Origin: Piscirickettsiaceae bacterium
GTDB lineage: Bacteria; Pseudomonadota; Gammaproteobacteria; Nitrosococcales; Methylophagaceae
Reading direction: 5' to 3'
Assembly: GCA_013215775.1 (NCBI GenBank)
Contig: JABSQO010000001.1
Coordinates: 124,001-188,000 of the forward strand
DNA length: 64,000 bases
Numbering within the stretch: position 1 is the stretch's first letter; every line of letters begins with the position of its first letter. The notes under the pieces were generated by a model, which made no database searches, was not told the DNA's origin, and saw only the letters and a program-made list of their open reading frames with translations. The position numbers and the translations under genes are program-made. This document shows positions 1-64,000 of this stretch, piece after piece.

Positions 1-213
1 TGTCATTTCAATGTCTGCACCATAAAATAATGGCACCACGACATAAAGCAGATAAAAGAAAATCAATACAATGGCAAAAATAACAGCCATTCCACCTACA
101 GCCACACCATATCTTGCCATGCGATCTTTGGTTTCACGCCATTTGCGACGACGCATCGTTATCGGTGAGTGTGCTGGTGGTAGTATGTTATTTTTTAGAG
201 AATATTCAGTCAT
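1..213 (-). CDS. pstC: Phosphate ABC transporter permease PstC (N-terminal part, cut by window edge)
   Basis: Inner-membrane permease subunit of the high-affinity Pst phosphate transporter, working with the periplasmic binding protein PstS. Only the first 71 codons are present and the gene runs off the window start. The visible part has a basic cytoplasmic leader (RRRKWRETKDR, about residues 21-31) followed by one hydrophobic segment (about residues 36-61), which is the usual opening of the long proteobacterial PstC form. It lies directly downstream of pstS on the same strand, with a hairpin between them. The ATG at 213-211 is the only good start. The call rests on this short N-terminus plus the pstS context. 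Confidence 0.75.
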   Translation of the reverse strand, partial: MTEYSLKNNILPPAHSPITMRRRKWRETKDRMARYGVAVGGMAVIFAIVLIFFYLLYVVVPLFYGADIEMT

Positions 214-234
214 AGGTTCTCAACTATTTATTAC

Positions 235-271
235 AGAAAAACGCTCCACACAAAGTGCAGAGCGTTTTCTG
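235..271 (-). terminator. Hairpin between pstS and pstC (attenuator or terminator)
   Basis: On the minus strand CAGAAAACGCTC pairs with GAGCGTTTTTCTG (one extra base in the second arm), loop about 13 nt, with a T-run built into the descending arm. It lies between the pstS stop and the pstC start, where many bacteria limit read-through so that the binding protein is made in excess over the permease. Confidence 0.6.
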
Positions 272-288
272 ATATTTACTTAAATAAC

Positions 289-1245
289 TTACTTAATTTT
301 AGCTAATTCTTTTTCTGTTACCGATGCTGGCAATGGAATATAACCATCTTTAATAACAACATGTTGACCCGCTTTTGACAGAATCATTTTGATGAATTCT
401 TGATCAAGTGGCGCTAATGGTTTGTTAGGTGCTTTATTCACATAAACGTAAAGGTAACGAGATAATGGGTATGTGCCGTTCGCTGCGTTTTCTTTAGATG
501 CTGCGATGAAAGGCTTACCTGGCTCCTTAGTTAAAGCAATGGCTTTAACACCCGATGTTTTATAACCAATACCAGAGTAACCAATACCATTTAATGATTT
601 AGTCACACCTTGAACAACTGAAGCTGAACCAGGTTGCTCGTTTACATTGTTTTTGTAATCACCTTTACACAATGCTTTTTTCTTAAAGTAACCATAGGTG
701 CCAGACACTGAATTACGACCGTAGATTTGGATGCTTCCTAAATCATCAACGCCCGCTTGGCCCCAGTTAGTAATATCTTCTGCGTGGCCACATTTACGTG
801 TTGCTGAGAAAATCGCATCCACTTGAGGAATAGATAAACCTTCGATTGGGTTATCTTTATGTACATATACCGCTAAAGCATCAATTGCCACACGAATGGG
901 CGTTGCTTTATAACCATGTTTAGCTTCAAATGCCGCTGTTTCTTTGTCTTTCATTTTACGGCTCATAGGACCGAAGTTTGATGTACCTTCAGTCAGTGCT
1001 GGCGGAGCTGTTGAAGAACCCGCTGCTTGAATTTGGATACTAACATTAGGATATTCACGTTTGAACTCTTCAGCCCAAAGTGTCATCAAATTAGCTAATG
1101 TGTCAGAACCCACACTAGAAAGATTGCCTGAAATACCACTAACTTTTTCATAATCAGCTAAAGCTGGATCAACATCAGCGTACGTTGCTGCAGAAAAACC
1201 CATTGTTAATGCAGCGCCTAAGATTGCAAGTTTTTTTGTGAACAT
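289..1245 (-). CDS. pstS: Periplasmic phosphate-binding protein PstS
   Basis: Binds inorganic phosphate in the periplasm and delivers it to the PstCAB transporter. The reading frame opens upstream at 1263, but the start chosen is the ATG at 1245: it is preceded by GGGAGA at good spacing and begins a clean Sec signal peptide ([23 protein letters not shown], probable cut after residue 22-23). The mature part has the PstS-type phosphate-loop segment [16 protein letters not shown], then [11 protein letters not shown] and the later [13 protein letters not shown]. The length of 318 residues is normal. pstC follows downstream after a hairpin, and a four-repeat Pho box array lies upstream, so PhoB control is expected. 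The phoR-phoB pair lies immediately upstream on the same strand. Confidence 0.93.
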
Positions 1246-1302
1246 TATTTGTTCATCTCCCAAGTTAAAATAAATTTATAGGGAGCAGTATCACGTCGGA
1301 AT

Positions 1303-1342
1303 ATGACAAGGATGTGAAAGAAATATGACAATTCGATGACAA
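1303..1342 (-). promoter_or_regulatory. Pho box array upstream of pstS (four 11-bp-spaced repeats)
   Basis: Read on the minus strand, four 7-bp units follow each other at exact 11-bp steps: TTGTCAT (1342-1336), TTGTCAT (1331-1325), CTTTCAC (1320-1314), TTGTCAT (1309-1303). The known PhoB site is two CTGTCAT-like units 11 bp apart, so this is two adjacent Pho boxes. Possible -10 hexamers downstream are GATACT (1290-1285) or TATAAA (1280-1275). The site lies between phoR and pstS and points at pstS. Confidence 0.85.
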
Positions 1343-1372
1343 TGGAATTGTTGGGTACTTTAGGTAAAGAAT

Positions 1373-2662
1373 TTAGTCTTCTATTTCAACAACACGCGTT
1401 AAGGGAAAGTTGCAAATAAACTGTGAGCCAACACCTAGTTCACTACTAATTTTAAGATCAGCCTCATGCCTCTGTAAAACATGCTTAACAATGGCTAAGC
1501 CTAATCCTGTGCCACCCGCCTCTTGGGAGCGACCACTGTCTACTCGATAAAAGCGTTCGGTTAATCGTTCAAGATGATGTTCGGCAATGCCTTCACCATT
1601 ATCATGTATTTCAATATGGGCACCGCCACTATCAACGAACCAGCGGACAATGATTTTGCTATTGGCGGGAGTATATTTAATAGCATTAAAAACTAAATTT
1701 GATACCACACTCCGCAGCTCGCCCACATCCGCTAGTAAACCCTGTGCAGTCAAAATATCAAGTTCAATCTCATGTGAGTGATACTGTTCTAATTTTTTCG
1801 CATCTTCAACGACTGAGGCTAATAATACCGAGATATCTATTGGCTCATAAGTTAATGATTTTTCACCTGTTTCCAATTGTGACAATGCCAATAGATCGGT
1901 AATCATCATATGCATTCGCTCTGTTTGTTGCTGCATAACGGGCAGTGCAGATCTCCATTGCTCAGAAGGGCTATCCTCGTTGAAGGTTTCTAAATAACCA
2001 CGCAATACCGTTAACGGTGTTCTCAATTCATGTGACACATTAGCGACAAAATCGCGACGCATTGTTTGTAATTTTAAGGTTTGAGTGATATCCCGTGCCA
2101 CCAACAATCGACCACTTCCCATATAACTGACCATCTTCACTTCAAGTTGCAGATCAGGATTAAAGGGAGAGGTCACATTAACAAATTGTCCTTGCGTGAG
2201 ATCCGAATCAAACAACTGTTGGAACATGGGGTCTCGAATTAAATTTTTAATTCTGACATGATTATCTTGGGGCCACTGAATACCTAACAATATCTCCGCA
2301 GCAGAATTGGACCAAATAATACGTCCATCCTCCGCAAGAACAATAATGCCGTCAGGCAATGCTGCTGTCGTTGCTTTAAAACGTTTTAGATATCCCGTGA
2401 GCTTTTTCTTACGTGATTTATTTTGTTTCCGCGTCCGCTCAATTTCCCTGCATATATCATTGATCATGCCATCAGCACTGGGAGATTTATATTTTTTAGG
2501 ATTTCTTAACCAATGGTAAAGCTGGCTCCAAGCACGTTGAAGCCACATCGCATAGGCCAACGTGGCTATAAACATTAAAGGTAACATTTGATCAAAAAGC
2601 AAGCCCACAAAGCCAGCCAAACTAACAATAGCAAGTAGTCGCCAATAATCCCAAGGCATCAT
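1373..2662 (-). CDS. phoR: Phosphate regulon sensor histidine kinase PhoR
   Basis: Inner-membrane histidine kinase that phosphorylates PhoB under phosphate limitation and dephosphorylates it when the Pst transporter is saturated. Residues 8-42 hold a hydrophobic hairpin for membrane anchoring, followed by a basic linker (about 50-95), a PAS domain (about 97-195), a HisKA domain with phosphoacceptor H211 in VSHELRTPL, and a C-terminal HATPase domain with the N-box (NLVFNAIKYTP), DNGEGI and GTGLGLAIVKH. The length of 429 matches the family (E. coli 431). phoB ends 9 bp upstream of the start, so the two are cotranscribed as phoB-phoR, and pstS follows downstream behind its own Pho boxes. Confidence 0.95.
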   Translation of the reverse strand: MMPWDYWRLLAIVSLAGFVGLLFDQMLPLMFIATLAYAMWLQRAWSQLYHWLRNPKKYKSPSADGMINDICREIERTRKQNKSRKKKLTGYLKRFKATTAALPDGIIVLAEDGRIIWSNSAAEILLGIQWPQDNHVRIKNLIRDPMFQQLFDSDLTQGQFVNVTSPFNPDLQLEVKMVSYMGSGRLLVARDITQTLKLQTMRRDFVANVSHELRTPLTVLRGYLETFNEDSPSEQWRSALPVMQQQTERMHMMITDLLALSQLETGEKSLTYEPIDISVLLASVVEDAKKLEQYHSHEIELDILTAQGLLADVGELRSVVSNLVFNAIKYTPANSKIIVRWFVDSGGAHIEIHDNGEGIAEHHLERLTERFYRVDSGRSQEAGGTGLGLAIVKHVLQRHEADLKISSELGVGSQFICNFPLTRVVEIED

Positions 2663-2671
2663 GCGAACTAT

Positions 2672-3364
2672 CTACTCTTCAGCAAAACGATAACCTACAC
2701 CACGCACCGTTTGCACCAAACGATCATGACCCGTTGGTTCTAATGCTTTGCGAAGACGACGAATATGCACATCCACCGTACGCTCTTCGACATAAACAGT
2801 ATCCCCCCAAACCTGATCCAATAACTGCCCCCGACTATAAGCGCGTTCAGGTGTTTTCATAAAAAAGTGCAACAAACGAAACTCTGTTGGTCCTAAAGCA
2901 ATTTTCTGCCCACTAACACTGACTCGATGACTTTGAATATCCAATATTAAGCCTGAGAGTTCGATTTGTTGGCTTCCCTCTTCCTCATGCATGCTACACC
3001 GCCTCAGCAAGGCTTTGATTCGAGCAGTTAATTCTGGTGGCGAGAAAGGCTTATTAACATAGTCATCAGCGCCCACACTCAAGCCCTTAACCATGTCTTC
3101 ACTCTCTCCTTTGGCTGTGAGCATAATGACAGGAAGATCCGACCATAAATCATTAGCACGTAAACGGCGGATAAATTCAATACCATCAATACCTGGTAAC
3201 ATCCAATCCAACAAGATCAAATCAGGTTGTTGTTGTTTCAACCAGTCCAAACCTTGCTCGGCGTCACTGACTGACTCACAGGTAAATCCTGAATGCCTGA
3301 GTGAAAAACACAGCATCTCTCTAATTGCAATATCGTCTTCTACTACTAATATTGTTGTGGCCAT
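2672..3364 (-). CDS. phoB: Phosphate regulon response regulator PhoB
   Basis: Transcription factor of the phosphate starvation response. It binds Pho boxes and recruits RNA polymerase when phosphorylated by PhoR. The receiver domain (about 1-120) shows the acidic pocket (VVEDD), phosphoacceptor D53 in LLDWMLPG, and the conserved T and K of LTAKG and NKPFSP. The C-terminal OmpR-type winged helix (about 130-228) ends with [14 protein letters not shown] and VRGVGYRF. The length of 230 residues equals the family norm (E. coli 229). It is the first gene of a phoB-phoR pair. No Pho box of the CTGTCAT type was found in the 96 bp between this gene and the Pit gene, so autoregulation is not evident from sequence. 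Confidence 0.96.
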
Positions 3365-3460
3365 GGTGTTAATCCTGACGTTTTATCATTCGAATAACGT
3401 GTTCGAGAATAGGAGAGGCTAGAATTGCCAAACTACTTTCACGTCGTCATATCTTGCTAA

Positions 3461-5110
3461 TTAAGACATCACGCCTTTAATCATATAGAACATACATGCT
3501 GCCAAAACTGCAGCAGACGGCACGGTGATTATCCAAGCAGTAATAATTTTTTTAATTGCGTCACGCTTCACGTACAAGATCTTTCGATCTTTTTTCAGTA
3601 ATTTTTTTGATTTTTTAAGACTAACTGCTTCGTCATCAACTGCACGATACAATTCCGTTATCCGCTGATAATCCTGATCTGTTTTTTTCTTTTTAGCTTC
3701 TAGTTTCTTTAACTCTGCTTTTGTGGCATGCAATACCTTTTTATCGTCTTTTACTTCTGCTTTATCCTGAGCAATGTCATATTCAATGCTTGTTGTCGAG
3801 TCAAGCCATTCACGTAAAAACCCTACGCCAAATATACCGCCAATGGCAATATGCGTTGAACTCACGGGCAATCCTAATTGACTCGCAATAATCACCGTAA
3901 TAGCTGCTGCCATCGCAATGGAAAAAGCACGCATTTGATCTAAATCGGTAATTTCCGAGCCCACCGTCTTAATCAACCGTGGACCATATAAAGCCAGACC
4001 GATTGCGATCCCCAAAGCTCCTACCCCCATCACCCAGAGAGGAATACCAGCTTCAGCTGAAATACCGCCTGTCATCACTGCATCATTAATCGCTGCTAAT
4101 GGGCCAATCGCATTGGCAACATCATTAGCTCCATGGGCAAAACTTAATAATGCCGCTGCAAAAATAAGCGGTATGGTAAATAATGAATTCACACTATTTC
4201 GAGTATTCTCGAGTCCACCCAATTTGGCTTTAATACTTTTTTTCATAAAGAAATAAACGGCTATAGCGACGATTGCGCCCATTAATAAAGCAGTTGTCAA
4301 TGTCGGTTTTTTGGTGACTTCAACGGTGAAAAATAGGATTTCATTAAAACTACCCACCAATTGAGGCCATACTTTCTTCAGACCTTTAAGTACCAAATAG
4401 GTAATAAAAGCCCATGACATCAAGGCAACATAAACGGGTACCCATTTATAAGAAGCGCTAATTTTATCTTTTTTGAAAATAATGGTTTTCTTAATTGCAA
4501 ATAAAAACCCAGCAGCAACGACTCCGCCAATAACGGGTGAAATCACCCAAGAACTCGCAATTTTCCCCATCATGCCCCAGTCAACAATATCAAATCCTGC
4601 AGCGGCAATTCCCGCCCCCATGACCCCACCAACAATAGAATGCGTTGTTGAAACAGGTGCTTTCGCCATCGTGGCAAGATTAAGCCATAACGCTGCAGCC
4701 AATAAAGCAGCCATCATCGCCCATAAAAAACTATCCGTATCGCCACCAAAACCATCAATATCAATAATGCCTTTTTTGATGGTAGACACCACCTCACCAC
4801 CCGCGATAATTGCTCCACCGGCCTCAAAAATCACCGCAATAATAATCGCGCCACCCATCGTTAGCGCCTTGGAACCCACAGCAGGGCCGACATTATTAGC
4901 AACATCATTAGCGCCAATATTCATTGCCATATAACCACCAAACACAGCGGCCACAGCTAAAAATAGGTTGTTTGGAACGCCACCACTCGTCGCAAAACTG
5001 AATGCTAAAACGCCAACCAAGAAGAATAGAGCGAAGCCTATCCGGGCTAATTCCCTATGGCTTTTTTTCATGGCTTGTTTTTCAAATTGATGAATTGTTT
5101 TTATTTCCAT
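3461..5110 (-). CDS. pit: Pit-family inorganic phosphate transporter
   Basis: Low-affinity phosphate permease of the inner membrane (PiT family), driven by a cation gradient. Two copies of the family signature are present, GANDVANNVGPAVGSKAL near residue 66 and GANDVANAIGPLAAINDA in the second half, plus paired STTH segments (PVSTTHSIVGG and PVSSTHIAIGG). About ten membrane segments are visible. The frame extends upstream to a TTG at 5128; the ATG at 5110 is preferred, though its ribosome site is weak. At 549 residues it is longer than E. coli PitA (499), owing to a lysine-rich, helix-prone insert of about 88 residues (about 433-520) before the last membrane segment. It lies upstream of phoB-phoR, a sensible phosphate context. 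The cation used (H+ or Na+) cannot be read from sequence. Confidence 0.9.
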   Translation of the reverse strand: MEIKTIHQFEKQAMKKSHRELARIGFALFFLVGVLAFSFATSGGVPNNLFLAVAAVFGGYMAMNIGANDVANNVGPAVGSKALTMGGAIIIAVIFEAGGAIIAGGEVVSTIKKGIIDIDGFGGDTDSFLWAMMAALLAAALWLNLATMAKAPVSTTHSIVGGVMGAGIAAAGFDIVDWGMMGKIASSWVISPVIGGVVAAGFLFAIKKTIIFKKDKISASYKWVPVYVALMSWAFITYLVLKGLKKVWPQLVGSFNEILFFTVEVTKKPTLTTALLMGAIVAIAVYFFMKKSIKAKLGGLENTRNSVNSLFTIPLIFAAALLSFAHGANDVANAIGPLAAINDAVMTGGISAEAGIPLWVMGVGALGIAIGLALYGPRLIKTVGSEITDLDQMRAFSIAMAAAITVIIASQLGLPVSSTHIAIGGIFGVGFLREWLDSTTSIEYDIAQDKAEVKDDKKVLHATKAELKKLEAKKKKTDQDYQRITELYRAVDDEAVSLKKSKKLLKKDRKILYVKRDAIKKIITAWIITVPSAAVLAACMFYMIKGVMS

Positions 5111-5158
5111 AGGTACATAAACTCGCAATAATCAGACAAGACAGTATGACAACCAATT

Positions 5159-5176
5159 ATTACAGTATTATGACGG
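5159..5176 (-). promoter_or_regulatory. Possible Pho box upstream of the Pit gene
   Basis: On the minus strand CCGTCAT (5176-5170) is followed after 4 bp by CTGTAAT (5165-5159), giving two Pho-type half-sites at the required 11-bp step. A further TTGTCAT at 5152-5146 is out of phase by 2 bp. The match is weaker than the pstS array. Confidence 0.4.
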
Positions 5177-5273
5177 GATGGCACAACTAATTTAATTTTT
5201 AAACTGTATGCTGTAACTATCGCTTAATTACACTGTCTACCTAAACATTGCCTTTTACAGACTGACCTTAATC

Positions 5274-7094
5274 ATGAAACGATTCATCTTATTACTCTTA
5301 TTATTTATTGCCATTTCTGCCCAAGCACGCCCTGGATTATTAGATAGTCTTGGCTTGAATGATATTGCTGTCCCTCCCAGTGTCGATGAAGCCTTTGATT
5401 TTTCTGCTCACATTCAAGATCCACAAACACTACTTGCACGATGGAATATTGCTGAAGGAAATTATTTATATCGCGATAAAATTCGTTTTGAGATCCTCGA
5501 TAATGATCAAGTACAGCTGGGTGAATTTTCACTTCCCGCTGGTGAAAACAAAATGGATGAAATATTTGGTTTAACAGAGGTATATACAGATAGCACTGAT
5601 ATATTGTTACCTCTTAATCGTAGCAGGTCTGCCCAACAAATTACCTTAAAAGCCTATTACCAAGGCTGCTCAGAAACGTTTCATATTTGTTACCCACCCA
5701 CGAAAAAAGTAGTCCAACTATCATTGCCTGCTTTCTCTGGAGATATCGTCCAAAGTAAAAGTGCCGCTATTCTTACAATAGATTTTCCAGAGCAAGATCG
5801 CATTGCCCAAAGTTTGGCACAAGATAATCTGCTCAAAATCTTGCTTAGCTTTTTTGGTTTAGGCTTATTGCTCGCCTTCACACCTTGTGTGTTTCCAATG
5901 ATCCCCATTCTATCCAGCATTATCGTTGGCGAAGGTGAGAACATCACTACCCGTCGTGCCTTTATATTATCGCTAAGCTATGTATTGGCGATGTCAATTA
6001 CGTACACCACGGCTGGTGTACTAACCGGATTATTAGGCGAAAATTTACAGGCCATGTTCCAAAATCCTTGGATTATTGGCAGTTTTAGTGGCTTATTTGT
6101 CATTTTAGCTCTGTCAATGTTTGGCTTATTTGAACTGCAATTGCCTCATTCACTACAACATCAATTACATCGAGTCAGTCACCAACAAAAAGGTGGAAAA
6201 ATCATTGGTGCTGCACTAATGGGGCTATTATCCGGCCTAATTGTCGGGCCCTGTTTGGCGCCACCATTAGCGGGTGCGCTGATATTTATTGGCCAGCATG
6301 GCGACCCAGTATTAGGTGGTTCAGCACTCTTTGCTCTGAGCATGGGCATGGGCTTACCATTACTCGTTATTGGCACTTCTGCAGGCACACTGTTACCCAA
6401 AGCAGGTGGCTGGATGAGCGACATCAAGGTCATTTTTGGCGTATTAATGTTGGCTCTTGCTATTTGGATGCTTGAACGCATCATCCCAGGCTGGATCAGC
6501 CTACTATTATGGGGCGGACTACTTATTATTACCGCCATATACTTAGGCGCACTTAATGCGCTCAGTATTGACTCTAGTGGTTGGACTAAGTTCTTAAAAG
6601 GTATAGGGCTCATTGTCTTGATATATGGTGGGCTACTCATAATCGGTGGCGCGAGTGGTGGCCATAATGTTTGGCATCCTCTACATATGATTACAACTAG
6701 CAATCAATATAATAAACCCGCATCGACAGGCTTAACGTTCACCAAAGTAAATAATTTAACCGAGCTTAATCAACAACTGGCTCAAACAACTCAACCTATC
6801 ATGCTTGATTTTTATGCCGACTGGTGTACAGATTGCAAAAGAATGGAAGCCACTACATTTAAAGATGCTGACGTTACAGCTGCATTTGCAAACACTCGCT
6901 TGTTGCAATTAGATGTAACGGACAATACCGCCGCTCACAAAGCAATACTAAAACATTTTGGAATATTTGGACCGCCCACCATGTTGTTTTTTGATGCTAA
7001 TGGCGATGAATATACCCGACACCGGTTGATTGGTAGCATTTCCACTGCGACATTAATACAACATTTGGCAAATCTTCCCGTTACCGCCCGATAA
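5274..7094 (+). CDS. dsbD: Thiol:disulfide interchange protein DsbD
   Basis: Carries electrons from cytoplasmic thioredoxin across the inner membrane to periplasmic DsbC/DsbG and cytochrome c maturation partners. All three domains and all three cysteine pairs are visible. A signal peptide (1-18, cut after AQA) leads to the periplasmic alpha domain with C132 and C139; the membrane beta domain has C205 in FTPCVFPM and C327 in GPCLAPP; the C-terminal thioredoxin-like gamma domain has C518 and C521 in DWCTDCK. The length is 606 residues versus 565 in E. coli. It is transcribed alone, divergent from the Pit gene and followed by its own terminator. The start is fixed by the signal peptide. Confidence 0.95.
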   Translation: MKRFILLLLLFIAISAQARPGLLDSLGLNDIAVPPSVDEAFDFSAHIQDPQTLLARWNIAEGNYLYRDKIRFEILDNDQVQLGEFSLPAGENKMDEIFGLTEVYTDSTDILLPLNRSRSAQQITLKAYYQGCSETFHICYPPTKKVVQLSLPAFSGDIVQSKSAAILTIDFPEQDRIAQSLAQDNLLKILLSFFGLGLLLAFTPCVFPMIPILSSIIVGEGENITTRRAFILSLSYVLAMSITYTTAGVLTGLLGENLQAMFQNPWIIGSFSGLFVILALSMFGLFELQLPHSLQHQLHRVSHQQKGGKIIGAALMGLLSGLIVGPCLAPPLAGALIFIGQHGDPVLGGSALFALSMGMGLPLLVIGTSAGTLLPKAGGWMSDIKVIFGVLMLALAIWMLERIIPGWISLLLWGGLLIITAIYLGALNALSIDSSGWTKFLKGIGLIVLIYGGLLIIGGASGGHNVWHPLHMITTSNQYNKPASTGLTFTKVNNLTELNQQLAQTTQPIMLDFYADWCTDCKRMEATTFKDADVTAAFANTRLLQLDVTDNTAAHKAILKHFGIFGPPTMLFFDANGDEYTRHRLIGSISTATLIQHLANLPVTAR

Positions 7095-7120
7095 GCAAAT
7101 TTTCTAGTTCGACGAATTTA

Positions 7121-7140
7121 GCGACAAAAGTCGCGTTTTT
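7121..7140 (+). terminator. Rho-independent terminator after dsbD
   Basis: Stem GCGAC, loop AAAA, stem GTCGC, then GTTTTT, 27 bp after the dsbD stop. The stem is short but perfect and the T-run is in the right place. Confidence 0.7.
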
Positions 7141-7218
7141 ATCCTAAAAAACTGGACATTTACTAACTGTTAGTGCAATATTCGCCTCATAATTAATCGT
7201 TCTAGGCACAAAACCCTG

Positions 7219-7659
7219 ATGGCAAAAATTTTAGTGTTGCACGGCCCCAACTTAAACCTTTTAGGGTCGCGTGAACCGGAGCATTATGGCGCAGATACCT
7301 TAGCGGATATTTCTGATCGTTTACAAACACAAGCCCAAAACAACGGCGACTTGCTAGAAAGCTTTCAAACCAACTCCGAACATGAATTAGTCGAAAAAAT
7401 TCATTCTGCACAGGCGAATAACACCGACTTTATTATTATCAACCCCGCTGCATTCACTCACACTAGCATTGCGTTACGAGATGCTTTAGCTGCGGTTGAA
7501 ATACCTTTTATTGAAGTGCATTTATCCAACGTGCACGCACGTGAATCGTTTCGCCATCACTCCTATCTCTCAGACATTGCCGTTGGTGTGATCTGTGGAC
7601 TAGGAGCTCAAGGTTATGAGCTTGCTTTACAAGCGGCTACCAAACAAATTACTACTTAA
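7219..7659 (+). CDS. aroQ: 3-dehydroquinate dehydratase, type II
   Basis: Third step of the shikimate pathway, dehydrating 3-dehydroquinate to 3-dehydroshikimate in the cytoplasm. Type II hallmarks are the N-terminal [18 protein letters not shown] with the catalytic tyrosine at residue 23, the [10 protein letters not shown] loop, and the histidine-bearing [11 protein letters not shown]. The length of 146 residues is typical of this small dodecameric enzyme. It is the first gene of a plus-strand run continuing into accB (13 bp gap) and accC, the same order as in Pseudomonas and relatives. The ATG at 7219 directly begins the conserved [11 protein letters not shown]. Confidence 0.96.
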
Positions 7660-7672
7660 TAGGATTATCTTA

Positions 7673-8116
7673 ATGGATATTCGTAAAATTAAAAAACTGA
7701 TCGATTTGATTCAGGAATCTGATATTGCAGAAATTGAAATTCACGAAGGTGAAGAATCGGTTCGTATTAGTCGCAATAGTGCTGCCGCACCTATTATGCA
7801 GGCAGTACCCGTAATGCCTGCACCTGTCGCCGCACCTGCACCTGTCGAAACAGCTTCAGCAGCACCCGCAGAGCCAGATCACTCAAATGCAGTAAGATCA
7901 CCTATGGTTGGTACATTCTATCGTTCTTCATCGCCTGAATTGGCTGCATTTGTTGAGGTCGGTCAAACTGTCGCTGTTGGTGATGTTATTTGCATTATTG
8001 AAGCAATGAAAATGTTTAATCAAATCGAAGCGGATCGTGCTGGCACTGTTAAATCAATTCTGATTGAAAATGGACACCCAGTTGAGTTTGATGAACCATT
8101 AATTATTATCGAATAA
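7673..8116 (+). CDS. accB: Biotin carboxyl carrier protein of acetyl-CoA carboxylase
   Basis: Carries the biotin that is carboxylated by AccC and hands CO2 to acetyl-CoA through AccAD, the committed step of fatty acid synthesis. The N-terminal [13 protein letters not shown] segment, an Ala/Pro-rich flexible linker (about residues 37-70) and a C-terminal biotinyl domain are seen, with the target lysine K113 in [11 protein letters not shown]. The length is 147 residues (E. coli 156). The frame is open upstream into aroQ, but the ATG at 7673 is chosen because it starts the conserved N-terminus and has AGGAT 8 bp before it. accC follows after about 40 bp. Confidence 0.96.
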
Positions 8117-8158
8117 TTAAACAATTCTACCAATACTTAAACAGTGGATAAAAAGATC

Positions 8159-9499
8159 ATGATCGAGAAAATTGTCATTGCCAACCGAGGTGAAATTGCC
8201 CTCCGTATCCTAAGAGCCTGTAAAGAGCTCGGCATCAAAACTGTTGCTGTTCATTCTGATGTGGATCGCGACTTAAAACATGTTCTACTTGCTGATGAAA
8301 CCGTCTGTATAGGGCCTGCGCCTTCAGCAGAAAGCTATCTTAATGTACCTGCCATAATTAGTGCTGCTGAAATCACCGATGCTTCAGCTATTCACCCTGG
8401 CTATGGATTCTTATCTGAAAATGCTGATTTTGCTGAACGCGTTGAGCAAAGTGGTTTTATCTTCATTGGTCCTAAATCTGAAACTATTCGCATGATGGGC
8501 GATAAAGTATCAGCCATTAAAGCGATGAAAGATGCTGGCGTTCCTTGTGTGCCCGGTTCTGACGGCGGCTTAGGTGATGATGATGAAACAAACCTTCGCC
8601 TTGCGCGTGAAATTGGCTTCCCCCTTATCATTAAATCATCGGGCGGTGGCGGTGGTCGAGGTATGCGCGAAGTACATAGTGAAGCCCATTTGTTAAATGC
8701 GATTTCATTAACAAAAAGTGAAGCTCAAGCACTCTTTGGTAATGGCATGGTGTATATGGAAAAATTCCTGCAAAACCCTCGACATATTGAATTTCAAGTT
8801 CTGGCCGATCAACATGGTAATGCTGTTCATATCGGTGAACGTGATTGTTCCATGCAACGTCGCCATCAAAAAGTCGTCGAAGAAGCACCTGCACCCGGTA
8901 TTAGCCCGGAATTACGTGCAAAAATGGGCAAGATCTGTGCAGATGCCTGCGTTCGAATTGGCTATCGTGGAGCAGGTACCTTTGAGTTCTTATACGAAGA
9001 TGGTGAATTTTATTTCATTGAAATGAACACTCGAATTCAAGTTGAACATACCATTACCGAACAAATTTCTGGTATTGATTTATTAGCTGAACAAATCAAA
9101 ATCGCTGCTGGAGAACCGTTACCTTTTACTCAAGATGATATTGTTTTAAGTGGTCATGCCATTGAATGCCGTATCAATGCTGAAGATGCCAAAACATTTA
9201 TGCCAAGCCCGGGTAGAATCACCCATTATCATGCGCCAGGTGGCATCGGTATTCGCATGGATTCCCATGTCTATAATGGCTACAGCGTACCACCCAATTA
9301 TGACTCAATGATCGGCAAATTGATCTCTTATGGTCCTACTCGTAAATCTGCAATTGCACGCATGCTAACAGCACTTAATGAAATTGGTATTGATGGCATT
9401 AAAACCAATGTTGCTCTACAACAAGACATCATGAGTGATAGCAATTTCCAAGAAGGTGGCACTAATATCCACTACCTTGAAAAGAAACTAGGTCTGTAA
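8159..9499 (+). CDS. accC: Biotin carboxylase subunit of acetyl-CoA carboxylase
   Basis: ATP-dependent carboxylation of the biotin carried by AccB. The protein starts with [20 protein letters not shown] and contains the ATP-grasp glycine-rich loop ([13 protein letters not shown]), the [15 protein letters not shown] segment and [14 protein letters not shown] of the active site. At 446 residues it is close to E. coli (449). An in-frame GTG at 8144 would add five residues; the ATG at 8159 matches the family start. It is translationally close to accB and followed by prmA 18 bp downstream. Confidence 0.97.
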
Positions 9500-9517
9500 T
9501 TTATTACCTAGACCCTT

Positions 9518-10393
9518 ATGGCTTGGATACAATTCATCTTTAATAGCACACCTGACGCTGCCGATCACTTATCTGATTTATTATCAGAATGCGGTGCAGG
9601 TGCGGTGACATTTCAAGACAATGCTGACCAACCAATCTATGAACCTGAAATAGGTACAACCCCATTATGGCCTGCCACAAATGTTGTCGCCTTATTTGAT
9701 GCAGAAACAGATACCGATGGCGTTATCACGCTGCTAAACAGTCTACTTGCCCCACAAACTGTACCCAACTATCGTATTGAAGCCGTCGAAGATAAAGACT
9801 GGGTACGCGAATGGATGGATAATTTCCATCCCATGTGTTTTGGTGACAAATTATGGATCTGCCCTAGCTGGCATAAGCCACCCCAAGTTGATGCCATTAA
9901 TATCATGCTCGATCCTGGCTTAGCATTTGGAACGGGCACCCACCCCACAACGGCTTTATGCTTGAACTGGTTAGATCAAGCTAACATCCAAAATAAAGTA
10001 GTAATCGATTATGGTTGTGGCAGTGGGATTTTAGCCATTGCTGCTGCCTTATTAGGTGCTAAAAAAGTGATCGGTATCGATACCGATCCCCAAGCCTTAG
10101 AAGCAACCCAAGCAAATGCTGTGCGTAATGGCGTACAAATAGAAACCTATTTGCCTGATGACTGCCCAGATGAACCCTGTGATTTATTGTTAGCGAATAT
10201 TCTGGCAGGCCCTTTACAATCACTTGTACCTCGCCTCGCTGAGTTAACAAAACCCAATGCAGATATTGTGTTATCCGGCATTTTAGATGTGCAGGCAGAA
10301 GCTGTCAGCCACAGTTATCAAGCAGAATTTACCATGCATACTCCTGTACAAAAGGATGAGTGGATCCGGTTAACGGGACAACGTCATGGTTAA
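9518..10393 (+). CDS. prmA: Ribosomal protein L11 methyltransferase
   Basis: S-adenosylmethionine-dependent enzyme that trimethylates lysines and the N-terminus of ribosomal protein L11. The N-terminal substrate-recognition domain (about 1-60) includes the typical LSDLLSECGAGAVTFQD, followed by a linker and a class I methyltransferase fold with LDPGLAFGTGTHPTT (131-145) and the SAM loop DYGCGSG (164-170). The length of 291 residues is as in E. coli (293). It sits between accC and dusB, an arrangement common in gammaproteobacteria, and dusB starts 6 bp after its stop. Confidence 0.95.
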   Translation: MAWIQFIFNSTPDAADHLSDLLSECGAGAVTFQDNADQPIYEPEIGTTPLWPATNVVALFDAETDTDGVITLLNSLLAPQTVPNYRIEAVEDKDWVREWMDNFHPMCFGDKLWICPSWHKPPQVDAINIMLDPGLAFGTGTHPTTALCLNWLDQANIQNKVVIDYGCGSGILAIAAALLGAKKVIGIDTDPQALEATQANAVRNGVQIETYLPDDCPDEPCDLLLANILAGPLQSLVPRLAELTKPNADIVLSGILDVQAEAVSHSYQAEFTMHTPVQKDEWIRLTGQRHG

Positions 10394-10399
10394 AATGTA

Positions 10400-11386
10400 A
10401 TGAAAATTGGTCCATACACGCTACCGAACAATCTATTTCTTGCACCCATGGCAGGTGTGACGGATAGACCATTTCGCCAATTATGTCGTCGCTTAGGTGC
10501 AGGTATGGCCGTCTCTGAAATGATCACTGCTAACAAATCATTGTGGGCCAGTAAAAAATCATTATTGCGTGCTAATCACGATGGCGAACCTGAACCTCGC
10601 TCAGTGCAAATTGCCGGCGCAGATCCTAAAATGATGGCAGAAGCTGCGCAACATAATGTTGATCAGGGTGCTCATATTATTGATATCAATATGGGCTGCC
10701 CTGCTAAAAAAGTCTGTAATGTCATGGCGGGATCGGCTTTATTACAGAACGAAAAGTTGGTCGGTGAAATTTTAGAATCTGTCGTCAATGCGGTTGATGT
10801 TCCTGTCACCCTAAAAATTCGCACCGGATGGGATCTTGAAAATCGTAATGGCATCATCATTGCGCGCATTGCTGAACAATCAGGCATTCAAGCATTGGCC
10901 GTACATGGCCGAACTCGTGCTTGTGCTTATAAAGGTGAAGCAGAATACAACACTATCGCCGACATTAAATCGACTATCAATATTCCTGTCATTGCCAATG
11001 GTGACATCAGTAGCCCTGAAAAAGCCAAACAGGTTTTGGACTATACACAGGCTGATGCACTGATGATTGGCCGTGCCGCTCAAGGTAATCCATGGATATT
11101 CAAACAAATTAATCACTATTTAATCCATGGTGAACATTTACCTGCTCCTGCGGTAACAGAAGTAAAACAAACCTTGATTGAACACCTCTATACCCTGTAC
11201 GATTTCTATGGTGATTACACAGGTGTTCGTATGGCGCGAAAACATATCGCTTGGTATAGCAAAGGTCTACGAGATGGAAATCCATTCCGCCAGCAAATGA
11301 ATACGCTTGAACACCCGCAGCAACAAATAGACTTTACTGAACAGTTTTTTGAAAAGCTAGAACAACAGGGTACGATTGCCGCATGA
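10400..11386 (+). CDS. dusB: tRNA-dihydrouridine synthase B
   Basis: FMN enzyme that reduces a specific uridine of the tRNA D-loop to dihydrouridine. The sequence opens with the family start IGPYTLPNNLFLAPMAGVTDRPFR, has the catalytic cysteine C100 in NMGCPAKKV, and the FMN-phosphate segment VIANGDI followed by ALMIGRAAQGNPWIF. The length of 328 residues is close to E. coli (321). The last 4 bp overlap the start of fis (ATGA), the classical dusB-fis pair, so translational coupling and shared growth-rate control of transcription are likely. Confidence 0.96.
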   Translation: MKIGPYTLPNNLFLAPMAGVTDRPFRQLCRRLGAGMAVSEMITANKSLWASKKSLLRANHDGEPEPRSVQIAGADPKMMAEAAQHNVDQGAHIIDINMGCPAKKVCNVMAGSALLQNEKLVGEILESVVNAVDVPVTLKIRTGWDLENRNGIIIARIAEQSGIQALAVHGRTRACAYKGEAEYNTIADIKSTINIPVIANGDISSPEKAKQVLDYTQADALMIGRAAQGNPWIFKQINHYLIHGEHLPAPAVTEVKQTLIEHLYTLYDFYGDYTGVRMARKHIAWYSKGLRDGNPFRQQMNTLEHPQQQIDFTEQFFEKLEQQGTIAA

Positions 11387-11673
11387 GCAAACTGTTAAAA
11401 AAAACCTCTTTAACTAATATCGACTTAACTGTTGCAGCTGAGCAGCCGCACGAGCCACTAAGTCATTGCGTCGAAGTTGCTTTGAAAGACTATTTTACCC
11501 ACTTAGACGGCCATCAAACTGCTAACCTTTATGAAATGTTGTTAGCAGAAGTTGAAGCCCCCCTATTTAAAGCAACGCTTGAACATACCAATGGCAATCA
11601 AAGTCGTGCAGCTGAAATATTAGGACTTAATCGCGGTACATTACGCAAAAAATTAAAAACTTACGGCTTATAA
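11383..11673 (+). CDS. fis: DNA-binding protein Fis
   Basis: Nucleoid-associated homodimer that bends DNA, activates rRNA promoters and takes part in site-specific recombination and replication control. The C-terminal helix-turn-helix is clear ([21 protein letters not shown], about residues 72-92), nearly identical to E. coli Fis. The N-terminal part is less conserved, as is usual. The length of 96 residues matches the family (98). It overlaps dusB by 4 bp and is followed by purH after 29 bp. Confidence 0.95.
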
Positions 11674-11702
11674 GAAGCCCATCAATAATTCGGAAACAAT
11701 TA

Positions 11703-13265
11703 ATGAACAAAATCCAACGCGCACTTCTTAGTGTGTCAGACAAATCAGGTGTATTAGAGCTCGCTCAACAATTGACCCAACTTGGCGTTGAACTATTATC
11801 AACAGGTGGCACTGCTAAATTATTACAAGATGCGGGTCTACCCGTTAAAGAAGTATCCGAACATACTGGCTTCCCAGAAATGATGGACGGACGAATTAAA
11901 ACCTTACATCCAAAAATTCATGGTGGCTTATTGGGTCGTCGTGGCACAGATGAAGCTATTATGGCCGAACATGATATTGCCCCTATTGATTTAGTAGTGG
12001 TCAATTTATACCCATTCGAGGCAACTATCGTTCGTGATGATTGTACTCTACCTATGGCCATTGAAAATATTGATATTGGTGGCCCGACCATGTTGCGTGC
12101 AGCCGCTAAAAATCATGCTTCTGTTACCGTCTTAATTGATCCATCTGATTACAGCCGAGTAATCGAACAAATGAAAAAATCTGGTGGTGTTGACGATGAA
12201 ACACGCTTTGATTTAGCGGTAAAAACATTTGAACATACTGCTCATTATGATGGTGCAATTGCCAATTATCTCGGTACTATTACTGGTGAGGATAAGGCCA
12301 GTTTTCCACGTACTTTTAATAGTCAGTTCAATAAAGCACAAGATCTCCGCTACGGTGAAAACCCACATCAAAAAGCTGCATTTTATACCGAGAAACAACC
12401 CGAATCAGGCACGATTAGTGCTGCCGTACAACTACAAGGTAAAGAGTTATCCTACAATAACATTGCTGACACGGATGCCGCGTTGGAATGTGTCAAAGCC
12501 TTCCCTGAATCTCCAGCCTGCGTCATTGTTAAACATGCCAATCCATGTGGCGTGGCTACCGCAGATGACTTATTAACAGCATATGACCTAGCCTATCAAA
12601 CAGATACAACATCTGCATTTGGTGGCATCATCGCCTTTAACCGTGAATTAGATGCTGCTACTGCACAAGCCATTATCGACCGTCAATTTGTTGAAGTGAT
12701 CATCGCCCCATCAATCAGTGACGAAGCAAAAGAAGTGGTCAGCAGCAAAAAGAATGTTCGCCTACTTAGTTGTGGTAAGTTACCCAGTCAACAAACTGAA
12801 GGTTTAGACTACAAGCGAGTTACTGGCGGCTTATTAGTGCAAGATCAAGACTCGGGTCAGGTTACAACTGATGATGTCAAAGTGGTCACTAAGAAAACAC
12901 CTACTGATGAACAAATGCAAGACTTATTCTTTGCATGGCGAGTCGCTAAATTTGTTAAATCGAACGCTATTGTCTACGTCAGTAAACAACAAACAATTGG
13001 AATCGGTGCCGGACAAATGAGCCGCGTCGTCAGCAGCCGTATCGCAGGAATCAAGGCTGAAGATGCAGGTTTGACAGTCGCTGGTGCAGTCATGGCTTCA
13101 GATGCCTTCTTCCCATTCCGTGACGGGCTAGATGCTGCTGCTGAAGCTGGGATTAGCGCTGTTATTCAGCCAGGAGGTTCAATGCGTGATGATGAGGTTA
13201 TTGCCGCTGCCGATGAACATGGTATCGCGATGGTATTCACCGGTATGCGACATTTCCGTCACTAA
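11703..13265 (+). CDS. purH: Bifunctional AICAR formyltransferase / IMP cyclohydrolase
   Basis: Catalyses the last two steps of purine synthesis, formylating AICAR and closing the ring to IMP. The N-terminal MGS-like cyclohydrolase domain (about 1-195) shows [17 protein letters not shown] and [16 protein letters not shown]. The larger transformylase domain has [24 protein letters not shown] and the end segment [21 protein letters not shown]. The length of 520 residues is typical (E. coli 529). It is the last conserved gene of the aroQ-to-purH run; the next gene starts 21 bp downstream. Confidence 0.97.
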
Positions 13266-13286
13266 TTATGATAATACTGGCAGGCA

Positions 13287-15920
13287 ATGGAACAAGAACA
13301 AGTCCTAACGCATTTCCAATCACTTAATCGTACACGGATCGAACGATTAAGTGAGCTAGCGCCCAAACGCCAACGGCGCTTCTTTGATTTGTTGGCATTA
13401 TTATTCCATACCAATGCGACGATTCTAGCGGATCCTTTTAGCGATGAGCCTCCTGCTGGTATTGTTGATTATCGACCGACAAATACCCAATTAGATGCCG
13501 CTAAGAAACTAAAATCCAGTTTCAAGTTTAGGCGGAAAGCCTTAAGTCATTATCCTATTGTTGGCCTATACCTTATTAATGACAATGGCTTATTCAATTA
13601 TCCACAACAAGCAAGCTATGAACTGTGGTTAGTTCATATCTCAGACCTCAATGATACGCAACAGCAAGCCTTAGAGAATAAGCTCTCTGTTATCAGAGCG
13701 TGGGCGAAATCACTCGATATTACCATCACATCTAAACTCTTTTCCAAGGATGCGCTTAATCTACACACTCTTTCCGCCTATGATTTAGATCGTTTTTATC
13801 TCAATGGCTTAGTCATTGCTGGTGCTATTCCATTGTGGTGGCTAATTCCCCCCAATGTTGATTACGACCCTGCACTTATTGATCAGCAATCATTACGCAA
13901 GATCACCACTATTGATTTTGGCGATCTTCCTAAAGCATCGGCAGAAACACTATATAACAATACGGTTGAACTACTTGATTCCAGCCTTCAACAAGGTATG
14001 GAACATCTCGTACCACTCTTGCAGCAACAGCGCTATTTACAGCTATACCCAAACTTATCATGGTTAAGTCACGACTTTAAACAATCCATTTATCAAGATG
14101 AAATTGATCCGCTACAATTAGATTGTATGTCATTGAGACTCAAACAGATCGAGCATTCAAATACTTCCTTTGACTTGGTAGAACTTGTTCAACAGTCATT
14201 TTATCTTCATACCAACGAGCATCTTTCACAGAAGGTTTCCCGCCCTAAACTTCCTTGGCGCCGCCATTTTGTAACTGAATATTGTTCCTCTTGGTCTTGG
14301 AAAAAAGAATCATTTCAAAAACTGGATAAGCGAAATAGGGCTTCTTTTAGACAATGTTTCTCGGAATATCAAAAAACACTGCCTATTTTTGAAAACATCA
14401 GCAAAACGCTAATAACGTTTGCCAAGCAGCAGCAACTCACCATCAATGAACAACATCAACTCATTGATATAAAACTGCAGAGAATGGTTAATAGTGCACC
14501 CGATATCATTCGGTGCTTACCTGTCGGGCTTCTTGCAAAAAGTAATGAAGAACACTTGTACCTCTACCGTTTTGAGGAGGGAGGTGATTGGAAAATCAGT
14601 GATATAACATTGTCATCAAGAGAGCAAGATCCACTTTACCAAGATGCATCTTTATTACGACTACTTGCATGGGCTGTCTGCAATCAAATTTTGACCTCGC
14701 TCACAAGAGTAAGAGTGAGTGATCACTTTGGTGATATATCAATATCAACAGTAAAACCAATCATCAAACAATTACTACAATCACCTCTTTCATCCCCAAT
14801 TTCTATCACAAATAATGACCTACTAAAAGCACCCGATCTGAACCATATCCTGTTATTTATCAATCTCGAACAACAACCCATGGCTCAATTTGATAAGCGA
14901 GGCCTAAAATTGGCCAGTTTACAAAACAATCCCTTGAATTATGCTGATCGCGGTCAAAGTTTAATGATGACTATTGAAGGTTTAGTGTGTTCTAGTTGGG
15001 GGGAGTGGCACAGTATCAGCCATTCTGGCCCAACATCTCCACTAGATATGCTGACAAATCTTATTCATTGGTGGCATCCCCAACATAAGCTCACGACAAT
15101 TAAGTGCTGGTGTCCCGCAGATACTTATGGTGAAACTATTAGCTCTTGTTTAGAAGCCCTCTATAAAGACGTAAACACTCACTACCAAAAAAAACCCCAC
15201 TCTGGTGATTATCTACTCTCAATTGCTGACACATATTACCAATTACAATGGCAAATCGGACTCTGTAGCTATTCTTCTTTAGCAAAGAGCTCTGATGTCT
15301 TCTCTGTTTTAGCTAAAACGAGAACTTCATTTTCGGCTAGCAAAGTCGATGCCCCGCTCGACCCTTCGGGATTGCTATCAACATTACTAACATATCAAAC
15401 TAAATCACAAATATGTCTTTTTCTTCAAACTAATGATCGCAGTCTTTCTCTCTATATTATTGATGAATTCGGTAGCCTATTTCAGCAAGAATTTACTAAT
15501 TTAACCGAATCAACACTCATCGCTAATTTTCATCATTTCCTCGTTATTGTTAAAGACAGAAATAAGCTGAAAAACCTTCGGTTTTTCCGGCTAGCGAATC
15601 GAAAAAAGTGGTTGGTATCGCCTCTTCCGCTACCCAACACATTGGGTAAATCCAATTACCTACCTGTCACGGTTAAAATGGACAATCCTCGAAAAAATGC
15701 TCCTTGTACCATTAAATGCGGTCCTAAACTTTTTTCAGGCGATGCTAATGATCCCGCGTTATTTGGCCAAGTAGCAAAATTAATGCTCACCTTGCGAAAT
15801 TCTAAAAATCGATATCCTCTTTACATCACAGAATTGAACTTTCCACAAAACGTAACCGTAAGGACTAAGGACTATATTACCCAAAAACAGCGGTTGGAAA
15901 ATCTACTGAATGAAGAGTAA
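13287..15920 (+). CDS. Class I adenylate cyclase homologue with lost catalytic motif (probable pseudoenzyme)
   Basis: Homologue of enterobacterial-type adenylate cyclase (CyaA), recognisable over the full length: LSVIRAWAKSLDI, DLDRFYLNGLVIAG followed by LWWLIPPNVDYD, YPNLSWLSHDFKQ, DLVELVQQSFYLHTNEHLS, and a C-terminal LYIIDEFGSLFQQE. The 877-residue length resembles E. coli CyaA (848). The catalytic core is degenerate. Where E. coli has Y-T-M-G102-S103 and S-S113-D114-L-D116-I-W118, this protein has Y-L-I-N98-D99 and Q-A109-S110-Y-E112-L-W114, with exactly equal spacing. The conserved GGEDCGST loop that follows in E. coli is also missing. Cyclase activity is therefore doubtful. The frame is intact over 2.6 kb, so it is not simply a decayed gene. 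It lies 21 bp after purH and before argC. A regulatory or scaffold role is only a guess. Confidence 0.85.
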   Translation: MEQEQVLTHFQSLNRTRIERLSELAPKRQRRFFDLLALLFHTNATILADPFSDEPPAGIVDYRPTNTQLDAAKKLKSSFKFRRKALSHYPIVGLYLINDNGLFNYPQQASYELWLVHISDLNDTQQQALENKLSVIRAWAKSLDITITSKLFSKDALNLHTLSAYDLDRFYLNGLVIAGAIPLWWLIPPNVDYDPALIDQQSLRKITTIDFGDLPKASAETLYNNTVELLDSSLQQGMEHLVPLLQQQRYLQLYPNLSWLSHDFKQSIYQDEIDPLQLDCMSLRLKQIEHSNTSFDLVELVQQSFYLHTNEHLSQKVSRPKLPWRRHFVTEYCSSWSWKKESFQKLDKRNRASFRQCFSEYQKTLPIFENISKTLITFAKQQQLTINEQHQLIDIKLQRMVNSAPDIIRCLPVGLLAKSNEEHLYLYRFEEGGDWKISDITLSSREQDPLYQDASLLRLLAWAVCNQILTSLTRVRVSDHFGDISISTVKPIIKQLLQSPLSSPISITNNDLLKAPDLNHILLFINLEQQPMAQFDKRGLKLASLQNNPLNYADRGQSLMMTIEGLVCSSWGEWHSISHSGPTSPLDMLTNLIHWWHPQHKLTTIKCWCPADTYGETISSCLEALYKDVNTHYQKKPHSGDYLLSIADTYYQLQWQIGLCSYSSLAKSSDVFSVLAKTRTSFSASKVDAPLDPSGLLSTLLTYQTKSQICLFLQTNDRSLSLYIIDEFGSLFQQEFTNLTESTLIANFHHFLVIVKDRNKLKNLRFFRLANRKKWLVSPLPLPNTLGKSNYLPVTVKMDNPRKNAPCTIKCGPKLFSGDANDPALFGQVAKLMLTLRNSKNRYPLYITELNFPQNVTVRTKDYITQKQRLENLLNEE

Positions 15921-15986
15921 ATCCTTTCGCTTTTAGTTGAGCTCTTTTATGATGTCACTTTATTTTCTAATCTAAAGAGATAAGCC

Positions 15987-17015
15987 ATGATTAACGTCGG
16001 CATTGTAGGTGCGACCGGATACACTGGAGTAGAACTTCTCCGTCTTCTGGCAAACCATCCTGAAGTATCACTGCAAATCATTACTTCACGCAGCGAGTCT
16101 GGCAAGGCGGTAAGTGAGTTGTTCCCTAATCTTCGTGGTCATATTGATCTGAATTTTAACGAACCAGATATCGAACAATTATCGGCCTGTGATGTCGTGT
16201 TTTTTGCAACGCCACACTGCGTCGCCATGGCAATGGTACCCGAACTAATCAAACGTGGAACTCGTGTTATCGACTTATCCGCTGATTTCAGATTACAAGA
16301 TGCCACGCAATGGGAGCAGTGGTACAACATGCCACACAGCTGCCCCGAATTACTACCGCAAGCAATATATGGCTTACCCGAAGTAAATAGAGAAGCCATC
16401 AGAAATGCCCAGCTTATAGCTGTCCCTGGCTGTTATCCGACTGCAACCCAGCTTGGTTTCTTACCATTACTAGAGCAAGGTATTATTGATCCGATGCATT
16501 TAATTGCCGATGCTAAATCAGGCGTGAGTGGCGCTGGCCGTAAAGCTAGTATTGGCTCATTATTAGCCGAGTCATCTGAAAACATGACCGCATACGCTGT
16601 GGCAGGTCACCGTCATCTACCTGAAATTGAACAAGGTTTACGTGCTGCCTGCAAGCAAGACGTCAACCTCACTTTTGTGCCGCATTTAACACCAATGATT
16701 CGCGGTATTCATGCCACGCTCTACGGAAAACTAACCAAATCTATTGATTTACAAGCACTGTTTGAGCAACGTTATGCAGATGAACCTTTTGTCGATGTAC
16801 TTCCCGCAGGTTCACACCCTGAAACCCGTAGTGTCCGTGGTTCCAATATCTGCCGAATAGCGATTCATCAACCTCAACAAAGTGATACTGTTGTTGTGCT
16901 ATCTGTCATTGATAATTTAGTTAAAGGGGCCTCTGGTCAAGCCGTCCAGAATATGAATATTATGTTTGGTTTTGATGAATCTCTAGCCATTAATGGCATT
17001 GCGGTTCTTCCTTAA
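15987..17015 (+). CDS. argC: N-acetyl-gamma-glutamyl-phosphate reductase
   Basis: Third step of arginine synthesis, reducing N-acetylglutamyl phosphate to the semialdehyde with NADPH. The nucleotide-binding start [17 protein letters not shown], the catalytic cysteine C149 in [10 protein letters not shown], and [10 protein letters not shown] are present. The length of 342 residues matches the type 1 family (E. coli 334). A ribosome site AGAGAT precedes the ATG. The next gene starts directly after its stop codon, and the argC, coiled-coil protein, bactofilin, erpA order recurs in other gammaproteobacteria. The partner gene argH lies separately in this window at 31.3 kb. Confidence 0.96.
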
Positions 17016-17705
17016 ATGTCATCGCTCGCTAAACATGTTATTCACCAACCGAAGCCATTTCGTTGCTTGATCATTGTCATCGCCAGCATCGTTATTGCAA
17101 CTATTTCAATGTGGCTATATCTGCAAAAAACTACCGGACATTTATCAGCAGCATTACAAAACCTACAACAAAGTCACCAGATACTACAAAGTGATAAGCT
17201 TCAACTTGAAGTATCTCACCAGAATCTTTCCCAAGTTCTAGAAACACAACGGCAAGCTTTCGCCATTCAACAAGCCACAGATCAACAATTACAACAACAG
17301 GTGGCTACGCTTCAAAGCGACATCGTTCATCTCAATACCGAACTCATGTTTTACCAAAATGTGACTCAAGGTACCAGCAGTAGTAAGTTGCAAATTCGTC
17401 AATTGCATCTCCGTGTTAATCATATACAAGAGAATATAATTCATTACCGCCTTGTTATTACTCAAGGTGAAAAAATCAGCAAGCCTATTACAGGGACCGT
17501 TACCTTAGTATTAAATAACTCGAATAGCAGTGATTCCATCACCATTGGTGAACACCCGCTTAGCCTCCGATATGTGCAAGTACTTGAAGGACAAGTAAAA
17601 TTAGCAGACAATGTTATCCCTGCGACGGTAATCGTCACCTTAAAACAAAATAAGAAAAAGTCATTATCGAAAAAATTTGACTGGCAAATCGCTGATGACC
17701 ACTAA
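17016..17705 (+). CDS. Membrane-anchored coiled-coil protein (DUF6776-like)
   Basis: Unknown function. Residues 1-17 are cytoplasmic and basic, residues 18-36 form one membrane anchor, and about 40-112 are a Gln/Leu-rich coiled coil (repeated LQQSHQILQ, LQQQVATLQ patterns). The rest (about 125-229) looks like a small beta-rich periplasmic domain ending with a lysine patch. The layout and the position between argC and a bactofilin gene match the DUF6776 family, assigned here by recall of its genomic neighbourhood. It follows argC with no gap, so translation is probably coupled. An anchor or spacer partner for the neighbouring bactofilin is a reasonable but untested idea. Confidence 0.6.
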   Translation: MSSLAKHVIHQPKPFRCLIIVIASIVIATISMWLYLQKTTGHLSAALQNLQQSHQILQSDKLQLEVSHQNLSQVLETQRQAFAIQQATDQQLQQQVATLQSDIVHLNTELMFYQNVTQGTSSSKLQIRQLHLRVNHIQENIIHYRLVITQGEKISKPITGTVTLVLNNSNSSDSITIGEHPLSLRYVQVLEGQVKLADNVIPATVIVTLKQNKKKSLSKKFDWQIADDH

Positions 17706-17722
17706 AAAATAAAGGTAAGCAT

Positions 17723-18169
17723 ATGTTCAATAAAGGAAAAAATAAAGCAAAATCAACTCGTCTTGACACGCTTATTGGCCAATATACTCATATCAAAGGT
17801 GATATCAGCTTCAGTGGGGGTTTACGCGTTGACGGTAGTATCGCCGGTAATATTAGTGCCGCAGGCGATAATGATTCAGTCCTCACATTAAGTGAACAAG
17901 GTTCCATTGAAGGCGAAGTGAAAGTACCTCACATTATCATTAACGGCTCTATTTCAGGCAATGTTTACGCAACAGAACATGTTGAGCTTGCTCCACAAGC
18001 TAAAGTGCGAGGTAACGTCTATTATCATCTACTTGAGATGGCAATGGGTGCTGAAGTAAATGGGCAACTTATCCGCATGACGGAAAAGAATGACAATATT
18101 CTTGACCTAGACCATGAAATTATCGAAGACGATGACAACGACACATTCCAGCTTGAACAAAAACGCTAA
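17723..18169 (+). CDS. Bactofilin family cytoskeletal protein
   Basis: Bactofilins polymerise without nucleotide into filaments on the inner membrane and organise cell-shape or wall enzymes. The protein has the characteristic core of short right-handed beta-helix repeats (YTHIKGDISFSGGLRVDGSI, SEQGSIEGEV, IINGSISGNVYATEHVEL, PQAKVRGNVYY) from about residue 20 to 120, flanked by a lysine-rich start and a very acidic tail (DLDHEIIEDDDNDTF). The length of 148 residues is typical. It is 17 bp downstream of the coiled-coil membrane protein and upstream of erpA. Its specific role in this organism is not evident from sequence. Confidence 0.9.
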   Translation: MFNKGKNKAKSTRLDTLIGQYTHIKGDISFSGGLRVDGSIAGNISAAGDNDSVLTLSEQGSIEGEVKVPHIIINGSISGNVYATEHVELAPQAKVRGNVYYHLLEMAMGAEVNGQLIRMTEKNDNILDLDHEIIEDDDNDTFQLEQKR

Positions 18170-18232
18170 TCTTGACTAAATTGCTTGGTTTTTAGTACTA
18201 TATATATTAAATATTAGTTTTGGAGTCATGTT

Positions 18233-18577
18233 ATGGGTAGTGAAATACCTAGTCCCGTTAACTTTACCGATGCGGCAGCAAGTAAAGTAAGCGCATTAAT
18301 CGAAGAAGAAGGCAACGATCAACTTAAATTACGAGTATTCATTACTGGTGGTGGTTGTTCAGGCTTTCAGTATGGCTTTACCTTTGAAGAAGAGATCAAT
18401 GAAGGCGATACCCAAGTTGAAAAAGGTGGCGTTACGCTATTAATTGATCCTGCGAGTTACCAATATCTAGTCGGTGCTGAAATTGATTACACTGATGGTG
18501 TAGAAGGCTCACAGTTTGTGATCCGCAACCCTAATGCCACCACTACTTGTGGTTGTGGCTCATCATTCTCACCTTAA
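18233..18577 (+). CDS. erpA: Iron-sulfur cluster insertion protein ErpA
   Basis: A-type carrier that passes Fe-S clusters to apoproteins such as isoprenoid enzymes. The three cluster cysteines are in place: C42 in [11 protein letters not shown], and C106 and C108 in [10 protein letters not shown] near the C-terminus. At 114 residues it equals E. coli ErpA. The ATG at 18233 is preceded by TTGGAG. It follows the bactofilin gene by 63 bp, which contains AT-rich sequence with possible promoter elements, so it may have its own start of transcription. Confidence 0.95.
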
Positions 18578-18601
18578 TTTACAAACAGCCATATTCAGAT
18601 T

Positions 18602-18620
18602 GTACGGTGTAATACCGTAC
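18602..18620. other. Perfect hairpin downstream of erpA
   Basis: GTACGGT and ACCGTAC form a 7-bp stem around a 5-nt loop, 24 bp after the erpA stop. No T-run follows on either strand, so it is a weak terminator at best. The rest of the 210-bp erpA-mnmE gap shows nothing coding. Confidence 0.4.
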
Positions 18621-18752
18621 TCTTGTTAGCTTATTGCTGACAGTATATGGGTGGTCGTAACTCTTTTTGGTGGTAATGTAGGGCGATCCCTAATCAATAG
18701 ACCCTAATAACACCTAAGAGAATCATTAAGATCCTAACTAACGAAAATTGGA

Positions 18753-18778
18753 TTTTAAAATATCGTTTATTAAACGAT
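18753..18778 (-). terminator. Probable terminator of the rpmH-to-mnmE run
   Basis: On the minus strand ATCGTTT, loop AAT, AAACGAT is followed by ATTTTAAAA, 8 bp past the mnmE stop. The stem is AT-rich, so it may be weak. Confidence 0.5.
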
Positions 18779-18786
18779 GATTTCAG

Positions 18787-20127
18787 CTATTTTCCAATAC
18801 AAAAGCTAGAAAAAATCTTATCCAATAAATCTTCATTAGTAAACGTACCGGTGATTTCACCTAAGGCATGTTGAGCCTGTCGTAGCTCCTCGGCTAACAA
18901 CTCTCCTGCCCCCATCCCCTCTAGGCAATGATAACCTGCGTCAATGGCAGTATGGGCACGCTCAAGAGCATCGAGGTGGCGACGACGAGCAATGAAAACA
19001 CCTTCGTCCTGTGGATGATAACCAACTGAGTCACATAAATGCTTTTCTAATAATTCTATGCCATCACCTGTCTTGGCTGATAGTAATAATATGGTATCGC
19101 CATTTTGTTGAATCAGTGATGCTTGTTGCTCTCCCTTATCAATTTTATTCCGAATAATTGTCAAGGGTATATGGGATGGTAATTCAGAACGGATCTGCTC
19201 ATCTTTGCTCGTCATCCCTTGCTCATTATCAATCACCAATAAAATGTGATCGGCTTGGGCAAGTTCATTTTGTGTTCGACGAATGCCTTCTTGTTCCACA
19301 ATATCAGTTGAATCATGTAAACCAGCTGTATCTGAAATCCGCAACGGTAAACCATTAAGATGAATTTGTTCGCGAAGAATATCACGCGTTGTTCCCGCCA
19401 CAGGTGTCACAATCGCCGCATCATGACCCGCTAATTGATTATGAATACTTGATTTACCCGCATTAGGCTGGCCAGCAATTACCACGCTCATACCTTCTCG
19501 CAACAATCGTCCCTGTTGGGCACTACTGGTAATCGCATCCACCGTTTTTAATAATGCTTGTAGCTGATCTCCTACTGCCGCTTCTGCCAGAAAATCAATT
19601 TCTTCATCACTAAAGTCTATTGCAGCCTCAACGTACATTCGTAATTCGGTGAGCTGTGTTAGCAGTTGATTAATACGGTCAGAAAAAACACCCTGCAATG
19701 ATCGTATTGCACTACGAGCAGCTTGTTGAGTCGAACTATCAATAAGATCAGCAACGGCTTCAGCCTGAGCCAAATCCATTTTATTGTTGAGAAAGGCTCG
19801 TTCCGAAAACTCACCTGGTCGAGCCATTCTTGCACCGAGACTAATCGCTCTTTGGCACAACTGATCTAACACTACTGGACTGCCATGCCCTTGTAGTTCA
19901 ACCACATCTTCACCAGTAAAAGAGGCTGGATTAGGGAAAAACAGTACGATACCGCTGTCGATTATTTCGCCATTATGATCTCTAAACTGACTAAATTGGG
20001 CAAAGCGTGGGGATGGCAATTTTCCACATATTGCTTGAGCAATTTTAGGGCTTTGATCGCCCGATAGCCTAACAACACCAACACCTCCGCGTCCCGGTGC
20101 AGTAGCAATGGCGACGATCGTATCCAT
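18787..20127 (-). CDS. mnmE: tRNA modification GTPase MnmE
   Basis: With MnmG, installs the aminomethyl-type modification on wobble uridine 34 of several tRNAs. The N-terminal tetrahydrofolate-binding domain (TIVAIATAPGRGGVGVVRLSG), the embedded Ras-like G domain with P-loop GQPNAGKSS, the DTAG switch, NKID, and the invariant C-terminal FCIGK motif with the catalytic cysteine are all seen. The length is 446 residues (E. coli 454). It is the last gene of the minus-strand run rpmH-rnpA-yidD-yidC-mnmE, starting 8 bp after yidC. Its partner mnmG lies in this window at 51.3-53.2 kb. Confidence 0.97.
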   Translation of the reverse strand: MDTIVAIATAPGRGGVGVVRLSGDQSPKIAQAICGKLPSPRFAQFSQFRDHNGEIIDSGIVLFFPNPASFTGEDVVELQGHGSPVVLDQLCQRAISLGARMARPGEFSERAFLNNKMDLAQAEAVADLIDSSTQQAARSAIRSLQGVFSDRINQLLTQLTELRMYVEAAIDFSDEEIDFLAEAAVGDQLQALLKTVDAITSSAQQGRLLREGMSVVIAGQPNAGKSSIHNQLAGHDAAIVTPVAGTTRDILREQIHLNGLPLRISDTAGLHDSTDIVEQEGIRRTQNELAQADHILLVIDNEQGMTSKDEQIRSELPSHIPLTIIRNKIDKGEQQASLIQQNGDTILLLSAKTGDGIELLEKHLCDSVGYHPQDEGVFIARRRHLDALERAHTAIDAGYHCLEGMGAGELLAEELRQAQHALGEITGTFTNEDLLDKIFSSFCIGK

Positions 20128-20135
20128 TAAATCGC

Positions 20136-21806
20136 TTAAAGTGCGCCCATCTTACGAGTGATATGCCATTGCTGGGCAATTGACAAAACGTTGTTGACAA
20201 CCCAATACAACACTAGGCCTGATGGGAAGAAAGCAAAGAATACTGTAAAGATGATAGGGAAAGCTTTCATTACCATCGCTTGTGCAGGATCTTGTGGTGC
20301 AGGATTCAATTTTTGCTGGAAGAACATACTCAAACCAAAGATCACTGGCAATATAAAATAAGGGTCCATTGCCGTTAAATCTTGTAGCCAAAAGATAAAT
20401 GGTGCTTGGCGAAGCTCAATACTTTCCACCAAGACCCAATAAAAGGCTAAAAATACTGGCATTTGCACCAAGATAGGCAAACACCCACCGAGTGGATTGA
20501 TCTTCTCTTTACGATATAAATCCATCATCGCCTGGTTAAATTTCTTCTTATCATCGCCAAAACGTTCTTTTAATGTCGCTAATTTTGGTGTTAATTTTCT
20601 CATTGCTGCCATTGAACGATAGCTTTTAGCTGACAAACGATAGAATGCTAATTTAATTAAAATTGTCAGGAAGACAATTGACCAACCCCAATTATTTGTC
20701 AGACGGTGAATCCATTCCATGATGGTAAATAACGGTTGAGAAATAATGGTTAATTTACCATAATCAACTGTCAGATCGAGGTTTGGCGCAATGGGCTCCA
20801 AACGTTGATGCTCTTTTGGTCCAAGATACATCTGATAATTAGCTTGAGCTGTATTTCCATTTGCCACGCTAATTGTTGGCATTTTTACCCCAGCAGTATA
20901 ATTCTGCTGCTGAATCGATTTACCATAAAAAGTATTTTGTTGTTCTTTACTGTCAGGCACCAATGCCGCTACGAAATAGTGCTGGATCATTGCAGTCCAA
21001 CCACCTGTCGCTGTGCGGGAAAATACAGCATCATCTAAATCATCAAAATCAAACTTATCATACTCATCACCTTCGGTAGAAAATACCGCGCCAGTATAGG
21101 TATAAATGAAGCCTGAATCTTCACTAGGCCGAATTCGATTGAATTGTGCATAAGGATATGCCGTAAATGTTTCACCGCTGTTATTTTCTACCTGATAATC
21201 AATATCGATCAGATAACTATCACGGTGAAAACGGAATGTTTTTGTGACTTTTAAGCCATTATCAGATTGCCAATATAGCGGTACGACTAAGGTATCTTGG
21301 CCCTCATTCAATTCATATTGGTTACTTTCTGCTTGATACTTCTCATAATGAGTAGGGGCTTGTGTATCTGATCTTAAGCCCGACTGCACCACAAAAAAAT
21401 GTGTGGCCTGTTCATCTAGAAACTGTACTGGCACATCAGGATTACTTGATTCGACTGGGTAATTTAACAATGCCAAACGACGAATATCGCCACCTTTCAT
21501 ATCAATATAAGCATCCAACACATCTGTTTTGATATGGATTTTATTAACACTAACTGTCTCTGCACTTTGCTCAATAGCAGGCAAACTCAAACCATCTAAT
21601 GATTTAATAGTCGGCAGGTCAGGTAAGTCTTGTTGTTGGGCTGTGTCGGTAACAAATTCAAGCCCAGGAAGATCTTCGGTGAGGTCGGTCGTCACTGTCG
21701 CTTGTAATGCCTGCTGAGGGCGAACGTAATCACTCTGCCAAGCTTCCCATAACAGTAATGAAACAATCAATAGGCCAAAAATAAGAAAAGTTTTAATGTT
21801 ATCCAT
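20136..21806 (-). CDS. yidC: Membrane protein insertase YidC
   Basis: Inserts and folds inner-membrane proteins, alone or with SecYEG, including ATP synthase subunit c. The gram-negative form is complete: N-terminal membrane segment (about residues 5-22), a large periplasmic beta-rich domain (about 60-340), then the conserved core of five membrane segments with [15 protein letters not shown], a cytoplasmic loop ([18 protein letters not shown]), [21 protein letters not shown] and [14 protein letters not shown]. The length is 556 residues (E. coli 548). It overlaps the end of yidD by 8 bp and is followed by mnmE after 8 bp. Confidence 0.97.
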
Positions 21807-22038
21807 TGTGTTTTTTTGTCTTTAATTCAGGAACTGGATCTAGACCACCTTCGTGCCAAGGGTGGCAGTGTGAAAGTCGACGCAAACCAAGCCAAGTACC
21901 TCGGATTGCACCAAACCGCTCAATTGACTCAATCATATAATGTGAACATGTTGGTTGAAAACGGCAATGCATCCCCATAAATGGACTCAACAGCAAACGA
22001 TAAGCTTTTACCAAACCAATCAGGATTTTTTTTGCCAT
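21799..22038 (-). CDS. yidD: Membrane protein insertion efficiency factor YidD
   Basis: Small protein that assists YidC-dependent insertion. It shows the complete signature: [25 protein letters not shown], and [12 protein letters not shown]. The frame continues upstream to a TTG at 22059, but the ATG at 22038 is chosen because it starts the usual [16 protein letters not shown]; this gives 79 residues (E. coli 85). It overlaps the end of rnpA by 19 bp and the start of yidC by 8 bp, so all three are likely translated as a coupled unit. Confidence 0.93.
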
Positions 22039-22376
22039 TGCGCTACCACCGTTAACCAATGTTGCTCCAATGCAGTCCCTATTTGTGATGAATTTCGCTT
22101 AACAATATCGGTTCGCGTCAAGACTACAATGTCTATATTGGCAAATGCAGATTGATGCTGCCGAAATGATTCACGAATGATCCGTTTTAATCGATTGCGG
22201 CGTGATGCCAGTTTAAGATGCTTTTTTGCTATTGCCAAACCCAGCCTAGGATAGCCAACCGAGTTATCAACTGTTAATACTGTCAAGCCAACTCCACCGG
22301 TGTGTTTTGCTTGACGAAATACCCGAGAAAAATCTCTCGGATTATTCATTCTCATGGCTCGGCCAAATCGTGCCAA
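22020..22376 (-). CDS. rnpA: Ribonuclease P protein component
   Basis: Protein subunit that helps the RNase P RNA bind and cleave precursor tRNAs. The basic signature [13 protein letters not shown] is at about residues 60-72, with the earlier [10 protein letters not shown] and the GLAIAKKH strand. A TTG start at 22376 is proposed because it keeps the conserved FGRAMRM block (compare FSREKRL in E. coli) and has AGGGAG 9-10 bp upstream; the first in-frame ATG (22355) would remove that block. With the TTG the protein has 118 residues (E. coli 119). It lies 30 bp after rpmH and overlaps yidD. Confidence 0.92.
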
Positions 22377-22406
22377 GACATGTTCTCCCTAAAATACTTA
22401 AGAAAA

Positions 22407-22541
22407 TTAAACAGTTAAGCTAGCGCGACCTTTAGCACGACGTGCATTAATCAATCGACGACCACCAACTGTTCTCATACGTGCACGGAAACCGTGAGTA
22501 CGTTTACGTTTAATATTACTAGGCTGAAAAGTTCTTTTCAT
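22407..22541 (-). CDS. rpmH: 50S ribosomal protein L34
   Basis: Smallest basic protein of the large ribosomal subunit. The 44 residues are almost the family consensus: [20 protein letters not shown], then [15 protein letters not shown]. The frame is open further upstream to 22601, but the ATG at 22541 begins the universal MKRTFQPS. It heads the minus-strand run into rnpA and is divergent from dnaA, the standard bacterial arrangement. Confidence 0.97.
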
Positions 22542-22720
22542 TTTACCAACTCCACTAAGATAATCTGTTTTTCGCCCGCCAAATAGATGCGGCATGGGCA
22601 AAAGGGCTGAAATTATAATATTTTACAGGGTGCTACGTCAAACAATACTTCTGACGAAGGTCAAGAACTTTTTCTTGCTACAATTGATCTTTGCAGGTAA
22701 CTTTAGTGGTCTTGCCGTGA

Positions 22721-22744
22721 GCGTTTATACTATAACATAAACGC
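22721..22744. promoter_or_regulatory. 8-bp inverted repeat in the rpmH-dnaA intergenic region
   Basis: GCGTTTAT (22721-22728) and ATAAACGC (22737-22744) are perfect inverted copies around ACTATAAC, 55 bp upstream of the dnaA start. TATACT and TATAAC inside it could serve as -10 hexamers, so the repeat may be an operator over the dnaA promoter. No TTATCCACA-type DnaA boxes were found in this 257-bp gap, which otherwise contains only AT-rich sequence. Confidence 0.45.
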
Positions 22745-22798
22745 CCAAAACAGAATGACTATTTCTTAACCTAATTACTTGATAAACAAGGAGTTCAT

Positions 22799-24142
22799 GT
22801 GTCTTCACCCCTGTGGGACAAATGCCTATCCCATCTTGAAGGTGAGCTGACAGCTCAACAGCTGAATACATGGTTACGCCCATTACAAGCAATTCAAACT
22901 GACGATAGTCTACGATTATTAGCGCCAAATTCTTATGTTCAAGCTTGGGTACAAGAACAACTTGAACAAAAGATTAACACCTTAGTTCACAATCTCACTC
23001 AAGGTAAAATTGGATTTGTACAAATAGAAGTCGGCACCAAACTCGTGGAAGAACCCACGAAAAACACCTATTCACCCCGACAATCTAGAAAGGCCAATGC
23101 TGCTGCGTCACCATCTGCTGGCAGCCCGCTCAACCCTTTATTTACCTTTGATTCTTTTGTGGAAGGAAAATCAAATCAAATAGCTCGAGCGGCAGCATTG
23201 GCTGTTTCTGAAGAGCCAGGGACTAATGGATATAACCCTTTATTCCTCTACGGTGGAACGGGATTAGGAAAAACACATCTTATGCTTGCTGTCGGCAATC
23301 AAATCTTAAAGAACAATCCCAAAGCGCGGGTCATGTATTTGTCTTCAGAGCGTTTTGTACAAGATATGATCACTTCGCTGCGCAACAACGTCATTGATCA
23401 ATTTAAAGCTCATTATCGTAGCGCTGATGCTCTGCTCATTGATGATATTCAGTTTTTTGCCAAAAAAGAACGCTCCCAAGAAGAATTTTTCTATACATTT
23501 AACAGTCTATTAGAAGGCCAAAAGCAGATTATTCTGACCTGTGATCGTTTTCCGAAAGAAGTGGATCATCTAGACGAGAGATTGCAATCACGTTTAGGTT
23601 GGGGGCTGACTGTTGCCATCGAACCACCTGAACTTGAAACTCGTGTCGCTATTTTAATAAAGAAAGCTCAACAAAATTCAGTGATACTACCTGACGATGT
23701 CGCCTTCTTTATTGCTAAACGAATTAAATCTAATGTCCGCGATCTTGAAGGTGCCTTGCAGCGAGTATTGGCCTACTCCCGCTTTACCAATCAACCATTC
23801 TCTATTGATACGGCCCAAGAAGCACTAAAAGATTTGCTGGCACTTCATCAAAAGTTAGTCACATTAGAAAGCATTCAAAAGACAGTTGCTGAATATTACA
23901 AAATTCGCGTATCCGATCTACTCTCTAAAAAACGCACCCGATCCATTGCCCGTCCTCGCCAACTCGCAATGGCATTAGCCAAAGAATTGACCAGTCACAG
24001 CTTACCTGAAATTGGTGACGCCTTTGGCGGCCGAGACCACACCACGGTCTTACACGCTTGCCGCAAGATAGTTGAGCTTAAAGAAACAGATAGTCGTATT
24101 GACGAAGATCACCGCAACCTTTCACGAACCTTATCACGCTAA
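22799..24142 (+). CDS. dnaA: Chromosomal replication initiator protein DnaA
   Basis: Binds DnaA boxes at the origin and opens the duplex as an ATP-bound oligomer. Domain I (about 1-85), a variable linker (about 86-110), the AAA+ domain with Walker A GGTGLGKT (152-159) and Walker B LLIDD (D215, D216), and the C-terminal DNA-binding domain with [19 protein letters not shown] (from residue 406) are all present. The length is 447 residues (E. coli 467). The start is a GTG at 22799 with AAGGAG 5 bp upstream; an ATG at 22797 overlaps it in another frame and is not used. dnaN follows after 14 bp. Confidence 0.97.
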
Positions 24143-24156
24143 TCGAGAGAATAACC

Positions 24157-25260
24157 ATGCAGTTTACTGTCAGCCAAGAAACAATCGTCCGCCCATTACA
24201 ATTGGTATGTAGCATTGTTGAACGTCGGGCTACCTTGCCAATTTTATCGACTATTCTACTGCGTGCTCATGGCAATCAGCTAACCATGACGAGTACCGAT
24301 ATGGAATTGGAAATGATTGCAACTCTCCCTGTAGCCGTCGAACAGGAAGGAAAAACAACTGTCTCTGCTCGGAAATTTCTTGATATCTGTCGAGCTCTGC
24401 CTAACAACGCCACGATTAGTTTCAAAGCACAAGACAATAAAGCGATTGTGCGTGCTGGCAAAAGTCGGTTTTCACTATCAACACTTCCTAGCGAAGACTT
24501 CCCCGATAGTGAAGGCGCTAACTATATTGATGAAATCACCTTGCCACAGTCTGCCCTGAAATCATTACTTGATGAGACCAGTTTTGCCATGGCCAGCCAA
24601 GATGTCCGCTATTACCTCAATGGTTTGTTGTTGGAGCGTGAAGAAAACACTTTACGTGCGGTTGCGACTGATGGTCACCGTTTAGCGTTGGGAAGTTTAA
24701 CGACCGCGACGCCTGTTGCAGAAAAAAGTAGCATTATCGTGCCACGTAAAGCCATCCTTGAACTGGGCCGCTTGTTAAATGACAGTGATGACAATGTCAC
24801 GGTTGCCTTTAGTGCTCAGCAAATCAAAGTTGAATTGCCTGATTTACACTTCACTTCCAAGCTAATTGATGGTCAGTTCCCCAACTATGATCGCGTTATT
24901 CCCCTAGGTGGCGACAAAGAAGTCATCGCTGACCGCGGACAATTGCAACAAGCACTTTCACGTGCCGCTATTTTATCGAGTGACAAACATCGCAGTGTAC
25001 GTATTAACCTTGAGCCAGGCTTATTTAAAGCGACAGTTATAAATCAGGAACAAGAATCTGCTGAAGAAGAAATTAGTGTTGAATATCAAGGTCCATCACT
25101 AGAAATTGCCTTTAACAATGCCTATTTGCTCGATCTTCTCAATGCCATGCCAGAAGATAAAGTGAAATTGACCTTTAGCGACGACAATAGCAGTGTCCTC
25201 ATCACACCAGTTAATGAAAAGTCAGAACGGCAATATGTCGTTATGCCAATGCGATTATAG
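24157..25260 (+). CDS. dnaN: DNA polymerase III beta sliding clamp
   Basis: Dimeric ring that holds DNA polymerase III and many repair proteins on DNA. The 367-residue protein (E. coli 366) has the three clamp folds; recognisable stretches are VERRATLPILSTILL near the start, VATDGHRLALG in the middle domain, DGQFPNYDRVIP, and the C-terminal YVVMPMRL that lines the peptide-binding pocket. It is directly downstream of dnaA, as usual. Instead of recF and gyrB, the next gene is a small zinc-finger gene 9 bp downstream. Confidence 0.97.
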   Translation: MQFTVSQETIVRPLQLVCSIVERRATLPILSTILLRAHGNQLTMTSTDMELEMIATLPVAVEQEGKTTVSARKFLDICRALPNNATISFKAQDNKAIVRAGKSRFSLSTLPSEDFPDSEGANYIDEITLPQSALKSLLDETSFAMASQDVRYYLNGLLLEREENTLRAVATDGHRLALGSLTTATPVAEKSSIIVPRKAILELGRLLNDSDDNVTVAFSAQQIKVELPDLHFTSKLIDGQFPNYDRVIPLGGDKEVIADRGQLQQALSRAAILSSDKHRSVRINLEPGLFKATVINQEQESAEEEISVEYQGPSLEIAFNNAYLLDLLNAMPEDKVKLTFSDDNSSVLITPVNEKSERQYVVMPMRL

Positions 25261-25269
25261 GTTATAGCG

Positions 25270-25536
25270 ATGGCAGGCGGCTGGTCTCGAGATGGTGCAG
25301 TACAAGATCAAATAGATGCTAGCGTTGAAGATGCTGTTCAATTAGCTCGGAGTCAATTACCTCAAGGCGAAAGCTTAACGCACTGTGAAGAATGCGATGC
25401 TGAAATCCCAGAAGCGCGACGCAAAGTCATACTTGGGGTACGACTATGTGTTCAGTGCCAGAGCAAACTCGATAAACAACAAGCAACACACAATAGCTAT
25501 AACCGCCGAGGCAGCAAAGACAGTCAATTAAGATAA
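25270..25536 (+). CDS. ybiI: DksA/TraR-family C4 zinc-finger protein, YbiI type
   Basis: Small protein of the DksA/TraR superfamily; the biological role of YbiI-type members is not established. Four zinc ligands are seen, C39 and C42 in HCEECDAEIPEARR and C60 and C63 in LCVQCQ. The 88-residue length, the N-terminal AGGWSRDGAVQDQI and the tail YNRRGSKDSQLR closely match E. coli YbiI. It lacks the long coiled-coil tip of true DksA, so a DksA-like effect on RNA polymerase is uncertain. It sits 9 bp after dnaN, in the slot normally held by recF, and faces the antiporter gene tail to tail with only 10 bp between. Confidence 0.88.
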   Translation: MAGGWSRDGAVQDQIDASVEDAVQLARSQLPQGESLTHCEECDAEIPEARRKVILGVRLCVQCQSKLDKQQATHNSYNRRGSKDSQLR

Positions 25537-25546
25537 TCGTGGTTGA

Positions 25547-27277
25547 TTAGTGTTTTAATTCGCCCATGACGACCTTGTCTTCCGTCACTTTCTGAACAAC
25601 ATCCAAATAATAATCATCTCGAAATTCATTCAAAACGTTTCTGATATCTTTTTCTTCTAAGCCACTGCTCAACAATATTTCTTGAGTCAATCGTAAACTC
25701 GTTTCCAGCGTTTCAGATACTGCTGTTGATGCACCTTGGCCGATAAGATCTGCACAATGTTGTCGATCTTTAGCCCGAACATGAATCGGCATATTAGGAT
25801 AATGCTGACGCACCAACGGTACCATGCGACCAAAATTATCGGGGTCATCTAAAGCAACAACAATCATTTTTGCATTGTCAGCTCCCGCAGCTTTCAATAC
25901 TTTCACATTACAAGCATCACCATAAAAAACAGGGAAACCTTGAGCTCGTGCCGTGTTAACTCGCTTTTGATTCATATCAATTGCAACATAGGACACCTCT
26001 GCCGCACTCAATATAGCACCAATTCTTGCACCCACGCGTCCAAAGCCGGCCAAGATAATATGATTTTCTAATTCATCTTCCGATCCGGCTGAAACACCAT
26101 CGTCAATGGATTCCGGCATAGCAAACTTTAATAGTAAGGCATTAACAGCCTTCACAGAAAAAGGGGTTAGCACCATAGACAAGGTAATCATTAAAGTCAT
26201 CAAATGCCCTAATTCTAAATCTATCACTCCAGAAATTGTGGCAAAACCAAACATCACGAAACCAAACTCACCACTTTGAGCAAGCAATACTGCTGTTTGA
26301 GCAGACAAATCACGACGAGCACCACTTATCCTTGCCAACATATAGACCACACTTGCTTTAATCACCATCAAACCAACAGTCAAACCAATGATAGTAACTA
26401 GCTGGTTGCGTAACAAATCGAAATCAAGTCCCATACCGACCGTCATAAAAAATAGCCCCAGCAAAAGCCCTCTAAACGGTAAAATATCAGCCTCTATCTG
26501 ATGACGATAATGTGATTCTGCCAACATCAAACCCGCTAAAAAAGCACCCAAAGCCATCGATAAACCGACAGACTCCATTAACCAAGCAGCGCCTAATACC
26601 AGTAACAATGCAACAGCAACAAATACTTCAGGATCACGACTTGCCACCACTCTTGCTAATATCGGATTCAGCAAATATCGTCCTACTAACAATAATGCAA
26701 TAATAGTAGAGACCGCATAAAATAAATTGAAGTCAGATCCTGACAAGTTAGCATTATCAGAAAAAATTGATACCAATGCGAGCAGGGGAACTACCGCTAG
26801 ATCTTGTAACAAGAGAATGGAAAATGACATTCGTCCCATATTGGTAGCGATACCACCACGCTCCGCAAGTATTTGTAAACACAATGCAGTCGAGGAAAGG
26901 GCCAGGCCGAAACCAACAATAATGGCGCTCTTATTAGATATACCAAACCAGATTGCTACACCATACAAAATAGCCGCGGTAAAGAGCAATTGGCCTAAGC
27001 CTAAGCCTATGACCATATGGCGCATTTGCCAGAGTTTTTCAGGTTTTAACTCAATTCCGAGGACAAAAAGCAGAAAAATGACGCCAAATTCGCCTAAATG
27101 TCGAATTTTATCTACTTCGGTAATAATACCTAAGCCCCAAGGACCAAGAATAATTCCTGCTGTTAAATAACCAAGAATGGCACCTAAACGAATCGAATGA
27201 AAAATAGGAACGATAATAACTGTTGCTAACAACAACGCCAAAATATCGATCAAATAATTAGCACCTACCTCGTTCAC
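25547..27277 (-). CDS. CPA2-family cation:proton antiporter with RCK domain (KefB/KefC type)
   Basis: Inner-membrane K+ (or Na+)/H+ exchanger of the CPA2 family. The N-terminal two thirds (about 1-385) is a 12-13 segment exchanger domain with GYLTAGIILGP, LFVLGIELKPEKLW, and a LSSTALCLQIL stretch with the conserved FSILLLQDLAVVP after it. Residues about 400-520 form a TrkA-N/RCK nucleotide-binding domain beginning HIILAGFGRVGARIGAIL. The length of 576 is near E. coli KefB (601). No KefG/KefF-type ancillary subunit gene is adjacent, so glutathione gating cannot be assumed. It is convergent with the ybiI-type gene and 26 bp after hemY in opposite sense of transcription order (hemY lies downstream on the same strand map at higher coordinates). 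Confidence 0.88.
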   Translation of the reverse strand: MNEVGANYLIDILALLLATVIIVPIFHSIRLGAILGYLTAGIILGPWGLGIITEVDKIRHLGEFGVIFLLFVLGIELKPEKLWQMRHMVIGLGLGQLLFTAAILYGVAIWFGISNKSAIIVGFGLALSSTALCLQILAERGGIATNMGRMSFSILLLQDLAVVPLLALVSIFSDNANLSGSDFNLFYAVSTIIALLLVGRYLLNPILARVVASRDPEVFVAVALLLVLGAAWLMESVGLSMALGAFLAGLMLAESHYRHQIEADILPFRGLLLGLFFMTVGMGLDFDLLRNQLVTIIGLTVGLMVIKASVVYMLARISGARRDLSAQTAVLLAQSGEFGFVMFGFATISGVIDLELGHLMTLMITLSMVLTPFSVKAVNALLLKFAMPESIDDGVSAGSEDELENHIILAGFGRVGARIGAILSAAEVSYVAIDMNQKRVNTARAQGFPVFYGDACNVKVLKAAGADNAKMIVVALDDPDNFGRMVPLVRQHYPNMPIHVRAKDRQHCADLIGQGASTAVSETLETSLRLTQEILLSSGLEEKDIRNVLNEFRDDYYLDVVQKVTEDKVVMGELKH

Positions 27278-27303
27278 CGTCTTACTCCGAATAAAACCAT
27301 TAA

Positions 27304-28503
27304 CTAAGTAATGACTTCATTTTGCGCCAACATTAAAGATAAGCCTTTCTGATAGGCTTCTGCTACTTGTGACTCTTTACCTTCTGCTGCTAAGACTTCA
27401 GCCAACACTTGGTATGTTTCTCCTCTAGGCCCATGTTTAATACTTGCTCGCAGATATTCTTCTGATTTAGCCCATAACCTATTAAGTTTTGCCAGCCGAC
27501 CTAACGTGAGTAATAACCATGGATTATTGCCATGTTTTGCTAGCCATTTTTCTGCTTTAGCCAACTGTGACAAAGAGCCTCCTTGAGCGGCTTTCCCATA
27601 AAGATAGACCAATTCATCACTCCATTGTTTTCGCAAAAAATCTTCCATTAAACTACTGGCTGACGCGGATTCATTTTGCTGGATCAATCCTGAAACATAT
27701 ATCGACAGCAAGGGTTCTGATTGCCGTACTTTTACTGATGATTGCTGCCAAATTGACTGCATCTCATCCCAGTCACGACGAGTATATGCATCTTGCAATT
27801 GACCAACAGAAGCATCCGTCGATAATGCCTTCACATCAGATGAGGCCAAAACACGACGTTTTCGTAAATCAGGTAAAACATCATGTACGTCTTGCCACTG
27901 CTGCATATCTGAATATAGCTGCTGTAATAATTGCAGTACATAAGGATGTTTCGGTGACATTTCACGTAGTTGCTGCAAAGTTGCTAATGCCTGCTCTTTT
28001 TGATTAGCCGCCAATTGCAACTCGGCCTGAACAACACCAACAGCAACATCAGCCCCCGAGGTCGTTTCATGAGCCAATCTTAAGTAATTATCTCGTCGCT
28101 CGGAGGAATTTTGTTTTTGTGCCGCCCGTGCTGCTGCCAAATAATGTAATAACGGCGTTTCACTATTGCTCGCATGTCGTATCAATAAACGTTCCGCCTC
28201 TGTCCAACGTCCTTCTTCCAGAGTAATTAATCCTTTGGTGAGCGCTTGTCCAGCACGACGGTGACGCCTTGCCAGATTCCAGTCCGCCAATTTTTTAGGT
28301 GTTTGTTTAAGTGCAACTAGGCTTCTTAATGTGAAATAACCTGCTATTAATAGCAGTACAAATGCCACCATAAAGACGATAAGTGACGTCTCTAAACTCC
28401 AGTCACCATATTGCAACAATACAAAACCAGACTCAAATGTCGCTGCCCACATAAGGCCTGCACCGACCAATAATCCCATTGCAATAATGAACAATAATTT
28501 CAT
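27304..28503 (-). CDS. hemY: HemY: membrane-anchored TPR protein of the hem operon
   Basis: Inner-membrane TPR protein linked by conserved operon position to tetrapyrrole synthesis; its biochemical role is unsettled. Two membrane segments lie at the N-terminus (about 1-20 and 38-60), followed by a basic NLARRHRRAGQALTKGLITLEEGRWTEAERLL segment and TPR-like helices to the end. The start is the ATG at 28503, which overlaps the hemX stop as TAATG; a reading frame open farther upstream is ignored. This gives 399 residues (E. coli HemY 398). It is the last gene of the hemC-hemD-hemX-hemY operon. It is not the protoporphyrinogen oxidase that shares the name in Bacillus. Confidence 0.9.
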   Translation of the reverse strand: MKLLFIIAMGLLVGAGLMWAATFESGFVLLQYGDWSLETSLIVFMVAFVLLLIAGYFTLRSLVALKQTPKKLADWNLARRHRRAGQALTKGLITLEEGRWTEAERLLIRHASNSETPLLHYLAAARAAQKQNSSERRDNYLRLAHETTSGADVAVGVVQAELQLAANQKEQALATLQQLREMSPKHPYVLQLLQQLYSDMQQWQDVHDVLPDLRKRRVLASSDVKALSTDASVGQLQDAYTRRDWDEMQSIWQQSSVKVRQSEPLLSIYVSGLIQQNESASASSLMEDFLRKQWSDELVYLYGKAAQGGSLSQLAKAEKWLAKHGNNPWLLLTLGRLAKLNRLWAKSEEYLRASIKHGPRGETYQVLAEVLAAEGKESQVAEAYQKGLSLMLAQNEVIT

Positions 28504-29531
28504 TATTGCTCGCCTTGCTGCTGCAGCCACGTTAACGACGCAGAAATATCAGGCTGTTCTACAATGATTTGTACTGATTGCAATGATGTCACCACCTGCA
28601 AAATAGCATCACGGTCTTCACCAATAAAATACTTTTGTAGCCATTGTGCTGCTGAATTTAGACTTTGTTCATACATCACTTGTTCGCCACTCAACAAGGC
28701 AAGCTGAGCAGACTCAAGCTTCAAACGTAAATTTTGATACAAAAAATATTGCTGTTCGGGTACTAATACTGCCGCAGCTGACCCCTCTTGATGTCGAATA
28801 ACCACCAGAGATTTAACTTCTTGCCAAGCTTGATCAAGTACACCTTGAAAGGTATCTGGATTAGAAGCTATTGTTTCTTGTTGCTCACTAGCAATCGTCG
28901 GCCCCGTTAATATCTGTAAATTTTCGACATTATCCAACGCACTTTTCAACTGCAAACCCATTCCTTCAATATCCAATTTAGTCACTGCCGCCAATGCCAA
29001 TTGTTCTTCTGCTAATAATGCTCTAAGCGGATGAAGTCGGTAATCTGATAATGCCTCAATGCGTTTATCGGCCATTTCAAGTGCCGATTGTGCACCAGCG
29101 ATATCATTAGCCAATACCACTCGCTGATTAGCAACATTCAATAAATATTCAACTTCGGCTAATGCCCAATATTGTTTAACATCGCCTATTGATAATTGCT
29201 GACTCTCACTTAATACCTGAACACGCATCGCCATCTCTTGCTGATCTTGTTCTAGCGTGGTTAACAGCGATTGATTTTTAGCAATAAGTTCTTGTGATGA
29301 TATGTTGTGCTGTGAGGCTTGTTGAACCACCGCTAACTGTTGATTAAGCGCCTCATTTTGCGATGACTGTTGAAGCCACAGCCAATAAAAACCTGCCTGA
29401 AGACATAATAAACTCAGTAATGCTAACCATATCAGCATCGTTTTCGAATTATCTTTTGAGCTGTCGGCACGCATCACTTCAATATCCTGAGCAGCCTTTT
29501 TTGAGTCTTTAGCCTCTGTTTTATTTTCCAT
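28503..29531 (-). CDS. hemX: HemX-family membrane protein of the hem operon
   Basis: Often annotated as uroporphyrinogen-III C-methyltransferase, but the family lacks the methyltransferase fold and its role is uncertain. A short charged cytoplasmic start, one membrane segment (about residues 32-50) and a long helical periplasmic part with a coiled coil (about 55-110) and the conserved VLNVANQRVVLANDI and LRALLAEEQLALAAV segments are visible. The length is 342 residues (E. coli 393). The ATG at 29531 overlaps the hemD stop as TGATG; the GTG just before it is not needed. It overlaps hemY at the other end by one base, so the three are translationally coupled. Confidence 0.87.
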   Translation of the reverse strand: MENKTEAKDSKKAAQDIEVMRADSSKDNSKTMLIWLALLSLLCLQAGFYWLWLQQSSQNEALNQQLAVVQQASQHNISSQELIAKNQSLLTTLEQDQQEMAMRVQVLSESQQLSIGDVKQYWALAEVEYLLNVANQRVVLANDIAGAQSALEMADKRIEALSDYRLHPLRALLAEEQLALAAVTKLDIEGMGLQLKSALDNVENLQILTGPTIASEQQETIASNPDTFQGVLDQAWQEVKSLVVIRHQEGSAAAVLVPEQQYFLYQNLRLKLESAQLALLSGEQVMYEQSLNSAAQWLQKYFIGEDRDAILQVVTSLQSVQIIVEQPDISASLTWLQQQGEQ

Positions 29532-30280
29532 CACTCTCTTTCCATTTCAACCAATTGGTGGACTATTGCTTGATCGCTTACCTGAGTTGTCACCACAATA
29601 TTCTCAAATCCTAATGATAATGCATGGTGGCGAATTCTTTCACTCACCACAATCATTGGCTTTTCTAATAATTCTTGCGTCCTATCTTTCAACAAAGCAT
29701 GCAAATTTTGCACGCCCATTACACTGGTACAGACTATACAGTCAGCATTTAAGGCTTGCTGATATTGTAAAGCTGATGGTGACGCTAAAATTCGCTCATA
29801 AACTTCAATATACTCAATCTTAGCACCTCTTGCCGCTAATGACTCCGCCAGCAATTCTCGACCACCTTTTCCTCGGATAATGACTATGTTTTTCCCGACT
29901 ACATCCTGCAACTCTGGCACTGCCAATAAACCTTCACTACCTGATGATTGGACAGGCTGAATATCAACACGAAGATTATATGTCTTCATCAGCTCTGCTG
30001 TACCACGCCCCACAGCCGCTAACTGAATACTTTCTGGGAGAAGGTCTGTCAATTCCTCCACAAAATTCGATACCGCATTACGGCTGATGAAAATGAGCAG
30101 ATCTTGTTTATCAATTTCACATTCTGACCATTGTTCATAAGGAATAGGAACGATTTCAATAACAGGGAAGGAAATAGCAATCGCCCCAGTATCGTTAACC
30201 CTTTTACACAAGTCTTTTGCTTGTTGTTGTGGTCGTGTAATTAAAACTTTAATTCCATTTAATAGTTTATTCGTTGCCAT
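29531..30280 (-). CDS. hemD: Uroporphyrinogen-III synthase
   Basis: Closes and inverts ring D of hydroxymethylbilane to give uroporphyrinogen III. The sequence is variable across bacteria, but this 249-residue protein has the expected start ([17 protein letters not shown]), the [14 protein letters not shown] segment, [11 protein letters not shown] and the central [21 protein letters not shown] that joins the two domains. Its first 14 bp overlap the end of hemC, and its stop overlaps the hemX start, placing it firmly in the hem operon. Confidence 0.93.
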
Positions 30281-31199
30281 AGACCTCTGCCAAAATTTTA
30301 TCCGCTCCTTGAGATAGCAAGTCTTCCGCCAATTGAATACCTAAGGCTTCAGCATCTGCCGCCTGACCAGTGATTTCTGATCGCAACATCAAACTGCCAT
30401 CGGGCCTCCCCACTAAACCCCGTAACCATATTTTGTCATTATCTAATATTGCATAACCCGCAATAGGTACCTGACAACCACCTGATAGCCGTTTGTTTAA
30501 TGCACGCTCGGCAGAGACAACTATCCACGTTTCAGGGCATCGTAGTGGCGCAATCAAGGCATTAATTTCTTCATCGTCAACTCGAGTCTCAATACCCACA
30601 GCACCTTGACCAATGGCAGGTAAACTCTGTTCAGGCGTTAATGCAGAACGAATTCTATCTTCAAACCCTAATCGCTTTAGCCCTGCTGACGCTAAAATAA
30701 TGGCATCATAATCACCCGCATCCAGCTTGGCTAATCGTGTATTAACATTACCCCGTAAAGGCAATACATCCAGATCAGGACGATATGCACGTAACTGGCA
30801 TTCGCGACGCAAACTTGAAGTGCCCACTTTGGCACCGATAGGTAAATTTTCTAGTGATTGATATTGATTAGACACAAAGGCGTCGCGAGGATCTTCACGC
30901 TGACACACCACTGGCAAATGCAAACCCTCTGGGAATTCAACAGGCACATCTTTCATCGAATGAACGGCAATATCAGCATCTCCAGCTAACATACCTTGTT
31001 CCAGCTCTTTAACAAAAAGCCCTTTACCACCTACTTTTGCTAAAGGCACATCTAGAATTTTGTCACCTTGCGTGCTCATTTTAACCAACTCAACCCGCAG
31101 GTCAGGATGCAATGCTATTAACGCATCACGAACATATTCAGCTTGCCATAGTGCAAGTGGACTTTTACGGGTAGCAATTTTTACAATTCTGTTTGTCAT
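30267..31199 (-). CDS. hemC: Porphobilinogen deaminase (hydroxymethylbilane synthase)
   Basis: Joins four porphobilinogens into hydroxymethylbilane. Visible hallmarks are the opening [35 protein letters not shown] with the catalytic aspartate, [11 protein letters not shown], and the dipyrromethane cofactor cysteine in [13 protein letters not shown]. The frame extends upstream to 31277, but the ATG at 31199 matches the family start and has GAAGAAA before it; the protein has 310 residues (E. coli 313). It is the first gene of hemCDXY and is divergent from argH, a neighbour arrangement shared with pseudomonads. Confidence 0.96.
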
Positions 31200-31336
31200 G
31201 AATTTTCTTCGCATGTGTGAGTAAAACTTTAGCCCAACAATGATATGGCTACCGTCAAATTCTAGCATTTCTACCATGATTGCCGAATAAGCGCGTTATA
31301 ATTCATCCTTTATTTCGATTACTCAAGATCTGAATC

Positions 31337-32725
31337 ATGACTACGCCCAATAAAAAATTATCTTCGGCTCGTTTAACACAACCAACAAATGCCTTTGTTG
31401 AAGAATTCACTGCGTCAGTTCAATTTGATCAACGTATGTACCAACAAGACATTCAAGGATCGATTGCTCATGCCACCATGCTAAGTAGCGTGGGAGTTTT
31501 AACAGATAATGAATGTGAACAGATCATTGTTGGTCTCGGAAAAATTGCTACTGAAATTGAAAGTGGCAACTTTGAATGGTCTATTGCACAAGAAGATGTA
31601 CATATGAATATCGAGGCGCGCTTGATTGCATTGATTGGTGAAGTGGGCAAAAAACTTCACACTGGTCGATCTCGTAATGATCAGGTTGCAACCGACGTCC
31701 GACTTTATTTGCGCGATATGATTGAACCGATTAAATCTGAACTTTTTCGCTTACAAGACGCATTACTCAATGTCGCCGAACGTGAAGCTGAAACAATTCT
31801 GCCCGGATTCACTCATTTACAAGTTGCTCAACCTATTACCTTTGGGCACCACATGATGGCCTGGTATGAAATGTTAGTACGTGATGCAGAACGTCTTGAT
31901 GACTGTGCAAAACGAGTTAACTCATCACCTTTAGGTGCCGCAGCACTCGCCGGCACAACTTTCCCAATTGATCGTGAGCTGACGGCAAAATTATTAGGCT
32001 TTGAACGTATTTGTCTTAATTCATTAGATGCCGTGAGTGATCGTGATTTTGCCATCGAATTTAATAGTTTTGCCTCTATTTTAATGATGCATCTATCTCG
32101 ATTTTCGGAAGAATTGATTATTTGGTCATCGGCACAATTTGATTTTGTTGATTTAGGTGATGCTTTTTGCACCGGCTCATCAATAATGCCACAAAAGAAA
32201 AACCCAGATGTACCCGAATTAATCCGTGGTAAAACCAGCCGCGTTTACGGCAATATGTTCAATTTATTCACCTTGATGAAGAATCAACCACTAGCCTACA
32301 ATAAAGACAATCAAGAAGACAAAGAGCCATTATTTGACACAATCGATACATTGTTAGGCTCTTTACGCGTTTATGCCGACATGATGGGCGCAATTACCGT
32401 CAAACCAGACAATATGCGGAACGCCGCTTTGCGTGGTTATGCAACAGCAACTGACTTGGCGGATTACTTAGTCCGTAAAGGCGTTGCCTTCCGCGATGCT
32501 CATGAAGTGGTCGGTTTATCCGTTGCCTACGGTATTAAACACAATAAAGACTTATCCGAGCTCTCATTAGAAGAACTACAATCCTTCTCAAGCCAAATTA
32601 GTGATGATGTCTTTGATGTATTGACTTTAGAAGGTTCTGTAGCCGCACGTGACCATTTGGGTGGCACTGCGCCCAACCAAGTCAAAGCCGCTATTCGTTA
32701 TGCCCGATCTCAACGCCAAGACTAA
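31337..32725 (+). CDS. argH: Argininosuccinate lyase
   Basis: Last step of arginine synthesis, splitting argininosuccinate into arginine and fumarate. The fumarase/aspartase superfamily signature [16 protein letters not shown] is present with the catalytic serine, and also [16 protein letters not shown] and [16 protein letters not shown]. The length of 462 residues is typical (E. coli 457). It is divergent from hemC, with 137 bp between; a good -10 hexamer TATAAT lies at 31297-31302, though no matching -35 is evident. A strong hairpin terminator follows. Confidence 0.97.
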
Positions 32726-32746
32726 ACACTTATAAAGAGCACAAAT

Positions 32747-32778
32747 AAAAAAGCGGTGACAATATCACCGCTTTTTTT
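32747..32778. terminator. Bidirectional terminator between argH and the TonB receptor gene
   Basis: AAGCGGTGA and TCACCGCTT form a 9-bp stem around CAATA, with an A-run before and a T-run of seven at the end. It can serve both convergent genes. Confidence 0.92.
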
Positions 32779-32799
32779 ACTTCAATTTAAGCTACATAC

Positions 32800-34884
32800 T
32801 TAAAAACTGTAACTTACGCCCATCTCGTAATGACGATCTCTTCCTGGAAAGAAACGATAATCACCAAAAGCAAAGTCTGCTCGGTCAGCATATTCTTCAT
32901 CAAGTAAGTTCTTAATTTGACCATGAATAGCCACGTTATTTGTCACTTGGGTATTAACGCGTAAATTAACTAAATCATGCCCTTCATATTCATGGGTATT
33001 TGATGGATCCAAATAATATTTACCAATATGACTCCATTCTAATTCTGCTCGGCTATTGGCTTTAAAGTTCCAGCCTAAACGAATATTAGAAATATTTTTA
33101 GGTGCCGTATCAACATCGTTACCAGACTCAACACCACTTGATGCGTTATCAAAATCATATTCATGCTTCGCATGGGTATAACTGGCAGCAATATCAAATT
33201 GATCACCTAGTGGTATAGCGATACTGGCTTCAATACCTTTATGTTTAGTTTTACCATCCGATACGTTCAGGCCAGCAGAATCACGGAAGAAAAAGTTCTT
33301 TTTCTTCATATAAAATACCGACACTTCATAACTAATTTGTTGGATGTCTCCGCGAATACCAATTTCTAAACTATCTGCTTGCTCTGAATCAAGATCGCCT
33401 ACGGCTTGTTGGTTTTGTAGACGATAAAGATCGGTTGTTTGTGGAGCACGATGTCCCCGAGATAAGTTGGCGAATACACTATGTGTTTCCGCTAAACGAT
33501 ACACCAAACCTAATTTAGGACTCCAATCGTTAAAGGTGTCGTCACGATCAGCAGGTCTGTTATATAGACATTCTGTTGCTGGACCAGCAAAACAATCGCT
33601 ACCATCTGCCATGCCTGTTCCATCTGCAATATTGTTACGATAACGATAATTTACATGTTCAAAACGCAGTCCTGTGGTCGCTCGCCATTTTTCAGCCAAT
33701 TGCCATTCTGCATGAACATACGGTGCAATGGTTATCGCATCAACATCATAGTCAAAATGAACACCCTGCTGTCTATTTTTACCAAAGAAGGTATAACTTG
33801 CCCGCTCTTGTGTTTCTTTTAAACTACCATCGGTATATTCAACATCCGTCCCAAAAATAACCGTATGGCCCGCATCTAGATCAATATAATATGCCGCTTG
33901 AACACCGACACTTTGATGTTCATTTTCTTCAATCGCTCTTGATGGCAGGTAATGTTGGCGGAATTCCATGCCATTACTACGAACATATGGTGTGATACTT
34001 AATGTATTACCATTTGCCGTTTCATGATCCCAGCGTGTTGATAATCTTACCGACCACCAATCACGATAGGCATCTGGATCTGGATTAGTTTTATTAAGTG
34101 AACCGTCTTTATAGGCTTTTTCATCTGAGCTTTTGATAAAACCAGCCGTTTCCTGATTAACATTAAAAGCAGAAAGAACTGTTTTTAAACTATCGCCATT
34201 ATCTGCAAAATAATCATGCCGCAACGTCATTTTTTGCTGACCAAGACCAGATTCATCACGCCAGCCACCATCATCAACACCACTAAAACTGAAACGATAA
34301 GCATGAGCGCCAACTGTGTTACTTACCGAGCTCCTGACCTTATATAAATCATCTGATCCTGTCGTAAAATCAATTTTACGTTCCAACTCGTCAGATGGTG
34401 CCCGTGTTAACACATTCACCAAACCATGCACCGCATTCGAGCCATATAAAGCACTACCAGGACCGCGAATAACTTCAATACCACCCGCTTGTTCAAAATG
34501 CGCTTCTGATAAACCATTATTATTACCAAATGCTGCCGAGCGAAGCGCTATACCGTCTTCCATAAATAAGAATGCACCACCCGCACCAGGTCCTGTTAAC
34601 ACAGGTGACCGCAATGCTATTGTCATTTCAACACCATTACCACGCTGCAAATTCACGCCAGGAATACGTAATAATGTTTCCTCAATGTGATCTGCATTGA
34701 GTAAATCAATATCTTCTTGATGAACCTTGCCCGTATTGCCTGCCAAATCCATAAGAGAAGTTTCAGAACGCGTCCCTGTTACAACAAGTTCATCCAAATT
34801 TAAATTGGTTTCAGCTAATATAACTGTTGATGCTGAGGCGCTCGCCAAAGCAATAAATAGTGATAATTTACGCATAGAAGACAT
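32800..34884 (-). CDS. TonB-dependent outer membrane receptor
   Basis: Outer membrane gated channel powered by TonB; the substrate is not evident. The signal peptide (1-24, cut after VILA) is followed by a TonB box-like DELVVTGTR (31-39), a plug domain with the conserved IEVIRGPGSALYGSNAVHGLVNV, and a 22-strand barrel ending in the outer membrane signature YEMGVSYSF with terminal Phe. The length is 694 residues. Overall it looks like the siderophore, heme or cobalamin receptor classes; no transport genes are adjacent to decide. The start could be residue 1 or the Met at position 4. Two inverted repeats lie upstream, between it and the divergent cbpA-type gene. It ends against the argH terminator. 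Confidence 0.9.
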   Translation of the reverse strand: MSSMRKLSLFIALASASASTVILAETNLNLDELVVTGTRSETSLMDLAGNTGKVHQEDIDLLNADHIEETLLRIPGVNLQRGNGVEMTIALRSPVLTGPGAGGAFLFMEDGIALRSAAFGNNNGLSEAHFEQAGGIEVIRGPGSALYGSNAVHGLVNVLTRAPSDELERKIDFTTGSDDLYKVRSSVSNTVGAHAYRFSFSGVDDGGWRDESGLGQQKMTLRHDYFADNGDSLKTVLSAFNVNQETAGFIKSSDEKAYKDGSLNKTNPDPDAYRDWWSVRLSTRWDHETANGNTLSITPYVRSNGMEFRQHYLPSRAIEENEHQSVGVQAAYYIDLDAGHTVIFGTDVEYTDGSLKETQERASYTFFGKNRQQGVHFDYDVDAITIAPYVHAEWQLAEKWRATTGLRFEHVNYRYRNNIADGTGMADGSDCFAGPATECLYNRPADRDDTFNDWSPKLGLVYRLAETHSVFANLSRGHRAPQTTDLYRLQNQQAVGDLDSEQADSLEIGIRGDIQQISYEVSVFYMKKKNFFFRDSAGLNVSDGKTKHKGIEASIAIPLGDQFDIAASYTHAKHEYDFDNASSGVESGNDVDTAPKNISNIRLGWNFKANSRAELEWSHIGKYYLDPSNTHEYEGHDLVNLRVNTQVTNNVAIHGQIKNLLDEEYADRADFAFGDYRFFPGRDRHYEMGVSYSF

Positions 34885-34958
34885 CTTTAATCATACCCAA
34901 AATTAATTAACAATTTAAAATAGGCAGAAATTTTCTCATACTCTAACTTCTATGGCAT

Positions 34959-34994
34959 CAGGAATTTCCTGCTTCCTATTGAAAACTATCAATA
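34959..34994. promoter_or_regulatory. Two inverted repeats in the TonB receptor / cbpA divergent region
   Basis: CAGGAA-T-TTCCTG (34959-34971) is a perfect palindrome. TATTGA (34977-34982) and TCAATA (34989-34994) are a perfect inverted repeat around 6 bp. Either could be an operator for the TonB receptor or the chaperone gene. Neither is a convincing Fur box. Confidence 0.35.
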
Positions 34995-35044
34995 TAGACC
35001 CCATTTATTGATCCAAATCAAATTTGACTAACAAAGACTGTTTT

Positions 35045-35941
35045 ATGGAATACAAAGACTATTATCAAATCCTCGGTGTTTCTCGAGATGTTTCAAAAGA
35101 TGAGCTTAAAAAAGCCTATCGTAAACTGGCGCGAAAATATCATCCTGATGTCAGTAAAGAAGCTAATGCTGAAGCTAAATTCAAAGAAGTGGGTGAAGCC
35201 TATGAGGTATTAAAAGACGCTGAAAAACGAGCCCAATATGATCGCTTTGGCTCAAACTACCAAAATGGTCAGTCATTCACACCGCCTCCCGGTTGGGGAC
35301 AGCAAGGTGCGAGCAGTGGTCATGGCAACTTCAGTAACTTCTTTGAAAGCATGTTTGGTGGTGGAGCGGGTATGGGTGGTGACGATAGTTTCTTTGCTCA
35401 AGGTGAAGATGTGAACGCCAAAATCACTATTTCCTTAGAAGATGCTTTCAATGGCGCGAAAAAAGCCATTCGTCGTCCAAATGGCTCAACTCAAACCGGC
35501 ACACTTAATGTCAAAATCCCTTCCGGCATTACTTCTGGTAAGAAAATTCGTCTTTCGGGGCAAGGGAAATCTGGAATGGGCGGTAAAGCTGGAGACTTGT
35601 ATTTAGAAGTTCAGATCGCTGCTCATTTACACTATCGTCTGGACAATAAGGATGTCATCCTTAATTTACCCATTGCACCATGGGAAGCAGCATTAGGCGC
35701 CAAGGTAACAGTGCCAACATTAGCTGGTAAAATTAACTTAACTATTCCTGCTGGGGCAAAAAGTGGTCAGAAGATGCGTCTCAAAGGACGTGGTTTACCT
35801 GGAAAAGAACCTGGTGACCAGTTTGTGGTCATACAAATCGTGACTCCTCCAGCAGATACTGATGAAGCAAAAGAATTCTATCAACAGATGTCCGAGGAAC
35901 TCAGTTTTAATCCTCGTGAAATTATTGAAAAAGTGCTTTAA
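35045..35941 (+). CDS. cbpA: CbpA-type DnaJ co-chaperone
   Basis: J-domain protein that stimulates DnaK ATPase; E. coli CbpA also binds curved DNA. The J domain (about 1-70) has the HPD triad at 33-35. A Gly/Phe-rich linker follows (about 80-125), then two beta-barrel peptide-binding domains with no zinc finger, which separates CbpA from DnaJ. The length is 298 residues (E. coli CbpA 306). The frame extends upstream to a TTG at 35024; the ATG at 35045 matches the family start [12 protein letters not shown], although no strong ribosome site precedes it. A DegQ-type protease gene follows 29 bp downstream, so the two may form a protein-quality pair. No cbpM modulator gene is adjacent. Confidence 0.9.
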
Positions 35942-35969
35942 TAACTTTTCATATTGAAGGCAATGGCAA

Positions 35970-37355
35970 ATGAATATGACGACATTTAAAACATCTCTTG
36001 TTTGGCTTGCAGGTATTACTCTGCTGATTCAGGTTGCCACCGCTGCTTTACCTTTTAACTGGTTTAACGATAACGAGCAAATGCCAACCCTGGCACCCAT
36101 GCTCGACCGATCAAAACCAGCTGTAGTCAATATCGCCACGCGCAGTAATGTGCGTATACAAGATAATCCTTTGCTTGATGACCCCTTTTTCCGCCGGTTT
36201 TTTAATATCCCAGAACAGCAACCTCGTCATCGTACAAAACAAAGTTTAGGTTCGGGTGTTATTTTTGATGCCAAACAAGGCTTAGTACTAACCAATAATC
36301 ATGTCATTCATCGTGCTGATGAAATTACCGTATCGTTAACAGATGGGCGAAGCTTCCAAGCCGAACTTATTGGCAGCGACCCCGCTACTGATGTCGCTTT
36401 AATTAAAATTCCAGCTGAACAATTAACAGCACTGCCTCTTGCTGATTCGGACAAACTGCGAGTGGGTGATTTTGTGGTGGCTATTGGTAATCCCTTTGGG
36501 CTGGGACAAACGGTTACATCAGGTATTGTCAGTGCGCTCGGCCGTAGTGGTTTGGGTATAGAAGGTTATGAAAACTTTATTCAAACTGATGCCTCTATTA
36601 ACCCTGGAAATTCCGGTGGTGCATTGGTGAATTTGCGTGGTGAATTAGTCGGCATTAATACCGCCATTTTTTCACCTGGACAAAGGGGCGGTAATATAGG
36701 AATTGGCTTTGCCATCCCCAGTAATATGGTCAAACAAATTATTGATCAACTTATTGAACATGGTGAAGTCCGTAGAGCGCACCTCGGCGTACAAATGCAA
36801 GATATAACAGCTGAATTAGCCAATGCATTTGATATTAAATCTGGGCAAGGTGCAGTTGTTACTCGCGTCATGCAAGGTTCCGCAGCCGATGAAGCAGGAT
36901 TGCAAGTAGGCGATGTCATCACAGCCATAGACGGTAATAAATTGCGTAATGCTGATAGTTTACGCAATACCATCGGTTTACTTTTAGTTGGCAAAACAAT
37001 CACGCTGGATATTCTGCGTGAAGGCCAGGCTAAAACACTTGAAGCTACGGTAACGGAAACTCAAAAACAAGTAGCCCAACAAGGCCCCGTTCATCCTAAG
37101 CTTTCGGGTGCAACTTTTGGCGATCTCGAAGAAGCTTCACCTTATTATGGCAAGTTAGATGGGGTAGTGGTTTATTCGGTTAAACGCGGCAGCCCTGCTT
37201 GGACTGCTGGCTTACGAAGTAATGATATTATTACATCGGCTAATCGATTGCCGATTAAAACATTAGATGATTTCAAACCTCTAGCGCATAACGGTAAACA
37301 ATTACTATTGAACCTCACTCGTAATGGCCGAGCAATGTTTTTATTGCTGAAATAA
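35970..37355 (+). CDS. degQ: Do/DegQ-family periplasmic serine protease with two PDZ domains
   Basis: Periplasmic protease-chaperone of the HtrA family that removes misfolded envelope proteins. A signal peptide (about 1-25, cut near ATA) precedes a trypsin-like domain with the complete triad: H111 in TNNHVIH, D141 in TDVALIKI, S215 in NPGNSGGALV. Two PDZ domains follow (about 265-350 and 375-460). The length of 461 is near DegQ (455) and shorter than the DegP loop-LA form. It could equally be called mucD by pseudomonad naming. It lies 29 bp after the cbpA-type gene and is followed by a terminator. Confidence 0.92.
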   Translation: MNMTTFKTSLVWLAGITLLIQVATAALPFNWFNDNEQMPTLAPMLDRSKPAVVNIATRSNVRIQDNPLLDDPFFRRFFNIPEQQPRHRTKQSLGSGVIFDAKQGLVLTNNHVIHRADEITVSLTDGRSFQAELIGSDPATDVALIKIPAEQLTALPLADSDKLRVGDFVVAIGNPFGLGQTVTSGIVSALGRSGLGIEGYENFIQTDASINPGNSGGALVNLRGELVGINTAIFSPGQRGGNIGIGFAIPSNMVKQIIDQLIEHGEVRRAHLGVQMQDITAELANAFDIKSGQGAVVTRVMQGSAADEAGLQVGDVITAIDGNKLRNADSLRNTIGLLLVGKTITLDILREGQAKTLEATVTETQKQVAQQGPVHPKLSGATFGDLEEASPYYGKLDGVVVYSVKRGSPAWTAGLRSNDIITSANRLPIKTLDDFKPLAHNGKQLLLNLTRNGRAMFLLLK

Positions 37356-37357
37356 TG

Positions 37358-37384
37358 AAAAGCCCGCCTTCAGCGAGCTTTTTT
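37358..37384 (+). terminator. Terminator after the degQ-type gene
   Basis: AAAAGC and GCTTTT enclose an inner CGC/GCG pairing around CTTCA with one mismatch, ending in a run of six T, just past the stop codon. Confidence 0.75.
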
Positions 37385-37534
37385 ACTCTGGCCCAAATGA
37401 CATGACTAACAATTTAGCAAGACTAATGTAACTTTAATAATAGTTAAGAGTCAGATTTATAAGTCGAGTAAAAGCCGGTTCTAACCGTCTTTTTAAACTC
37501 AACCTAAGCTCCATGACAAAACAAGGAGACGAAC

Positions 37535-38317
37535 ATGAGTGTACAAAGTTATATCAATCACAAAATCCCTTCTCAACTAACCATACATCACGTTGCATTG
37601 CTCAGGCCTTTCAACTGGCTTGCCCAAGCTTGGCAGGATATAAGTCGTCATCCAAAAGCCAGTCTGGCACATGGCCTCACTGTCAGCGCATTACTACTGG
37701 TCGTCCTAGTTATCACCAGTGTTAACATCTATATCATCGCCGCCGCTATTTCCGGCTTTATGCTGCTAGGACCGATCATGGCTGCAGGCCTGTGTGAATT
37801 ATCACGGCGAAATGAATCCGGTGAATCGGTCAGTTTTGATGATTCCCTCGCAGGTTTACGTCATTGCCAAAGTTCGCTTAACCACCTTGCTGGTATATTA
37901 TTAGGCTTCAGTGTGCTGTGGTTTTTAATATCCGGTCTAGTGTTAACCCTAACCATCGGTGACATTGCACCACCACTGGACCAAACTTTATGGGGTGGCT
38001 TTTTGGCACTGGTAACCCCCATGCAACTAACGCTCTATATCGTTGTGGGTGGTTTACTGGCCAGTATCGTATTTGTGGTATCAGTGGTATCGGTACCTGC
38101 CATTATTGAGAATGATATACCCGCGGTAGATGCCATGGCAATTAGTTTTAAAGTAGTGACATCTAACCTACTCACCATGTTGGTTTGGGCAGCGTTGATC
38201 GTGTTACTCACCGCAATAGGTTTTGCAACATTTCTAGTGGGCATGATCGTAATTTATCCATTGCTAGGTCATGCAACATGGTATGCCTATCGGGATCTGG
38301 TTGAGAAAAAGGCCTGA
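37535..38317 (+). CDS. DUF2189 integral membrane protein
   Basis: Predicted inner-membrane protein of unknown function; DUF2189 members are often found near respiratory genes. About six hydrophobic segments are visible (roughly 46-66, 68-88, 119-140, 155-178, 180-205 and 222-250), with a family-like FMLLGPIMAAGLCELSRRNESGE after the second and a C-terminal GMIVIYPLLGHATWYAYRDLV. The ATG at 37535 has AAGGAG 6 bp upstream, so the start is secure. It is 260 residues long and stands alone: 180 bp of non-coding sequence precede it, with the degQ terminator at its start, and a structured repeat element follows. Confidence 0.8.
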   Translation: MSVQSYINHKIPSQLTIHHVALLRPFNWLAQAWQDISRHPKASLAHGLTVSALLLVVLVITSVNIYIIAAAISGFMLLGPIMAAGLCELSRRNESGESVSFDDSLAGLRHCQSSLNHLAGILLGFSVLWFLISGLVLTLTIGDIAPPLDQTLWGGFLALVTPMQLTLYIVVGGLLASIVFVVSVVSVPAIIENDIPAVDAMAISFKVVTSNLLTMLVWAALIVLLTAIGFATFLVGMIVIYPLLGHATWYAYRDLVEKKA

Positions 38318-38375
38318 AATTAGGCACTGTTTGAACGGCTTTTAGCTATTTAATAAGCCATTAGAAGAATTCCAT

Positions 38376-38570
38376 CGATGCCCTTATGCGAAGCCGCGCA
38401 TCGGAAATCTGTTTGGATTAAACACGACGGTTGTTTGAGCATCAGCGAGTTTCCGTCGTATCCAAACAGGTTGAGAAGCACCGGGAACCCGAAGGGCAAG
38501 CATGGGCTGCCTTTTCTTTTGGTTCGTTTTCTTTAGGCACGTAAAGAAAATGAACTCGGGCTTTAGTCCG
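38376..38570. repeat. Structured palindromic intergenic element (dispersed-repeat type)
   Basis: Four nested or successive hairpins fill this otherwise non-coding 318-bp gap. CGATGC/GCATCG (38376-38381, 38398-38403); CTGTTTGGAT (38409-38418) with ATCCAAACAG (38460-38469), continued after a 5-nt bulge by ACGACGG (38424-38430) with CCGTCGT (38453-38459); GTTCGTTTTCTTTA (38522-38535) with TAAAGAAAATGAAC (38542-38555), one G-T; and CGGGC/GTCCG (38557-38561, 38566-38570). From memory, closely similar sequences recur between genes in other gammaproteobacteria, so it is probably a dispersed repeat; this could not be checked. Whether it is transcribed is unknown. Confidence 0.65.
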
Positions 38571-38634
38571 AAATAAAACTAAAAGTGTATTTCCTTCAAG
38601 TCTGATCTCTTTCGTTGTTTTAATTGAACAATGT

Positions 38635-39433
38635 TTATTTTATACATGCATCGAGAAACTGACTTCCATACATCGATATACGCATGGCCGTGTCCAACCT
38701 CTGCTCCTGCAAGACTTTTATTACAGAACTGTTCATCTCATTAAGATCATTGATAGCTCTTGTAGTGTTATTGAAAAATTGCTCGATATCGCGGGGATTA
38801 TAAAATCTAGCTCCCATCCCAATTTTATGCAAAGACTCCTTCGGCAACTTTCTCTCTTTTACTTCCTTTTCAATTAACCCGAGTCTTAATAAATTTGAAA
38901 TACCAGCATATACATAAGACTCGTCAGAAATATCTGCAAGTTTTGCAATGCGACTCATGTCTTCTAAGAGCATTCTGAAAGAGGGTCTGTAATTATTAAT
39001 CGCAACTAACAATTTGGCTTCACTTGGTGTTAGATCATTGATAACAGAAGCAAAGATCGGATGTACTATTTTACATTTTGATTTATCTGATGCGGTCGCT
39101 AAAAGTTTAGCAAATAGCTCTTGTATCTCTGGCTCTTCTGCCGAGTAGGCAACATGTCTTAGAACAGAGCAACCGACCCTGAAGGTAGGTTCTTGAAAAT
39201 TTTCACTAGGGATCTTTTTAGATTCCTCGATACTTTTCCCTAAAGGGCTCTAAACGTGTGCTCAGATAATCGACTGGAAGCCCTACAACATTATCAAAAA
39301 GCCTTAATATCGAGTCTGTAGTTGATGCTAGACGTTTTATTGGCTTCCTAACATCATCAACGACATCACCTTTAAGTGTGACGCCACCAGTATTAATCGT
39401 GATCTCTTTATCCGAACTACCTTTATTAACCAT
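38635..39433 (-). pseudogene. Frameshifted DUF4393 (Abi-alpha-like) gene
   Basis: Two open stretches in different frames join into one protein. The first runs from the ATG at 39433 through LRLFDNVVGLPVDYLSTRLEPF and stops at 39218. The second frame is open from that point, reading IEESKKIPSENFQEPTFRV, then EPEIQELFAKLLATASDK and LTPSEAKLLVAI, to the stop at 38635. Removing one A from the A4 run (T4 on plus at 39234-39237) joins them as LEPFRESIEESKKIP. The pattern resembles the DUF4393 family, named for an abortive infection protein; this was recognised by motif, not by search. A sequencing error cannot be excluded. It sits between a repeat element and glmU, which suggests an acquired gene. 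Confidence 0.6.
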
Positions 39434-39493
39434 TAAAATAATCCATTATCATTGACAAGTTTGATGAAAAATTTAGCTCATGGCAACACTGTA

Positions 39494-40858
39494 TTACTTC
39501 TTCTTAACCGGCCTCTTCCAACCCGCTACCGTCTTCTGAATAGACTTAGTTAAGGTCAAAGCCCCTTCCGCTGCATCTTTTCGCAAAGTAGTACCAGCAC
39601 CAATCGTCGCACCATCAGCAATCGTAACAGGTGCTATTAACTGACTGTCTGAGCCAATAAAAACATTATCACCAATCGTAGTACGGTGTTTATTAGCCCC
39701 GTCATAATTACAGGTAATCGTGCCAGCACCAATATTAACGTTTTCACCCATATCGGTATCGCCAATATAACTCAGATGATTAACCTTCGATCCTTGGCCA
39801 ATATTGGCATTCTTGGTCTCAACAAAATTACCAATTTTTGCTTGATTCGAAAGTACAGTGCCCGGTCTTAAACGAGCAAAAGGACCTATACTGACATTGG
39901 TGCCAATGGTGGCTGTATCAATCATGCTATTGGCTAATATCTCTGTTCCACTGCCAATCTCTGCATCTTTAATAATGCAGTTAGCACCTATATTTACATT
40001 GTCAGCAATGGTGACTTTGCCTTCGAGAATGACATTCACATCTATTGTCACATCTCGGCCGATAGTCACATCACCACGAATATCTAAACGTGCTGGATCA
40101 GACAAAGTCACACCCGCGGCCATCAATTTATTAGCTTGCTGCTGCTGATAATGACGCTCTAATTCAGCTAATTGCTGTCGGGTATTCACCCCAGCTACTT
40201 CAGCATTATCAACACAGCAAACGGTTTTGATCGCTAAACCATCGGCAACCGCTAAAGCCACCATATCGGTTAAGTAATATTCACCTTGAGCATTATTGTT
40301 TTCAAGTTTAGATAAAGAAGCCCTTAACCACTGTGCTGGCAATACCATAATGCCGCTATTCACTTCCTTGATCGCTAACGTAGCTTGATCGGCATCTTTC
40401 TGTTCGGTGATGCAGATAACGTCTCCAGCATCATTGCGCACGATACGGCCATAGCCTGTTGGATCATTAAGTTCCGTTGTCAAAATTCGACAACTTTGTG
40501 AATCACCACATTGAATTAAACTGTCTAATGTCGATTGTTGCGTTAACGGCACGTCACCATATAACACTAATACCTGATCGGCATGTTCAAAGACAGGAAC
40601 AGCCTGCATGACCGCATGACCTGTACCCTTTTGTTCGGGCTGCATAACAGCAATCACCTTTCGATTTTCTAGCAAGGGCGTCACTTGCTCAGCTTCATTA
40701 CCGCAAACTACGGCAAAGCTATTTGGCATCAACGATTGGGCGGTATCGATAACGTGTTCGAGTAAAGGTCTACCCGCCAATTTGTGCATGACTTTAGTCA
40801 TGGTGGATTTCATTCTGGTCCCCTTGCCTGCAGCAAGGATGATGATACTTAGTGACAT
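39494..40858 (-). CDS. glmU: Bifunctional UDP-N-acetylglucosamine pyrophosphorylase / glucosamine-1-phosphate acetyltransferase
   Basis: Makes UDP-GlcNAc for peptidoglycan and lipopolysaccharide in two steps. The N-terminal nucleotidyltransferase has LAAGKGTRMKS (8-18) and VLYGDVPL; the C-terminal left-handed beta helix carries hexapeptide repeats such as ITIGRDVTID, and NIGAGTITCNYDGANKHRT with the acetyltransferase active site. The start is the ATG at 40858, matching the family, giving 454 residues (E. coli 456); an upstream TTG extension to 40909 is not supported. It follows the ATP synthase operon, as in E. coli, behind a strong terminator. Confidence 0.96.
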   Translation of the reverse strand: MSLSIIILAAGKGTRMKSTMTKVMHKLAGRPLLEHVIDTAQSLMPNSFAVVCGNEAEQVTPLLENRKVIAVMQPEQKGTGHAVMQAVPVFEHADQVLVLYGDVPLTQQSTLDSLIQCGDSQSCRILTTELNDPTGYGRIVRNDAGDVICITEQKDADQATLAIKEVNSGIMVLPAQWLRASLSKLENNNAQGEYYLTDMVALAVADGLAIKTVCCVDNAEVAGVNTRQQLAELERHYQQQQANKLMAAGVTLSDPARLDIRGDVTIGRDVTIDVNVILEGKVTIADNVNIGANCIIKDAEIGSGTEILANSMIDTATIGTNVSIGPFARLRPGTVLSNQAKIGNFVETKNANIGQGSKVNHLSYIGDTDMGENVNIGAGTITCNYDGANKHRTTIGDNVFIGSDSQLIAPVTIADGATIGAGTTLRKDAAEGALTLTKSIQKTVAGWKRPVKKK

Positions 40859-40907
40859 ATTGAGGACGTTTCCATCAGATAATTTGATAGCTTGGATTAT
40901 AACAGTC

Positions 40908-40939
40908 AAAAAAAAAGGCTGTCATTAATGACAGCCTTT
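40908..40939 (-). terminator. Terminator of the ATP synthase operon
   Basis: AAAGGCTGTCA and TGACAGCCTTT form an 11-bp perfect stem around TTAA, followed on the minus strand by a run of nine T (the last three pair in the stem). It lies 28 bp after the atpC stop and separates the operon from glmU. Confidence 0.92.
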
Positions 40940-40966
40940 CAATTTTAACATTGGTTTTAAGCTAGA

Positions 40967-41389
40967 TTAATGGCCTTTGCCTTTACGCATACGATCAATC
41001 ACTCTCAATTGAGCCATTGCTTCAGCCAATTTAGCTTGTGCTTCAGCATACTCCATTTTCGCGTCTGTATCTTTCAGTGCACGTTCAGCATTTTCTTTTG
41101 CTTCTAATGCAGCGGCTTCATCAACATCATCAGCACGCATTGCAGTATCAGCCAATATTGTTACCACATGAGGTTGAACTTCGAGCATACCGCCTGAAAC
41201 GTAGAATTGCTCTTCTTTACCATTTACTAAAACACGAACTTCACCGGGTTTTAGACTCGTCAACAATGGTGTGTGGCGAGGATAAATACCTAACTCACCC
41301 ATCACTGCTGATGCAAAGACAGCATCAACCAGACCTGAGTAGATCTCTTTTTCAGCACTTACGATGTCAACATGAATAGTCATAGCCAT
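40967..41389 (-). CDS. atpC: ATP synthase F1 epsilon subunit
   Basis: Central-stalk subunit that links rotation to the c-ring and inhibits ATP hydrolysis. The N-terminal beta sandwich ([38 protein letters not shown]) and C-terminal helical hairpin (about 90-140) are seen. The length is 140 residues (E. coli 139). GGGGAGA precedes the ATG at 41389; a second in-frame ATG two codons later is less well placed. It is the last gene of the atp operon. Confidence 0.96.
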
Positions 41390-41407
41390 AGTATCTCCCC
41401 TGAAAAC

Positions 41408-42814
<1,407 letters not shown>

Positions 42815-42835
42815 TTATACCCTGTTTTATTTACG

Positions 42836-43702
42836 TTATACCGCAGCTGCGCCGGCAACAATTTCGGATATCTCTTGTGTGATAGCCGCTTGGCGCGCTT
42901 TGTTGTAAACCAATTGCAAGTCATCAATAAGGTCACCTGCATTATCAGATGCACTTTTCATCGCAACCATACGCGATGCTTGTTCACACGCAATGTTTTC
43001 AACAACACCTTGATAAACCAAAGACTCAATATATCTAACCAACAAGTTATCTAATACATCTTTTGCATCAGGCTCATAGATATAGTCCCAATGATGAGAT
43101 AACTCTTCATCTGGTTCTTCTGGCTTGGCTGGTAACAGCTTAACCGTCTTGTTTTTTTGAGTCATGGTGTTCACAAACTCATTATAAACAAGGTATAAGC
43201 TATCAATTCGCCCTTCTTCAAAGGCATCCAACATCACTTTCACTGCACCGACTAATTCATGTGGTCGCGGTGCATCGCCTAATTGAACGGCTTGCCCTAC
43301 ATGATTTAGGGGTAGGCGACTAAAAAAGCCTGATGCTTTTTGGCCGATAGTACAGACATCAACTTCTAAACCTTTATCGGTTTTTTCAGCAATCTCGCCA
43401 AGTACTGTTCTAAATAAATTATTATTTAAGCCACCACATAATCCACGATCAGATGAAACAATAATGTAACCAACTCGTTTCTCTTCGGCACGATCTTGTA
43501 AATACACATGTTTGTATTCAGGGTGTGCAAAAGCCAAATGTTTTATGACATTATGGATCTTATCCGAATAAGGACGCGTAGCCGCCATACGTTCTTGAGC
43601 CTTACGCATTTTACTCGCCGCAACCATCTCCATCGCACGCGTGATTTTCTGCGTGTTTTTGATGCTTGCTATCTGAGTCCGTATCTCTTTGCCGCTAGCC
43701 AT
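42836..43702 (-). CDS. atpG: ATP synthase F1 gamma subunit
   Basis: Rotating shaft inside the F1 hexamer. The conserved N-terminal helix ([33 protein letters not shown]) and C-terminal helix ([31 protein letters not shown]) that form the coiled coil are clear, with [14 protein letters not shown] between. The length is 288 residues (E. coli 287). It starts 14 bp after atpA. Confidence 0.97.
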
Positions 43703-43716
43703 TGCTTACGCTCCGC

Positions 43717-45258
43717 TTACCAACTACCTGTTTTTTTGAATTCTTCAATTGCAGAGCGTATACCGTCTGAAATTTCAGCATCAAAGCCACCAGTTTCGTT
43801 AATTTTAGCCATCAAATCAGTATGGTTAGATTTCATATTTGATAATAATGCCGCTTCGAAAGAACCTACTTTGTCAACATCAACATCATCAAGGAAACCT
43901 TCGTTAGCTGAGAATAATGACACCGCCATTTCAGCAATTGATAACGGCTGATATTGTGCTTGTTTCATTAATTCAGTCACGCGCTGACCACGTTGAATTT
44001 GGTTACGTGTCGCTTCATCAAGATCAGAAGCAAATTGAGCAAACGCTGCTAACTCACGATATTGTGCTAAATCAAGACGAGTACCACCACCCAACTTCTT
44101 AATGATCTTAGTTTGAGCAGCACCACCAACTCGTGATACTGATAAACCAGCGTTAATCGCAGGACGTATACCGGAGTTAAACAAATCTGTTTCTAAAAAT
44201 ATCTGACCATCTGTAATTGAAATTACGTTAGTTGGTACAAAAGCAGATACGTCACCCGCTTGGGTTTCGATGATGGGCAATGCGGTTAGTGAACCAGTTT
44301 TACCTTTCACTTTACCATTGGTAATTTTTTCCACATAGTCAGCACTTACACGTGAAGCACGCTCTAATAAACGAGAGTGAATGTAGAAAACATCACCAGG
44401 ATAAGCTTCACGACCTGGTGGGCGACGTAACAATAATGATACTTGACGGTAAGCCCAGGCTTGTTTAGTCAAATCATCATAAATAATTAATGCGTCTTCA
44501 CCTTTATCACGGTAGTACTCACCCATTGAACAACCTGCGTAAGGGGCGATAAATTGTAAGGCAGCAGTATCAGAAGCCGATGCAGCTACAATAGTGGTAT
44601 ATTCCAATGCACCATGCTCTTCTAATTTACGAACAACGTTAGCAATAGAAGAGGCTTTTTGACCAATCGCAACATAAATACATTTAACGCCTGTACCTTT
44701 TTGGTTGATGATTGCATCAACAGCAATGGCTGTTTTACCCGTTTGTCTATCACCGATGATCAACTCACGTTGACCTCGACCAATAGGAATCATCGCATCA
44801 ACTGATTTCAAACCAGTTTGAAGCGGTTGATCAACTGATTGACGATCGATAACGCCCGGTGCGACTTTCTCAATTGGCGCTGTACCTGAAGCTACGATAT
44901 CGCCTTTACCATCAATTGGCTGACCTAATGCATCGACAACGCGACCCAGTAGACCTTCACCAACAGGTACTTCCAAAATACGACCCGTACATTTAACACT
45001 GTCGCCTTCTGTGATGTGTTGGTATGGGCCTAATACTACAGCACCGACAGAGTCACGCTCTAAGTTTAAAGCCATACCAAATGTATTACCTGGGAACTCA
45101 AGCATCTCCCCCGCCATAACATCTGCTAAACCATGAACACGAACGATACCGTCGGTTACACCGACAACAGTACCTTCTGTACGTGCTTCAGTTGCCCCAT
45201 CAAAGCTTTCAATTCGCTTTTTGATTAGGTCACTGATTTCTGCTGAATTCAGTTGCAT
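43717..45258 (-). CDS. atpA: ATP synthase F1 alpha subunit
   Basis: Non-catalytic nucleotide-binding subunit alternating with beta in F1. The P-loop [13 protein letters not shown], the [22 protein letters not shown] segment and the arginine-finger region [13 protein letters not shown]-like [11 protein letters not shown] are visible. At 513 residues it equals E. coli. It is placed between atpH and atpG as expected. Confidence 0.98.
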
Positions 45259-45283
45259 CTTTGTTTCCTCTATAAACCGGCTA

Positions 45284-45817
45284 CTAATTAATAGCGTTGG
45301 CCAGTCTGTTCAGTTTTCCCAAGGCAGATCCATCAATAATTAGATCACCTGCTCGAATAATTGCGCCACCTAACAAGCTTTTATCAACACTTGTATTCAG
45401 CGTCACATCTCTGCCTAGGCGTTTTTTCAACGCGGCTGAAATGTTCTTTATTTGTTCTGCCGTTAATTTCTGAGCTGTTGTTACATCAGCGGTTATTACT
45501 TGCTCTGCTTCTGCTCGTAATTCTTCATAAATCACCGCAATATCGCCTAATAACTGCAAACGATTATTGTCTGCTAATACTTTCAGCGTATTAAGAGCAT
45601 CATCACTCATTAATTCACCGGCAATATCAGCCATCAGAGTAATAACCTGCTCATCACTCACTGCTGGGCTTGAAATTATGGACTGCATTTTTGGATCTGC
45701 TACACATTGCGCAAATAACGCAAGTAAGTCAGACCATGCTTTCAGCTCACTTTTTTCATTAGCAATTGAAAACACTGCATTTGCATAAGGTCGCGCGATA
45801 GTAATTGCTTCAGCCAT
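45284..45817 (-). CDS. atpH: ATP synthase F1 delta subunit
   Basis: Joins the peripheral stalk (subunit b) to the top of F1. The N-terminal [15 protein letters not shown] and the C-terminal [29 protein letters not shown] are the family marks. The length is 177 residues, the same as E. coli. It lies 12 bp after atpF. Confidence 0.96.
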
Positions 45818-45829
45818 TCTAAATTACCT

Positions 45830-46300
45830 CTAGATCTGACTTACCAATTCGTCTAACAAATTGGTATGTGCTTTTTTATCAATTTCACGGTCAAGAATTT
45901 TTGCCGCACCCGCTATCGCAATACTACCCACTTGTAACCGAAGCTCATCTTTTGCACGATTTGCTTCTTGCTCAATCTCTGCTTTTGCAGAAACCAAAAT
46001 ACGATCACCTTCAATGCGTGCAGTATCTTTTGATTCATCAACAATTTCATTACCACGACGTTGTGCTTGCGAAATAATTTCATTCGCTTGCTCTTTCGCT
46101 TCATGAATAACTTGTTGTGCACGTTTTTCGGCTAGTTCTTGCTCATATCTGCCACGTTCTGCTGCTGCAAGCCCATCTGCAATTTTCTTCGTACGCTCTT
46201 CCAATGCAGCCATAATAGGTGGCCACACATACTTCATGCAAAAAGCAACAAAGATAGCAAAGGCTATCATTTGCCCAATAATGGTTGCATTAAGATTCAT
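45830..46300 (-). CDS. atpF: ATP synthase F0 b subunit
   Basis: Peripheral stalk of the ATP synthase. The N-terminal membrane segment (about 1-25: NLNATIIGQMIAFAIFVAFCMKYVWPPIM) is followed by one long charged helix that dimerises as a right-handed coiled coil and a C-terminal delta-binding end. At 156 residues it equals E. coli. Only one b-type gene is present, so this is a homodimeric b stalk. Confidence 0.97.
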   Translation of the reverse strand: MNLNATIIGQMIAFAIFVAFCMKYVWPPIMAALEERTKKIADGLAAAERGRYEQELAEKRAQQVIHEAKEQANEIISQAQRRGNEIVDESKDTARIEGDRILVSAKAEIEQEANRAKDELRLQVGSIAIAGAAKILDREIDKKAHTNLLDELVSQI

Positions 46301-46352
46301 GTTTGTACCTCTTTATTATTGCTAAATAGTCTAAAACCAAACTGACTACTTA

Positions 46353-46592
<240 letters not shown>

Positions 46593-46620
46593 CTACAAAG
46601 TAAAAATTAAAGTAAAAATT

Positions 46621-47496
<876 letters not shown>

Positions 47497-47500
47497 TTAG

Positions 47501-47875
47501 TTAAGCCCGATTCTTATATCCAAATAATAAAGCAAACTGTATTACGATAAAGCCTGTCATCAATGGCAGAGGTAAAAACCTTAATACTGCAAAACCAACA
47601 ACAAACATCACGATAGTTACTATCCATCGCTCAATAATACAACGATACGCTTTGCGTAAATTCATTCCCGCATCTGATTTAGCTTGCGTTGCCGCGCCAA
47701 TCAAGTGCCATCTTTGCAACAAGGTATTAACAATTGCGATACATCCACCATACAAGCCGGCTATCGCTTCATTACTTCCTTGCCACCAAAGGAGTGTTAA
47801 AACTGTTATTGCCAGTAACACAACCTGCTTTTTTAGGAGCTGATTGATGGGCTGAACCCTTATTCTACTGTCCAT
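47501..47875 (-). CDS. atpI: ATP synthase accessory protein AtpI
   Basis: Small membrane protein encoded at the head of many atp operons; it is not part of the final enzyme and may aid c-ring assembly. Four hydrophobic segments are visible. The ATG at 47875 is chosen (preceded by AATAGGG); the frame opens farther upstream at a TTG (47911) with no support. This gives 124 residues (E. coli 126). It is the first gene of the operon atpIBEFHAGDC. Confidence 0.88.
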   Translation of the reverse strand: MDSRIRVQPINQLLKKQVVLLAITVLTLLWWQGSNEAIAGLYGGCIAIVNTLLQRWHLIGAATQAKSDAGMNLRKAYRCIIERWIVTIVMFVVGFAVLRFLPLPLMTGFIVIQFALLFGYKNRA

Positions 47876-47965
47876 CCCTATTCCACTGGATTTTGTTTGC
47901 CCATTCAGCAAAACACGGCATTATATAGAACAAGCACTTATTAGGTCAATGAAATTGTTGGATAC

Positions 47966-48970
47966 TTACCGTAATGATGGTAATCGTTGCTGAATTGAGA
48001 TTGGATAATGCACGATAACAGCCTGACGACATACATGCCAAAATGCTGAAAGTAATAATAAGCCTGAACCAATGCAAAAGGCTGTAAATGCAAAACCGAG
48101 ACTAACCACTCCATATTGGTCAAAAATGCTATTAACCGCATAAAGCACATAAGCAAGGGCTGAAACCATGAGAGCCCTTCGATCTATTGAAAGTGAGATA
48201 ACAGCGATAACGAAATATAAACCTGCTACAGAAGCTGCCCCCCATAAACCAATCTCAGCATTCGAAGAGATCAAAATGGAAAAAATTGGATGCACAAGAA
48301 GTGGCGCAGCCAGTAAATGTAACCAAAAGGCAACATCTGATCGCCGTGTTTGACGTTGCGTATCAGATGAGTCCCAGCGCATCGCTAAAAGGAACACCAT
48401 AACGCCTGCAAAAAATATTAGCGGAAGCATCAATGATCTGATCCCAGGTATCCATCCAAACAATAACAACATAACTGCCGCAACCAATGTTGCGGTTCCT
48501 GCCGCTACCGTTATTGGTACTCTAAAACGCTGCCAGTGCAACCATGCGGCAAATGCCGCCGCGACACTTACAATGCCTTTTAATAAATCATCATTTAAAT
48601 CCACATTAGCAAGAAAAGCATGTCCGGTTACAAACACACCTCCCACGAAAGCAAGCAATAATACAATTGATGGTAATGACATTCGGCGTTTACGGATGAA
48701 GTATTCTGCAAGCCCCCATGCGGTTATAACCTGCAATAATGCACCCAAAAACAAAGAAACAGAGCCACCTATCCATGAGACTGATACCAGCAACAATATG
48801 CATGCAATTACGACAAAAATATCATTGAACCCAGTAATTAGACGGAACTGTTCTTCATCGACTATGGGGGTGCTTCTTTGTTGTGCAACATGATCTCGAA
48901 AAGCTGTCGCTAATTGATTAGTCATGATGCCTGCCTTTACGGCTGAATCAATATCATCATCACTATACAT
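47966..48970 (-). CDS. Multipass membrane protein of unknown function
   Basis: Not recognised. A short acidic start (MYSDDDIDSAVKAGIM) and a soluble N-terminal segment of about 50 residues precede about ten hydrophobic segments that fill the rest of the 334 residues. The N-terminal part resembles that of DUF2157-type membrane proteins only loosely. It sits between parB (35 bp upstream) and atpI (about 90 bp downstream) on the same strand, in the place where parB normally leads straight into atpI. No catalytic motif is seen. Codon usage and base composition look like those of the neighbours, so recent import is not obvious. Confidence 0.75.
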   Translation of the reverse strand: MYSDDDIDSAVKAGIMTNQLATAFRDHVAQQRSTPIVDEEQFRLITGFNDIFVVIACILLLVSVSWIGGSVSLFLGALLQVITAWGLAEYFIRKRRMSLPSIVLLLAFVGGVFVTGHAFLANVDLNDDLLKGIVSVAAAFAAWLHWQRFRVPITVAAGTATLVAAVMLLLFGWIPGIRSLMLPLIFFAGVMVFLLAMRWDSSDTQRQTRRSDVAFWLHLLAAPLLVHPIFSILISSNAEIGLWGAASVAGLYFVIAVISLSIDRRALMVSALAYVLYAVNSIFDQYGVVSLGFAFTAFCIGSGLLLLSAFWHVCRQAVIVHYPISIQQRLPSLR

Positions 48971-49004
48971 TGCTGAAAATTTCCTTTAACCCAATGAATG
49001 TTTA

Positions 49005-49862
49005 TTATTTGATGTGGCTAATAATATCTTTCAAATCAGCCATCCCTGAATAATCAATAACCAGTTTTCCTTTACCACTTAGAGTGTGTTTTAACGTAAC
49101 TCGGTCACCCAATTTTTCGCTGATCTGTTTTTCAATCTGCTCGATCTCCGCCAACAATGACTCCGATTGATGCGGCTTTTCTTTCTTTGGCTTTAATAAA
49201 CGTCGAATCAACTGCTCTGTGTCACGCACGGACATGCCTTTTTCGACAATATTTTTAGCGGTGTCTGATTGCAATTCACCTTCTAAGGCTAGAAGTGCAC
49301 GAGCATGTCCCATTTCAAGATCACCATTCTCCACCAAACGTTTAACATCGTCATTCAAATTTCTAAGGCGTAATAAATTAGACACCGCTGCACGAGATCG
49401 ACCTACGGCTTCTGCTGCTTCTTGATGCGTCATCGAAAACTCTTCACGCAATCGGTGCAAAGCGTTGGCTTCTTCCATCGGATTCAAGTTTTCACGTTGA
49501 ATATTTTCAATCAAGGCCATCGCAATCGCACTGCGATCAGACACTTCGCGTACCAATGCTGGCACCGTTTCTAATTCCGCTATTTTTGATGCTCGCCAGC
49601 GTCTCTCACCAGCAATAATTTCGTAACGACCATTGTCAATAGGGCGAACAACTATCGGCTGTATCAAACCTTGAACACGAATTGAATCGGCTAATTCATC
49701 TAATGACTCTTGCGACATATCAACTCGAGGCTGATATTTTCCAGGCTGAATCATATCCAAAGGGAAATGTTGCAGGCTATTATCTAAGCTTTCTTCTTCA
49801 TGCTGTACATCTGCCAGCAATGCATCCAAACCTCTTCCTAAGCCTCTTTTCTTAGTCGCCAT
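49005..49862 (-). CDS. parB: Chromosome partitioning protein ParB
   Basis: CTP-dependent DNA clamp that loads at parS sites and spreads, helping origin segregation. The N-terminal CTP-binding motif GERRWRA is seen in EIIAGERRWRAS, followed by the helix-turn-helix (THQEAAEAVGRSRAAVSNLLRLRNL) and a C-terminal dimerisation end. The start MATKKRGLGRGLDALLAD is the typical ParA-interacting peptide. The length is 285 residues. It follows parA by 9 bp. A parS-like site with one mismatch was found inside gltB in this window. Confidence 0.97.
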   Translation of the reverse strand: MATKKRGLGRGLDALLADVQHEEESLDNSLQHFPLDMIQPGKYQPRVDMSQESLDELADSIRVQGLIQPIVVRPIDNGRYEIIAGERRWRASKIAELETVPALVREVSDRSAIAMALIENIQRENLNPMEEANALHRLREEFSMTHQEAAEAVGRSRAAVSNLLRLRNLNDDVKRLVENGDLEMGHARALLALEGELQSDTAKNIVEKGMSVRDTEQLIRRLLKPKKEKPHQSESLLAEIEQIEKQISEKLGDRVTLKHTLSGKGKLVIDYSGMADLKDIISHIK

Positions 49863-49871
49863 TTGTTTACC

Positions 49872-50642
49872 TTAATTGTTTTTTTCACGGCGCATAAATT
49901 CACTTGCTAACGCCATATATGCGATTGAACCTCGTGATGATCGATCATACTTTACCACGGGAACACCGTGACTTGGAGCCTCGGCCAAACGCACATTTCT
50001 AGGAATAATAGAATGGAATACTTTTTTATCAAAGTGTGTAATAAGTTGGCGGGACACTTGATTCGCCAAATTATTACGCGCATCAAACATGGTACGAATC
50101 AACCCTGAAACTTCTAATGCTGGATTAGCTCGCTGTTTAACCCGTTCAATTGTTTTTAACAAAGAAGATAAACCTTCTAATGCATAATACTCACATTGAA
50201 TAGGAATAATGACGCCCTTTGATGCCACCAAAGCATTTACCGTCAACATACTTAGTGAGGGTGGACAATCAATCAAAATAAAGTCATATTTCCCACGCAC
50301 TGATTCCAATGCCATACGTAATCGATGTTCACGTAATTTCACATCCAACAACTGAACTTCAGCAGCAGTCAGATCGGTATTCGTCGGCATTACATCAAAT
50401 GATAAACCTTCCGGCGACACAATCGCATCCGTTGCTTTTGCCTCGGTCATAATGACATCATAACTACTCTTCTCAAGTGTCGCCTTATCCACGCCACAAC
50501 CCGTAGAAGCATTGCCTTGAGGGTCCAAATCGATGAGTAATACTTTTTTACCGCTTTCGGCCAATGATGCAGCCAAATTAACCGTTGTTGTTGTCTTGCC
50601 AACACCGCCTTTTTGATTTGTTACTGCAAAAATATTGCCCAT
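49872..50642 (-). CDS. parA: Chromosome partitioning ATPase ParA (Soj)
   Basis: Deviant Walker ATPase that moves ParB-bound origins along the nucleoid. The motif KGGVGKTTTTVNLA begins at residue 11, with the signature lysine; the Walker A' LLIDLDPQGNAST and DCPPSLSMLTVNAL follow. The 256-residue length is that of the chromosomal Soj type, lacking the plasmid-type N-terminal extension. It lies between rsmG and parB with 9-bp gaps. Confidence 0.97.
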   Translation of the reverse strand: MGNIFAVTNQKGGVGKTTTTVNLAASLAESGKKVLLIDLDPQGNASTGCGVDKATLEKSSYDVIMTEAKATDAIVSPEGLSFDVMPTNTDLTAAEVQLLDVKLREHRLRMALESVRGKYDFILIDCPPSLSMLTVNALVASKGVIIPIQCEYYALEGLSSLLKTIERVKQRANPALEVSGLIRTMFDARNNLANQVSRQLITHFDKKVFHSIIPRNVRLAEAPSHGVPVVKYDRSSRGSIAYMALASEFMRREKNN

Positions 50643-50651
50643 TACTTACCC

Positions 50652-51275
50652 TTAAGTCTTAATCAAATGCACCAAATGCCGCTCTGCCGAACTTCCAGGA
50701 ATCGCTAATGGCACAATCTCTTTTACTTCAAATTGTTCGCCAATAACATCTAACTCACCTTGTGGATGTGTACCTTTCATCAGCAACAAACACCCTGCAT
50801 CATCGCAATGTCCGCCAGCTAAATCAATAATATCCTTAATTGTCGCAAACGCACGTGCCGTCACCATAGCAAATTTTGGTAAATTAGCTTGTTCAATGCG
50901 GGCATTCACCACTGTTACATTTGTCAGTGATAATTCCGCCTTTGCTTGCTGCAAAAAACGTGTTTTTTTAGCGTTACTATCCAGTAATGTGACGGTAATA
51001 TCAGGACGAGCTATCGCGACTGGAATACCAGGTAATCCAGCGCCAGTACCAACATCTAATAAAGTCTTGCCTGTTAAATAGGGCAAAATAGCCAAGCTAT
51101 CTAAGATGTGACGGCTGATCATCTCTGCAGGATCACGCACTGAGGTCAAATTATAGGTTTTGTTCCACTTAACGAGTAGCTGAACATAGGCAACTAATTG
51201 TTCTATTTGAACCGTGGTTAAATCAATGCCTAATGTCTCACAGCCCTGCTGCAATGGTCGTTGTAGATCGGTCAA
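50652..51275 (-). CDS. rsmG: 16S rRNA (guanine-N7) methyltransferase RsmG
   Basis: Methylates N7 of G527 in 16S rRNA, using S-adenosylmethionine. The SAM loop LLDVGTGAGLPGIPVAI is clear, preceded by YNLTSVRDPAEMISRHILDSLA, and followed by VTARAFA. The length is 207 residues, the same as E. coli. It starts right after mnmG, completing the mnmG-rsmG-parA-parB order. Confidence 0.96.
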   Translation of the reverse strand: MTDLQRPLQQGCETLGIDLTTVQIEQLVAYVQLLVKWNKTYNLTSVRDPAEMISRHILDSLAILPYLTGKTLLDVGTGAGLPGIPVAIARPDITVTLLDSNAKKTRFLQQAKAELSLTNVTVVNARIEQANLPKFAMVTARAFATIKDIIDLAGGHCDDAGCLLLMKGTHPQGELDVIGEQFEVKEIVPLAIPGSSAERHLVHLIKT

Positions 51276-51276
51276 A

Positions 51277-53160
51277 CTAGCTTGCTTCGCGTTGAGTGCC
51301 GCGTTTCAGATGCACCAATAACAATGAAATTGCTGCTGGTGTCACACCTGAAATCCGAGCCGCCTGACCTAAACTATTCGGTCTTGCTCTCTCCAGTTTT
51401 TCCCGAACCTCATTGGATAATCCATACACATTTTTATAGTCCAAATTATCAGGCAGAGTGGTTTGTTCGTGCCGTTGTATACGTTCAATTTCCTTTTGTT
51501 GACGATTTATATAACCTGCATATTTTGTCTGGATCACCACCTGATCGGCAACATCTTCTGCTACCTGACGATCTTCAGCTAATAAAACCAACAAACCAGC
51601 ATAATCAACATTAGGGCGGCGTAATAAATCTAACGCCGAATTAACTTTATTTAATGGCTCACCAAGCACTTGCTCTGCCACAGTTTGATCAATCTTTTCA
51701 GGGCTAAACTTATAAGCTTCTAAACGACTGATTTCTTTGGTAACAGCATCACGTTTAGTTTCAAATATCGCCCATCGCTCATCATTAACCAGACCGAGTT
51801 CGCGACCTTTTGGTGTTAACCGAAGATCAGCATTATCTTCACGTAACAACAAGCGATATTCTGCTCGACTAGTGAACATACGATATGGCTCTTGAGTACC
51901 AGACGTAATCAAATCATCAATCATCACACCGATATAGGCTTCATCACGACGAGGACACCATTGTTCTAGTCCTCGTGCTTGCAAGCCTGCATTTAAACCC
52001 GCGATCAAGCCCTGAGCCGCCGCTTCTTCATAACCCGTTGTGCCATTGATCTGTCCAGCAAAATACAAACCCGCCATATGTTTAGTTTCTAACCATGGTT
52101 GTAAATCACGCGGGTCAAAGTAATCATACTCAATCGCATAACCTGGACGCGTAATATGAGCATTTTCCAAACCTTTCATTGAGCGAACAATCTGATATTG
52201 CACATCAAAAGGTAGACTGGTTGAAATACCATTTGGGTAAACTTCACCACAATTGAGACCTTCGGGTTCAAGAAATATTTGGTGTGATGTCCGATCTGCA
52301 AAACGCACAACTTTATCTTCAATCGAAGGACAATAGCGCGGACCGACACCCTCAATTTCGCCACTGTACATGGGCGAGCGATCTAAATTGGCTCGAATTA
52401 CATCATGAGTCTTTTCATTAGTATGAGTGATATAACAAGAAATCTGATCGGGATGATCTGACTGTTTACCTAAAAATGAAAAGATCGGTGTCGGCGTATC
52501 TCCAGGCTGTTCTGCTAACTCAGAAAAATCAATACTGTCCGTAGCAATACGTGGCGGTGTGCCTGTTTTTAAACGATCTACTCTAAAGGGTAATGCTCGC
52601 AAACGTTGTGCCAAAGCAATCGACGCAGGATCGCCTGCTCGGCCACCTTGATGATTTTCCATACCAATATGAATCAAACCACCTAAAAACGTGCCCACCG
52701 TTAACACAACTGATTTAGCTGAAAAACGTAATCCTACTTGGGTAACCACGCCCACAACATGATCGTTTTCAACGACTAAATCATCAACAGTTTGCTGAAA
52801 TAAATATAGATTAGGTTGCGCTTCTAAATAACCACGAACCGCCGCTTTATAGAGCACACGATCAGCTTGAGCACGTGTTGCTCTAACCGCTGGGCCTTTA
52901 CTTGCATTCAAAATTCGAAACTGTATACCACCACGATCGGCAGCTTGAGCCATAATGCCGCCTAAGGCATCAATCTCCTTGACTAAATGACCTTTACCAA
53001 TACCACCAATAGCAGGATTACAGCTCATTTGTCCGAGCGTTTCAATATTTTGTGTCAGTAGTAGTGTTTTAACGCCTTGCCGTGCAGAAGCTAATGCTGC
53101 TTCCGTACCAGCATGGCCACCACCTACAACAATGACATCATAATGATCTTGATAACTCAT
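51277..53160 (-). CDS. mnmG: tRNA uridine-5-carboxymethylaminomethyl modification enzyme MnmG (GidA)
   Basis: FAD protein that works with MnmE to modify wobble uridine 34. The dinucleotide fold [19 protein letters not shown] at the N-terminus, [39 protein letters not shown] and the C-terminal helical domain with [15 protein letters not shown]-like [15 protein letters not shown] are seen. The length of 627 residues matches E. coli (629). It heads the mnmG-rsmG-parAB run and is 110 bp from lgt. No cluster of DnaA boxes was found next to it. Confidence 0.97.
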
Positions 53161-53273
53161 AAAATCAGCTTAATTGCTCGCAATTTAAAAATGATCGGCT
53201 ATTTTAACACGTGTTATAACTGCCTGACATAACAAGATTTTTCCTCGACATATCACTTCATTAACGTTTGACA

Positions 53274-54050
53274 CTAATTATTAACCTGACGATAGGCCCG
53301 AACAATGAAGAATAATCCAAGAATAATCATCGGTAATGACAATATTTGTCCCATTGTCAGCCATTCAAATGCAAAGTAGCCATACTGCGCATCTGGGATA
53401 CGAACAAATTCAATCAAAAATCTAAATATTCCATAACCAAGCAAAAACAGACCTGATACTGCTCCCAGTGGTTTAGCTTTATTTGAATAAAGCCATAAAA
53501 GAACAAATAACACCACTCCTTCTAGGCCAGCTTCGTAAAGTTGTGAAGGGTGTCGCGGTAAAGGCCCGCCAGTCGGAAATATCATTGCCCAAGAGACATC
53601 ACTGACCTTGCCCCAAAGTTCACCATTAATAAAATTACCCATCCGACCAAAAAACAAACCTATCGGTACCATCGGTGCCATAAAATCACTAATTTCGAAA
53701 AAGGATTTACCTGTTTTTCTGCTAAACAGCCAAAAGGCGGTTAACACACCTAAAAGCCCGCCATGAAATGACATCCCCCCCTGCCAGACTTTAAATATAT
53801 TCAGTGGGTCTGCTAAATTGTTGGCGAAGTCATAAAACAGAGAATAACCGAGTCGGCCACCCACAATGACTCCTATCGCACCATAGAATAGTAAATCTTC
53901 GACTTGCTCTGCTGTCCAGCCATAACGCTCTGCTCGAACACGACCTAACCACCATGCACCAGCAAAACCGAATAAATACATCAAACCATACCAATGGATC
54001 TGTAACGGACCAATAGAGAGTGCAACGGGGTCGATTTGTGGATAAATCAT
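53274..54050 (-). CDS. lgt: Prolipoprotein diacylglyceryl transferase
   Basis: Transfers diacylglycerol from phosphatidylglycerol to the lipobox cysteine of prelipoproteins at the inner membrane. The signature [14 protein letters not shown], the MSFHGGLLG segment, and the [12 protein letters not shown] start are visible, with seven membrane segments. The ATG at 54050 is chosen over a TTG one codon earlier; this gives 258 residues (E. coli 291). No thyA follows, unlike in E. coli. Confidence 0.95.
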
Positions 54051-54229
54051 CAAAATATTCTCTGCTTATAAAATGTGAACGCAATCATACTAACTCACCA
54101 CGTAAAGGGCTAACAAATCGCACCAACATGATCCAAAAATAATCACTCTTTGCACCGGATGAGGGCGGAAAACATACACTCCAACTCAAACCGCTTCCTA
54201 TGTTATTGTTTTAAATAGTTTTTTATGGA

Positions 54230-54244
54230 TGGCACTCTTTTTGC
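54230..54244 (+). promoter_or_regulatory. Sigma-54 (RpoN) promoter upstream of torF-glnK-amtB
   Basis: TGGCAC, 5 bp, TTGC matches the -24/-12 consensus with the required spacing, 95 bp ahead of the torF start. Two GCACC half-sites at 54120 and 54152, 32 bp apart, may be remnants of NtrC-type enhancer sites but are not full palindromes. The glnK and amtB genes downstream make nitrogen control likely. The remaining 250 bp between lgt and torF is non-coding. Confidence 0.8.
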
Positions 54245-54339
54245 GCTACTTTTTCTTGTTATGAATGAAAAATGTTGCATTTGAACAACATAATAAAAGC
54301 GTTCAAACAATTTATTATTATAATTGAGGAGTAACTTTA

Positions 54340-55044
54340 ATGAACATGAAAAAATTATCTACTCTATGTTTAGCTGCAAGCACGTTATTCGCTGCTTCAT
54401 CTGCTATGGCATGGGAAAGTGGTGACCACTCAACTAGTGCAAGCGTTGCATTATCATCCGACTACGTATGGCGTGGTTATTCACAAACGGATGAAGACTG
54501 GGCTATTTCTGGTAGTTTTGATTATGCACATGCTAGCGGTTTTTATGCTGGAACTTGGGCATCAAACGTAGACTTTGGTGATGACACTAGTATTGAAATT
54601 GATATCTATGCTGGTTTTGGTGGCGAAACTGAAGGTGGCTTAGGCTGGGACTTCGGTGTTCTTCGTTACATCTACCCCGGTGAAGACTATGACTGGAACG
54701 AAGTTTATGCTTCTTTAAGCTACAGCTACTTCAGTGTTGGCGTTGCCCATTCAGGCGATGTATATGACTCAGATGAAACCGGCACTTACTACAATGTTGG
54801 TTTTGATTATGACTTACCAGCAGGTATTGCGTTAAGCGCTGGAGTCGGCTACTACGATTATGATGATGATGTATTTGGTGCCGATGACGATAGCGCTGTT
54901 GATTACCGAATTGGCCTTTCAACAGAAATGGCTGGATTTGGCTTTGACCTTACATACTTTGACACTAATAGTGATGGTGAAAATTTATACGGCAAAGACT
55001 TAGCTGAAGGCCGTGTCGTATTCACAATCTCAGCATCTATGTAA
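54340..55044 (+). CDS. TorF-family putative outer membrane porin
   Basis: Outer membrane beta-barrel of the TIGR02001 (Gcw_chp/TorF) family, of unproven substrate. A signal peptide (1-24, cut after AMA) precedes a very acidic mature chain rich in Tyr, Gly and Asp, with alternating strands such as ASVALSSDYVWRGYSQTDEDWAISG, the family opening. The length is 234 residues. The ATG at 54340 has GAGGAG 8 bp upstream. The gene lies directly before glnK-amtB behind a sigma-54 promoter, a combination recurring in marine gammaproteobacteria, so a role in nitrogen-compound uptake across the outer membrane is plausible but unproven. Confidence 0.85.
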   Translation: MNMKKLSTLCLAASTLFAASSAMAWESGDHSTSASVALSSDYVWRGYSQTDEDWAISGSFDYAHASGFYAGTWASNVDFGDDTSIEIDIYAGFGGETEGGLGWDFGVLRYIYPGEDYDWNEVYASLSYSYFSVGVAHSGDVYDSDETGTYYNVGFDYDLPAGIALSAGVGYYDYDDDVFGADDDSAVDYRIGLSTEMAGFGFDLTYFDTNSDGENLYGKDLAEGRVVFTISASM

Positions 55045-55057
55045 TTTACTCCTCCTT

Positions 55058-55091
55058 GACCGCCTAGAACTCTCTCGGGCGGTCATTTTTT
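55058..55091 (+). terminator. Hairpin between torF and glnK (likely attenuator)
   Basis: GACCGCC and GGCGGTC form a 7-bp perfect stem with a 13-nt loop, followed by ATTTTTT, just 14 bp before the glnK start. As no other promoter is visible in this gap, it probably reduces rather than ends transcription into glnK-amtB. Confidence 0.85.
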
Positions 55092-55093
55092 AG

Positions 55094-55444
<351 letters not shown>

Positions 55445-55461
55445 CGCTTAGGAGCAATTCA

Positions 55462-56727
55462 ATGGAAGATCAAATATTCCAACTCCAATACGCCATGGAC
55501 ACTTTTTACTTTTTGGTAATGGGTGCGTTGGTTATGTGGATGGCGGCAGGCTTCTCTATGTTAGAAGCGGGCCTAGTTCGTGCTAAAAACACAACTGAAA
55601 TTTTAACTAAAAACGTTTTACTTTTTGCAATATCATGTACCGCTTATCTCGTTATCGGTTATGACATCATGTACGGTGGTGGCATCTTCCTAGAAGGTAT
55701 CGCTGGTGGTGATACATTAGTCGCGGATGCATTAGCAGCTTCTGCTGAAGCTGGCTTCGAGGGTAGTTCTGTCTACTCTGGTGCTTCTGACTTCTTCTTC
55801 CAAGTCGTGTTTGTTGCGACTGCAATGTCTATCGTATCGGGTGCGGTTGCTGAACGGATGAAACTGATGGCTTTCGCTGTCTTTGCTGTTGTTATGACTG
55901 CATTCATCTACCCAATGGAAGGCGGCTGGACTTGGGGTGGTAATGATGTATTCGGTTTATACAATCTTGCTGACTTTGGCTTCTTAGATTTCGCTGGCTC
56001 AGGTATCGTACATATGGCTGGCGCTTCTGCTGCATTAGCAGGCGTTCTATTACTCGGTGCTCGTAAAGGAAAATATGGCGCTAACGGTGAAGTTAAACCT
56101 ATTCCTGGTGCCAACTTACCAATGGCGACATTAGGTACCTTCATCTTATGGATGGGTTGGTTCGGCTTTAATGGTGGTTCGGTATTAAAACTAGGTGATA
56201 TGGCCAGCGCTAATGCTGTTGCTATGGTGTTTTTGAACACTAATGCTGCTGCTGCCGGCGGTGTGATTGCTGCACTTATCGCTGCTAAACTACTATTCGG
56301 TAAAGCTGATTTAACCATGATTCTTAACGGTGCATTAGCAGGTCTTGTTGCTATTACAGCAGGCCCTGATACACCCACTCCATTGATGGCTACAATCATC
56401 GGTGGTGTCGGTGGTGTCCTCGTTGTATTCTCTATCGTTGCTATGGATAAATTCAAAATTGATGATCCAGTGGGCGCGATTTCAGTTCACGGCGTCGTCG
56501 GTCTTTGGGGGCTGTTAGCAGTGCCTTTAACAAATTCTGCTGCCAGCTTTACTGGCCAATTGGTCGGTGCAGCCACTATCTTCATTTGGGTATTTGGTGC
56601 CAGCTTTATAGTCTGGTATGTACTGAAAATGGTGATGGGTATCCGCGTTACTGAAGAAGAAGAATATGCAGGTGTTGATTTAAGCGAATGTGGTATGGAA
56701 GCGTACCCTGAGTTTACCAACAGCTAA
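55462..56727 (+). CDS. amtB: Ammonium transporter AmtB
   Basis: Trimeric inner-membrane channel for ammonium. Eleven membrane segments are seen; the two conserved pore histidines occur in IVHMAGASAALAG and ISVHGVVGLWG, with the family stretch MGWFGFNGGS. There is no obvious cleaved signal peptide. The length is 421 residues (E. coli 428). It forms a glnK-amtB pair under the sigma-54 promoter ahead of torF and is followed by a terminator. Confidence 0.96.
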   Translation: MEDQIFQLQYAMDTFYFLVMGALVMWMAAGFSMLEAGLVRAKNTTEILTKNVLLFAISCTAYLVIGYDIMYGGGIFLEGIAGGDTLVADALAASAEAGFEGSSVYSGASDFFFQVVFVATAMSIVSGAVAERMKLMAFAVFAVVMTAFIYPMEGGWTWGGNDVFGLYNLADFGFLDFAGSGIVHMAGASAALAGVLLLGARKGKYGANGEVKPIPGANLPMATLGTFILWMGWFGFNGGSVLKLGDMASANAVAMVFLNTNAAAAGGVIAALIAAKLLFGKADLTMILNGALAGLVAITAGPDTPTPLMATIIGGVGGVLVVFSIVAMDKFKIDDPVGAISVHGVVGLWGLLAVPLTNSAASFTGQLVGAATIFIWVFGASFIVWYVLKMVMGIRVTEEEEYAGVDLSECGMEAYPEFTNS

Positions 56728-56750
56728 CTATTTCTTTTAGTTTATCCTTG

Positions 56751-56782
56751 AAAAGGCGGTTCATTTTTGAACCGCCTTTTTT
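56751..56782 (+). terminator. Terminator after amtB
   Basis: AAAAGGCGGTTCA and TGAACCGCCTTTT form a 13-bp stem around TTTT, ending in a run of six T. It closes the torF-glnK-amtB unit. Confidence 0.93.
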
Positions 56783-56854
56783 GTTTTTAGCTTGAACTAT
56801 TTTAGCTCACGTATTACTTTTACACTTTACTTGTAATTTAACAGGACGTTTAAA

Positions 56855-57325
56855 ATGGGTAGCGAACAATCAGGGACTTCAGATTTTTTATCCACTCTCG
56901 TAAGGTTGATGGGATTAGCAATGCTTGTCATTGGGTTATTTGTTGGTATTAAGGTCATTTTTACCGCATGGGATCTATACGAGCAACCACAACAAATTGA
57001 ACGCTTTGCCGATGCAATTGAACATGGCTCAAACTTAGACTCTTTGCTCGCATCATTAACACCGAAATTAACAAACAATCGCTCATCCGCTCCCACTACG
57101 ATAGACACTAACGAACAAAATGTAACAACTTCTGAGGAGCAGCATAAGCCACTTCGGGTCACATATTTCTTAGCGTGGTTTATTGCCATTCTATTATTGA
57201 TGGTCATTGGTGGTCTTGCATCACGCGCCATTAAAACTGGGGGTGAATTGGCACTTTATGATCTACAGGTTAAGCGATTTGCTAATTTATTAATGAAAGA
57301 AGTACGTAAGGCGAATAATGATTAA
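56855..57325 (+). CDS. Small membrane protein of unknown function with two membrane segments
   Basis: Not recognised. The 156-residue protein has one hydrophobic segment at about 14-38, a polar Ser/Thr-rich middle (about 45-98) and a second hydrophobic segment at about 103-121, followed by a basic tail (QVKRFANLLMKEVRKANND). AGGACG is present upstream of the ATG. It has its own transcription unit after the amtB terminator and overlaps the end of the convergent transporter gene by 4 bp. No motif points to a function. Confidence 0.7.
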   Translation: MGSEQSGTSDFLSTLVRLMGLAMLVIGLFVGIKVIFTAWDLYEQPQQIERFADAIEHGSNLDSLLASLTPKLTNNRSSAPTTIDTNEQNVTTSEEQHKPLRVTYFLAWFIAILLLMVIGGLASRAIKTGGELALYDLQVKRFANLLMKEVRKANND

Positions 57326-58230
57326 TTCGCTTTGGGGGCCACTAAACCCATCACACCCAAAAGTATCAGTAAGCCACCAAAAGCTATCGCCAATGTAAAA
57401 GGCTCATCCAACAAATGAACCGCTAACACAATAGTGAAAATGGGGCCTAGCATACCCATAACTCCCGTTTGAGCCGGGCCAATACGATTAATCGCCTCAG
57501 TCATCATAAAGCTAGGAATCACCGTGCTAAACACCACTAGCATTACCAACCATAGCCATGCTGAAGTGCTAATCGTTAATGCAGCCCAGTCAAGCACGAC
57601 CACTCCATGAATCAAGCCAAAAATGCTAGAAGCAATCATGGCAAGACTGGTAAATAAAGGGCTACCTAATTGCTTAATAAAACCTTTACTAAATAAGACA
57701 TACAGTGAAAAACTTAATGCACTTCCCAATACCAATGCGACGCCCGTTAATACATTGTTGTCGGTCAATTGTAGCTCTTGACCCATCACTACCCATAATC
57801 CTGTGTAGGTAATGATTAAAGAAATCATAAGTCGCCGAGTTAAAGGTTCATTAAATAAGAAAAAACCTATTACTGCCACCATAAAGGGATAGGTAAATAA
57901 ACTTAATCTTTCAAGCTGAGCAGTTATTAACTCAAGCCCCTTTAAGTCCAATAAAGAAGCCAAATAATAACCAAGAAAACCTAACAGAAATATTGTTCGC
58001 AATATTGAGAAATTGAGCTTTGCATGCCGAGACCGGCATCGTAATAACCAGAATAACAATGCCGAATAAATGGGCAATGCTAACGCCATTCTTAATACTA
58101 ATACTGAATCAGCATCTAAGCCTTGCTGATAAAGAAATTTAATGAATATTGATTTAAGTGAAAACAGTAAAGTTCCAAACGCAGCGAGGACAAAACCTAT
58201 CCAAAGATTTTTTTGATGCAACACATCCAT
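57322..58230 (-). CDS. EamA-family drug/metabolite transporter
   Basis: Inner-membrane exporter or permease of the DMT superfamily; substrate unknown. Ten membrane segments are arranged as two EamA repeats (about 8-138 and 152-290), with the typical LTRRLMISLIITYTGLWVVM at the end of the first half and MLGPIFTIVLAVHLLDEPFT in the second. The length is 302 residues. The gene starts 8 bp from the left end of a MITE-like repeat element, so its promoter must lie in or beyond that element. It ends against the small membrane protein gene. Confidence 0.87.
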   Translation of the reverse strand: MDVLHQKNLWIGFVLAAFGTLLFSLKSIFIKFLYQQGLDADSVLVLRMALALPIYSALLFWLLRCRSRHAKLNFSILRTIFLLGFLGYYLASLLDLKGLELITAQLERLSLFTYPFMVAVIGFFLFNEPLTRRLMISLIITYTGLWVVMGQELQLTDNNVLTGVALVLGSALSFSLYVLFSKGFIKQLGSPLFTSLAMIASSIFGLIHGVVVLDWAALTISTSAWLWLVMLVVFSTVIPSFMMTEAINRIGPAQTGVMGMLGPIFTIVLAVHLLDEPFTLAIAFGGLLILLGVMGLVAPKAN

Positions 58231-58237
58231 TTTTATT

Positions 58238-58471
58238 TAACCTGAACTCGGGATAAGCATAGTCAGAAAACCCTTAATCTACCATTAGTTAAAAACAAAT
58301 ACGATTTGATAAAAAGAGTTACCTTACGATTATTGTCACCTGTGCACTTATTTTAGTGGATATCAAGGCGGTATTGGCTAGTAATAGCCGAGCTATTGGA
58401 AACAATTCCAACGCAGAGAGTCGCTAAAATAAGCGTGCTGGATGGCTTGTTATTATCCCGAGCTCAGGTTA
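58238..58471. mobile_element. MITE-like element with 19-bp terminal inverted repeats
   Basis: TAACCTGAACTCGGGATAA (58238-58256) is repeated in inverted form at 58453-58471 with one mismatch. The 234-bp element has no coding potential and several internal hairpins: CTTATTTTAG/CTAAAATAAG (58347-58356, 58424-58433), GGCTA/TAGCC (58376-58380, 58385-58389) and TTGGAA/TTCCAA (58396-58401, 58406-58411). It fills the entire gap between the DMT gene and hemE, and its right end contributes the hemE stop codon. No clear target-site duplication was identified. The source of mobility (transposase family) is unknown. Confidence 0.7.
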
Positions 58472-59539
58472 TTTAAGGTGATATGGCTCACTTAAGCGGT
58501 GCACTGAATCAACTAAGCGTTGCATTTTTTCAGGCTCAATGGTTGGATGAATGCCATGACCTAAATTAAACACATGGCCCGTCTCACCTTGTCCAAAGCT
58601 AGCTAATACACTGGCAACCTCTTGCTCAACACGATCTGCTGAAGCATACAATACACAGGGATCCATATTGCCTTGAAGAGTGACTTTATCCCCTATTCGT
58701 TGCCGAGCAACGCTTAAATCAGTCGTCCAATCAAGACCAACGGCATCAACCCCTGTTTCGGCCATCAACTCTAACCACTGACCTCCACCTTTAGTGAATA
58801 ATGTGACAGGAACAATTCGACCTTCATTTTCACGGGTTAATCCAGCAATTATTTGCTCCATATATGCCAAAGAGAATTCTTGATAGTTACCTGTACTTAA
58901 AGCACCACCCCATGTATCAAACAGCATAACTGATTGGGCACCTGCTGCAATTTGAGCATTCAAATAGGCTGTGACTGATTTTGCCATAACACTTAATAAG
59001 TTGTGCATCTGATCGGGCGCATCAAACATCATGCCTTTTACTTTGGCAAAATCTTTACTCGATCCACCTTCCACCATGTAACATGCCAATGTCCACGGAC
59101 TACCACTAAAACCTATCAATGGTACTTTGCCATCAATTTCTCGACGAGTTAGGCGAATAGCATCCATCACATAACCCAGACTGTCTTCCATATCAGGTAC
59201 GGCCAGCTTGGCAATATCTGCTGAATTTTTAATAGGATTGGTAAATTTTGGACCTTCTCCAGCAACAAAGTGCAAGCCTAAACCCATCGCATCAGGGATC
59301 GTAAGAATATCTGAAAAGATGATCGCTGCATCTAAATCAAAACGACGCAGGGGTTGTAACGTGACTTCACACGCTAATTCAGGCGTACTACATAAGGTCA
59401 TAAAGTCACCCGCTTTTGCTCGGACTTCACGATATTCTGGCAAATACCGACCTGCTTGACGCATAACCCATACCGGTGTTTTATCAACCGGTTGGCGTAA
59501 TAATGCTCTTAAATAACGATCATTTTGTAGTTCAGCCAT
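58469..59539 (-). CDS. hemE: Uroporphyrinogen decarboxylase
   Basis: Decarboxylates the four acetate side chains of uroporphyrinogen III to give coproporphyrinogen III. The signatures [17 protein letters not shown] and [17 protein letters not shown] are present, and [13 protein letters not shown] lies near the end. The length is 356 residues (E. coli 354). AAAGGAT precedes the ATG. The stop codon TAA (58471-58469) lies within the terminal repeat of the MITE-like element, yet the C-terminus [10 protein letters not shown] is of normal family length. It is 91 bp downstream of gltD. Confidence 0.97.
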
Positions 59540-59630
59540 TGGAATCCTTTATTGATTTAGCATACTTAGATTTTATCAGTACAGCGTGTTTTTCGCATGA
59601 GCAGCAATGAGGTAAAAGACGAATATATCG

Positions 59631-61046
<1,416 letters not shown>

Positions 61047-61071
61047 TTATTTGCTTTTAATTGTGAAAGAT

Positions 61072-64000
61072 TTAAGCTGCTTTGGTCGTTTTCTTAAGCA
61101 AGCTATCCAGAGCTGAATCTTTAGGTTTAACTAGCCAGAATTGTCTTAAACGCTGCTCGAACATATCTAATATCTCGTTGCCCCATGCACTCCCTGTTTC
61201 TCTGACATGATCTTCAATCATGCTTTTTAAGTGCAAGGCATGATCCGATAACTCATTATTATCAATACGGATTAACTCGACCAACTCTTGGTTATACCGT
61301 TCGGCAAACGTGTCGTCCATATCCAAAACATAAGCGAAACCACCTGTCATTCCGGCACCAAAGTTCAGCCCTGAATCACCTAGTACAACCACCGTACCAC
61401 TCGTCATATATTCACAGCCGTGGTCACCAACCCCTTCGACAACGGCCGTTGCGCCAGAATTCCGTACGGCAAACCGTTCGCCAGCGATACCTGCTGCATA
61501 TAAGGTTCCACCCGTAGCACCATATAAACAGGTGTTACCTATAATGCTGGCCTCTTGAGTCGAAAAGTGACTTTCCGGTGATGGGTAAATTGTTAATTTT
61601 CCCGCAGCCATACCTTTACCGACATAGTCGTTAGCATCGCCTTCCAAGCGCATTTCTAGGCCACCTGCATTCCATACACCAAAACTTTGACCTGCTGAAC
61701 CGGTTAACTGCAATCGAATAGGCGCATCCGCCATGCCATAGTTACCGTGATGACGGGCAATTTCACCTGAAATTCGCGCACCAATAGAACGATTAATATT
61801 GCGTACATCGTACTGGAAGAAACCGCCTTTCTTATTAGTAATCGCATCTTGCATATCAACGATCATTTGCTCAGCCAACTCACCTTTATCATAAGGTTCA
61901 TTTTTAGGCTCACTGCAAAACATGGGCTTATCTTCTGGAATACCTGCCGTTGACAATAATGGTTTCAAATCCAATCTACGCTGCTTGTCTGTTGTGCCCG
62001 GCAATATCTCTAACAAATCAGTGCGGCCAATCAGTGACTCTAAACTTGTCACGCCAAGTGCCGCTAACCATTCTTGTGTTTCACGTGCAACAAATTGGAA
62101 ATAGTTCATCACCATTTGTGGCAAACCAATAAAGTGCTGGCTACGTAACACATCATTTTGAGTTGCAACACCGGTAGCACAGTTATTCAAATGACAAATA
62201 CGCAAGAATTTACAGCCCAAAGCAACCATTGGCCCAGTACCAAAACCAAAGCTTTCCGCACCTAAAATAGCGGCTTTTACGACATCTAATCCTGTTTTTA
62301 AACCACCATCCGTTTGCAAGCGAACTTTATCTCGCAAATCGTTAGCTCGTAGAGTTTGATGCGCCTCACTCAGCCCTAATTCCCACGGGCCACCAGCATA
62401 TTTCACTGATGTTAGCGGACTTGCACCCGTACCACCGTCATAACCTGAAATAGTAATCAAATCAGCATAGGCTTTTGCCACACCTGCGGCAACCGTTCCC
62501 ACACCGGCTTCGGCCACTAATTTCACCGATACTAAGGCATCAGGATTAACTTGTTTCAAGTCAAAAATCAGCTGTGCCAAATCTTCAATGGAATAGATAT
62601 CATGATGCGGTGGTGGTGAAATCAACGTCACGCCCGGTATCGAATGACGCAAAGTTGCAATCATTTGATTTACTTTAGCGCCGGGCAATTGCCCGCCTTC
62701 ACCAGGCTTAGCACCTTGTGCAATCTTAATCTGTAATACTTCTGCATTGACCAAATAATGAGGTGTTACCCCAAAACGACCTGAAGCAACCTGCTTAATC
62801 TTCGACATTTTTTCGGTGCCATAACGTGCAGGGTCTTCACCACCTTCACCTGAATTAGAGCGACCACCTAAGCGGTTCATGCCTGTTGCTAATGCTTCAT
62901 GTGCTTCTGGTGACAACGCACCTAATGACATGCCGGCACTATCAAATCGTTTTAGGATCTGACCAATATCCTCAACCTCATCCAATGCTAACGGTGTTTC
63001 AGCTAGTTTTAGTGCTAATAAATCTCGCAATACGGCAACAGGGCGGTCATTCACTAATTGAGCATATTCTTTATAGGTGTCATAACTGCCACCTTGTACT
63101 GCTTTTTGCAATGTGCCCACAACATCTGGGTTATAGGCATGATATTCACCGCCATGAATATATTTCAGTAAGCCGCCTTGCTCGCGTTTTTTACGTTTAT
63201 TCCACGCTCGCGCTGCCACAGCCTGTTGGTCACTTTGCAATTCTTCAAAACCAGTACCACTAATGCGGCTAGTCGTGCCCTTAAAGCATTTTTCAACAAC
63301 ATCTTCATGCAAACCAACAATTTCATACAATTGTGCGCCGCGATAGCTGGCAATCGTTGAAATACCCATTTTTGAAGTGACTTTATAAAGACCTTTATTA
63401 ATGCCTTTACGGAATTTCTGACAAACCGAAGCATAACTATCGTCTTTAATCTCACCTATTTTCAGCATGTCATTAAGGCAGGCATAAGCCAGATAAGGAT
63501 ATATCGCCGTTGCACCATAACCAATCAACACTGCAAAGTGATGAGGATCGCGTGTCGTTGCAGTTTCAACCACAATATTGGCATCACAGCGTAAGCCTTG
63601 TTGAATCAAGCGGTGATGTACTGCTCCCGTTGCAAGCAGAGCATGCATGGTTTGTTTGTTTTCTGAAATACCACGATCTGATAAGGTGATAATCACTGTG
63701 CCAGCTCGCACAGCAGCCTCAGCTTGATCCGCGATGGCATCAACTGCATCCGCTAAATCTACGTCGCCGCTATAATGTAAAGAGATATTGATTGATTGAT
63801 ATTTATCATCGCTATCACCCTTCGCCATTAATTGCTGGAAACGATTTTCTGACAAAACCGGTGAATCTACCACTAAGCGAGCGGCATGTTTTTCACTCTC
63901 TTCAAATAGATTGTGTTCGCGACCAAAACAGGTTTCTAATGACATTACGATACTTTCACGCAATGAATCTATTGGCGGGTTAGTCACTTGGGCAAACTGT
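61072..64000 (-). CDS. gltB: Glutamate synthase (NADPH) large subunit (5' end beyond the window)
   Basis: The FMN-containing subunit of glutamate synthase. The window holds the C-terminal 975 codons or so of an expected 1490; the frame is open to the window edge ([15 protein letters not shown], also in E. coli), so the N-terminal glutaminase domain lies outside. Present are the central domain, the FMN-binding synthase domain with [11 protein letters not shown] and [13 protein letters not shown], the [3Fe-4S] cysteines in [15 protein letters not shown], and the C-terminal glycine-rich beta helix ([17 protein letters not shown]). It is followed by gltD. A parS-like sequence lies inside the coding region at 62077-62092. 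Confidence 0.96.
62077..62092. promoter_or_regulatory. parS-like site inside gltB
   Basis: TGTTTCACGTGCAACA matches the bacterial parS consensus TGTTTCACGTGAAACA at 15 of 16 positions. It is 12 kb from parAB. It codes for VARETQ in gltB, so part of the match may be chance. No other close match was found in the window. Confidence 0.45.

Follow-up and report, generated by a model that had tools for sequence, protein, structure and literature searches.

The cya locus and its domain architecture

The 64,000-nucleotide stretch of Methylophagaceae DNA analysed here (the window) carries, at 13287..15920, an open reading frame of 877 codons with no internal stop, which encodes a full-length but catalytically degenerate homologue of the class I adenylate cyclases (CyaA), hereafter termed pseudo-CyaA. 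The gene is read from the forward strand, as are its domains and motifs and its two conserved neighbours, purH (11703..13265), which ends 21 bases upstream, and argC (15987..17015), which begins 66 bases downstream. By homology, the protein is a member of the class I adenylate cyclase family: the Pfam profiles Adenyl_cycl_N (residues 4-185; 13296..13841) and Adenylate_cycl (residues 209-762; 13911..15572) match it with 95.4 and 173.2 bits, respectively, against a cut-off of 27, scores that exclude its assignment to another family. The intact, full-length frame described in the first-pass annotation of this DNA is thus borne out. The NCBIfam model for class I cyclases (NF006984) likewise spans residues 7-876 (E=2e-126); however, the score of 423.6 bits falls far below the curated equivalog cut-off of 1300, which an intact CyaA from the same order passes with 1446. 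Pseudo-CyaA shares with E. coli K-12 CyaA a colinear homology over the full length, the two-part architecture and the nucleotidyltransferase (NT) fold, at approximately 20% identity and with a length of 877 versus about 950 residues. Beyond argC, a predicted coiled-coil membrane protein and a bactofilin-like gene occupy positions 17016-18169, ahead of erpA, and are kept at this locus in most relatives.

Searching the PDB with the pseudo-CyaA sequence yielded neither a relative nor any solved class I cyclase structure. The AlphaFold model is confident (pLDDT 86.8) and preserves the NT fold: residues ~13-380, including the helical region, match the AadA/ANT nucleotidyltransferases with VIA Z scores of up to 10.5, the best match being AadA (Z 10.5, rmsd 5.5, 217 residues). 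In the model, the N-terminal half therefore has the predicted fold of the Pol-beta nucleotidyltransferase superfamily, to which AadA, ANT and the MNT antitoxins belong. These enzymes retain a GS + DxD catalytic motif, which pseudo-CyaA lacks.

The C-terminal region bears a faint likeness to the ASKHA (actin-like) kinases, in two units (residues ~505-636 and ~691-783, within 14799..15635). ASKHA proteins fill the top rows of the structural matches, but with Z scores of 5-6.6 over 72-85 residues, which is within the chance range. When the C-terminal half was refolded alone with 46 sequences (pLDDT 87.3), its best matches were again to the ASKHA group, type III pantothenate kinase among them, with Z never above 6.1. 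In class I cyclases, the C-terminal half may be a degenerate actin-like fold of two units; given these scores, the likeness is treated as a lead rather than as an established identity.

Loss of the active site in Methylophagaceae and in a second family

In the alignment with E. coli K-12 CyaA, the residues that define the NT active site are replaced. The G102-S103 pair corresponds to N98-D99, within a LIND stretch (residues 96-99; 13572..13583) that takes the place of TMGS, and S113-D114-x-D116 corresponds to A109-S110-x-E112, within ASYELW (residues 109-114; 13611..13628) in place of SDLDIW, where the final tryptophan (W118 in E. coli, W114 here) is retained. The E. coli stretch GGEDCGST falls in a 12-residue gap. 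These correspondences, and the missing loop, agree in every detail with the first-pass annotation. The GS + SDxD motif of functional class I cyclases is therefore missing, and with it, unlike in active CyaA, the GGEDCGST loop and most of the other fixed residues of the NT and helical domains. In contrast, W118, K136, Y187, G195, W200, W464, N498, N557, D761 and E762 are common to pseudo-CyaA, the E. coli enzyme and the intact proteins of the genomes G039 and G040. The Ser and Asp residues are required for catalysis in E. coli CyaA. Since the replaced residues include these, we infer that pseudo-CyaA produces no cAMP.

The loss extends to the orthologues. CyaA homologues were matched in 48 of 57 Methylophagaceae genomes, and the family alignment comprises 47 sequences from 46 genomes, the broken copies of G003 and G013 being left out. 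None of the 47 sequences has the GS pair, and aspartate occupies 114 as well as 116 in L009 only, frequencies that make replacement by chance an inadequate account. Position 102 is never glycine (N in 41, H in four, K and S in one each), serine is found at 103 in two sequences and at 113 in one, aspartate at 114 in three, and all 47 have lost the loop bearing G175 and Q178. As a group, the Methylophagaceae proteins have lost D114, the GS pair, E150, the G175/Q178 loop, E185 and R188. An acidic residue (E/D) persists at position 116 in 38 of the 47, and W118, K136, Y187, G195 and W200 are nearly invariant.

Outside the family, the site is intact. Relatives from the same order retain MGSSG and SDFD, and GS + SDxD is present in all 23 cyclases sampled from about 20 families other than the two degenerate ones. 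Adenyl_cycl_N matches were obtained in 116 of 370 genomes sampled from the whole class, with scores of at most 105 bits in Methylophagaceae and the second degenerate family (f123) versus 189-269 elsewhere, the exception being a sub-threshold fragment in G099. Carriers are found in Methylophaga, for example in the cultured species M. sulfidovorans and M. aminisulfidivorans, and in related bacteria, and the order purH-cya-argC is found at every locus long enough to show the neighbours. The best explanation is that the active site was lost at the base of Methylophagaceae or earlier. As a consequence for annotation, the name 'class I adenylate cyclase' in Methylophaga genomes is no evidence for cAMP signalling.

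The second family, f123, is also gammaproteobacterial and has full-length CyaA homologues in 10 of 41 genomes (G183, G362, G427 and others; loci L118-L120 and L141-L153), with two copies in G443 and possibly in G437; L153 of G443 is a distant second paralogue. As in Methylophagaceae, the frames are open (~870-930 residues), the active site is lost and the C-terminal half is better preserved. GS and SDxD are missing from all 10 N-termini examined. The lesion itself differs, in that six residues spanning the GS turn are absent from all of these f123 N-termini but not from the Methylophagaceae proteins; the distribution is also patchy, and the gene sometimes duplicated.

Whether both groups descend from one ancient pseudo-cyclase bears on the origin of the loss only. 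Trees built without the NT columns recover each family as monophyletic and join the two with a support of 98 when L153 is left out. This value drops to 53 when L153 is included, the tree program flags long-branch attraction, and the lesions are not the same. Furthermore, the families belong to different orders, so that one origin would require transfer or deep paralogy. A single ancestor is accordingly a reasonable but less favoured possibility. Two independent lesions were, for their part, not accepted as an established result, since the trees disagree depending on which rows are included and long branches meet.

Selection, gene loss and the role of the degenerate protein

Selection was estimated by the Nei-Gojobori method on pairs of orthologues ranging from very close to saturated, the pairs L045/L046 and L026/L114 being one comparison and counted once. 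Within the family, dN/dS lies between 0.085 and 0.21, individual values being rough because silent-site saturation affects some of the pairs; the figure for an intact CyaA pair from the same order is 0.130. Residues 1-210, the dead N-terminal part, have values of 0.06-0.18, never above those of the remainder and often the lowest. The adjacent dusB, purH and argC range from 0.02 to 0.09, and pseudo-cya is 2-7 times higher. The gene thus evolves faster than its housekeeping neighbours but is clearly constrained.

The constraint is unevenly distributed over the residues that matter in active enzymes. In active cyclases, 111 alignment columns are fixed to 90% or more. Of these, the Methylophagaceae proteins preserve on average 0.79 within the N-terminal extension and 0.69 within the C-terminal part, but 0.41 and 0.31 within the NT and helical domains, respectively; the pattern in f123 is similar. 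Among the lost columns are the metal and phosphate residues, the helical-domain lysines K253, K260, K264 and K332, and W249. Two attributes of a pseudo-enzyme are present: a loss of catalytic residues common to the orthologues (47 sequences, 46 genomes) and purifying selection after that loss.

Taken together, the clade-wide loss, the fixed locus and the constraint on dN/dS, dead domain included, point to a maintained pseudo-enzyme, albeit a dispensable one. We consider it probable that the CyaA of Methylophagaceae is a pseudo-adenylate-cyclase that no longer has its nucleotidyltransferase chemistry and that purifying selection maintains in a non-catalytic role. The first-pass annotation had read the intact frame as a sign of such selection, and this holds insofar as neutral decay can be dismissed for the family at large; the gene is nevertheless dispensable, as is evident from five clean deletions and about five broken copies. 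In G011, G018, G020, G031 and G060, argC follows purH after 24-185 bases with no remnant in between, and the copies in G003, G007, G008, G013 and G063, as well as that in G014, are broken. Sequencing errors may account for some of them. The G063 copy is 98.8-100% identical to an intact one, so that the frameshift either arose recently or is erroneous, and purH is broken as well in G014, which suggests a sequencing error there; frameshifts were for this reason rejected as proof of decay. The G013 copy contains several stops and resembles a genuine pseudogene. In this reduced genome, the CRP orthologue and pseudo-CyaA (contigs C15 and C12) are both apparently broken by frameshifts or stops.

These losses are what would be expected if the gene were a relic disappearing together with cAMP signalling, its constraint being a memory of former function, an avoidance of toxic misfolding or a by-product of its position in a purH/argC operon. 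The association of gene absence with smaller genomes (medians of 1.9 versus 2.7 Mb, p=0.008, uncorrected for relatedness) is in line with such a course. Yet frames of ~870-900 residues stay open in most genomes at identities down to ~32%, dN/dS is low from the closest to the saturated pairs, which a memory could not produce, the dead domain is constrained no less than the remainder, and one of the broken copies, that of G063, is of recent or erroneous origin. As a general state, decay is therefore unlikely, while some lineages may be undergoing it. It is also conceivable that the protein remains an enzyme with a remodelled site, which would still bind a nucleotide and carry out weak cyclisation or some other nucleotidyl transfer. 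The NT fold preserved in the predicted model, the frequent acidic residue at position 116 and the near-invariance of W118, K136, Y187, G195 and W200 would fit this reading. However, the first carboxylate, the glycine-serine pair and the remaining NT residues listed above are all gone, the lysines and the tryptophan of the helical domain are lost too, and the replacements differ among orthologues, which is not how a rebuilt catalytic site would look; on balance, retained enzymatic activity is quite improbable.

For the favoured reading, a maintained pseudo-enzyme, the following course of events is proposed. At the root of Methylophagaceae or earlier, a full-length class I CyaA would have lost its nucleotidyltransferase chemistry, after which purifying selection would have retained the protein as a cytoplasmic sensor or adaptor. 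In E. coli CyaA, the C-terminal half is the regulatory half. The most likely role would be that of a non-catalytic sensor or adaptor acting through this retained C-terminal half, which may respond to a metabolite or a protein, with the dead N-terminal fold serving as a rigid platform or a partner-binding surface. The whole case for sensing is made by the conservation pattern and the analogy with E. coli.

The combination of a dead site and continued selection suggests that the class I cyclase family can work without making cAMP. So far, the function of the C-terminal half of these enzymes has been investigated by way of its influence on cAMP; lineages devoid of the catalytic site separate both roles and reveal which residues the non-catalytic one needs. 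A degenerate class I cyclase was not described in the literature searched, most subscription journals being outside its coverage, so that this pseudo-enzyme branch looks undescribed in those papers, as the first-pass annotation had thought possible.

CRP and other components of the cAMP pathway

The source genome, which is 99.8% complete, was searched for cyclases of class I, class III and the CYTH type. Pseudo-CyaA is its sole cyaA, no second class I cyclase being present, and no class III cyclase was found there or in 55 of the 57 family genomes. One CYTH protein of 211 residues is encoded, with no NCBIfam hit; from its EQEIKL motif it is taken for a triphosphatase-type protein, and a class IV cyclase is also possible. 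The only clear class III cyclase among the 57 genomes is L138 (G033:C8:26484-27008), approximately 10 kb from the CRP gene of that genome (G033:C8:16000-16653), and it may be an acquired replacement.

A CRP orthologue of the CRP/Vfr/Clp type is nonetheless present in the source genome (G000, contig C2; L057:1138-1830, reverse strand), between trpC and an OsmC-family gene. It passes the NCBIfam cut-off for CRP barely (269.2 versus 266), and its identity is 70-76% across most of Methylophagaceae. Given that these genomes have no recognised active cyclase of class I or III, one may ask what this well-conserved regulator senses. In E. coli CRP, the cAMP-contact motif is E...RS...R...TS (PMC4005916). 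The family proteins retain G71, E72 and R82, while the contact position 83 varies (K, G, M, T, A or S) and is serine in 7 of 29 genomes. Serine 83 is found in about 18 of 22 genomes with an intact CyaA, the exceptions being G281, G426, G239 and G361, and in all seven of the f123 pseudo-cyclase genomes checked. As a marker of CyaA status, position 83 was set aside: it has exceptions in both directions, amounts within Methylophagaceae to a tendency uncorrected for relatedness, and is unused here as evidence of lost cAMP binding.

A broader and more speculative proposal is that class I cyclases have a second, cAMP-independent function in the C-terminal half, perhaps as a degenerate actin-like sensor, a function of enough weight for the entire protein to survive the loss of the site, possibly twice independently; in Methylophagaceae, it might act beside a CRP freed from cAMP. 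We regard this as tentative and rather doubtful at present. In G039 and G040, a second CRP-like gene (L092 and L111), encoding 216 residues or more, lies at a distance of ~15-18 kb from the intact cyaA.
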